A DNA stretch of 39,589 nucleotides, from positions 1 to 39,589 of the forward strand of contig JAMQPH010000125.1 of the NCBI GenBank assembly GCA_023717605.1. Reading direction: 5' to 3'. A program made the translations under genes and the position numbers. Source of the stretch: Pyrinomonadaceae bacterium (GTDB taxonomy: Bacteria > Acidobacteriota > Blastocatellia > Pyrinomonadales > Pyrinomonadaceae). This document shows, piece after piece, positions 1 through 39,589 of this stretch. The notes below the pieces were generated by a model, which was not told the origin of the DNA, did not search any database, and worked only from the letters and a program-made list of their open reading frames with translations. Numbering within the stretch: the stretch's first letter is position 1; each line of letters starts with the position of its first letter.

Positions 1-363
1 ACACTCAAGGCACAAAGACACTGACGGATCGGCGACCAAGCGACGGCTGTCGATCTGCTTGCGGCAGTCGGCGCATTTGCCGTAACCGCCATCGATCAAC
101 CGATCCTGCGCGTCACTGATATCTCGTAGCCGCGCTTCCAAGTGTCCGCGATGGCGCCATTCGATCTCGCGAACGTTTGTCTCCGAGGCTTCGTGTTCTC
201 TCAGACCACCCGCTTCGCTGTGGCACAAAGGACCCTCCGCAAGCAATTCCTGAGATACTTCTTCTTTTTCGCCCTGCAACCACTCCCAAATCTCGCCTCC
301 GGTTCCTACAAACGGCGAGTCGCCCAGGGCCTCAACACTCTGAAGGAAAAGGCCGTCATCCAT
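1..363 (-). CDS. DksA/TraR-family C4 zinc-finger protein (3' end outside window)
   Basis: The reverse strand reads 121 codons from ATG 363-361 to the window edge without a stop. A GGAGG ribosome site at 372-376 supports this start. The C-terminal part shown has the DksA/TraR zinc finger: GYGKCADC, then 17 residues, then CLEC, with the typical RLVADP stretch between the pairs. It is preceded by an acidic helical region (about residues 30-90) as in this family. DksA/TraR proteins bind the RNA polymerase secondary channel and modulate initiation. Small Asp/Glu-containing variants like this one are often general stress proteins, and the exact role here is not known. The tip residues of true DksA cannot be assigned. 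It is transcribed away from the acyl-CoA synthetase gene at 690. The family call is secure; the function is inferred. Confidence 0.8.
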   Translation of the reverse strand, partial: MDDGLFLQSVEALGDSPFVGTGGEIWEWLQGEKEEVSQELLAEGPLCHSEAGGLREHEASETNVREIEWRHRGHLEARLRDISDAQDRLIDGGYGKCADCRKQIDSRRLVADPSVSLCLEC

Positions 364-689
364 GATCGTTACCTCCACGTTAATCGATTCACCCGGTTAC
401 TGCCTGCTCAAGGAGCAATCCCTATTCCCAACTTGCTGCAGGTGGAATTAATGAATTCTCGCGGTGCCGATGAAATCGGGCGGCGATCACTGCGGGCTTT
501 CGCACGGTAGGTTGGTGAAGTTTCCGCAGTCAAACCTCTTGACCATCCATCTTCTTAGCAAATCACCGACAAAACTATCGGCATAATCATTGCACTTAAT
601 TAACCTCCGTAGCGCTCGGAGGTCACTGGCGAGGGCGCGCACAGCACGAAACGGAATTAATCGAAAGAGAGGAATCCTACGATCGCATC
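364..689. other. Divergent intergenic region
   Basis: These 326 bases separate the start of the zinc-finger gene (minus) from the acyl-CoA synthetase gene (plus) and must carry both promoters. I could not place convincing -35/-10 pairs. Apart from the GGAGG at 372-376 and the inverted repeat at 603-623, I see no gene here. The plus-strand open frame at 142-510 is antisense to the zinc-finger gene and was discarded. Confidence 0.5.
603..623. promoter_or_regulatory. Inverted repeat, operator-like, upstream of the acyl-CoA synthetase gene
   Basis: ACCTCCG at 603-609 and CGGAGGT at 617-623 form a perfect 7-bp inverted repeat around TAGCGCT. It lies 66 bp upstream of the start codon at 690, where a regulator dimer could bind. 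No terminator-like T run follows, and it sits between divergent genes, so an operator is more likely than a terminator. No regulator can be named. Confidence 0.35.
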
Positions 690-3446
690 ATGCCAAATAA
701 CATAACCTCCCAAATAGAGCCACAGACTCAAAGCAAGGAAGGGTTGCTTGCACGCCTCGTGCACCGAGAAGGCGACGTGGTGCTCCGCGACGGCTCAACC
801 GTCCGAGTCCAAGTAATGCGACCCGATGACGAGCAACGCCTGTTCAGTTTGTTCAAATCGCTCTCCGAAGACTCACGTTGGTTGCGGTTTCTGTCTTTGG
901 GCAAAGAGTCGGTCTTGGCGGAGGAGGCGCACCGCGAATCTGCCGTAGATTACTGCCGAACGTTTGGGCTGATAGTGATCGGACCAGAGGAGCGCATTGT
1001 CGGCCACGCTTTCTACACGTCACTCAGTGAAGACCACGCGGAGGTCGCTTTCGCAATTGCCGACGACTATCAGGGACGCGGGCTGGGTTCGATACTGTTG
1101 CTGCAACTGGCGGAGGTGGCGGCGGCTAATGGAATCCAGACATTCGAGGCTGAGACGGTTGCTGCCAATACCGCCATGCTGAAAGTATTCAGGGAGTCGG
1201 GTTTCCACACCGAGATTAAGGCGACAGCTGGATACCTGCATGTGAGCTTCCCAACTTCTTTCACTGACGAAGCGATTCAGAGGTTCGAGAAACGTGAGAG
1301 CATCGCCTCAGTCAACGCCCTCAAACTCTTTTTCAATCCACGCGCGGTAGCAGTCGTGGGCGCCTCGCGCAAACGCGGTAGTCTCGGCGGCGAGATCTTT
1401 CACAACCTGCTGAGCTATGCACTACAGGGCCCGGTCTATCCTGTGAATCCTTCTGCCGATGTAATTCAGTGTGTACCCGCTTATCCGACAGTCGAAGAGA
1501 TACCAGGGCCGGTCGATCTTGCGATCATCGTCGTTCCCGCGCGCGACGTGATTCCCGCCGCCAAGAGTTGCGGGCGCAAAGGAGTTAAAGCTCTGGTGGT
1601 GATCTCAGCGGGTTTTGCTGAAACCGGCTCCGAGGGACAGGAGCGGCAAGCTGAATTGGTTCGCGTCTGTCGCGCCTTCGGCATGCGTCTGATAGGACCA
1701 AACTGCATGGGAATATTGAACACCGACAGCAGTGTCAGGCTTGACGCGACGTTCGCGCCAGACGTTCCGCCGCCAGGTCGCGTTGGGTTCTCTTCACAAA
1801 GCGGAGCGCTGGGCCTGGCCATTATCGATCACGCCAATTCGCTCGGGTTGGGCATCTCGACCTTTGTCTCCGTCGGGAACAAGGCTGATATCTCCGGCAA
1901 CGATCTCCTCCGCTACTGGGAATCCGATCCGGGAACGGATGTGATCTTGCTTTACCTGGAGTCGTTTGGAAACCCGAAGAAGTTTTCTCAGATTGCGCGT
2001 CGAGTCGGGCGCGCGAAACCGATCGTGGTGGTGAAAAGCGGCCGGTCGCCCGCGGGCGCGCGCGCGACTTCGTCTCACACCGGCGCGTTGATAGCAGCGT
2101 CTGATGTCACGGTCGATGCACTCTTTCGGCAAGCGGGAGTCATCCGCACCGACACATTGGAAGAGCTATTCGATGTCGCTACCCTGCTGGCCAATCAGCC
2201 GCTCCCGCGTGGTCCGCGAGTCGGCATCGTAACAAATGCGGGTGGCCCGGCGATTCTGTGCGCCGATGCGTGCGAGGCTCGCGGGCTACAGATTCCTGTG
2301 CTCACGGACGAAAGTCAGAAGAAGCTTCGCGCATTGCTAAAGACTGAGGCCAGCGTCAGCAACCCGGTTGACATGATCGCATCGGCGACCGCCGAGCAGT
2401 ATCGCGAAACAATCCGCGTCGTGGCGAATGATCCTAACGTCGATTCACTCATTATCATTTTTATTCCGCCACTCGTTACGCGCGCGGAAGATGTCGCCCG
2501 CGTGATTTCTGAAGAGGTGGCCAAACTCAACAAGAGCAAACCAGTTGCAGCTGTGTTCATGTCCGCGGCGGGCGCGCCTGATGAATTACGCGCAGGCTGT
2601 GTCCGCGTTCCTTCGTACCGCTTTCCGGAAACTGCGGCCATCGCATTGGCAAGAGCAGCACGGTATCAGGAGTGGCGCGAACGCGCGGAAACTGCGCCGC
2701 CGCGATTCGAAGATGTGCGCCGTGAAGAGGCTGCGGGGATCGTGGCCACAGCGCTCGAGCGCGGCGATGGTTGGCTGAAACCCGAGGAAACGGCGGCGCT
2801 GTTTGCCTGTTACTCACTTCCTTTGATCGAACAAATGGTTGTTGATTCCCCGGAAGCAGCAGCGCTGGCGGCAGATGAAATGGGGTGTGAAGTGGCTTTG
2901 AAAGCCATCGCGCCGGGCGTGATTCACAAAACTGAAGCGGGCGTGGTCCGGCTTCACCTGCGCGGCGCCGAGGAAGTGTGCGCGTCGGCTCGCATGATCA
3001 CGGAACAGTTGTCGTCGCATGGACAAGCCCCAACAGGGTTTTTGGTTCAACGCATGGCCCAGAGCGGCGTGGAAATGTTGGTCGGCGTGGTGCACGATCC
3101 GCAGTTTGGTCCGGTTGTAGCCTGCGGCGCGGGAGGCGTCCAGGTTGAGTTGTTGCGCGACGTTGCGGTGCGGCTCGCACCGCTTTCCAAAGAAGACGCG
3201 GCTGAAATGATTCGCAGTCTCAAGACTTATCCATTGCTCACCGGCTTCCGTGGAGCGCGAATGTGCGACGTGGCGGCTTTGGAAAACGGACTGCTGCGTG
3301 TAAGCGCCATGGTTGAGAACATTCCCCAAATCGCAGAGCTCGATTGCAATCCTTTCGTGGTCCACGAGAGCGGAGCGGTTATTCTCGATGCACGCGTCAG
3401 GGTCTCAGCCGTTGGTCCTCGGCCATTGTTGGGCGTGCGTGCCTAG
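690..3446 (+). CDS. GNAT acetyltransferase fused to ADP-forming acyl-CoA synthetase (Pat-like)
   Basis: 918 residues. An N-terminal GNAT domain (about 20-195) has the acetyl-CoA motif QGRGLGSIL at 128. A CoA-binding Rossmann domain follows (about 210-310, AVAVVGASRKRG), then succinyl-CoA-ligase-like domains (about 310-660, GFSSQSGALG and SVGNKADISGNDLL), then an ATP-grasp domain (about 690-918). This is the architecture of Pat/PatZ-type protein lysine acetyltransferases, but with GNAT first rather than last. His463 in SSHTGAL matches the phospho-His of active ADP-forming acetyl-CoA synthetases, so the synthetase half may be catalytic (acyl-CoA + ADP + Pi <-> acid + CoA + ATP). The start is supported by AGAGAGGA at 665-673. 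The protein is cytoplasmic. The domain call is firm; whether it acetylates proteins, makes acetate and ATP, or both, is open. Confidence 0.9.
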   Translation: MPNNITSQIEPQTQSKEGLLARLVHREGDVVLRDGSTVRVQVMRPDDEQRLFSLFKSLSEDSRWLRFLSLGKESVLAEEAHRESAVDYCRTFGLIVIGPEERIVGHAFYTSLSEDHAEVAFAIADDYQGRGLGSILLLQLAEVAAANGIQTFEAETVAANTAMLKVFRESGFHTEIKATAGYLHVSFPTSFTDEAIQRFEKRESIASVNALKLFFNPRAVAVVGASRKRGSLGGEIFHNLLSYALQGPVYPVNPSADVIQCVPAYPTVEEIPGPVDLAIIVVPARDVIPAAKSCGRKGVKALVVISAGFAETGSEGQERQAELVRVCRAFGMRLIGPNCMGILNTDSSVRLDATFAPDVPPPGRVGFSSQSGALGLAIIDHANSLGLGISTFVSVGNKADISGNDLLRYWESDPGTDVILLYLESFGNPKKFSQIARRVGRAKPIVVVKSGRSPAGARATSSHTGALIAASDVTVDALFRQAGVIRTDTLEELFDVATLLANQPLPRGPRVGIVTNAGGPAILCADACEARGLQIPVLTDESQKKLRALLKTEASVSNPVDMIASATAEQYRETIRVVANDPNVDSLIIIFIPPLVTRAEDVARVISEEVAKLNKSKPVAAVFMSAAGAPDELRAGCVRVPSYRFPETAAIALARAARYQEWRERAETAPPRFEDVRREEAAGIVATALERGDGWLKPEETAALFACYSLPLIEQMVVDSPEAAALAADEMGCEVALKAIAPGVIHKTEAGVVRLHLRGAEEVCASARMITEQLSSHGQAPTGFLVQRMAQSGVEMLVGVVHDPQFGPVVACGAGGVQVELLRDVAVRLAPLSKEDAAEMIRSLKTYPLLTGFRGARMCDVAALENGLLRVSAMVENIPQIAELDCNPFVVHESGAVILDARVRVSAVGPRPLLGVRA

Positions 3447-3702
3447 ATAGGATCTGAGAGGAGGGAAGGCAGATGAAATAGATCGTGTTGCAGGTGCGCG
3501 CAGGCGGCGAGGTCTGGGCCGTCGGCAGGGCAGTCGGAAGAAGTACTGAAATGATTGCGCGAAAGGCGTGACCAATCCGAAAGCCAGGGAGGGGAATTTT
3601 CCCGATTGATTTGAGCAAAAGCTCGCAGCCTCGCTAATGCGATCGCAAGAAACGAGCCGTTCTTGATCGGCACAGTGGTTGCCCTTAAATGGAATCAACA
3701 AA

Positions 3703-3726
3703 GAAAGATCGTTAATACGATCTTTC
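3703..3726 (+). promoter_or_regulatory. Perfect 10-bp hairpin just upstream of a ribosome binding site
   Basis: GAAAGATCGT (3703-3712), loop TAAT, ACGATCTTTC (3717-3726). The last arm ends 4 nt before the GGAGG at 3731-3735 that serves the gene starting at 3745. As DNA it is a 24-bp palindromic operator candidate. As RNA it is a stem beside the Shine-Dalgarno site that could affect translation. Confidence 0.5.
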
Positions 3727-3744
3727 ATGAGGAGGTGTAAACAA

Positions 3745-4257
3745 ATGATTCGAGATAGAGGCAATTTTCTTTCACATGTGGTCAGGGCAACGTCTTTAGT
3801 CGTGTGCGGGCTCCTGGTTCTCTTTTGGGTGGTCAATTCAAATGGGCAAACACAGAAGTCGAAGGCGAAAATGGTTAACGCCTCGGCCGAAGCGCAGCAG
3901 CCCCTCTACAAAGAGTATCGGGGTGTGCTTCTCGGCATGACGACGGAAGAAGCCAGGGCAAAACTTGGCGAGCCAACACTAAAGCGTGACGACCAGGACT
4001 TCTTCGTCTTCTCGGAGAAGGAAACGGCTCAGATTGCTTACGATGCTGCACACAGGGTCGTAACCATTTCCATCGACTACCTTGCGGGGCTTGGCGCGCC
4101 TGATTACAGAACCGTTGTTGGCGCTGACCTAGAAGTGAGAGCTGATGGATCGATGTACAAGCTTGTTCGCCACGAGAGCGAAGGCTTCTGGGTGTCGTAC
4201 AATAAGAGCGCTGGCGATGTGCCAATCGTCACGATCACCTTTCAGCAGTTGCAGTAA
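3745..4257 (+). CDS. Small exported protein, BamE/SmpA-like domain possible
   Basis: 170 residues from ATG 3745. I chose this start over an upstream in-frame ATG at 3679 because GGAGG at 3731-3735 stands directly before it. The N-terminus has a hydrophobic segment (about residues 14-30, SLVVCGLLVLFWVV) followed by polar NSNGQTQ, so it is a signal peptide or anchor. The mature part contains GVLLGMTTEEARAKLGEP, which resembles the 'G-x-T-x-x-E-V-x-x-x-L-G-x-P' helix of BamE/SmpA-like folds, then two beta-rich stretches. This is a weak resemblance, not an assignment. It stands alone between the acyl-CoA synthetase and malic enzyme genes, with a hairpin immediately upstream. It is probably envelope-located. 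Confidence 0.7.
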   Translation: MIRDRGNFLSHVVRATSLVVCGLLVLFWVVNSNGQTQKSKAKMVNASAEAQQPLYKEYRGVLLGMTTEEARAKLGEPTLKRDDQDFFVFSEKETAQIAYDAAHRVVTISIDYLAGLGAPDYRTVVGADLEVRADGSMYKLVRHESEGFWVSYNKSAGDVPIVTITFQQLQ

Positions 4258-4347
4258 CGGCAGTGATCTCTGTGGTCGCCTTCGGCAAATGGGCATGTTG
4301 TTTAATCCGGGCGTGTCGCAACCAAGTTGGCGCTGAAAGGACGTGAA

Positions 4348-6054
4348 ATGAGTTCTGCGGTAACTAAGCCGAGTGAGCCTGTGATCGAAACTGCGTTGAT
4401 TGGACAACTGCTACTGGACAATCCACTGCTTAACAAAGGGAGCGCGTTCCCGGAGGACGAACGTCGCGAGCTCGGTCTACTGGGACTACTCCCACCACAC
4501 TCATCCACTGTTGAAGAGCAACTGGCTCGGACTTACGGGAACTACCTGCGAAAAGAGAGCGACCTGGAGCGCTATGTGTTCCTCAGTGCTTTGCAGGACC
4601 GCAACGAGACTCTCTTCTATCGACTCCTGCAGGAACACATCACTGAGATGATGCCGATCATCTACACGCCGACGGTCGGCGAGGGTTGCCGGCAATACAG
4701 TCACGTGTTCCGCCGCCCGCGAGGGCTTTACATTTCATACCCTCATCGCGACGAAATTCCTTTGCTGCTCGATAACGCCCCTGCGGATAAGGTGGAAGTC
4801 ATCGTGGTGACCGACGGCGAGCGGATTCTCGGACTTGGAGATCTCGGCGTGGGAGGGATGGGAATCCCGATTGGAAAGCTCTCGCTTTACACTCTGTGCG
4901 CCGGAATTCATCCGGCGACGACTCTGCCCATATTGTTGGATGTGGGAACCGACAATCGAGAATTGCTCGATGATCAATTGTATCTCGGTTGGCGGCATGA
5001 GCGCGTACGCGGTCAAGAGTACGACGTGTTTATCGAAGCGTTTGTCGAAGCGGTCCAGCAGAAGTTTCCGAATGTACTACTCCAATGGGAAGACTTTTCA
5101 AAGCAGAACGCTTCACGTCTGCTTGAACGGTACCGTGATCGCTTGTGCACTTTCAACGACGACATTCAGGGAACCGGCGCAGTAACCGTGGCTGGCCTGC
5201 TGGCCGCGATGAACCTCAGAAAGGCGAAACTCGGCGAGCAACGGATTGTGATTCTCGGCGCCGGCTCGTCGGCAATAGGCATTTGCGATCAGATTGTTGC
5301 CGCGATGGGCAATGAGGAAACGCCGCAGCAGGATGCAAGACGCGCACTTTGGTTGGTCGATAGCCGAGGTCTAGTGCATGAAGGACGAAAGAGCCTGGAA
5401 GAATCGAAACGAACATACGCACAGCCGATTGAACATATGTTCGACTGGAAGGTGAACTCTTCAAACGGCTTTACCTTCCGTGACGTGATTAAGAATGTGC
5501 ATCCCACAGTTCTGATCGGAACATCGGCACAAGCCGGAGCTTTCACTGAAGATATTGTCCGTGAAATGGCCAGGCATGTAGATCGTCCGGTGATCTTTCC
5601 GCTTTCGAATCCAACTTCAAAAAGTGAGGCAACTCCGTCTGACCTTCTTACATGGACGGATGGCCGCGCACTGATCGCAACCGGCAGTCCTTTCCCTCCC
5701 ACCAGTCGTGCGGGGCGATTAATTCGGACTGGCCAATGCAATAACGCATTCATCTTCCCCGGCGTCGGCTTGGGAGTAATCGCATCTGGCGCGCGTCGTG
5801 TGACCGACGCAATGTTTGTTGCCGCCGCGCGAGTACTGAGCGAACTCTCTCCAGCATTGAATGACCCTGCAGCTCCCTTATATCCACCGCTGGAGAGTGT
5901 TCGTGAAATCTCACGCAGAGTGGCGCTGGCGGTTGCACTCGAAGCGCAGCGAACCGGCCTGACGCAAACAACGAGTGCCGATGAACTGGAGCGAAGGCTG
6001 GCAGACAAGATGTGGCAGCCCCACTATTTTCCGCTAAGGCGCGTCGCTGCCTAA
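4348..6054 (+). CDS. maeA: NAD-type malic enzyme
   Basis: 568 residues from ATG 4348, preceded by AAAGGA at 4336-4341. An in-frame TTG at 4327 has no ribosome site. It decarboxylates malate to pyruvate with reduction of NAD(P). Visible motifs are [10 protein letters not shown] and RGLYISYP (N-terminal malic domain), the [14 protein letters not shown] and [13 protein letters not shown] signature, [15 protein letters not shown] (metal-site Asp pair), the dinucleotide-binding [10 protein letters not shown], and [13 protein letters not shown] near the C-terminus. Length and motif order match the large (about 565 aa) SfcA/MaeA class. NAD rather than NADP is assumed from that similarity. It is cytoplasmic. 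The gene follows the small exported protein by about 90 nt and may be transcribed separately. The family is certain; the gene symbol is likely. Confidence 0.92.
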
Positions 6055-6196
6055 GGCAGACTCCCAATTGACCGCGATCCGAATCCTCGCTGCGGAATAT
6101 CCCCAGACAATTCAGTGATTATTCGCAGTTGATCAACGCCCACAGTCGAAAACATGGAGTTTGAGTCCGGCACGATCATTGCCAAAGCCAGGAACA

Positions 6197-6227
6197 GGAG
6201 GTCGGCGCACGGTGCGCCTGCACGATT
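6197..6227 (+). promoter_or_regulatory. Distant Shine-Dalgarno with hairpin spacer before the stress-protein gene
   Basis: GGAGG at 6197-6201 lies 26 nt before ATG 6228, too far for normal initiation. Between them GGCGCAC (6204-6210) and GTGCGCC (6212-6218) form an inverted repeat, realistically a 6-bp stem with a 3-nt loop. If it folds, the effective spacing drops to about 11 nt. There is no in-frame upstream start codon nearer the GGAGG. Confidence 0.4.
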
Positions 6228-7205
6228 ATGAGAATCCAACGAATCCTCTGTCCAACTGACTTTTCAGCGAAATCCGACGAAGCGCTACAGTACGCTGTGG
6301 CACTGGCTCGCGCCTACGAAGCGAAGTTATTTGTCTTCCACTGTTTGCGGCCATCTGGCACAGAGTCGAACGGCGAGACAGAACGAGAGCGGGCAGATGC
6401 GCGAGATCGCATCAGGAAGCATTTTGAGAATTCCGTCGCTGCCAGCCTGAATCCTGCCGGCCTGTCGAAACTTAAATGGGAAGGCATCGTGGTCGAAGGT
6501 GAGAACCCCGGCGATGAAATCGCTCATGAGGCTACGAAACATAATGTGGATCTGATTGTCATGCGCTCGCGGCGGCGTCCGCATCGTGCGGCACTGCTGG
6601 GCTCGACGGCGGAGCAAATCTGTCGCACGGCTACCTGCCCGGTCCTTGTCACCCATTCGGACGAACGCGATTGGGTAGACAATCGCAGCGATATTGAACT
6701 TAAACGAGTGCTGGTTGCCTATGATTTCTCGGACTACTCAGAGCTTGCCGTAAATTACGCGCTGTCGTTTGCGCAGGAATATCAAGCAGAGCTGCACCTC
6801 TTGCACGTACTGCCTCCATTCACCCTCAATGAACCAGAGATTTCCTGGTATCCATTGGGCCAGGAAGGCGCTTACCACACCGCCGCAGCTCGCTTGCAGA
6901 AAGCCGTCCCGGCAGAGGCCCATCTTTGGTGCAACGTGCGCCACGCGGTCAGCGAGGGACATCCATACCGTGAAATCCTAACCTATGCGGAGAATAATCA
7001 GATTGATCTGATTTGCATCGGCGCTCACGGTGCTGGCTTCGGCATGCGAGCCCTGTTTGGATCAAATGTGGATCGCGTGCTCCGCCAGGCACCTTGTCCA
7101 GTTTTCGTTGCCCGGCCGTTCAAACCAGTAAGCGGATCTGTGTCGGCACAATCCGAGAAATCGACGCGTGCGATACATCTGCCGAATCCGCCTCCAGCGC
7201 CGTAG
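6228..7205 (+). CDS. Tandem-domain universal stress protein
   Basis: 325 residues with two UspA domains (about 1-145 and 160-300). The ATG is fixed by the canonical opening IQRILCPTDFS. The second domain opens with KRVLVAYDFSDYS. Domain 2 ends with the full nucleotide-binding motif G-2x-G-9x-G-S (GAHGAGFGMRALFGS), so it should bind ATP. Domain 1 has SRRRPHRAALLGS at the same place, lacking the first glycines, and may not bind. This asymmetry suggests one catalytic or sensing and one structural half. Tandem Usp proteins are cytoplasmic stress-survival factors with no single known reaction. The ribosome site is unusually far upstream (see the separate entry). The C-terminal about 25 residues are a low-complexity tail. 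Confidence 0.9.
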   Translation: MRIQRILCPTDFSAKSDEALQYAVALARAYEAKLFVFHCLRPSGTESNGETERERADARDRIRKHFENSVAASLNPAGLSKLKWEGIVVEGENPGDEIAHEATKHNVDLIVMRSRRRPHRAALLGSTAEQICRTATCPVLVTHSDERDWVDNRSDIELKRVLVAYDFSDYSELAVNYALSFAQEYQAELHLLHVLPPFTLNEPEISWYPLGQEGAYHTAAARLQKAVPAEAHLWCNVRHAVSEGHPYREILTYAENNQIDLICIGAHGAGFGMRALFGSNVDRVLRQAPCPVFVARPFKPVSGSVSAQSEKSTRAIHLPNPPPAP

Positions 7206-7376
7206 CTTGGCTGGAGAAGCCGCGTCTACCGGTGCTTCCCACTGTAGTTCGAGCGGACTTATTTACGCCGTTTCCACCTCTATTGCTGGTTGTTAACTGG
7301 CTCAGACAATAATTGAGCCGATCCGCGCCGATCACCTACGCGGTGCGACGGGCCTTTCCATGTTCGGGTTGTGGGA

Positions 7377-7769
7377 CTACCGGGGCTGGCCCCGTCGCAG
7401 GCTCCACAGTCCGCCCGCCGAGAGGATGACGGAGAAGAGCGCGGTCACGCCGAGCGCGATGAGCGTCCAGACGAAGAAGAAGCCTCCGCTGGAATTGGCG
7501 ATGCCGCTGGCGATGCCGACACCCCTCCCCTTCATGTGGAGGACGGGGACGGCCAACGAAAGGAGCGACCCGAGAAGGATGATGATGTACCCCGATCGCC
7601 GTTCAGCGAGCACCAGCGTTCCGTACAGCCAAACGACAAAGATGGGCACAGCAGTGAGGTTTGAGAGCCCTCCCTTTTCGAACCCGCGGACGATGTCGTC
7701 CGCCAGGTGAAACGTAAAGAAAAGGATCGAGAGCAGAGACGTGATGGTTAACATAACGCTGTGTTTCAT
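7377..7769 (-). CDS. Small four-helix membrane protein, function unknown
   Basis: 130 residues with about four hydrophobic segments (residues about 5-22, 38-55, 60-80, 95-120). An AAGGA ribosome site stands about 9 nt before the ATG. No catalytic motif or family was recognised. A conserved-looking HLADD near residue 22 lies at the end of helix 1. It is the last of three minus-strand genes reading away from the histidine kinase, 99 nt after the previous gene, so it may be co-transcribed. It is an inner-membrane protein by prediction. Confidence 0.65.
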   Translation of the reverse strand: MKHSVMLTITSLLSILFFTFHLADDIVRGFEKGGLSNLTAVPIFVVWLYGTLVLAERRSGYIIILLGSLLSLAVPVLHMKGRGVGIASGIANSSGGFFFVWTLIALGVTALFSVILSAGGLWSLRRGQPR

Positions 7770-7868
7770 AATCGTTATCCTTATCCGATCGGTTGAACGA
7801 AATGTTCAAGCGCTGGCCCGCACATTCCATCTCGATAGGTTTACGCCGAACACGAAAAGCCACAATGT

Positions 7869-8543
7869 CTAAGTCGGCAACGAGTGAAAATCGCCACTGC
7901 TTGGGACCAACTTTCTCTTGTATGCATTTTTGAAGCGTACGCGGATTAGCCAGAAGATCATCAGGATTAATGGCAGGGCAGCCAGGAGCAGAATTTTTGG
8001 GCCGCCCAGGAAAGCGATTACTCGTCGCTGTCCCAGGAAGGACCCTGTGGCGATGAACAGCCCAAAGCACATGCGCCAAAGATGTCGCGCAACTCGCTGC
8101 GTACCGAAAACACCGCCCCGCACGAGCATGCGAACGTCACCGGCGGCAGCAAGTAGGACCACGGAACCAAGGAAGATGATCATCCCAACAGGAACTCCAG
8201 GTCTTGGCGCAATTGACCCACTAACTATTCTTAAGCCATCGGTCACGATGGGAACTCCGACCGCCAAGCCAAACAGAAGAGCACCCCAATCAAAGATGGT
8301 CGTTTCCCCTTCGCGCCTTCTGGCGGTCAGCCAGCCCGTGGTCACCAGATATAACGCAGAAGCGCCGCCGAAAACATTGCCCAGTAAGGCCGCGGTTGAG
8401 CCCATCGTCAGCATGGAGATGAAAAATATGTTTCCAGCCGTGCGATGCCGGGGCGAACCCTTGCGGAATGCCACTGCGGCGACGCCAGACAGTAACCCTA
8501 CGACGCCACCGCAAATGTGAATGACTAATATGGGCAAACGCAT
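7869..8543 (-). CDS. Multi-pass membrane protein, DUF2306-like
   Basis: 224 residues with about six or seven hydrophobic segments. The N-terminal HICGGVVGLLSGVAA followed by SPRHRTAGNIFF recalls the His/'HR-x-x-G' pattern of DUF2306-type predicted membrane proteins. The similarity is from memory and not certain. The C-terminus is basic (RVRFKNAYKRK). The start lies only 13 nt after the stop of the exported DUF1579-like gene at 8557, so the two are almost surely in one operon. No strong ribosome site was seen, consistent with coupling. Function unknown. Confidence 0.7.
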   Translation of the reverse strand: MRLPILVIHICGGVVGLLSGVAAVAFRKGSPRHRTAGNIFFISMLTMGSTAALLGNVFGGASALYLVTTGWLTARRREGETTIFDWGALLFGLAVGVPIVTDGLRIVSGSIAPRPGVPVGMIIFLGSVVLLAAAGDVRMLVRGGVFGTQRVARHLWRMCFGLFIATGSFLGQRRVIAFLGGPKILLLAALPLILMIFWLIRVRFKNAYKRKLVPSSGDFHSLPT

Positions 8544-8556
8544 GATATCGGCCCAG

Positions 8557-9063
8557 TCATTTTGTTCGTTGAAATTCGCCGCGCGCCTGAACCGGCTTAC
8601 CGTCCGGCAGAATGTAAGTCACCTCTACGATATGATTGTTTGCGTCAACTATGGTGAACATCATGTGCTTCATGAGTCCTCTCTGCGTGCCGCCCGCGAC
8701 ATCGAGGAAGTCGAACTCTACGCTCTTTCCATCCGGCGTTAACTTGCCTTCAAAGCGCGGACGATTTCCCTCGCCACCGTAATGGGTCAGGAACAGACGG
8801 TCGCCCTCCAAATAGATCATCGTGATCTTATTAGTCGAGGCCATAAGGGCATCGTGCATGATCGCGCTGCCGGCGGAAGTCACGCGAATTGTCACCTGCG
8901 TGGACAAATTGCCGATAGTTCCTTCCCAGGAACCTGCCAGGGTTTTGAGTTTCTCGAAAGCCTTTTTCGCATCAGACTGCGTGCTGGCGGTTTTCGGCGG
9001 TTCTTGCGGTAACGCGACGGCGGCCGTCGCAACAAGGATGATTAGAATTGCTAGTTTTCGCAT
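8557..9063 (-). CDS. Exported DUF1579/lipocalin-like protein
   Basis: 168 residues. I use ATG 9063-9061 because a GAGGAG ribosome site precedes it and a typical signal peptide follows (RKLAILIILVATAAVALPQ). A longer open frame upstream is not supported. The mature protein has LKTLAGSWEG near its start and LTHYGGEGNRPRFEG in the middle. Both match a beta-barrel family common in acidobacteria and related phyla that I recall as DUF1579-like. These proteins have no established reaction, and ligand binding is a guess. It is the first gene of a probable three-gene operon (9063 down to 7377), divergent from the histidine kinase and sharing the promoter region with the GTAAA boxes at 9138-9184. Regulation by that two-component system is therefore a reasonable inference. 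Confidence 0.75.
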   Translation of the reverse strand: MRKLAILIILVATAAVALPQEPPKTASTQSDAKKAFEKLKTLAGSWEGTIGNLSTQVTIRVTSAGSAIMHDALMASTNKITMIYLEGDRLFLTHYGGEGNRPRFEGKLTPDGKSVEFDFLDVAGGTQRGLMKHMMFTIVDANNHIVEVTYILPDGKPVQARGEFQRTK

Positions 9064-9137
9064 TGGTTCTCCTCTTGAAGGGTTTGTGGAACTGCAACGA
9101 TGTACGACTATGCTAAGAGAAAGGTTGGCGTTGCTAT

Positions 9138-9184
9138 GTAAACTGTTCGTAAAGTGACCGCCGTTTTGTAAAGACGAGGTAAAG
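9138..9184. promoter_or_regulatory. Two pairs of 11-bp-spaced GTAAA direct repeats (response-regulator box candidate)
   Basis: GTAAAC at 9138 and GTAAAG at 9149, 9168 and 9179. Within each pair the spacing is exactly 11 bp, and the pairs are 30 bp apart. OmpR/PhoB-type regulators bind direct repeats with about one helical turn between half-sites. The region lies between a histidine kinase gene (9229) and a divergent operon (9063), with the matching OmpR-type regulator at 11400. The binding itself is inferred. Confidence 0.45.
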
Positions 9185-9228
9185 TCTTGGTCCGAAGTCG
9201 AGGCCGGTGAGCAAATTCGAAAGCTACA

Positions 9229-11094
9229 ATGCGAGCGATGTTCGATCGTGTCAGAAGAAATTGGCTGGTGCCTGGTTGCGTGGCGGTGTTGCTTTTCACG
9301 GTGATCGCCGGTGTGCTTCAGTATCGCTGGATCAATTTCGCGAGCGATGCCCACCGACGACAAGGCCGTGAAGCCATGGAGGTGGCGCTACGAAACTTCA
9401 GCGGCGATTTCCGAGAAACCCTGCTGCAACTGCCGCCTTTCTTCCGTCCACCGCCGGATGAAAGAAACGATGTCGCGTTTGAGCCATACATGATCGAGAT
9501 TACCAGACGATGGCACAGCACCTCTGACCGCCCGCAACTACTAGCCTCGATCGCCATCGGCACGCGAAGCGACAAGGGAGTCGTCTTCAGACGGCTGCAG
9601 ACGGGCGACGACCAATTCAAAACTGAAGCCTGGCCCAACGAGTTTGTCGTTTATCGCCGCGTTCTGGAGGAGCGTCTGCGTTTGCCCGGAGGACGGCCTC
9701 CGCTTTTTCCGAATGGACTTGCGTATGAGTTTTTTCAAGGTAGACCGGTGTTGATATTTCCACTCGTTACCGGTGCTCCGCCCACACCAGAGTGGCAACG
9801 GCCCGGCGGCGCGATAACTGAATCGCCGCCATCAGAACCGCCGTTGCAGCCGCGCGACTGGCTGCAATCGCTCAGGCCCGTACCCACACAGGGATCGGTT
9901 CATGTGCCCGAACTCAGGGGCTGGTGTTTTCTTGAAGTCGATAACGACTATCTCCGCCAGTATCTGCTCCCCGAACTGGTGGAGCGGCATTACGGTACTG
10001 GTGCCCGTTATCAGGTGGCGGTCGTTGCCAGCTACCCACTGAGTATGATCTATGGTTCGGATCCAACGCTGACGATTGGGTCGTTGTCACAGGTTGACGC
10101 CGGCATTGTCTTGCTTGACGCAAATATGCAGCAGGGTCATCAAGGGCCACCGCCAACGCGACCGGGACCAAAGCCGTTTGTGTCTGGAGCGCAAGGTTTG
10201 CCGCTCGCTGAGATCGGCGCCAATCGCGGAGGCGCCGACGATCGGGCCTGGCTGCTGGTGGTGAAAAACAAAGCCGGTTCGCTTGAAGCGCTGGTCGAAA
10301 ATGCCCGACTACACATCCTCGGCTTCAGTTTGATTATGCTCGTGCTGTTGGCCGGCAGCTCAGTGATGTTGATGTTGGCCACGGTGCGCGCGCGCCGTTT
10401 GGCGCAACAGCAGATGGAGTTCGTGGCGGGCGTCTCTCACGAATTACGCACGCCCCTAACTGTCATTCAATCGACGAGCTACAATTTATCGCAGGGCACG
10501 ATCCAGGACCCGAGCCGGGTGCAACAATACGGTGACGTGATTCAGCGTGAAGCGCGCCGGCTGATCAATCAGATCGAGCGAATGCTCAGCTTTGCGGGGA
10601 TTCAATCGGGTCGTCGAGTTTATGACCCACAACCGACCAACGTGACTGAGATAGCCGAACGCTCTTTGGCCGAGTACGCGGTGCCCTTCGCCGAAGATGG
10701 CTGGCAAATCGAGCAGCACTTTGCAGAAGATCTGCCTCTGGTGGTCACTGATGGTCCCGCGTTGGAAAGTTCCCTGAAGAATTTGTTTGAGAATGTGCTC
10801 AAGTACGCAGCGCGAGGCAAGTGGTTGAGTGTGACCGCGTGTGCCGCACAAGACACGAAGGGCAGAGAAGTGCAAATCACTGTTGCTGACCGCGGGCCCG
10901 GAATCGCGCCGAAGGATCTGCCGCATATCTTCGAACCTTTCTATCGCGGACAGAATGTGGCCGCGACGACTAGCGGCGCGGGACTGGGGCTGTGTCTCGT
11001 CGAGCGTAACCTGCGCGCGCTGGGCGGCAGGGTGACGGTGCAATCAGCGCCGGGAGACGGGACATCGTTTACGTTGCATCTGCCGGTTTCCTGA
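9229..11094 (+). CDS. Membrane sensor histidine kinase
   Basis: 621 residues. TM1 is at about 12-30 (LVPGCVAVLLFTVIAGVL), followed by a large Pro-rich extracytoplasmic region of about 330 residues with no recognised sensor fold. TM2 is at about 362-384. HisKA follows with H-box FVAGVSHELRTPL, phospho-acceptor His404, immediately after TM2 with no clear HAMP domain. HATPase_c follows with N-box LFENVLKYA, G1 DRGPGIAP, F-box IFEPFYRG and G2 GAGLGLCLVE. All catalytic motifs are intact. It should autophosphorylate and pass phosphate to the OmpR-type regulator at 11400, from which it is separated by 305 bp containing a palindromic repeat. ATG 9229 was taken; another ATG at 9238 is equally possible, and neither has a strong ribosome site. 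Confidence 0.92.
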   Translation: MRAMFDRVRRNWLVPGCVAVLLFTVIAGVLQYRWINFASDAHRRQGREAMEVALRNFSGDFRETLLQLPPFFRPPPDERNDVAFEPYMIEITRRWHSTSDRPQLLASIAIGTRSDKGVVFRRLQTGDDQFKTEAWPNEFVVYRRVLEERLRLPGGRPPLFPNGLAYEFFQGRPVLIFPLVTGAPPTPEWQRPGGAITESPPSEPPLQPRDWLQSLRPVPTQGSVHVPELRGWCFLEVDNDYLRQYLLPELVERHYGTGARYQVAVVASYPLSMIYGSDPTLTIGSLSQVDAGIVLLDANMQQGHQGPPPTRPGPKPFVSGAQGLPLAEIGANRGGADDRAWLLVVKNKAGSLEALVENARLHILGFSLIMLVLLAGSSVMLMLATVRARRLAQQQMEFVAGVSHELRTPLTVIQSTSYNLSQGTIQDPSRVQQYGDVIQREARRLINQIERMLSFAGIQSGRRVYDPQPTNVTEIAERSLAEYAVPFAEDGWQIEQHFAEDLPLVVTDGPALESSLKNLFENVLKYAARGKWLSVTACAAQDTKGREVQITVADRGPGIAPKDLPHIFEPFYRGQNVAATTSGAGLGLCLVERNLRALGGRVTVQSAPGDGTSFTLHLPVS

Positions 11095-11399
11095 GTGGGG
11101 CCGGGGCGGGCTTTTGTTGGAATGGTGATACGATCGGCTTGCCCTAAAAGTCATTGGGACGCCGCAGCCTCTTTGGGCCGCCAACGACATGGTTCTAGAA
11201 ATGAGGAGCAGCTCAACGCACAGAACCGCTTGCGGTAGCCAGCGGATGCTAAGCTCAATCAGCGCGTCGTAGATGGTTTTGTGAGTACAAATGCTTAATT
11301 GACGTTAACCATTAGTCTTGAACCTAGCATCCGCTGGCTACCGCAAGCGGTTCTGTGCGTTGACTGATTTCTACGAACTCGTGCTGCTATATCATCCAA
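11095..11399. other. Gap between sensor kinase and response regulator, mostly a palindromic repeat
   Basis: 305 bases without a gene. About half is the inverted-repeat element at 11213-11363. The remainder shows no terminator or clear promoter. The short stretch 11364-11399 before the regulator gene has no Shine-Dalgarno match. Confidence 0.6.
11213..11363. repeat. REP/MITE-like palindromic element, copy 1
   Basis: A perfect 39-bp inverted repeat: arm 1 at 11213-11251 begins TCAACGCACAGAACC, arm 2 is at 11325-11363, with a 73-nt unrelated centre. Each arm also contains a small hairpin, CCGCT (11226-11230), loop TGCGGTAGCC, AGCGG (11241-11245). A second, diverged copy is at 21968-22111. There is no coding capacity and no obvious target-site duplication. 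The second copy implies a dispersed family in this genome. Confidence 0.85.
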
Positions 11400-12125
11400 A
11401 TGGCAGACCCGGCCCCTCTTTTTACAGCGACGATGGCAAACAAGATCCTGTTAATTGAAGACGACTCAGGCATTACGATGGCCCTGACGGACCTGCTCAA
11501 CGCGGAAGACTATCGCGTTGAGACGGCCGCCGATGGTTTGACAGGTTTGGCGCTCGCCCGCGAAGGCAACTTCGACGTGATCATTCTGGACGTCATGCTG
11601 CCGGGCAAAAACGGCTTTGATGTGTGCCGCGATCTGCGGCAACGGAGTATCACGACGCCGATTCTGATGCTGACGGCGCGTGGCCAGGTGATTGACAAAG
11701 TCCTGGGCCTGAAGCTGGGCGAGGATGACTATCTTTGCAAGCCATTCGAGCCGCTCGAGTTGCTGGCGCGGTTGGAAGCGTTGCTGCGGCGCAGCCGGAC
11801 CACAGCGAGCGCAGCGGAGCCGCTCGACGCGTTTAGCTTTGGCTCTGTCATTGTAAACTTTCGGAGCACCGAGGTGCTTAGCAACGGTAAGCAGGTCGAA
11901 CTCTCCGCGCGCGAGTTTCAACTGCTGTGCTACTTTATCGCCCAACGCGGCGCTACGCTTTCGCGCGATGAACTGCTGCGCGAGGTTTGGGGCTATGAAA
12001 CCGGAATGCTGACCCGCACCGTTGACGTCCACGTGGGCTGGTTGCGGCAGAAGCTGGAAGACGACGCAAAGGAGCCGCGGCATTTTCTCACCATGCGCGG
12101 CCACGGTTACAAGTTTGTGGCGTAG
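11400..12125 (+). CDS. OmpR-family response regulator
   Basis: 241 residues as drawn. ATG 11433 (MANKILLIEDDSG) is the more typical start and would give 230 residues, but neither start has a clear ribosome site. Receiver domain: acidic pair EDD near the N-terminus, phospho-acceptor Asp in IILDVMLPG (residue 64, or 53 from the inner start), then LTARG and the conserved Lys in DDYLCKPFEP. The C-terminal winged-helix DNA-binding domain (about residues 140-238) has LSAREFQLLCYF, LLREVWGYE and VDVHVGWLRQKL, typical of OmpR/PhoB. It is the probable partner of the sensor kinase ending at 11094. Candidate binding sites are the GTAAA direct repeats at 9138-9184. Confidence 0.92.
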   Translation: MADPAPLFTATMANKILLIEDDSGITMALTDLLNAEDYRVETAADGLTGLALAREGNFDVIILDVMLPGKNGFDVCRDLRQRSITTPILMLTARGQVIDKVLGLKLGEDDYLCKPFEPLELLARLEALLRRSRTTASAAEPLDAFSFGSVIVNFRSTEVLSNGKQVELSAREFQLLCYFIAQRGATLSRDELLREVWGYETGMLTRTVDVHVGWLRQKLEDDAKEPRHFLTMRGHGYKFVA

Positions 12126-12433
12126 CGGGCTGCCGGGCAGGAATTCAGCCGCCGCACACGTGCTTAGAGTACAACCTGTGGAAATGTTACCGCCGCTTGC
12201 GGCAAGCCAGATCGCGGGATCGCAGGCCTGACCCCGATTTGTAACTTTTCCTCCCGCATCATCCATCTTGCTGCGAAATGAGCCTGGCGGCTAAGTCCGT
12301 AGCGCAAACATCGCCACACGGTGCAATATCCCTTTGAACCTGTAAGGGCATCCACACATCCGAACCCAAGCTCACAGCCGTATTGGAGGTAGGGAATGAG
12401 TCTGGGCGCGGCTGACGCGCGAAGGAAGTATCA
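12126..12433. other. Intergenic, no gene seen
   Basis: 308 bases between the response regulator and the thioredoxin-like gene. A short GCCGC-TT-GCGGC stem at 12192-12203 lacks a T tract, so it is a poor terminator. GAAGGAAG at about 12420-12427 is the ribosome site of the next gene. I see no riboswitch or small ORF that I would defend. Confidence 0.5.
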
Positions 12434-13021
12434 ATGGATAGACGACGGAATTTGGTAATTGGAATTGTTGTAGGCGTTATTATTGTAGGGGCGTCGGTAG
12501 CCGCTACGGGTTTCACAAGGCGATTGCTTAGTCCCTTTCGGATAATCAGTACACATCAAGGTCCGGATCTTTCCACTGCTCCAGAGCTGACTCCCGGTGA
12601 CTGGATAAACTCAGAACCCCTAACCCTCAAGGATCTGCGCGGTCGCGTCGTGCTAATCGATTTCTGGACCTTCGGCTGCTATAACTGTCGTAACACCTTG
12701 CCGTTCGTGAAACGCTGGGATGATCGCTACCGCGAGAAAGGCTTTACCGTCATTGGCGTGCACTCGCCTGAATTTGATCACGAAAGACAAGTCGAAAATC
12801 TTCGCCGCGAGGTTGCTTCACTGGGAATTCGATACCCGGTAGTCTCGGACAACGATTACCGAACCTGGGACTCCTACAATGTCGCAGCGTGGCCGACCGT
12901 AGTTCTCTTGGATAAGCAAGGACGAATTCGCTGGAGGCACGTTGGTGAAGGGGGCTACGACGAGGCCGAGCGAATAATTCAGAGACTACTTTCCGAAAAA
13001 GAAACGGAGTCTGGAGACTAA
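12434..13021 (+). CDS. Membrane-anchored thioredoxin-like (TlpA/DipZ-type) protein
   Basis: 195 residues. A single N-terminal membrane anchor (about 7-27, LVIGIVVGVIIVGASV) is followed by a thioredoxin fold facing the periplasm. The active-site pair is C82-Y-N-C85 in FWTFGCYNCRNTLP. The cis-Pro loop is AAWPTVVLLD and the sheet continues with GRIRWRHVGEGGYDE, a pattern seen in the C-terminal redoxin domain of DipZ-like proteins. It is expected to reduce or exchange thiols of exported proteins. The partner is unknown, and no CcdA/DsbD gene is nearby. ATG 12434 is preceded by GAAGGAAG at good distance. It appears monocistronic. Confidence 0.85.
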   Translation: MDRRRNLVIGIVVGVIIVGASVAATGFTRRLLSPFRIISTHQGPDLSTAPELTPGDWINSEPLTLKDLRGRVVLIDFWTFGCYNCRNTLPFVKRWDDRYREKGFTVIGVHSPEFDHERQVENLRREVASLGIRYPVVSDNDYRTWDSYNVAAWPTVVLLDKQGRIRWRHVGEGGYDEAERIIQRLLSEKETESGD

Positions 13022-13261
13022 GCCCGGTCCCCGTCACGCGTATCAGCCCGTTCGCAAATTACCACATGAGATCTTAGATTGGAATTGAGGGTTTGTGGTC
13101 TAACTATGTTTTTGCGTTCCAGATCCCGACCACACCATGAAAATTGGCTACGGATGAACGCCGATGAACACAGATTCTGATTTGTGTTATGAGCGTCATC
13201 CCGTGGGTATAACACATTTGTGATTAGTGCGGCGCCGCTGAGCTGTTAGGAAACTGCTGTT

Positions 13262-13434
13262 CGTGAATCCCGCGCAACATCAATAAGTCATATACAAACT
13301 TCGTGGTGCTGCCAGAGGCTATGGTGCGTTGAACGCGACGGCCGAGGCGTCATAGGCATAAGTGACGGTACTCCCGCCTGATTTGCTCGCTTGCTTGAGA
13401 CGGTTCTCCTAGTCCCAGGAATAAGTATCATTTC
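13262..13434 (-). pseudogene. RHS/YD-repeat fragment
   Basis: Read on the minus strand from 13434, one frame gives YSWD, a stop, ENRLKQASKSGG, then STVTYAYDA. After a one-base shift the next frame gives LGRRVQRTIASGSTTKFVYD. Together these are the consecutive strands of an RHS/YD repeat (typical Y-D-x-x-N-R-L and T-x-Y-x-Y-D-x-x-G-R-R). An internal stop and a frameshift in 170 bases, with no start or stop of a full gene, mark it as a decayed piece of a much larger RHS gene. Confidence 0.7.
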
Positions 13435-13565
13435 ATAACGAGTTCGACCGCGAGTTTCGGGCCCTGTCGGAAGCAGCGAAGGACGCAATGCTGGACCATG
13501 CCAAATTGCTCGATTTTGCCTGGGCAACTCTGGCATTTGGCGTCACAGACCTTGCCTTGAATTAG
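13428..13565 (+). pseudogene. Fragment of HigB/RelE-like (Gp49-type) toxin gene
   Basis: The plus frame from 13428 reads VSFHNEFDREFRAL, then SEAAKDAMLDHAKLLDF, ending at TAG 13563-13565. This matches the N-terminal half of Gp49/HigB-type RelE-superfamily toxins (x-V-x-F-H-x-E-F-x-x-E-F-x-x-L ... H-x-x-L-L). A one-base shift near 13517 would restore GQLWHLASQTL, in register with the family's Q-L-G-R-P-x-x-D-T-L. No start codon, C-terminal half or HigA-like antitoxin is present. It is a short remnant, identified by eye. Confidence 0.45.
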
Positions 13566-13683
13566 AAACAAACTAGAGGGACAATGCGACTCGCTCAGCT
13601 CCGAGCCTTGCCCGGAACAATGAGCCCGCATCACTCAGTTAAGCCCTGTCCAGTTCCCGCCGGTCGAGAGGTTTTGACTTCAC

Positions 13684-16600
13684 ATGATCGGTCAGACAAT
13701 TTCTCACTATCGGATTGTCGAAAAACTCGACGAGGGAGGCATGGGCATCGTCTATCTCGCCGAAGATACCGTGCTTGAACGGCGGGTCGCCATCAAGACT
13801 CTTAAGGCAGGCCGCGGATCGCCGAACCAGCACTATCGCGGACGCTTTCTGAGAGAGGCGCGCGCCATCTCAAAACTGTCTCACCCGCACATAGCCGCGA
13901 TTTACGATTATGGCGAGACCGATGACGGCCACCCTTATATCGTGATGGAGTTGATTAAAGGCGAAACGCTCCGTGAGCTGATGGCTCGCGAAGCCCTTAC
14001 CATTTCGCGGGCCCTCGAGATTATTGGACAGGTTGCCGACGCCCTCGGCGAAGCACACCGTAACGGCATTATTCATCGTGACGTAAAACCGTCGAACATC
14101 GCTATTAATGAACGGGGTGAAGTCAAAGTGCTCGACTTTGGTTTGGCAAAAGAGATCGAGCCTGCCGATACTGCCGATGCAAAAGGGTTGGAATTCCTGA
14201 ATACTAAGACGCGCGAAGGCGTGATGGTGGGCACGCTACAGTACCTTTCGCCCGAGCAGGCACTCGGCGTCGAAGTGGACGAACGCAGCGATCTCTTTAC
14301 GTTAGGATCGGTGTTATATGAATGCATTGCCGGACACCCGGCCTTTTCGGGTAAAGGTACAGTGGAGGTTTGCGCGAAGATTGTTCGCGACGATCCGACC
14401 CCACCGTCACATTTGAACGGCAACATTCCGCGGGAACTCGATCGGATTACGCTCAAGGCCCTGGCTAAGAAACCCGACGACCGTTACCAGACGGCTAGGG
14501 AAATGATCGCCGATCTCCACGCGATGCACGCAGCCCTCGACAAACAAGGTTCCGATCAAACAGTCACGCGTTTGATTTCGCCAGTCTCTGGAGACCAACA
14601 GAGCGGAGCACGAAAAACAATATCGGACTTCTTCAAGCTGCCGCGATTGTCCGTCGGTATGGTGCTACTTTCGCTGGCTGCGATTGGATTAGTGACCTGG
14701 GGCGTGATTGCTTTGCTGAAGTCCACGCCGCACCAACCGCCGGCCGAAGCGCAGAGATGGTATGAGGTCGGTAGCAACTATCTCCGTGAGGGAGCCTATT
14801 TCAAGGCAATCAAACCTTTACAACAAGCAGTGAGTACGGATGATAAATTTGCGCTGGCTCACGCTCGATTGGCTGAAGCCTGGACTGAACTAGACTACAC
14901 GGAACGTGCTCAGCTAGAACTCCTGCGAGTTGACGGATTGGTGCCGAACCGTTCGAGTCTCGAGCAAGCTGACATCCTTTATCTCGATGCCATTCGAGCG
15001 ACCATCACCCGAGACTTTCCCGTTGCGATCGCCTCCTACACCAAGCTCGCGAAGCTCAAACCGGATGAAGCCCAGACCTATCTAGATCTGGGACGCGCGT
15101 TTGAAAAGAGCGACGAGATCGATAAGGCACTCGAAAACTTTAACCTGGCAATCAAACACGATGCGCAATATGCCCCTGCGTTTCTTCACCTTGGCATCCT
15201 GTATGGCCGCAAGGAAGATCTACCGAGCGCGAACGCGGCTTTCGACAAAGCGGATTCGCTTTTTCAAACGCTCGGCGACTTTGAAGGACGCACTGAAGTG
15301 CACTACCAGCGCGGCGTGCTTTTAAACAAGATTGGCAAAATGTCTGAAGCACAGGAGCAGCTACAGGAGGCGCTCAACATCGCTCGCACGTCGAGTAATC
15401 AATATCAGGAGATTAAGACAATGCTCCAAATCAGCACTGTCTTATATTCCCGAGGCAAAACTGAGCTGGCGAAAGAATTCGCTGGTGAAGCCGTCAAACT
15501 GGCCCAGGACGTTGGGATCGAGAATCTGGCAACGCAAGGCCTGATTGATCTGGGAAACGCATACATCCTCCGGCGTGAGTATTCTGAGGCGGAGCGAGTC
15601 CTGAAGCAGGCACTCGACTTCGCGCAACGGAACAAGGGCCGCCGAAACGAGGCAGGATCCCGGCTAACGCTGGCGAAGCTTTACATTCAACAGGAATTGA
15701 AGACCAACGAAGCGCTGGGCTATCTGGAACAAGCGCTGAAGTATTTTCAGGAAGGCGGTTACAACAAGGAAGTCTCACTGGCGATCCTCTTACGTGGGCG
15801 AGGCAGGCTTCTAAAAGGAGACTACAACGGCGCGCTCCAGGATTTTGAGCAACAGCTTCAATTCGCCCAACAGACCAACAACCAATCACAGTTGGCATCA
15901 ACCTATCTGCTAATCGGAAACCTGCTTGAGAGCTTAGAGCGTTACCCGGAAGCTTTGACGAACTTTAAGAAGAGCTATGATATCTACAAGACTCTCGACG
16001 TCCCGGTAATCGTTGGTTACCTGCTGGTCGATCAAAGCGAAATGCTCTGGCGCATAGGCAGGCCCAACGATGCGCGTTCCATACTCGCAGAGGTTCCCGC
16101 GGTCGCCAATTCTCTGGACAGCAATTATCGACTAGTAGTGCTTGCCAGAAGCGATCTGGTTCGATCTCAGATTGAACTGACGGAAGGACGCTTTCCGGAG
16201 GCAAAGGCGGCCGCAGAGCACAGCCTTACGCTCTCAGGCGCAAAAGTGAATCACACCGGGGTGGAAACCAAATACCATCTGGGATTGATCCAGATTCGCT
16301 CAGGTGCAAGAAGCGCCGGACTCCAATCGAGTAAGCAAGCGGTCGAATGGGCGAAGCAGCTAAACGATGAGCACCTGGTTTCGCTCACCATGATGGGCTA
16401 CGCAGAAGCGCTGTTGCAAAACGGTGACGCAAAGGCGGCACTGAGTGTGGCGCTGGAAGCTCAGCAGCGCTTTAGTGGCGTCGGCCAACGAGAGTCTGAA
16501 TGGCAAGCATGGTTGATTGCCGGCCGGGCCAGTCAGCGGCTCGGAGATAATGCCGGCGCGCGCGATCAGTTTGGACACAGCAATGAAGCGCTCGCTGCCC

Positions 16601-16704
16601 TTGAGCAGAAATGGGGAAGCGAAGCTTTCAACGTGTACGTCACCAGGCCGGACGTGAAGGAGTGGCGCAAGCAGCTGGATCAGTTGTTTGCTGCGACCCG
16701 ATGA
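13684..16704 (+). CDS. Transmembrane Ser/Thr protein kinase with TPR domain
   Basis: 1006 residues. The kinase domain (about 8-280) is complete: Gly loop LDEGGMGIVYLAED, VAIK with Lys38, HRD with catalytic Asp133 (HRDVKPSN), DFG with Asp151, and LSPEQALG plus DLFTLGSVLYE. A single membrane segment lies at about 325-346 (VGMVLLSLAAIGLVTWGVIALL). The remaining about 650 residues are helical TPR-like repeats (for example AQTYLDLGRAFEKSDEIDKALENF split over the 460s-480s, ALQDFEQQLQFA and ALTNFKKSYDIY). The TPR half would be extracytoplasmic if the topology is standard. PknB-type kinases with C-terminal TPRs are typical of acidobacteria. Substrate unknown. The start is ATG 13684 with only a weak GAGAGG upstream. 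It converges on the subtilase gene, with 15 nt between stops. Confidence 0.93.
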   Translation: MIGQTISHYRIVEKLDEGGMGIVYLAEDTVLERRVAIKTLKAGRGSPNQHYRGRFLREARAISKLSHPHIAAIYDYGETDDGHPYIVMELIKGETLRELMAREALTISRALEIIGQVADALGEAHRNGIIHRDVKPSNIAINERGEVKVLDFGLAKEIEPADTADAKGLEFLNTKTREGVMVGTLQYLSPEQALGVEVDERSDLFTLGSVLYECIAGHPAFSGKGTVEVCAKIVRDDPTPPSHLNGNIPRELDRITLKALAKKPDDRYQTAREMIADLHAMHAALDKQGSDQTVTRLISPVSGDQQSGARKTISDFFKLPRLSVGMVLLSLAAIGLVTWGVIALLKSTPHQPPAEAQRWYEVGSNYLREGAYFKAIKPLQQAVSTDDKFALAHARLAEAWTELDYTERAQLELLRVDGLVPNRSSLEQADILYLDAIRATITRDFPVAIASYTKLAKLKPDEAQTYLDLGRAFEKSDEIDKALENFNLAIKHDAQYAPAFLHLGILYGRKEDLPSANAAFDKADSLFQTLGDFEGRTEVHYQRGVLLNKIGKMSEAQEQLQEALNIARTSSNQYQEIKTMLQISTVLYSRGKTELAKEFAGEAVKLAQDVGIENLATQGLIDLGNAYILRREYSEAERVLKQALDFAQRNKGRRNEAGSRLTLAKLYIQQELKTNEALGYLEQALKYFQEGGYNKEVSLAILLRGRGRLLKGDYNGALQDFEQQLQFAQQTNNQSQLASTYLLIGNLLESLERYPEALTNFKKSYDIYKTLDVPVIVGYLLVDQSEMLWRIGRPNDARSILAEVPAVANSLDSNYRLVVLARSDLVRSQIELTEGRFPEAKAAAEHSLTLSGAKVNHTGVETKYHLGLIQIRSGARSAGLQSSKQAVEWAKQLNDEHLVSLTMMGYAEALLQNGDAKAALSVALEAQQRFSGVGQRESEWQAWLIAGRASQRLGDNAGARDQFGHSNEALAALEQKWGSEAFNVYVTRPDVKEWRKQLDQLFAATR

Positions 16705-16719
16705 CCTCGAGCGCGCGGT

Positions 16720-18396
16720 TCACGGCCCGCCGGTAGTGCAGAGTTCTATAGACCGGAAGACGTTAAGGCGGCCTCCTGACGCAGTCTCAGACAGCGAAGG
16801 AGTGGGATCCGTGCCTTCCATGATTAGCCGCTTCAAATCGGCGGCATTGAGAGTCGAACAGGCGGGCACCGAAAGCATTAGCGCGGCCGCTCCGGAAACG
16901 AACGGCGTGGCCATCGAAGTACCACTGTTTCGATAGTATTCATAACCCAAATTAACCGGATAGGTCGAGTATATCCCTTTCCCGGGAGCGGCGAGGTGCA
17001 CACTATTTTTCCCATGATTCGAAAGGCTCCCACCGATCGTGGCAAGCGCTCCGGTTGAATTGATCGCAGTTACTGAGACCAGATTCGACAAAGGATAGTT
17101 CGAGGGATAGTGAGGAATAACGTCGTTGTCATTACCATTATTTTCGCCGGCGGAAGCGACAAAGAGCATGTTCTTACTGCCGGCGAGCTCGATGGCTTCT
17201 CGAAGCAGCAGGGAGTCTACACCTGGATCAGACGCGGTTGTCAGATACCCGAAACTGGCATTCAACACGCGAACGTTAGCGTCAGCGCCTAACTCTTCGT
17301 GCAATTGAACAGCGAATTCAATTGCTCTCGACACGTTCAGGCCCGTTGCAGTACCGAAAGCGCCGATTGTTTTTAGGCCGAGGAGTGTTGTTTCCCAATT
17401 AACACCCACAACTCCTTCGCTATTGTTTCCCACTGCTCCGATAATCCCTGCGACGTGCGTGCCGTGACCAGTGTTCGTGGTCGGATCCAACGGGTCGCAT
17501 ATTTCCGACGGAGTCAGGGCAACGGCGTTGAAACCATGACTACCCTTGGGACAGTGGATCGCGGTCCCGCCCACAGTCACGTCAAAGTCTCTTGGTGCGC
17601 TCCAGACATTGGCTAACAGATCGGGATGCTCGTAATAGATCCCCGTATCGATCACTCCCACGACGATGCCACGATCGCCCGTCGAAAGCCCCCATGCAGC
17701 TTCAGCGTGGGTGTCGATTCCCGGATTTTCCGGGTTCTTAAGACCCCAGAGCCAGGTCAACAGAAAGAGGTCGTCGTCAGGTGAACTCGCTGGAGTGGCG
17801 GCAGGCGAAGGAGTAGCCGCCGGCGGAGGTGGAGTAGCAGCAGGCGAAAGAGTGGCTGCAGGCGAAGAAGTAGCCGCCGGCGGAGGTGGAGGAGGGGCAG
17901 AGTAAGTCTCTAACGGTTGTCCCTCAACTGGCGGAGTGATTTGAAAGTGGAAGTTCGGTTCAGCATGAACAACGGTTGCATTCACGTTGTCCATTATGAG
18001 GGTCCGCTTCTTGGCGATGGCTTCGTTGAATCGATCCATGAGCCGCTGCACGGGTAGCGTTGGAGATTCAATCAGGAACCAACAACTATTTGTCGCCCGA
18101 CTAGCCACGGTTCCACTATCGTCCGTGATTTGTCGACTGAACTCTGTCACCTTGTCCACCAACTGCCTAGATTCAACCCCTTCACAACTACTAATCTTAA
18201 TGAGAATCTGTCGGGGAGCTACATCAACGCCGCGAAAAGTCTCGTGCTCCGGCTTCGGCGGCGTTGTCTGAGTAACGGATGATGAGACCTGCTGACGACT
18301 GCGACATGAGAACATCAGCAGCCACGCTAGACAAAGAAGTACGATGGCCGCACATGCGATCTTTTTCCACTCTTTGTAAACCACATCTAAAAACAT
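16720..18396 (-). CDS. Membrane-anchored subtilisin-family (S8) protease
   Basis: 558 residues. A signal anchor is at about 11-29, then an I9-like propeptide region (about 62-150, ending VVHAEPNFHF). A Pro/Ala/Ser linker (167-206) precedes the S8 catalytic domain (about 225-555). The triad is Asp250 (VGVIDTG), His311 (GHGTHVAG) and Ser494 (SGTSMATPFVSG). The usual oxyanion Asn after 'AG' is replaced here by Glu418 (VASAGENNG), with Asn next to it, which is odd. AGGAG stands about 10 nt before ATG 18396. It is probably exported and held at the outer face of the inner membrane. It converges with the TPR kinase and lies 143 nt downstream of the Tat lipoprotein gene on the same strand, so linkage with the latter is possible. 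Confidence 0.92.
   Translation of the reverse strand: MFLDVVYKEWKKIACAAIVLLCLAWLLMFSCRSRQQVSSSVTQTTPPKPEHETFRGVDVAPRQILIKISSCEGVESRQLVDKVTEFSRQITDDSGTVASRATNSCWFLIESPTLPVQRLMDRFNEAIAKKRTLIMDNVNATVVHAEPNFHFQITPPVEGQPLETYSAPPPPPPAATSSPAATLSPAATPPPPAATPSPAATPASSPDDDLFLLTWLWGLKNPENPGIDTHAEAAWGLSTGDRGIVVGVIDTGIYYEHPDLLANVWSAPRDFDVTVGGTAIHCPKGSHGFNAVALTPSEICDPLDPTTNTGHGTHVAGIIGAVGNNSEGVVGVNWETTLLGLKTIGAFGTATGLNVSRAIEFAVQLHEELGADANVRVLNASFGYLTTASDPGVDSLLLREAIELAGSKNMLFVASAGENNGNDNDVIPHYPSNYPLSNLVSVTAINSTGALATIGGSLSNHGKNSVHLAAPGKGIYSTYPVNLGYEYYRNSGTSMATPFVSGAAALMLSVPACSTLNAADLKRLIMEGTDPTPSLSETASGGRLNVFRSIELCTTGGP
17791..17896 (-). repeat. Imperfect repeats encoding a Pro/Ala linker in the subtilase
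   Basis: Units encoding PAAT, SPAAT and PPPPAAT-type blocks recur (on the plus strand, GCAGGCGAA and GTAGCCGCCGGCGGAGGTGGA recur with variation). They encode the flexible segment between propeptide and catalytic domain, which likely spans the wall or periplasmic space. Length variation between strains would be expected. Confidence 0.7.
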
Positions 18397-18539
18397 GGTG
18401 CGACGCTCCTGTCTGACTGAACTCGGAGCGCCACTCTGCCTGCACTCCGAACGTCACCGGTGCGAACTCAGCTCCTGGGCGTGTTTCCGCAAAGGTTTGC
18501 AAAGGAAGCAAAGCCGCGCAGAGAAAGACGAATCATCGT

Positions 18540-19376
18540 TTATTGGAAGTGGCCGAAACGAAGGTAGATGCTATAGTCGTCGTCGCCACTCGCTCCGACA
18601 AGCGTGGTACCGGCGCTATTGACGAGCCTCCACTGTCCAATGCGAAAATGCCGCGCCAAACCGCCGCCGCTGGCATGTCTGAAGCGATTCGGCCGTTTGG
18701 ACTTGTGACTCTTACCCGCATCCATTCTTTTTCTCTTGATGATTAACTTGAAGGGGTTCGCACCCCGACCACCTCTGACTCGGACGTCCGGGTCGTTGTC
18801 AGGGAAAGTGACAGGGGGAAAAGTTACGTCGTCGTCACCCTGGGGCGTGGGACTAATGTCCTGGTACCAAAGCAACAACTCAGCACCCGGTTGTAGTGCG
18901 CTGAAAATTGCCAGCTTAACAAAGGGATCAGCGGTGGTTTCAGTGATAACTGTTGCTCCCTTGATGTCGCCATATTGGTCGTCAGGGTCGGAGACACCGT
19001 CTTCGGTGTAGGTGAAGGGACCGTTGCCAGAGCCCGCGACTTTCATTTTGTGTCTTGAATCGATGATTAGTGAGCCTCCGCGGAAACCCATAGGCGGAAT
19101 GTGCTCCTCGCCCGCCAAAGGGCCGCCGAAGGAGATCTCGGTGAAGCCATCTCTAACGGTGAGCGTGCATGGATTCTCACCGGTAGTAACCGGGGTGCGA
19201 TCAGTCGGACCCGCACTCGGCCCAGCAGCGGGCGTCGATCCCGCCGGCGGCCCACTTGAACCGCTCCCACAGCCAACCATCGAAGCGGCTATTGGCGCCG
19301 CGACCGCCGCAGTCACGATGGCCCGAGTGAATTGTCGACGAGAGCTCATCTCAATATCGTTTGAATCTTTTTTCAT
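18540..19376 (-). CDS. Tat-exported lipoprotein, function unknown
   Basis: 278 residues. The N-terminus has a twin-arginine motif (SSRRQFTRA) followed by a hydrophobic stretch and a Cys-containing end (AASMVGCGSGS), so a Tat-dependent lipoprotein or cleaved Tat substrate is likely. A Gly/Pro/Ser-rich spacer follows, then a beta-rich domain without any family I recognise (for example GFRGGSLIIDSRHKMKV and AELLLWYQDISP). The C-terminal third is basic, with KLIIKRKRM, then a segment ending DDYSIYLRFGHFQ. AAAGGAA precedes ATG 19376. It is upstream of the subtilase on the same strand. Folding before export fits a cofactor-binding or tightly folded protein, but nothing identifies a ligand. Confidence 0.75.
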   Translation of the reverse strand: MKKDSNDIEMSSRRQFTRAIVTAAVAAPIAASMVGCGSGSSGPPAGSTPAAGPSAGPTDRTPVTTGENPCTLTVRDGFTEISFGGPLAGEEHIPPMGFRGGSLIIDSRHKMKVAGSGNGPFTYTEDGVSDPDDQYGDIKGATVITETTADPFVKLAIFSALQPGAELLLWYQDISPTPQGDDDVTFPPVTFPDNDPDVRVRGGRGANPFKLIIKRKRMDAGKSHKSKRPNRFRHASGGGLARHFRIGQWRLVNSAGTTLVGASGDDDYSIYLRFGHFQ

Positions 19377-19818
19377 TTTGCGTTCCTTTCAGGTGGAGGT
19401 GTGATTGGGAACCTATTAACGAAACGCTGATTCCGTGAGTCAGGAAATGCTGCGTTAGCCTATGCAACTCCCGTGGGTATGTAAAGCTTTTTGATTCGAT
19501 CCCCACTTTACCTCCGCCTCGTTATCGGCCGGGGTTGGGAAGGGGTTTATGAGCCCGGATCATTTCTATCTCTCTTTCCATTCGTGACGTTGCGCCCCCT
19601 CTCCTCTAGCCCCGCTCCAAAAGGGAGCGGGGAATACAGCGCAAACGAGAGGCCATTACTCTGCCAACCAATCAGATCTGCCGGCAAACTACCGGGCGGG
19701 GCGAAAAGCCTATTGAATAGAATGACTTTGGCCCAATCAGCGAACGATTGCCAGCCCACCTCGCGAGAGAGACACTGCGGGAGATATCAAGAGTGATTCT
19801 CAGACTGTCAGTTCTGAT
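19377..19818. other. Divergent intergenic region
   Basis: 442 bases between the Tat lipoprotein gene (minus) and the FHA regulator gene (plus). The one clear structure is the GC-rich hairpin at 19610-19632. No small gene, riboswitch or sigma-54-type -24/-12 site (TGGCAC-N5-TTGCA) was found. Both flanking promoters are presumably here. Confidence 0.5.
19610..19632. repeat. GC-rich perfect hairpin
   Basis: CCCCGCTCC (19610-19618), loop AAAAG, GGAGCGGGG (19624-19632): nine uninterrupted pairs. No T run follows on either strand, and neither flanking gene ends here, so it is not a normal terminator. A short pyrimidine-rich CCCCTCTCC precedes it. This looks like a dispersed palindromic unit or a leader structure of the regulator gene. 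Confidence 0.55.
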
Positions 19819-21858
19819 ATGCTTTCCGCCCAAATGAACCCCAGACTCGTCGCCATCTCCGGGCATCTGAAAGGCCTGACCTTCGCCTTGGCCGAAGATG
19901 AAATTCTGATTGGGCGCGAGACATCCAATTCGATCTGCCTTAACGAGCTCTCGGTTTCGCGCCGGCACTGCCGGATTAACCGGGAAAGCTCTGCGCTTCA
20001 AGACAACGCGGGAACGGCGTTGCCTCCAGCCAACGCGCTCAATAAGGAAAGCAATGCGCCCGCGGAAGAGGCCTGTCAGTTCCAGATCGTCGATCTCGAA
20101 AGCTTTAATGGCACGTTTGTTAATGGCGTTCCTATCAAACAGTACTGGCTGGAGCATGGCGACCAGATTGCTGTTGGCGACGTGGTCCTGCTTTTTCTGG
20201 TTCACGAAGCAGTACCGGTCGGACGACCGATGATCCAGTCGGACGAGGGCAGCTTGATTACCCGATCCACAGTCCGGTTACGAAGAGAGGACGCACTCTA
20301 TTTGCGTCCTGAGAACGTATTCGCCGAACTGCCGGATTGGAGCGGTCACCTGGCCGGCAGCAACTCGACGGCTCGAATCGCGCGCAACCTGAATGCGCTC
20401 CTGAAGATCAGCACTGCTATTATTTCGACTCGTGAGCTACCGCAACTCCAGATGGAACTCTTCAAAGTTCTGCAGGACGTTATTCCTGCGGAGCGCGCTG
20501 CCTTTCTTATGCTCGATCGAATACAGGACCTGTTTGGCTCTGTTTGTGGCTGGAGCAAGCTAAAAGGGCGAGACGATTCAATAAGGGTGAGCCAAACAGT
20601 GACGAATCAGGTGCTACGCGAAGGTGTAGCGCTGTTGAGCAATGACTTGTTCGAGAGTAGCGACCTGGGACAAAAAGCGAGCCTGGCTGAAGCGCGAGTC
20701 TGCTCAGTCCTGTGCGCCCCGCTCGCTGGATTTGAAAAACCGCTCGGTGTGATCTACCTCGATACCAGTGACCCCACCTCGCGATTCGACGAAGATCATT
20801 TGCAATTGCTCACGGCTATTGCCGGGATAGCCACGGCTCCATTTGAGAATGCCAGACAACTCGAATGGTTGGAGGATGAGAACCGGCGGTTGCAGGAAGA
20901 AATCCACGTAGAACACCAGATGATTGGTGAGAGCGCCGCCATGCGCGCCGTTTACCAATTCATTGGGAAGGTTGCAGCCGCAGATTCCACTGTTTTGATT
21001 CGCGGCGAGAGTGGAACCGGCAAAGAGTTGGCCGCGCGCGCCGTTCATCAGAACAGCGCCCGCGCTACCAAGCCCTTTATCGCAATCAACGGCGCGACGC
21101 TTTCGGAAGCCTTGCTGGAGAGTGAATTGTTCGGTCACGAGAAGGGTGCGTTTACCAGTGCGATTCTGCAGAAGCGCGGCAAGCTCGAGGTAGCGGACGG
21201 TGGTACGTTGTTCCTGGATGAGGTCGGCGAACTGACCGCTTCCATTCAAGCAAAGCTGCTGCGTGTATTACAGGAAAGAGAGTTCGAACGAGTAGGCGGT
21301 ACCAGGACGATAAAGGTCGATGTGCGTATTGTTGCGGCCACGAACAAGAATCTCGAGGAGGCAGTCGCCAACGGAACCTTTCGGCAGGATTTGTACTACC
21401 GCCTGAATGTTGTCTCGGTCACCATGCCCCCGCTGAGAAACCGCCGCGAAGACATTCAACTGCTCGCCAGCTACTTCTCAGCGGCCCAAAGCAAGAAATG
21501 CCGGCGGAAGATCAACGGAATATCTCCCGAAGCTCGCACCCTATTGCGAGGGTATGACTGGCCGGGCAATGTGCGTGAATTGGAAAACGCGATCGAGCAC
21601 GCGCTGGTGCTCGGCACCACCGAGATGATCGTGCCGGAGGATTTGCCTGAGGCGATCTTCGAAACCGAAGGTACCAACGCTCTTCCTGCCGGCGGCTATC
21701 ATGAGGAGCTCAAGAAAGCGAAGCAATCGATAGTGGTTAAGGCTATAGAAACAGCGGGCGGCCATTACGCTGAGGCCGCAAGACAGCTCGGACTTCATCC
21801 TAACAATCTTCACAGATTGATCAGAAACCTTAATCTCAAAACTACTCTAAAGAAATGA
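19819..21858 (+). CDS. FHA-GAF-AAA+-Fis sigma-54-type transcriptional activator
   Basis: 679 residues. The N-terminal FHA domain (about 15-140) has [19 protein letters not shown] and FNGTFVNGV, so it should bind a phospho-Thr peptide. A GAF domain follows (about 195-345). The AAA+ core has Walker A GESGTGKE (396-403), Walker B GGTLFLDE (461-468), and an arginine-containing [10 protein letters not shown]. The C-terminal Fis-type HTH is [18 protein letters not shown]. The sigma-54 contact loop reads GAFTSA (443-448) instead of GAFTGA. It belongs to the bacterial enhancer-binding protein class that uses ATP to open sigma-54 promoters. The FHA domain suggests control by Ser/Thr kinases, two of which are encoded in this window. 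Start ATG 19819 or 19834; neither has a strong ribosome site. Confidence 0.93.
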
Positions 21859-21925
21859 GGTATCACGCTTCTATTCACAGCTTGCCCCCTTGCCAACTTG
21901 CGATTCAGTTAATGTACCTGCTTCA

Positions 21926-22111
21926 TTTTGCGGTACCCAATGGTCACGGCACTCAACACAAGGCGCGACTCAACGCACAGAACCATTTGCGGTAGCCAAT
22001 GGGACGCGGCACTCAACACAGTCAAGGCCAAATTATTAAGCAGATAAGTCGCTCTGCCGGTGTTGAATGCCGGGTTCCATTGGCTACCACAAATGGTTCT
22101 GTGCATTGAGT
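21926..22111. repeat. REP/MITE-like palindromic element, copy 2, with partial direct duplication
   Basis: Arms 21968-22018 and 22061-22111 are inverted repeats of 51 nt with 5 mismatches around a 42-nt centre. The arm begins ACTCAACGCACAGAACC as in copy 1 (11213-11363). Its inner hairpin is CCATT (21983-21987), loop TGCGGTAGCC, AATGG (21998-22002). This has the same loop as copy 1 but two base pairs changed on both sides together. A further partial arm precedes it directly at about 21926-21960 (GCGGTACCCAATGG and CGGCACTCAACACA). It lies between the 3' ends of the FHA regulator gene and the small Cys protein gene. Confidence 0.85.
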
Positions 22112-22129
22112 GGCAAAGTCTTCGATCGG

Positions 22130-22489
22130 TTATTCCTGTACTACAAGCCTACCCGACGCGTTTAGCTTGAACTTCGCAGTAGTTCCGATAGTGTTTCCCT
22201 TTGCATCCTTTGCAACACAAGTAGCAATGTTTGCCTGATTGCCTCGACAGAATACAGTCACAGTCCCCACTCCTCTTTTCTTTCCGATTCCAGCTTTCAC
22301 TTCGGTTTCAGTTGTGACCAATTCGGAAGTTCTTAATCCCTTCACGGCTTGAAATTTGTCGAGTGTCAGGGCCTTCGCAACGCCGCAGCTACCGTCGTAG
22401 TAACCGCAATGAATGCAAGCCTCGGCGATCTTCGCGGCAAAGAGGAAGATGAGACAAAACGCGACGGCTGAATAGAAACCTTTAGTCAT
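22130..22489 (-). CDS. Small secreted cysteine-containing protein, function unknown
   Basis: 119 residues. The start is supported by AAGGAG about 8 nt before ATG 22489. A clear signal peptide (FYSAVAFCLIFLFAAKIAEA) should be cut before Cys25, giving a mature about 95-residue protein. It begins CIHCGYYDGSCG and has two more Cys in VFCRGN and ATCVAKD, so disulfides are likely in the periplasm or outside. The rest is beta-rich with Val/Thr alternation. The Cys at the cut site lacks a proper lipobox Leu, so lipidation is doubtful. No family was recognised. Confidence 0.7.
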   Translation of the reverse strand: MTKGFYSAVAFCLIFLFAAKIAEACIHCGYYDGSCGVAKALTLDKFQAVKGLRTSELVTTETEVKAGIGKKRGVGTVTVFCRGNQANIATCVAKDAKGNTIGTTAKFKLNASGRLVVQE

Positions 22490-22849
22490 TTCAATCTCCT
22501 TTTGGAACTACCAAAAACCATGGGGGCAAATCGGGATTCATGAGTACTGGCTAAGAAATGCAAAATGTGTCGATCAAATTCGCGACAACGTTTGAGAAAG
22601 CGAACGCGGCGGCACCAATTACCTACATCACACCAAATGATGCGCTTGTATAGACAGTGCACGGCTCTCCATACCTAGAACTCATCCGGCCCTTAAATCC
22701 CTACACTTAGAGCTAAGACTTCAGATGCGCTGCAGCTGCTCCACAGATTCCCTTGCGCTACTACATTTTGAAAACTGAATGAAAATAACGTTCGGGCCTT
22801 GGACGGTTCCGGTTTCTTCGTTTTGGGAAAACAGTGAGAGACTAGATGG
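22490..22849. other. Divergent intergenic region
   Basis: 360 bases between the small secreted protein gene (minus) and the coiled-coil gene (plus). I see no gene. The short string ATGGGGGCAAATC at about 22520 recurs at about 25024, after the nitrilase-family gene. Its meaning is unclear. Confidence 0.45.
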
Positions 22850-23857
22850 ATGGGGAGAAAGAATGGAAAGCAGCGTACGAACGAAGACCGTAACGTGAGC
22901 GAGGCGAATGGCAAGCTTGAGGATGATGTTGATGCGTTGTTCAGGCTCCCATTGGCAGAGTTCACCGCTGCGCGCAATACACTCGCCGGGCGGCTGAAGC
23001 AGGGCGGGCGTGGCAACGAGGCGGATTTCGTGAAGGCGCTGGTCAAGCCTTCCATCTCGGCTTGGGCCGTGAACCAACTCTACTGGAAGCATCGCGAGGC
23101 ATTCAACCGACTGATTGCGACAGGTGAGCGCTTTCGTCACGCCCAGACATCTCGTCTCACCCGGAAGGTCGCGGACATGCGCGGAGCGCTCGACGCGCGC
23201 CGCGAGGCGCTCTCGCACCTTTCAGATCTGGCGACTGCGTTGCTGCGCGAAGCAGGTCACAACCCGACGCCGGACACCATCCACCGCATTACGACTACCA
23301 TCGAGGCAATGTCTGCCTACACATCGCTCCCCGATGCTCCACGTCCCGGGCGTCTGACCCACGACGTCGATCCTCCGGGTTTCGAGTCGATGGCCTCATT
23401 GATCCCAGGCGCCGGCATGAGGGAGTTGAGAAAGGAACCGGCCCGGGTCCCGTCCCTACAGAAGTCAGGGCGTGCCGCCACGAGCACGAGACGAAAGGCG
23501 GAGCCAGCGGCCGGCGTGCGCCAGCTAGAAGAGACGCGTCAGACAACCATAGCTGCCGCGAAAGGTTCGCTGCAGGAAGCCAAGAGCTTGCTGATCGAAG
23601 CGCGAGCCAGGTCACAGAGTTTGGAGACAGCGCAGAGAAAGGCTCACGCAGAGGCTAAGGAAGCCGAGAAGCAACGTCGAGAAGCCGAGGAGCGCTTCGA
23701 GAAGGCAAGAGTCGCGTCGGAAGATGCGGCCCGACGCACGCGAAGCGTTGCGATCGAGGTAGAAGAGGCAGCGAAGGCAGTGCACGACGCCAAGCGCACT
23801 GTCGAAAAGGCATCCAAAGAGCTCGAGTTATTGTTTCGAAGATTGCCAGGAAGGTGA
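22850..23857 (+). CDS. Conserved coiled-coil protein, function unknown
   Basis: 335 residues. The N-terminal part (about 25-95) reads LFRLPLAEFTAARNTL and VKPSISAWAVNQLYW. I recall this pattern from a conserved but uncharacterised family in actinobacteria and acidobacteria (x-F-x-x-x-R-x-x-L-A ... K-P-S-x-x-A-W-A-V-N-Q-L). A middle linker is followed by a long Ala/Glu/Lys/Arg helix (about 215-330) that should form a coiled coil. There is no signal peptide or membrane segment, so it is cytoplasmic. ATG 22850 has only a weak ribosome site; ATG at 22863 is out of frame. It ends one base before the GTG of a GNAT fragment. Confidence 0.75.
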   Translation: MGRKNGKQRTNEDRNVSEANGKLEDDVDALFRLPLAEFTAARNTLAGRLKQGGRGNEADFVKALVKPSISAWAVNQLYWKHREAFNRLIATGERFRHAQTSRLTRKVADMRGALDARREALSHLSDLATALLREAGHNPTPDTIHRITTTIEAMSAYTSLPDAPRPGRLTHDVDPPGFESMASLIPGAGMRELRKEPARVPSLQKSGRAATSTRRKAEPAAGVRQLEETRQTTIAAAKGSLQEAKSLLIEARARSQSLETAQRKAHAEAKEAEKQRREAEERFEKARVASEDAARRTRSVAIEVEEAAKAVHDAKRTVEKASKELELLFRRLPGR

Positions 23858-23858
23858 A

Positions 23859-24050
23859 GTGGAACAGATTGATCTTGCAGCAGGGCTGCGGAGGGGTCAT
23901 TGGTCCTCGTGCGTTACCGAAAAGAGTGTGCTGCGTAGCATCAAAACATCCCGCGTTTTGGTGGCCCGGAACAGCGGTGACATTATTGGGACGCTGCGGC
24001 TGGAGAGGAAGGAGCCATGGGCCATAGATCTGGCTTACTTAATACGATGA
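23859..24050 (+). pseudogene. Truncated GNAT acetyltransferase fragment
   Basis: GTG 23859 starts one base after the TGA of the coiled-coil gene, with AGGAAGG just upstream, so it may be translated by coupling. Its 63 codons end in RVLVARNSGDIIGTLRLE and KEPWAIDLAYL. These are strands 2-4 of a GNAT fold ('W-x-I-D-x-x-Y'). The acetyl-CoA-binding half is missing: the frame stops at 24048-24050 and I could not find the continuation in other frames up to 24117. It is a remnant, or at best a non-catalytic small protein. Confidence 0.5.
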
Positions 24051-24117
24051 CGCTACAGCAGCGAACGACGTAGGTAATACCAGCGCTGCTCGCCTGCAAC
24101 TCAAGGGTCTGAAAGCC

Positions 24118-25005
24118 ATGGGAATCAATATCGCGCTGTTGCAAATGACGGGTTGTGGTCTTAACAGTGATGCCAGTCGCGACAAGGGGGAACTTTATTG
24201 TCGCCGCGCCCAGTCGATGGGGGCCGATATCGCGTTGTTCCCGGAGATGTGGAGCGTCGGGATGACCTTCTACGATCCAAAGCAAGCTAATGACCGTGAG
24301 CGCTGGCAAGCACAAGCCATCGGTCGGAATGACCTTTTCATCCAGCACTTCCGAAGTCTCGCCAAAGAATTGAAGATGGCAATTGCACTTAGCTACCTTG
24401 AGAAGTGGGAGGGTGCGCCACGTAACTCCGTTTCTTTGATAGATCGACGAGGCGAAATCGTCCTTACTTACGCCAAGGTTCACACGTGCGAGTTCGACGT
24501 GGAGTCAGCGCTAACACCCGGCGATGGCTTTCCGGTCGGCGAATTGGAAACGGCTACAGGAACAGTAAAGATTGGTTTCATGATCTGTTATGACCGTGAG
24601 TTTCCCGAAAGCGCGCGAATGTTGATGCTACAAGGAGCTGAACTCATTCTGACTCCAAATGCCTGCACCTTGGACGACCACCGCATCGGTCAGTTCAAGG
24701 CGCGGGCCTTTGAGAACATGGTTGGGGTTGCCATGACCAACTACGCGGCGCCACAGAACAACGGGCACTCCGTGGCGTTCGATGCAATCGTTTATCCGAT
24801 TCCAGACGGCGAAGCGCGGAACACAACCATAGTCGAAGCCGGAGAAGAGGAAGGGGTATACATCGCAGCGTTCGACCTGAACAGCATCCGTTCCTATCGT
24901 GAGCGTGAAACGTGGGGTAATGCCTATCGTCGGCCGCGCCTTTACCAACTACTCACCGAGACAAAGGTCGAGCCTCCGTTCGTCCGTTCGGAGGCGACTC
25001 GTTGA
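24118..25005 (+). CDS. Carbon-nitrogen hydrolase (nitrilase superfamily)
   Basis: 295 residues with the full nitrilase-superfamily triad: Glu43 (LFPEMW), Lys120 (YAKVH) and Cys157 (MICYDREFPE). The cysteine block continues with SARMLMLQGAELILTPNAC, usual for amidase-type members. It should hydrolyse an amide, carbamoyl or nitrile bond of a small molecule in the cytoplasm. Length and motifs fit N-carbamoyl-amino-acid or omega-amidase-like branches, but the substrate cannot be chosen. ATG 24118 has only a weak ribosome site. It is encoded alone, pointing toward the C11 protease gene, which ends at 25090 on the other strand. Confidence 0.9.
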   Translation: MGINIALLQMTGCGLNSDASRDKGELYCRRAQSMGADIALFPEMWSVGMTFYDPKQANDRERWQAQAIGRNDLFIQHFRSLAKELKMAIALSYLEKWEGAPRNSVSLIDRRGEIVLTYAKVHTCEFDVESALTPGDGFPVGELETATGTVKIGFMICYDREFPESARMLMLQGAELILTPNACTLDDHRIGQFKARAFENMVGVAMTNYAAPQNNGHSVAFDAIVYPIPDGEARNTTIVEAGEEEGVYIAAFDLNSIRSYRERETWGNAYRRPRLYQLLTETKVEPPFVRSEATR

Positions 25006-25089
25006 CGAAATAGCGTATGGAAATGGGGGCAAATCAAGATCCGGTTCGCTGAATTGAAGAGACCTCTATGCGAAAAGCTCAAACATACA

Positions 25090-26868
25090 TTAGTCGTCCG
25101 CGGTGTACGCTTCGTCAGGTTTCTTCGTGAAACCTGAAATGTCCCATCGGCTCTCGATATTCTTGAAGAGCCGCAAGCTGTTGAAGAATCCGCTCGTACC
25201 GCCACCAGCCATCTTGGAGCCTTCCTGACCGGCGATCTTCGAGCCTTCCTGGCCGGCGATCTTCGAACCCTCCTGACCGGCGATCTTCGAACCTTCCTGG
25301 CCGGCGATCTTGGAGCCTTCCTGACCAGCGATCTTCGAGCCCTCTTGGCCGGCGATTCTAGAACCTTCCTGGCCGGCGATCTTAGAGCCTTCTTGTCCCG
25401 CGATCTTGGTGTTCGAAGCCCCGTTGCCATCAGACAAAACTGACCCGAGTCGCTCGTCAAATCTCACGCCCGAAGGATATCTATACTTGGAGCCCGCAGG
25501 CGCATTATCGACCGGCATCTCACATTTGCGGAGACTGACATCGTAAAGGTATTTCTTAAGGAAGTTGGTCCACGACAATCCTTCTTGTTTTGCGTCCTGA
25601 GCAAACCACAGGCTCTCGTAATTCTTCCGCGATACTTCATAGGCCTCGCGCGACCACGGAAAGAATACTGAGACTCCGTTCGAGTACTGGTAACCTCCAC
25701 CACTAAAGCCACTGAGGATCACGGCTTTCTTTAGCTCTTTCAGAACCTTTCTGCATCCCTTTTGTACCATTCTCAAGATGTCTATCTCTACATCGTCGCC
25801 GCCAAGCTCTTCCGCGACGCGGCCACATTCCCGATCGAGCAGTTCACAGAAATCCCCTAGATCGACATTCTGATCGTACATGTACGACTGACATTTCCAA
25901 TGCACCTGGAGAATCACACGTTCCATTTGCCTGTAGAGTCGGCTTTCCTCGTCCTCAAAGCATGCGAGCAGAGCCTCAGCTAGTCCGTTGAAAGCGTAAG
26001 CCAGATCGTCAAACCGGCTCAGATCCCAGGCGGCCATGTCGACCGAGACGCCCCCAACAGTGTAAGCATCCTGACTACGGATGAATTGCTTCACGAAAAG
26101 CTCCGCTACACTTTTGGTGTCGAGATTGCGGGTATTGTCCCGGGTTAAGCAACCAAGTATTTTCGCGTACGTCCAGCCGGCGCTCGGAACGCTCCCTTCA
26201 GAAGCGATCACCGTCTCGGCCACATGATAGAATTGATATCCAACTTCGAGCATGCCCATGACGCAGCTATCGAATCCCAGGATGGCGAGCTTTTGGCCAA
26301 GCAGCACTTCTGTTTCAAGGTCCCATGCATCACGTTCAATTTTACGTGTTCTAGCGTCTTTCTCTAACTCCTTTTTGGTGCTGACCATTCCTAGAAGGAC
26401 ACTGTAAAAATCAGTCATCTTCATCGCTTTGCCGGACGTCTCATCTTTAAACAAACCGATGTCCTGAAAGCCGAGCGAGTGGCCGGAAAATATCAGCGCG
26501 TACTTTTTCGCACGCCGGCCGAACGATATCTCTCCGTCGTTTTCAACCTCGACCTTGTTAACGCACCAGTCCACGAAATTGAGAATTGAACGTTTGTCGG
26601 CGGCATTCTCATTTTCTTTCTTGGGACCCGGAATTAGTTTGTTGGGCACTTTGTATGAACGGACATATCGTGGTTTCCGCGGTTCGGAGAAATCACAGTA
26701 CAAGGTCGGAATCGCGGGCGAGTTGCCATCGTAGTAAACGAAAAGGTTTGGGCTTTCAGAACCTTCAGCGGCGACCTCTTTTATTTGCTCCATCGCGTAG
26801 GCCATATCGACTGCGAGGTTATTGTCGCCGGCCATATAGATCATGATTGTCCATTCTTTCTGATTCAT
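25090..26868 (-). CDS. Clostripain-family (C11) cysteine protease with octapeptide-repeat tail
   Basis: 592 residues. The C11/caspase-like catalytic domain runs about 1-460: WTIMIYMAGDNNL at the N-terminus, catalytic His130 (IFSGHSLGF) and Cys202 (GFDSCVMGMLE). C11 proteases cut after Arg or Lys and can mature by self-cleavage; a Lys/Arg-rich stretch at about 164-180 could be such a site. There is no signal peptide, so it is probably cytoplasmic. Residues 488-551 are eight tandem copies of KIAGQEGS (one has Arg for Lys), followed by KMAGGGTS and a tail ending EAYTADD. AGAGGAG directly precedes ATG 26868, and the gene begins 13 nt after the stop of the propeller kinase, so the two form an operon. 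The tail is the unusual part; its role is unknown. Confidence 0.9.
   Translation of the reverse strand: MNQKEWTIMIYMAGDNNLAVDMAYAMEQIKEVAAEGSESPNLFVYYDGNSPAIPTLYCDFSEPRKPRYVRSYKVPNKLIPGPKKENENAADKRSILNFVDWCVNKVEVENDGEISFGRRAKKYALIFSGHSLGFQDIGLFKDETSGKAMKMTDFYSVLLGMVSTKKELEKDARTRKIERDAWDLETEVLLGQKLAILGFDSCVMGMLEVGYQFYHVAETVIASEGSVPSAGWTYAKILGCLTRDNTRNLDTKSVAELFVKQFIRSQDAYTVGGVSVDMAAWDLSRFDDLAYAFNGLAEALLACFEDEESRLYRQMERVILQVHWKCQSYMYDQNVDLGDFCELLDRECGRVAEELGGDDVEIDILRMVQKGCRKVLKELKKAVILSGFSGGGYQYSNGVSVFFPWSREAYEVSRKNYESLWFAQDAKQEGLSWTNFLKKYLYDVSLRKCEMPVDNAPAGSKYRYPSGVRFDERLGSVLSDGNGASNTKIAGQEGSKIAGQEGSRIAGQEGSKIAGQEGSKIAGQEGSKIAGQEGSKIAGQEGSKIAGQEGSKMAGGGTSGFFNSLRLFKNIESRWDISGFTKKPDEAYTADD
25216..25407 (-). 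repeat. Eight tandem 24-bp units encoding KIAGQEGS
   Basis: 192 bp, exactly 8 x 24, in frame within the C11 protease gene. Differences among units fall at third codon positions (GCC/GCT/GCG, GGT/GGC/GGA, CAG/CAA, GAA/GAG, TCC/TCG/TCT). The only amino-acid change is AAG to AGA, Lys to Arg, in the third unit of the protein. It is not a CRISPR array: there are no spacers and the frame is preserved. Confidence 0.97.
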
Positions 26869-26881
26869 TGCTGTTCTCCTC

Positions 26882-29731
26882 TTATCGGAAGCCCTTAATC
26901 AGGACAATGTCTCTCGTCGCGGAAAAGCGGTATGCCGCAATCTTGCCATCGCGCGAGACGGCAAAACTGGTTAGGAATTCTGATTTGAAATTAGTTAATT
27001 GTTTTGGCGCGCTGCCGTCAATAGGTTGACTCCAAACGTTTAGGATCCCGGATCCGGTATCCAGGTACGCGATCGACCGGCCATCAGGCATCCATGCAAA
27101 CGCTATAGGTTGAACGGTACGAGGAAGATCAATTGTCTTTACAGGCTCGCCACCTTCGGAAGGAATCATCGCCAACTTGGGTTGGTTGTTTACCTGTTCG
27201 TCAAGATAAAAGTACGAGATCAGCTTGCCATCAGGCGATATCAATGGGAATTGCGAAGGATGCTTAGTCAATTGCGCTGGAGCTCCGCCATCAATTCCCA
27301 CCTGCCAAATGGCCGATGTCCCTGAGCGCATCGACATGAAAATCACAAAGCGACCATCAGGAGAACAAACCGGAGACTCGTCAACATAACTGCCATCGGT
27401 CAGTTGTTTTGGGTTGGTACCGTCGGCATCAATTCGCCAGATGTTCCGACTGCCCGATCGATTGGATTGGAAAACAACATAGCGACCATCGGAAGAAACC
27501 GATGGTTGATGATCGATGAAAGCGTCGGCCGTCAACTGCTTGCTTTCTGAGCCGTCGTGATTAACCATCCAAAGGTCCCAATTCTCTCCGGTGCGACTCG
27601 CATAAACTATTTTCCCATCCGGTGTCCATGCGACCGTCTCAGGAAGATTGGTTTTGAGAATCTGTCGTGCGTGGCCTTCATCTCCATTTTGAGCATCATC
27701 ATTTGGAGCGGTGATCCAAATACTACTGGAGTTCACCTGTTGGATCGTAGCGATAGTACCTGAATCTGATGTCAAGCCAAGGCTAACTTCTCCATAACCG
27801 CTTAAGTCGTTCGTTATCCTGCGCGCCTGGCCGCTGGGATATGGAAGAAACCAAATCTGCGTGCCGATAGATGAAGACTCAGGCTGAGCAGTCATGATCA
27901 AGCCGCTGCCGTCTGCGAGCCAGATCATTCGACCGACGCTGGCCCATTTTTCAGAACCGATTGGTCTCGGGTCTCCACCTTCGACCGGAACTTCTACGAC
28001 GCTCGAGTACCCGGCGCCCATTCCATTGAACATGCCGCAGGCGATTCGTTTTCCGTCTGGTGACCATGACGGTCCCGAAGTAGAGAAGCCATTCGGTTGT
28101 TTGCGCACGGCAATAGTCCTGGGTTGCCCGCTGCCGTCGGTATTTGCCAACATCAGCGACATGTCTTCCTGATTCTTGCGCACGAAAGCGAATTGCTCGC
28201 CGTTACGAGAAAACGCAACAGCACTGAAGACGCGGTCGAGCACTTTTGCCGGACTGCCACCCAGGACAGGAATGCGATAGAGCGCAGGTACGAACTTGTT
28301 TCTTTCCAACGTGGCGACGTAGTAAATCAATTCGCCGTCAGGCGAGAAGGTTGTGGCCAGATAACCACCGTTTTCCGGCGGAACGATCCGCACCAGGCTG
28401 TTCGTCGATACCTGCCTGAGCCACAAGCTGGCTTGCTGTTTGGCGTCATTCGCAGCGCAAACTACGTACTTGCCATCAGGCGAAATCGCGACTTGACCGT
28501 TTATGTCCTCGCCATTTACTTTCCCGCCCGTCGTTAGCGCCGTCATCTTTGGCGGACCGAACTGTTTAGGTTGAGTGAACAGCTTATACAGTCCGAAGCC
28601 AATCGCACCAGCAACCAAAAAGCCGAACATGAGCACCGCAATAGCCGCCTTCTTATATTGCTTTATCCCCGCAGCTACGAATTCAACGCTTGAGAGGGCT
28701 CGCGTGTTGGCGAGATCTCCTGAGCCCGCTGTTGATCTTCCGGGTTCTTGCAGCGCGGTTTCTTTCGCTGCGAGTGAGACTACATTCGAGTTTGTCGCCG
28801 GCGCGAGTGATGACTGTGGCGGTACGGAACGATTGAAACCAGAAATGGATGCCGGCATTGCACCGGACTCGATCCGCTGCTTCAGTCGCCTCAGCTTGCC
28901 AAGCATTTCTTTCGCCGTCTGACAGCGCTCTTCAAGATCTTTCGTCAGCGCCTCAGCAACAATCCATTCGAGAGCTTCTGGCACTTCGGGCGCGAAGTGG
29001 GCTACCGGCAGCGGCTCGCGGTCGGTAATCGCGACAATGATGTGGCTCATTGACGCGCCCTCGAATGGCGCACGCCTGGTGAGCATTTCATAGAGAACGA
29101 CGCCGAGACTCCAAACATCCGAGCGTGCATCAACTTCACGTCCAGCGGCCTGTTCCGGCGACATGTAAGCAGCCGTTCCCAGAACGGCGCCGGGCTCGGT
29201 ATTGACGAGGGCCATCGTTGTTGCTTCGGATCCCGCTGATGAGTCTTTCCTCTCGGTCAGCTTCGCCAGGCCGAAGTCCAGCACCTTCACGATGCCGTCG
29301 GTGCGGACCATGATGTTCTCTGGCTTGATGTCGCGATGAACAATGCCGGCGGCATGTGCGGCAACCAATGCGGAGGCAATTTGCGTCGCGATGTCGAGTA
29401 CTTCGGTCAACTTCAGCCGCTTGTGCAGGTGCTCTCGCAGGGTGACACCATCGACGAACTCAGTCGCAAGAAAAGTAGTGTCGCCCGCGCGGCCAATTTC
29501 ATACACGGTAAGAATGTTTGGATGATTAAGCGCCGACGCGGCCTTCGCTTCCTGAATGAAACGCTTCAGCCGGTTTTGATGAGCAGCGACTTCGCCTGAC
29601 AGGAATTTCAAAGCCACCGGCCGACCCAGCTCATTGTCCTGGGCCCGGTACACCTCACCCATTCCGCCTGCACCGATCTTGCTGATGACGCGATAGTGGG
29701 AGAGGGTAGTTCCGGGGGATAGTTCTGGCAC
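26882..29731 (-). CDS. Transmembrane Ser/Thr kinase with TolB-like beta-propeller
   Basis: 949 residues from GTG 29731, preceded by AAAAAGG. The kinase domain (about 12-275) is intact: [18 protein letters not shown] with Lys42, HRDIKPEN with Asp134, DFG with Asp152, MSPEQAAG. A Ser/Pro-rich linker is followed by one membrane segment at about 355-378 (AVLMFGFLVAGAIGFGLYKLF). The C-terminal about 560 residues are WD40/TolB-type repeats (ISPDGKYVV, FSPDGELIY, WSPDGKRIA, SSDGRYVVFQSNRSG, CSPDGRFVIFMSMRSG), probably a periplasmic sensor or binding propeller. PknB-TolB fusions are typical of acidobacteria. It is the first gene of an operon with the C11 protease. A partial copy of its 5' end and leader lies at 34724-34910. 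An imperfect hairpin (TTGCAGC-GCAT-GCCGCAA, 29750-29767) is in its leader. Confidence 0.95.
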   Translation of the reverse strand: MPELSPGTTLSHYRVISKIGAGGMGEVYRAQDNELGRPVALKFLSGEVAAHQNRLKRFIQEAKAASALNHPNILTVYEIGRAGDTTFLATEFVDGVTLREHLHKRLKLTEVLDIATQIASALVAAHAAGIVHRDIKPENIMVRTDGIVKVLDFGLAKLTERKDSSAGSEATTMALVNTEPGAVLGTAAYMSPEQAAGREVDARSDVWSLGVVLYEMLTRRAPFEGASMSHIIVAITDREPLPVAHFAPEVPEALEWIVAEALTKDLEERCQTAKEMLGKLRRLKQRIESGAMPASISGFNRSVPPQSSLAPATNSNVVSLAAKETALQEPGRSTAGSGDLANTRALSSVEFVAAGIKQYKKAAIAVLMFGFLVAGAIGFGLYKLFTQPKQFGPPKMTALTTGGKVNGEDINGQVAISPDGKYVVCAANDAKQQASLWLRQVSTNSLVRIVPPENGGYLATTFSPDGELIYYVATLERNKFVPALYRIPVLGGSPAKVLDRVFSAVAFSRNGEQFAFVRKNQEDMSLMLANTDGSGQPRTIAVRKQPNGFSTSGPSWSPDGKRIACGMFNGMGAGYSSVVEVPVEGGDPRPIGSEKWASVGRMIWLADGSGLIMTAQPESSSIGTQIWFLPYPSGQARRITNDLSGYGEVSLGLTSDSGTIATIQQVNSSSIWITAPNDDAQNGDEGHARQILKTNLPETVAWTPDGKIVYASRTGENWDLWMVNHDGSESKQLTADAFIDHQPSVSSDGRYVVFQSNRSGSRNIWRIDADGTNPKQLTDGSYVDESPVCSPDGRFVIFMSMRSGTSAIWQVGIDGGAPAQLTKHPSQFPLISPDGKLISYFYLDEQVNNQPKLAMIPSEGGEPVKTIDLPRTVQPIAFAWMPDGRSIAYLDTGSGILNVWSQPIDGSAPKQLTNFKSEFLTSFAVSRDGKIAAYRFSATRDIVLIKGFR

Positions 29732-29797
29732 TTGTGCCTTTTTACGTCATTGCAGCGCATGCCGCAAGAAGAAAAGGAGTGGCGCTATACGTAAGGG

Positions 29798-29874
29798 TTC
29801 AACGCCGAGAGCCGGATCAAAAAGTCCACAACACCACCGCTTATGTCTACAACGGTGAAGGCAACCGCGTCATC
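29798..29874 (+). pseudogene. RHS/YD-repeat fragment
   Basis: FNAESRIKK in one frame continues, after a one-base shift at 29824, as VHNTTAYVYNGEGNRVI. Together this is a standard RHS repeat (Y-D-A-E-x-R-I-x-K-x ... T-x-Y-V-Y-D-G-x-G-N-R-V). No more of the gene remains. It is a second, independent RHS piece besides that at 13262-13434, and like it lies just upstream of a Ser/Thr kinase gene. Confidence 0.65.
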
Positions 29875-29907
29875 CCTTCTTCTTCGACAGGCGGGCCGTA
29901 AGCAAAC

Positions 29908-30306
29908 CTGCAGTTCACAGGCGAGGATTTCTTCGCCGCAAAGACGTGTGCAGCATCGTGCTGGAAGTGCCCAACTCTGCCCTGGGTCCAATGAGGTTTG
30001 GTACCGCACCCTGGTCCCGGCGGACAATATCCGTTTCGTCGGCGCCTTCGCGCATGCTCTGGAGCACACGGGTGAGTATACGCGGGAAGGAGCAACGCGG
30101 GTGGCAGGGACAACGCTGCCAGAGATCATGTCTTATGATCCCACACCGCCCTGCGTCCTTCCCGGAAAATGGCCGGACACTCTCCGACGACGTCGCAGAT
30201 GTCTTTCTGGCTATTCTCACAATGGGAAGGTGACGGGGATAAGGTAGGGGCCCACTGGGATCTGCTCGCGGAGTTCCCCTACCTGGGGCCGCCGCACAAC
30301 GCCTGA
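29908..30306 (+). pseudogene. C-terminal remnant of a DUF4331 protein gene
   Basis: Successive frames give LQFTGEDFFAAK, CSIVLEVPNSALG, VWYRTLVPADN, then PEIMSYDPTPP, NGRTLSDDVADVFLAIL and finally GAHWDLLAEFPYLGPPHNA before TGA 30304-30306. These segments fall in the order of the C-terminal half of DUF4331 proteins as I recall them ('D-x-F-x-G-x-N-V-x-x-I-V-L-E-V-P', 'N-G-R-x-x-x-D-D-V', 'F-P-Y-L-x-x-P-H'). At least three frameshifts and the missing N-terminus show it is dead. Confidence 0.6.
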
Positions 30307-30361
30307 CGGCTGAGCCTGGGTGTCTTGTTGGGGATCTGCGGGACGAGCGTCCAAGCTCTCA

Positions 30362-31657
30362 CTACGGCCATTGAATCGTTCTACCTTTAGGTTGAGAACT
30401 CTTCGATGGCGAGATTAGCTGAGTTGTTAACGGTGCAGGTCCGTTCCTTGGTGTAACCACCCGAGAGACTGCAGGCTGAGGCTTCGCTGGCGAAGCTGCC
30501 ACTGACGGCAACTCACGATTGCGCACATCCTCTGGTCTGCCGGCGGGAATCGGACCTGGTTCGTTAAAGTTCGCTCCTCGATTCTGCTCTCCAGAAGGTT
30601 TACGTCTGCGTGAGTCACTCTCAGAAAGTTTACGTCTGCGTGCACTCGACGAAACGACGGATGGAGTGACAACTGGCTGCTTTGATTTATTTTCTCCAGC
30701 AACGTTCTCTGGCCTTCGGTAATGATTGTTCACGTCATTAGCGTCATTACCTTGGGCCAGCGTGACAGCGTGCGCATCAGCAGGCGCTATTGTCTTTGCT
30801 TCACCCAAACTATCCGCCGCGCTTGTTGTGGTGACGACAATTCCGCCAACACCAACCGTCGGATAAGTTTGGGAACTCATCTCGTTAATGCTTCGTTGAC
30901 GTCGCCAGGTCAAACCTGCAATCAACGCAACGACCAGGAGAAAGGTTGTCACCGAACAAACGACCATCCTCCTGCTTGGTTGAAAAGGTGGCATTAACCT
31001 GGGTCTCTGAGCAAAACGCTGAAGTGATTCCTGAACCTCTAGTAGCTCATTGGGAGTCTTAACTGCGCAGGCAAGTGTGGAAGGTTCCACCGGCAGCACA
31101 CGACCCTCTTTCATGATCGAACTCTCAGGCGCAACAGCGGGCGTGGCTAAATTCACAATGCCGTCGCCACTTACTGAAGGGGCTCTTCCGCCTGTCTGAG
31201 CTTGCGATCTGCTGGGCTCGACGGCGGGTGCTTTACTCACCCTGCGAACGGTGCGCGGCTTGTCGAGATAATGAACAACATCCTGAAATGTCTTAGCTGC
31301 TGCCCACATTTGTGCAGAGGTCCCAGATCGTGTTGCCGCACCGGTGTCCGCACCGTGCTCGACGAGAACTCTCACAACTTCTTCATGGCCAAAAAAAGCC
31401 GCAAGCATGAGTGGCGTAAACTTGTCATTCCTCGATCTGTTTGGATCAGCGCCGTGCTTTAGGAGTACGCGCACCATTCGAATTTGACCATGGGATGCCG
31501 CACTCATCAGTGCAGTCATGCCATGCGCATTGCTCGCGTTGATATCAGCTCCTTCTGCCAGAATGGACTCCACGTGGTTCGTATCATCAGTCTCAGCAAT
31601 ACGCCATAGAGCCTCGGTCGTAGCGTTTGTATTCTTCTTGGCTTTTGCAGTAGACAT
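30362..31657 (-). CDS. Ankyrin-repeat membrane protein
   Basis: 431 residues. Three or four ankyrin repeats lie at the N-terminus (about 12-130: EGADINASNAHGMTALMSAA, then HGADPNRSRNDKFTPLMLAA, then HGADTGAATRSGTSAQMWAA). A linker of about 100 residues follows, then one membrane segment at about 231-249 (MVVCSVTTFLLVVALIAGL). The 180-residue C-terminal tail is low-complexity, rich in Ser, Pro, Arg and Lys (SSARRRKLSESDSRRRKP). The ankyrin part should be cytoplasmic and bind a protein partner; the tail would be extracytoplasmic. It starts 18 nt after the stop of the polysaccharide-export gene and is surely its operon partner, with only GAGG as a weak ribosome site, which fits coupling. Confidence 0.85.
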   Translation of the reverse strand: MSTAKAKKNTNATTEALWRIAETDDTNHVESILAEGADINASNAHGMTALMSAASHGQIRMVRVLLKHGADPNRSRNDKFTPLMLAAFFGHEEVVRVLVEHGADTGAATRSGTSAQMWAAAKTFQDVVHYLDKPRTVRRVSKAPAVEPSRSQAQTGGRAPSVSGDGIVNLATPAVAPESSIMKEGRVLPVEPSTLACAVKTPNELLEVQESLQRFAQRPRLMPPFQPSRRMVVCSVTTFLLVVALIAGLTWRRQRSINEMSSQTYPTVGVGGIVVTTTSAADSLGEAKTIAPADAHAVTLAQGNDANDVNNHYRRPENVAGENKSKQPVVTPSVVSSSARRRKLSESDSRRRKPSGEQNRGANFNEPGPIPAGRPEDVRNRELPSVAASPAKPQPAVSRVVTPRNGPAPLTTQLISPSKSSQPKGRTIQWP

Positions 31658-31675
31658 GGAGTTGGTTGTCGAGCC

Positions 31676-33193
31676 TCAACGCAGAATCATTATGCGATCA
31701 TCAGGTTTGAGTAAGGGATCGACAGCTTTTCCTGATTGAATATCCTTCAAGCTAAAACGCGTGACGACTAAAAACCCGCGACCATCATCGCGGCCAATCT
31801 CCGCCACTTTAGATTTTGGAGTTACGCCGCCTGACGAGATGATCGCTTGTGTTAGAGTTAAGCCACGGCGAAACGTTTTCTCACCGGGAGACTTTACTTC
31901 ACCACCGATGTAAATGAACTGCGTCACATTTGGGTGCAGGGTGATGACGTCCCCCGGACGGATCAGCAAATTCATATCTGCTGCCTGCGTCAAATCGATC
32001 TCGTACATCTGGTTCAGTTCGCTTCGTACCACTGTTACTCTCGTCGCTTCAGGTAGCGGCTGCGCATCGGCCACGACGACATAGAGCGGAATAGCCTCAC
32101 GTCTCAAAAACTTTGTGCCAGAATCTTTCACACGACCGCTGACGAGAATCGTGTGACTGGCATAATCGCGCACTCCGACAGCTACCTTCGGATTATCAAG
32201 CAATGCGCGCTTGCTCAAGTCGATCTCGATTGTCGTGCCAATTTCCTCGGCCGTAAAACCCGTCACCAGTAGCGGTTCAGGGAGCATTGGATGTTCAAGC
32301 AAGCCCGATGGCGTGACCGTAAAAAGTGTCGAGTGGGGCGATTGAGAGTCATTTATGCGAACATCTAAAACGTCACTTGGCCCTATGCGGTAGATCTTGG
32401 TTAGTGAGGCGTCATCGCTAGAAACTTTAATTGAAATCGGAGTAACGCTTTTAGTCTCTACAGGCAATGGCGCCGGTGTGACGTTCATTGAGACTTGGTT
32501 TCCCACTGGTTCCTGTTTTTGTTTCAATCCCTTGTCATCGTCACTCTTCAAAGGAGGTACACCATCTGCAGCCTTTGCCAGTTTGATTTGGAGGTTGCCA
32601 GGGCCGGCGTCACGAGAATTGTTGGCGTCTTTCCGCTGTTGCGGTTGTTGGGTTGTTGTTCCTGTTTCTATACGCACTATTTTCACGCCGGCAGCATTTG
32701 CGCTGGTCGCTTGTTGTAGTTTTGTTTCGGGAGTCGGGATGGCCCTTACTGGTCCGCTGGCTCGTTCCCGTTTTCCCATCGCCAGCTTCTGCCGAAGTGC
32801 ATCTTGTGCCTCGCTTTCTTTTCTGTGCAATGCGGCCGCTCGGCGTAGGTTCTCGCTCGCCTTTTGCCACTGCCGCATCTTAAAGTACGCACGGCCAAGT
32901 GCGGCATAAGCGTCAGCGTATTCAGGTTGGAGTTTTAATGCCCGCTGGAACTTTTGAGCTGCTTCTGAGAATTGTCCTGCTTCTGCGAGTTTCATTCCCT
33001 CTTCGAACAATCCTTTTGATTCGGCGGTCGGTTCCGTCGAAGCGGCAATTGCCGTCTCAGAGGTTTCCGGATCCTTTGGGTTGTTGATGTTTGTTAGAGG
33101 CTGGGTATTAGTACCTGTTGCTTGCCCTGCGACTTGATCTAAATAAGAGCCAAACAGAACCAGGAAGACGAGAATAAGAAACGGTTTGTGCAT
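31676..33193 (-). CDS. TPR-containing polysaccharide export (Wza-type SLBB) protein
   Basis: 505 residues. A signal peptide (KPFLILVFLVLFGSYLDQVAGQ) has no lipobox Cys, unlike Wza. A TPR pair follows (about 62-135, FQRALKLQPEYADAYAALGRAY split at the helix turn), then a disordered Gln/Lys-rich linker. A Poly_export domain (about 265-345) contains YRIGPSDVLDVRI, and SLBB-like domains (about 345-495) contain IYIGGEVKSPGEKTF and LTQAIISSGGV. Such proteins form the outer-membrane channel for polysaccharide secretion. Here no Wzc, Wzx or glycosyltransferase is next to it, only the ankyrin protein. AGGGGG precedes ATG 33193. The N-terminal TPR fused to a Wza core is an acidobacterial-style variant. 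Confidence 0.88.
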   Translation of the reverse strand: MHKPFLILVFLVLFGSYLDQVAGQATGTNTQPLTNINNPKDPETSETAIAASTEPTAESKGLFEEGMKLAEAGQFSEAAQKFQRALKLQPEYADAYAALGRAYFKMRQWQKASENLRRAAALHRKESEAQDALRQKLAMGKRERASGPVRAIPTPETKLQQATSANAAGVKIVRIETGTTTQQPQQRKDANNSRDAGPGNLQIKLAKAADGVPPLKSDDDKGLKQKQEPVGNQVSMNVTPAPLPVETKSVTPISIKVSSDDASLTKIYRIGPSDVLDVRINDSQSPHSTLFTVTPSGLLEHPMLPEPLLVTGFTAEEIGTTIEIDLSKRALLDNPKVAVGVRDYASHTILVSGRVKDSGTKFLRREAIPLYVVVADAQPLPEATRVTVVRSELNQMYEIDLTQAADMNLLIRPGDVITLHPNVTQFIYIGGEVKSPGEKTFRRGLTLTQAIISSGGVTPKSKVAEIGRDDGRGFLVVTRFSLKDIQSGKAVDPLLKPDDRIMILR

Positions 33194-33565
33194 TGAAACC
33201 CCCTGGCAATAACGTCGAGCTAATCAAACCCGAACAGCTACATGTCGGAGTTAGAACGATGGGAGTGTTCATTACGGGGGATGAACAATTAAGCGTTAAG
33301 TGCTGAGTTTGTTTATAACACTTTTGATGTTCCAATTCTAGCTTTTGGCGGGTCGGTAAAGGCGGTGTAGCCTTCCCCAATGGCTCTAATACTTGCGTTA
33401 GCTATCCTTCGCCAAAACACGATCGCGGGTAATTCTGTTGACTTTTTAGGCTGTGGCAAACTCCTGGCATGAGGATACCCTAACATTTTGCGGCCTCAAA
33501 CTTGGAGAGTATAGAGGATCCAGACTCACGGACCCTGGAGAGTATGGGCGATAGCCGCAGTGAGC
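33194..33565. other. Intergenic region between two minus-strand genes
   Basis: 372 bases holding the promoter of the export operon and the 3' flank of the SGNH hydrolase gene. Seen here are the inverted repeat at 33266-33287, a short direct repeat TGGAGAGTAT near 33504 and 33536, and a weak stem CGATAG/CTATCG near 33549-33571 without a T run. No gene. Confidence 0.5.
33266..33287. promoter_or_regulatory. Inverted repeat upstream of the export operon
   Basis: TGTTCAT (33266-33272) and ATGAACA (33281-33287) flank TACGGGGG. The centre is about 83 bp upstream of the start codon at 33193, a usual operator position. No regulator can be assigned. Confidence 0.35.
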
Positions 33566-34411
33566 CTATCGGGCAGCAGGTCGGATAGTGGAGAGGTCGC
33601 CGGTCGGTGGTGGTGCGTGATCTTCTTTCGCCGGAGGCCCGAGCAATTCAGTGAAGATAGGCTTTAGAGCGCCGGCCCACACCTGATAGCCTTTGACATC
33701 CAGGTGTAGCCCGTCGTTGTTCGCCATTTCTGCGAACCACCTGCCGTCTTTGTCAGCCAGCTTGTCGTTGATGTTCAGATATCTAGTCTTTTTCCCGTCG
33801 GCAAGTTTTGCTATCCGGCGGTTGATCTCGTTGATGATAGTCATAACCGACATGTTGTCGTTGCGTGGAGTGATACCCGTCAACACAATCGTGGCGCTCG
33901 GAGCCTTGCGGCGGCAAGTATCAACAATGGCTTTGATTCCGCGTGTAATATCCGTAACCCTGGGATCGTCGCCACGTTGATGAGAGTTGTTTCCGACGTT
34001 ATTCGTGCCGGCCAGCAAGACAATAATTTTAGGATTTACGTTATCCAGCTCGCCATTGTTGAGACGCCACAGTATGTTCTGCGTTGTATCGCCGCCCCAG
34101 CCGAAATTGGCGGCATTCCAGCCGAAAAAATTCTGCCGCCAGTTCGCCAGAAAGTGTTGGTACTGTTCGTCGCTCGCGCCCCAACGTCTCGTGATCGAGT
34201 CGCCTTCGAAATAGATATCAATTCGTCCCTCCTTAGCCTTCTCGAGTAATTCTGAGTGCGCAAGCATTGAGTTATGATCAGTTCGTGGCGCCGGCACGTC
34301 AGCGGCTTGCGGTTTGCTCACCGGCATCTGAACAGATCTTACGACCACCGCTGCGTGTGCGAAGAGCGAAGCCGCGACTATTAACCGGACGAAGTATCGT
34401 TGATTGGTCAT
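33566..34411 (-). CDS. Exported SGNH/GDSL hydrolase
   Basis: 281 residues from ATG 34411. I prefer it to the ATG 42 nt upstream because a signal peptide starts there (RYFVRLIVAASLFAHAAVVV). SGNH blocks: nucleophile Ser72 in FEGDSITRRWG; Gly of block II in NFGWGGDTTQ; Asn137 in LLAGTNNVGNN; Asp233 and His236 in DGLHLDVKGYQ. This places it with PAF-acetylhydrolase-like and sugar-O-acetylesterase members, so deacetylation of a polysaccharide outside the cytoplasm is likely but not shown. The gene is separated by 372 bases from the export operon on the same strand, a possible functional link in exopolysaccharide handling. The ribosome site is weak. Confidence 0.9.
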   Translation of the reverse strand: MTNQRYFVRLIVAASLFAHAAVVVRSVQMPVSKPQAADVPAPRTDHNSMLAHSELLEKAKEGRIDIYFEGDSITRRWGASDEQYQHFLANWRQNFFGWNAANFGWGGDTTQNILWRLNNGELDNVNPKIIVLLAGTNNVGNNSHQRGDDPRVTDITRGIKAIVDTCRRKAPSATIVLTGITPRNDNMSVMTIINEINRRIAKLADGKKTRYLNINDKLADKDGRWFAEMANNDGLHLDVKGYQVWAGALKPIFTELLGPPAKEDHAPPPTGDLSTIRPAAR

Positions 34412-34469
34412 TATGACTCTTAGCGAGTATGGCACTGCGGCACATTGGCGCACCAGCTTTTTGTAATCA

Positions 34470-34571
34470 ATGAGGTCAGTACCCGGAACGCGGTAGAGAC
34501 TGCGTAATAACTCAACTTGGGTGTCATGAGGTCAGTACCACCGCGCGGTAGAGACTGTGTCAAAACTCGAA
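34470..34571. repeat. Two direct copies of a 46-bp unit, 56-bp period
   Basis: ATGAGGTCAGTACC at 34470 and 34526, each followed by a short variable stretch and CGCGGTAGAGACTG, then AACTC near the end. Similarity is about 80 percent by eye. Function unknown; probably part of a dispersed repeat. Confidence 0.7.
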
Positions 34572-34727
34572 TACCACCGGCTTCAGCCGCGTGGTGTTCA
34601 GCTTCGACCTAGAAACAGCGCCGTAGCGATCCGGAATAGATACCACCGGACTTTAGTCGCGTGGAGTTTCAGATTCGGCCTCTTTACGCGCCATTTAGGT
34701 CGAAGTTAAAACTCCACGCGACTAAAG
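34571..34727. repeat. Compound palindromic repeat with motif CGCGTGGAG
   Basis: ATACCACCGG at 34571 and 34640 begins two direct units (CTTCAGCCGCGTGGTGTTCAG and CTTTAGTCGCGTGGAGTTTCAG forms). A third unit at 34697-34727 is inverted (ending ACTCCACGCGACTAAAG), so 34650-34681 and 34697-34727 can pair with few mismatches. The element ends exactly where the kinase-gene copy begins. Confidence 0.75.
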
Positions 34728-34910
34728 CCACCGGCCGACCCAGTTCATTGTCCTGGGCCCGGTACACCTCACCCATTCCTCCCGCACCGATCTTGCTGAT
34801 GATGCGATAGTGGGACAAGCTAGTACCGAGGGATAGTTCTGCCACTTGTGACTTTGTACGTCATTGCGGCGCATTGCCGCAAGAAGAAAAGGAGCGGCGC
34901 TATGCGTACG
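34724..34910 (-). pseudogene. Truncated copy of the propeller-kinase gene 5' end and leader
   Basis: About 185 bp align with 29610-29794. The leader, the hairpin (TTGCGGC-GCATT-GCCGCAA, 34864-34882) and the GTG start (34845-34843) are all kept. The frame reads [17 protein letters not shown], then [12 protein letters not shown], then NELGRPVAL, and is then replaced by repeat sequence at a GGCTTT shared by both. The break falls just before the codon of the catalytic Lys42, so no active kinase can be made. Confidence 0.88.
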
Positions 34911-35071
34911 TCTGCTAAATTTGAAATAGGATGACCGTAAGAAGACAATCAAGTGGAGGAAATCAGAAATTGAAACTCAAAAGAAGTGGCTCACAGCCCT
35001 CCGGCAAAGGACCGGACGAGTATTTTACAATATCAGGCCGCGTGACAGAATATGATCTAACGCTACTTTGA

Positions 35072-36069
<998 letters not shown>

Positions 36070-36070
<1 letters not shown>

Positions 36071-36130
36071 TCGCATCCATCCGATGCGATTGTTTCCTTC
36101 TGCGTCGCCGCCTTGATGTGCGGCGGCGGC
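36070..36130 (+). terminator. Two stem-loops after the aldo/keto reductase gene
   Basis: ATCGCATC (36070-36077) and GATGCGAT (36083-36090) form an 8-bp stem with a 5-nt loop overlapping the stop codon, followed by TGTTTCCTTCT. A second stem, GCCGCC/GGCGGC, is at about 36107-36127. The T-rich stretch after the first is short, so termination is plausible but weak. Confidence 0.45.
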
Positions 36131-36253
36131 TCTGCCCCGCCGAGTATGGCGGAAATGATGAGTTAGCTTACTTTTCTACACAATGCAGACAACAGTATTA
36201 CAACCAGGCAAACAGCACAGGTTGAATTATTGTATTCCAAATTATCGCGATAG

Positions 36254-38053
<1,800 letters not shown>

Positions 38054-38221
38054 TTGGGGATCAGTTAGAGTTTTGACGAACGATCCGATTGAGCCCGTCG
38101 CGGAAAATAGAGAGCAGCAGGGAAAGAAACAGCGCAGACATAGTTAATAATCTATCGGACGTTGATGCGTATTCACGTATAAAGGCAGTCCGAACACAAA
38201 CAGAATTGAGCAAAATTCCAG

Positions 38222-39589
38222 ATGAGCACCGCAGCAGCAAAAGCAAAACCAAGAGGGCGTGAAACGACTCAAAAACATAGGACGTCGCCGCGCAACCTCC
38301 GACATCAGAAACATCTCCTAATCAATCGTGAGCTCAGTTGGCTGGAGTTCAATCGTCGCGTGTTGGAGGAGGCCCTGGATCAACGTCACCCGCTACTTGA
38401 ACGCCTGAAGTTTCTGGCGATCTTCTCTTCAAACCTGGACGAGTCTTTCATGATACGTGTATCAGGTTTGCAGGAGGCGCTGGCCGCGGGCATCACGGAA
38501 ACCTCACCGGACGGTATGACCGCCTCCGAGCAACTAAAAGAAATCAGCGCCCGACTGAGGCCAATGCTGGAAACGCAGATGCGATGCCTGAAAATGGATG
38601 TTCTGCCGAATCTGGCTGAGAGGGGCATCGTAATTCGGCCATATGAAGGGCTAAACAGACGCGAAAAGAAAACGGCCAATGATTATTTTCTGGAAAACGT
38701 CTTTCCGATCTTGACGCCCCAGGCCGTTGACCCGGGTCACCCGTTCCCCTACATCTCCAATCTTAGTCTAAACCTCGGCGTGATGGTCGCTCCGCAGCGG
38801 CGCAAGAAAACAAACGAACCGGTTGGGACTCTGAAAGGGGCGCGATTTGCCCGCATCAAACTTCCGCCGATCGTACCGAAGCTGGTTCCTATCGACGAGA
38901 AAGGATCCAGCTTTACGTTTCTCGGTAGCTTGATTTCCGCCAACATAGAAGCACTTTTCCCTCAAATGATAACAGGTCGCTGTCACCTGTTTCGGGTTAC
39001 TCGTGACGCTGATCACGACATCAAGGAGGACGAAGCAAGCGATCTGCTCCGGACTATGCAGCAACATGTCCGACAAATGCGTTTTGGTGATGCAGTTCGT
39101 TTAGAGGTGGCGGCACAGATGCCGAGTGAGATGGTTTCGTATCTCACAGAGGCTCTCGAGCTGACGAGGGATGACGTTTATAGTGTTGATGGGCCATTCA
39201 ATATCCCTGACCTCATGCAGCTGTACGAAATGGACCGGCCGGAGTTGAAAGATCGTCCTTTGCTCCGGGGGACTCCTGTACTGCTCCGCGAAAGTGAGAA
39301 TTGCTTTGAGGCCATCAAGAGCAAGGACATCTTGTTGCATCATCCGTACACCTCGTACAGTGCGGTCACTGACTTTATTAACGCAGCTGCTTCTGACCCC
39401 GACGTTGTTGCGATCAAAATTTGCCTGTACCGCACAGGCAAAAACTCCCCGATAGTAAAAGCATTAATTGAAGCGTCGGAACAAGGGAAGCAGGTTGCCG
39501 CACTTGTTGAACTAAAGGCTCGTTTCGATGAGGAGAGCAACATCGAATGGGCCAGGCGCCTGGAACAGGCCGGAGTGCACGTTGTCTAT
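38222..39589 (+). CDS. ppk1: Polyphosphate kinase 1 (3' end outside window)
   Basis: 456 codons are visible from ATG 38222 to the window edge, with no stop. PPK1 normally has about 690-720 residues. The N-terminal domain is recognised by INRELSWLEFNRRVL and SSNLDESFMIRV, the head domain by PILTPQAVDPGHPFP, and the start of the catalytic region by ILLHHPYTSYSAV, KICLYRTGKNSPIV and GKQVAALVELKARFDEE. The catalytic histidines lie beyond the window. It reversibly makes polyphosphate from ATP at the inner membrane. A basic about 25-residue extension precedes the usual start of the family. The ribosome site is weak. Confidence 0.95.
   Translation, partial: MSTAAAKAKPRGRETTQKHRTSPRNLRHQKHLLINRELSWLEFNRRVLEEALDQRHPLLERLKFLAIFSSNLDESFMIRVSGLQEALAAGITETSPDGMTASEQLKEISARLRPMLETQMRCLKMDVLPNLAERGIVIRPYEGLNRREKKTANDYFLENVFPILTPQAVDPGHPFPYISNLSLNLGVMVAPQRRKKTNEPVGTLKGARFARIKLPPIVPKLVPIDEKGSSFTFLGSLISANIEALFPQMITGRCHLFRVTRDADHDIKEDEASDLLRTMQQHVRQMRFGDAVRLEVAAQMPSEMVSYLTEALELTRDDVYSVDGPFNIPDLMQLYEMDRPELKDRPLLRGTPVLLRESENCFEAIKSKDILLHHPYTSYSAVTDFINAAASDPDVVAIKICLYRTGKNSPIVKALIEASEQGKQVAALVELKARFDEESNIEWARRLEQAGVHVVY

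Follow-up and report, generated by a model that had tools for sequence, protein, structure and literature searches.

A clostripain-family protease with a tandem-repeat tail that may serve as a built-in array of cleavage sites

A C11 (clostripain-family) cysteine protease encoded in the window, the whole 39,589-nucleotide stretch of Pyrinomonadaceae DNA that was analyzed, carries a C-terminal tail in which a Lys-containing octapeptide is repeated eight times (Table 1). The layout of C11 domain, linker, short tandem repeats and end segment is common to its relatives, mostly Blastocatellia. The sequence and length of the units (5-10 residues) differ between species and nearly all units contain exactly one basic residue. 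We propose that the tail is a built-in Lys/Arg cleavage-site array, a cis-substrate that regulates the C11 protease, and give this reading a probability of roughly 0.5; the cleavage, the cutter and the switched target are what we infer. Each unit would correspond approximately to the stretch gripped by the protease groove and would present one P1 Lys or Arg. The array might be cut by the enzyme itself, or by a CHAT-family partner where one exists, and the cuts would shorten the tail and free a conserved end segment with a K/R-N motif, by which the protease would be switched or tuned. This control probably belongs to a stress or defence pathway linked to sigma factors. A growing number of links connect clan CD proteases (caspases, CHAT, C11) with immunity and regulated proteolysis in bacteria, yet to our knowledge little is known about the control of C11 enzymes inside cells. 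In this lineage the protease may itself encode its substrate, in many copies and different versions. If so, each tail could reveal the specificity of its enzyme, which is testable with synthetic peptides.

Table 1. Features of the protease gene and its upstream neighbour, in window coordinates
Feature	Position	Strand	Basis or remark
C11 (clostripain-family) cysteine protease with repeat tail, 592 aa	25090-26868	-	Pfam PF03415 E 2.5e-27
Catalytic His130	26479-26481	-	by alignment to C11; H in 62/62 of the tailed clade
Asp200, counterpart of the S1 Asp (PmC11 Asp177)	26269-26271	-	two residues before Cys202; D in 47/62 of the clade
Catalytic Cys202	26263-26265	-	C in 62/62 of the tailed clade
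Linker, protease domain to array, aa 446-487, limits approximate	25408-25533	-	after the last invariant core columns of the 14-row alignment
Tandem array, 8 x KIAGQEGS, unit 3 = RIAGQEGS	25216-25407	-	aa 488-551; predicted disordered
Array units	25384-25407, 25360-25383, 25336-25359, 25312-25335, 25288-25311, 25264-25287, 25240-25263, 25216-25239	-	order 1 to 8
Degenerate ninth unit KMAGGGTS	25192-25215	-	after the eighth unit
Conserved C-terminal segment FFNSLRLFKNIESRWDISGFTKKP with hydrophobic-[K/R]-N motif	25117-25188	-	motif in 51/55 clade members with complete 3' end
Ser/Thr kinase with C-terminal PD40 propeller repeats	26882-29731	-	Pkinase E 2.9e-51, PD40 E 1.5e-35

The window protein matched Pfam Peptidase_C11 with 96.8 bits, above the curated cut-off of 25.8, and scored 24.9 bits against a cut-off of 550 with the NCBIfam clostripain equivalog TIGR02806, so it is not clostripain proper. 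The nine solved structures found by Foldseek at E <= 0.001 were C11 proteases, with 9cip (clostripain) and 6mzo on top. The source genome has one C11 match. Cys202, which a first-pass annotation of this DNA had picked as the residue to mutate, was invariant in a 14-row alignment. In PmC11 the catalytic cysteine is Cys179, and Asp177 lies two residues ahead of it. According to the PmC11 report, C11 enzymes cleave after Lys/Arg, a specificity tied in PmC11 to Asp177 of the S1 site, and both PmC11 and clostripain self-cleave to activate, PmC11 at Lys147 (PMC4850288). The Asp linked to basic specificity in C11 is present in the window protein as Asp200, in agreement with the earlier expectation that a clostripain-type protease would cut after basic residues. 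The protein resembles clostripain and PmC11 (MEROPS C11) in fold, His/Cys dyad, S1 Asp and expected Lys/Arg specificity, and a variable K/R-rich loop seen by eye before the catalytic strand could match the C11 self-cleavage loop. It differs in having an array tail, a feature not mentioned for clostripain or PmC11 in the accessible part of that report (PMC4850288). It also differs from clostripain, besides the TIGR02806 score, in that no signal peptide was seen by eye: the protein starts MNQKEWTIMIYMAGDNN, in the first predicted strand of the catalytic domain, and is probably intracellular.

The tail is predicted to be disordered. The AlphaFold2 model obtained with the 14-row alignment was modest (mean pLDDT 59), with low-confidence stretches in the core too, including residues 129-139. 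Block pLDDT dropped from 65 to 24 in the linker and was 23-27 over the array, and the whole tail (462-592) stayed below 50. A folded solenoid is disfavoured by the array values and by unit lengths of 5-10 residues.

The window array was also recovered by TRF. Among its eight units pS was 0.613 and pN 0.0137 (Nei-Gojobori-type counts), and the variable sites were third codon positions with the exception of one second-position change, the Lys-to-Arg replacement in unit 3. With synonymous sites near saturation and the peptide almost unchanged, the copies appear old as DNA and held the same as protein, and fresh DNA duplication is ruled out. The first-pass annotation had described a near-identical peptide despite third-position differences, with coordinates that proved exact, and had ascribed it to selection at the amino acid level rather than recent duplication; both statements were borne out by the synonymous and non-synonymous counts on the aligned units. 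The octapeptide, or a variant with one or two positions changed, occurs in 7-14 full copies in six relatives from other genomes (L002, L003, L004, L005, L006, L018), so the array is not an artefact of a single genome. Some arrays of relatives are younger; L010 has the lowest pS, 0.14. Read in a shadow frame (24942-25460, minus strand), the window array gives an Arg/Pro/Ser-rich repeat, which we take as mechanical.

A profile of 14 close relatives matched 54 of the 162 genomes of the class, and PF03415 matched 43 of 396 genomes in a draw over the phylum. The fetched loci yielded 110 distinct C11 ORFs or fragments, of which the 96 with a long enough core were placed in a tree. Tail arrays occur in 40 rows of this tree, and 37 of these rows fall in a clade of 62 (support 98/80); the other three are L061, L077 and L106. 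The window's subclade of 15 rows (support 100/98) is nested in this clade. At a score threshold of 8 or more the array detector flagged 44 arrays, 42 of which were counted, with L077 and L106 included though they lie outside the clade. Left out were L061, which lies outside the tailed clade and has an acidic 9-mer array lacking K/R, and L038 1863-3833, where the repeat beyond a run of N had been translated out of frame; the latter remained an array row in the clade counts because the true array lies in the other frame. Two-copy arrays were included, and the detector misses short or degenerate repeats such as those seen by eye in L012 and L023. Units of the window subclade are KIAGQEGS, KLAGQEGS, KIAGHEGS, KLAGTQDS, KLAGERDS, KMPGQMDS, KLGGSGSST and RLGTGQG, while units elsewhere include DGLPFTK, NNPPWSK, FTPPYVK, YVPPYSK, VPPYDVDNK, DFPELGTK and NGDINK as well as AETAR, RMMTD, REVGG, EGGPYSGK, RSNPSAS and NPVFRVEG. 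Across the 42 arrays pS ranged from 0.14 to 0.95 and pN from 0 to 0.17. The contigs of L010, L011, L018, L035, L105 and L152 end inside the array; assembly thus apparently tends to break off at arrays, and the copy numbers of these six are minimum values.

Exactly one Lys or Arg was present in 231 of the 246 units of these 42 arrays, two in 14 and none in one. The consensus unit had a single basic residue in all 23 arrays of the CHAT lineage (47 rows, described below) and in 15 of the 17 window-subclade arrays, L035 and L152 having two. Counts of Gly, Pro, Ser/Thr, acidic and aromatic residues per consensus unit vary among arrays. The probability that all 21 unit types, which were merged by hand and some of which may share ancestry, have exactly one K/R by chance was about 10^-8.6 to 10^-9.9, assuming independent residues and a K/R frequency of 0.08-0.14. 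Within arrays, the 257 cells of the basic columns contained 11 K/R swaps and two losses. Swaps thus account for 11 of 13 changes, whereas mutation by itself would give a share of 12-32% (P 5e-9 to 1e-4 across transition biases of 1 to 8). The single basic residue that had been pointed out in the window units therefore holds in the relatives too. Two kinds of change in homologues had been named as evidence against cleavage: strong variation of the repeats was indeed found, while the basic residue was nearly always kept.

Losses at basic columns (2/257) were not significantly rarer than changes at other columns (41/1656; Fisher P 0.11), which points to selection on the whole unit, beyond the basic residue alone. 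Since unit length is near the span of the protease subsites, whole-unit identity could follow from subsite fit. Pro follows K/R in one array only (GKPNPADSG in L093, where the S1 residue is His). Lysine-specific chemistry (acetylation, isopeptide) is disfavoured by the K/R swaps and by all-Arg arrays such as that of L008, and a polyanion-binding basic tail by the one basic residue per unit, often accompanied by an acidic one. One basic residue in otherwise free units, combined with a protease expected to cut after Lys/Arg, makes a cis-cleavage array the most economical account.

At the S1 position the clade of 62 has Asp in 47 rows, His in 12, Glu in two and Gln in one. Arrays were present in 33 of 44 proteins with S1 Asp versus 4 of 14 with the Asp replaced (Fisher P 0.003, ignoring relatedness); four 3'-cut rows without an array were set aside here and three 3'-open array rows kept, whose removal changes the first ratio to 30 of 41. 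Most replacements of the Asp fall in one subclade, so this P value is only indicative. Eleven S1-Asp members had no array by the detector. Four arrays persist in S1-His proteins, mostly with one Lys per unit, and K/R conservation is therefore not strictly dependent on the S1 Asp. The S1-His subclade consists of L095, L099, L100, L098, L093, L092, L091, L089, L029, L097, L101 and L102, and its cleavage specificity is possibly shifted. In several of its members the tail terminates with a Cys-containing segment resembling CxCxSIKNYP.

No tail array above threshold was found in 26 C11 ORFs of other phyla, some of which are overlapping views of one gene; these came from Elusimicrobiota (five of the 20 matches of one genome), Cloacimonadota, Hodarchaeota and a Bacillota draw in which PF03415 matched 11 of 295 genomes. 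Inside the phylum, outside the clade, the array of L061 lacks a basic residue. By eye, no such tail was seen in the last 75 residues of non-C11 ORFs around the CHAT matches of the source genome, which argues against the tail being a general CHAT tag on other proteins. Repeat-bearing non-C11 ORFs in the fetched loci were mostly shadow frames of arrays, with exceptions such as L012, L065 and L111. The one in L111 (3034-3366, minus strand) is a 110-aa ORF with RVKSGDN-like heptad repeats; it lies immediately downstream of a C11 gene for which no tail array was detected, and may be non-coding repeat DNA. Array matches to ORFs of roughly 940-1040 aa (E 2.8e-5 to 7.9e-4) seem to stem from low sequence complexity. 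Among the open-licence papers listed, none dealt in its title or abstract with array tails of C11 proteases or with a pairing of C11 and CHAT, an absence that is weak as evidence.

In favour of the cis-substrate reading we count the single K/R, the bias to K/R swaps, C11 specificity and self-activation, the intact His/Cys pair, the association with S1 Asp, the Pro in L093 together with its S1 His, the predicted disorder and the lack of such tails in the other ORFs surveyed. Against it we count the arrays of S1-His proteins, the P value of 0.11, the two basic residues in L035 and L152, the array-less S1-Asp members, and the consideration that 8-14 copies are more than a simple cleavable linker should require.

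The end segment is conserved. Of the clade members whose 3' end is complete, 51 of 55 have a hydrophobic-[K/R]-N motif after the core or array, versus 6.0 expected by shuffling (done for members with at least 20 residues left; two of the 55 fell below that and were left unshuffled). Outside the clade the motif was found in 6 of 31 proteins. Its frequency would fit a role of the units or the K/R-N end as a pseudosubstrate or decoy that fills the active site and keeps the enzyme inactive, the cut products being irrelevant. A loop over the active site keeps PmC11 inactive until it is cut, as stated in the PmC11 report (PMC4850288). In our model the tail end showed a weak helix (557-568) and block pLDDT values of 25-39 over 551-590; the end segment was placed at low confidence only (34-39), so the model gives no support to such a blockade, which we consider unlikely.

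Precursors of the yeast alpha-factor type are secreted and contain tandem near-identical peptides between basic residues, which change between species and are cut in trans. The C11 tails likewise consist of a repeated peptide bounded by basic residues, near-identical inside an array and strongly different between species, and cleavage would give products of 5-10 residues. The protease could free many copies of a short peptide such as IAGQEGSK, a signal or the ligand of a co-evolving receptor. Unlike in the alpha-factor type, however, the array is fused to a protease, and the window protein begins directly in the catalytic domain with no secretion signal visible by eye. The frequent neighbour clusters (at least three loci) were CHAT, anti-sigma, sigma and kinase genes, although a receptor among the rarer clusters may be missed, and no free-standing precursor was recognized among 1939 non-C11 ORFs of at least 100 aa in the fetched loci. 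We find a peptide precursor improbable. The more specific version, in which a single protein is both the precursor and its processing enzyme and a triggered caspase-like protease chops its own tail into lineage-specific signal peptides that would act, for instance, on kin cells or a sigma-factor circuit, seems improbable to us as well. If true, a self-chopping tail would be a bacterial counterpart of repeat-encoded peptide hormones.

The kinase ORF lies directly upstream of the window C11 gene on the same strand with a gap of 13 bp. The first-pass annotation had placed both genes in one operon; the adjacency and shared strand stand, and the operon is what the 13-bp gap suggests. Nine of the 15 rows of the window subclade have a kinase within 1.5 kb of C11, eight of them on its upstream side, and the window itself has one as well; Ser/Thr occurs in the consensus unit of all 17 arrays of the subclade, as would fit a phosphorylation array for the adjacent kinase. 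As a general rule this idea of the annotation fails, since Ser/Thr is absent from the consensus unit in 8 of the 23 CHAT-lineage arrays. Moreover, L043 and L044 of the window subclade have no kinase in about 6 kb upstream of C11, and neighbouring kinases match the window kinase over its whole length only in L031 and L040, where orthologues of about 73% identity adjoin C11. Upstream sequence was shorter than 400 bp in L004, L006, L007 and L009 of this subclade. Phosphorylation accounts for neither the single K/R nor the K/R swaps, and we regard it as very improbable. The source genome has 68 kinase matches, some of them fragments.

In the CHAT lineage a CHAT-family gene lies downstream of C11 on the same strand in 29 of the 30 members with at least 2.5 kb of downstream sequence, at a distance of at most 200 bp in 27 of them and of 1.4-1.9 kb in L089 and L084. 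The thirtieth, L097, has one CHAT gene upstream and, in a separate neighbour listing, another 62 bp downstream. Sigma- or anti-sigma-like genes occur in the fetched flank of 24 of the 30. Purpose-built profiles served to identify the CHAT, kinase, sigma and anti-sigma neighbours, with Pfam and NCBIfam checks on single examples: one CHAT neighbour (CHAT E 3.9e-65, with TPRs), a sigma factor (TIGR02989 E 8.6e-10, below the family cut-off) and an anti-sigma factor (zf-HC2 E 1.3e-4). The catalytic residues of the CHAT proteins of the wider lineage and the source genome are conserved (His in 49 and Cys in 50 of 54 aligned rows, the rest being gaps). In the window subclade, no CHAT gene was found downstream of C11 in any of the 10 rows with at least 2.5 kb downstream; TIGR02999 ECF sigma factors occur near C11 in L035, L036, L038 and L039, and of five proteins checked only that of L042 did not match TIGR02999.

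The constant partner genes of the CHAT lineage and the identity of whole units would agree with a multivalent docking tail, in which the units would attach to CHAT-TPR, a kinase, the membrane or a polyanion and the basic residue would serve for contact, not for cleavage. The window subclade, however, keeps array and end segment with no downstream CHAT, and the CHAT partners of the C11s closest to it form a clade of 14 (FastTree) without any of the 16 CHAT matches of the source genome. In addition, many units are net neutral, against polyanion binding, and unit sequences would seem to change faster than a shared partner surface suggests. Docking is in our opinion an unlikely explanation.

A neighbourhood containing a CHAT protease, a second caspase-like protease and sigma-factor genes has reportedly also been found in the Haliangium SAVED-CHAT and prokaryotic caspase cascade, a likeness drawn by description only; we know of no array tail in that system. 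In the Csx29-Csx30-sigma (Craspase) system, a TPR-CHAT protease, an ECF sigma factor and an inhibitor share one neighbourhood, and the protease Csx29 cuts an inhibitor of an ECF-like sigma factor (PMC10028731). The wider C11 lineage is similar in having CHAT with sigma or anti-sigma genes, but a second, C11 protease with an array tail is added, and the window subclade is without the CHAT gene. Since sigma factors recur in both C11 lineages and Csx29 acts on a sigma-factor inhibitor, the pathway in which we place the cis-substrate is probably regulatory. The neighbourhood of C11, CHAT and sigma/anti-sigma genes looks like a two-protease signalling cassette, possibly an undescribed one, for which no paper was found in the open-licence literature.

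The combination of tailed C11, CHAT, ECF sigma factor and zf-HC2-like anti-sigma factor recurs in Blastocatellia (L088, L100, L114, L157-L167 and others). On two contigs of the source genome (C415 and C194; L175 and L176) paired CHAT genes occur with several smaller ORFs between them. The window contains a second Ser/Thr kinase ORF of 1006 aa (13684-16704, plus strand; Pkinase match 13708-14502), and a five-copy 18-bp tandem repeat (17792-17886) lies within an S8-like protease ORF (16720-18396).
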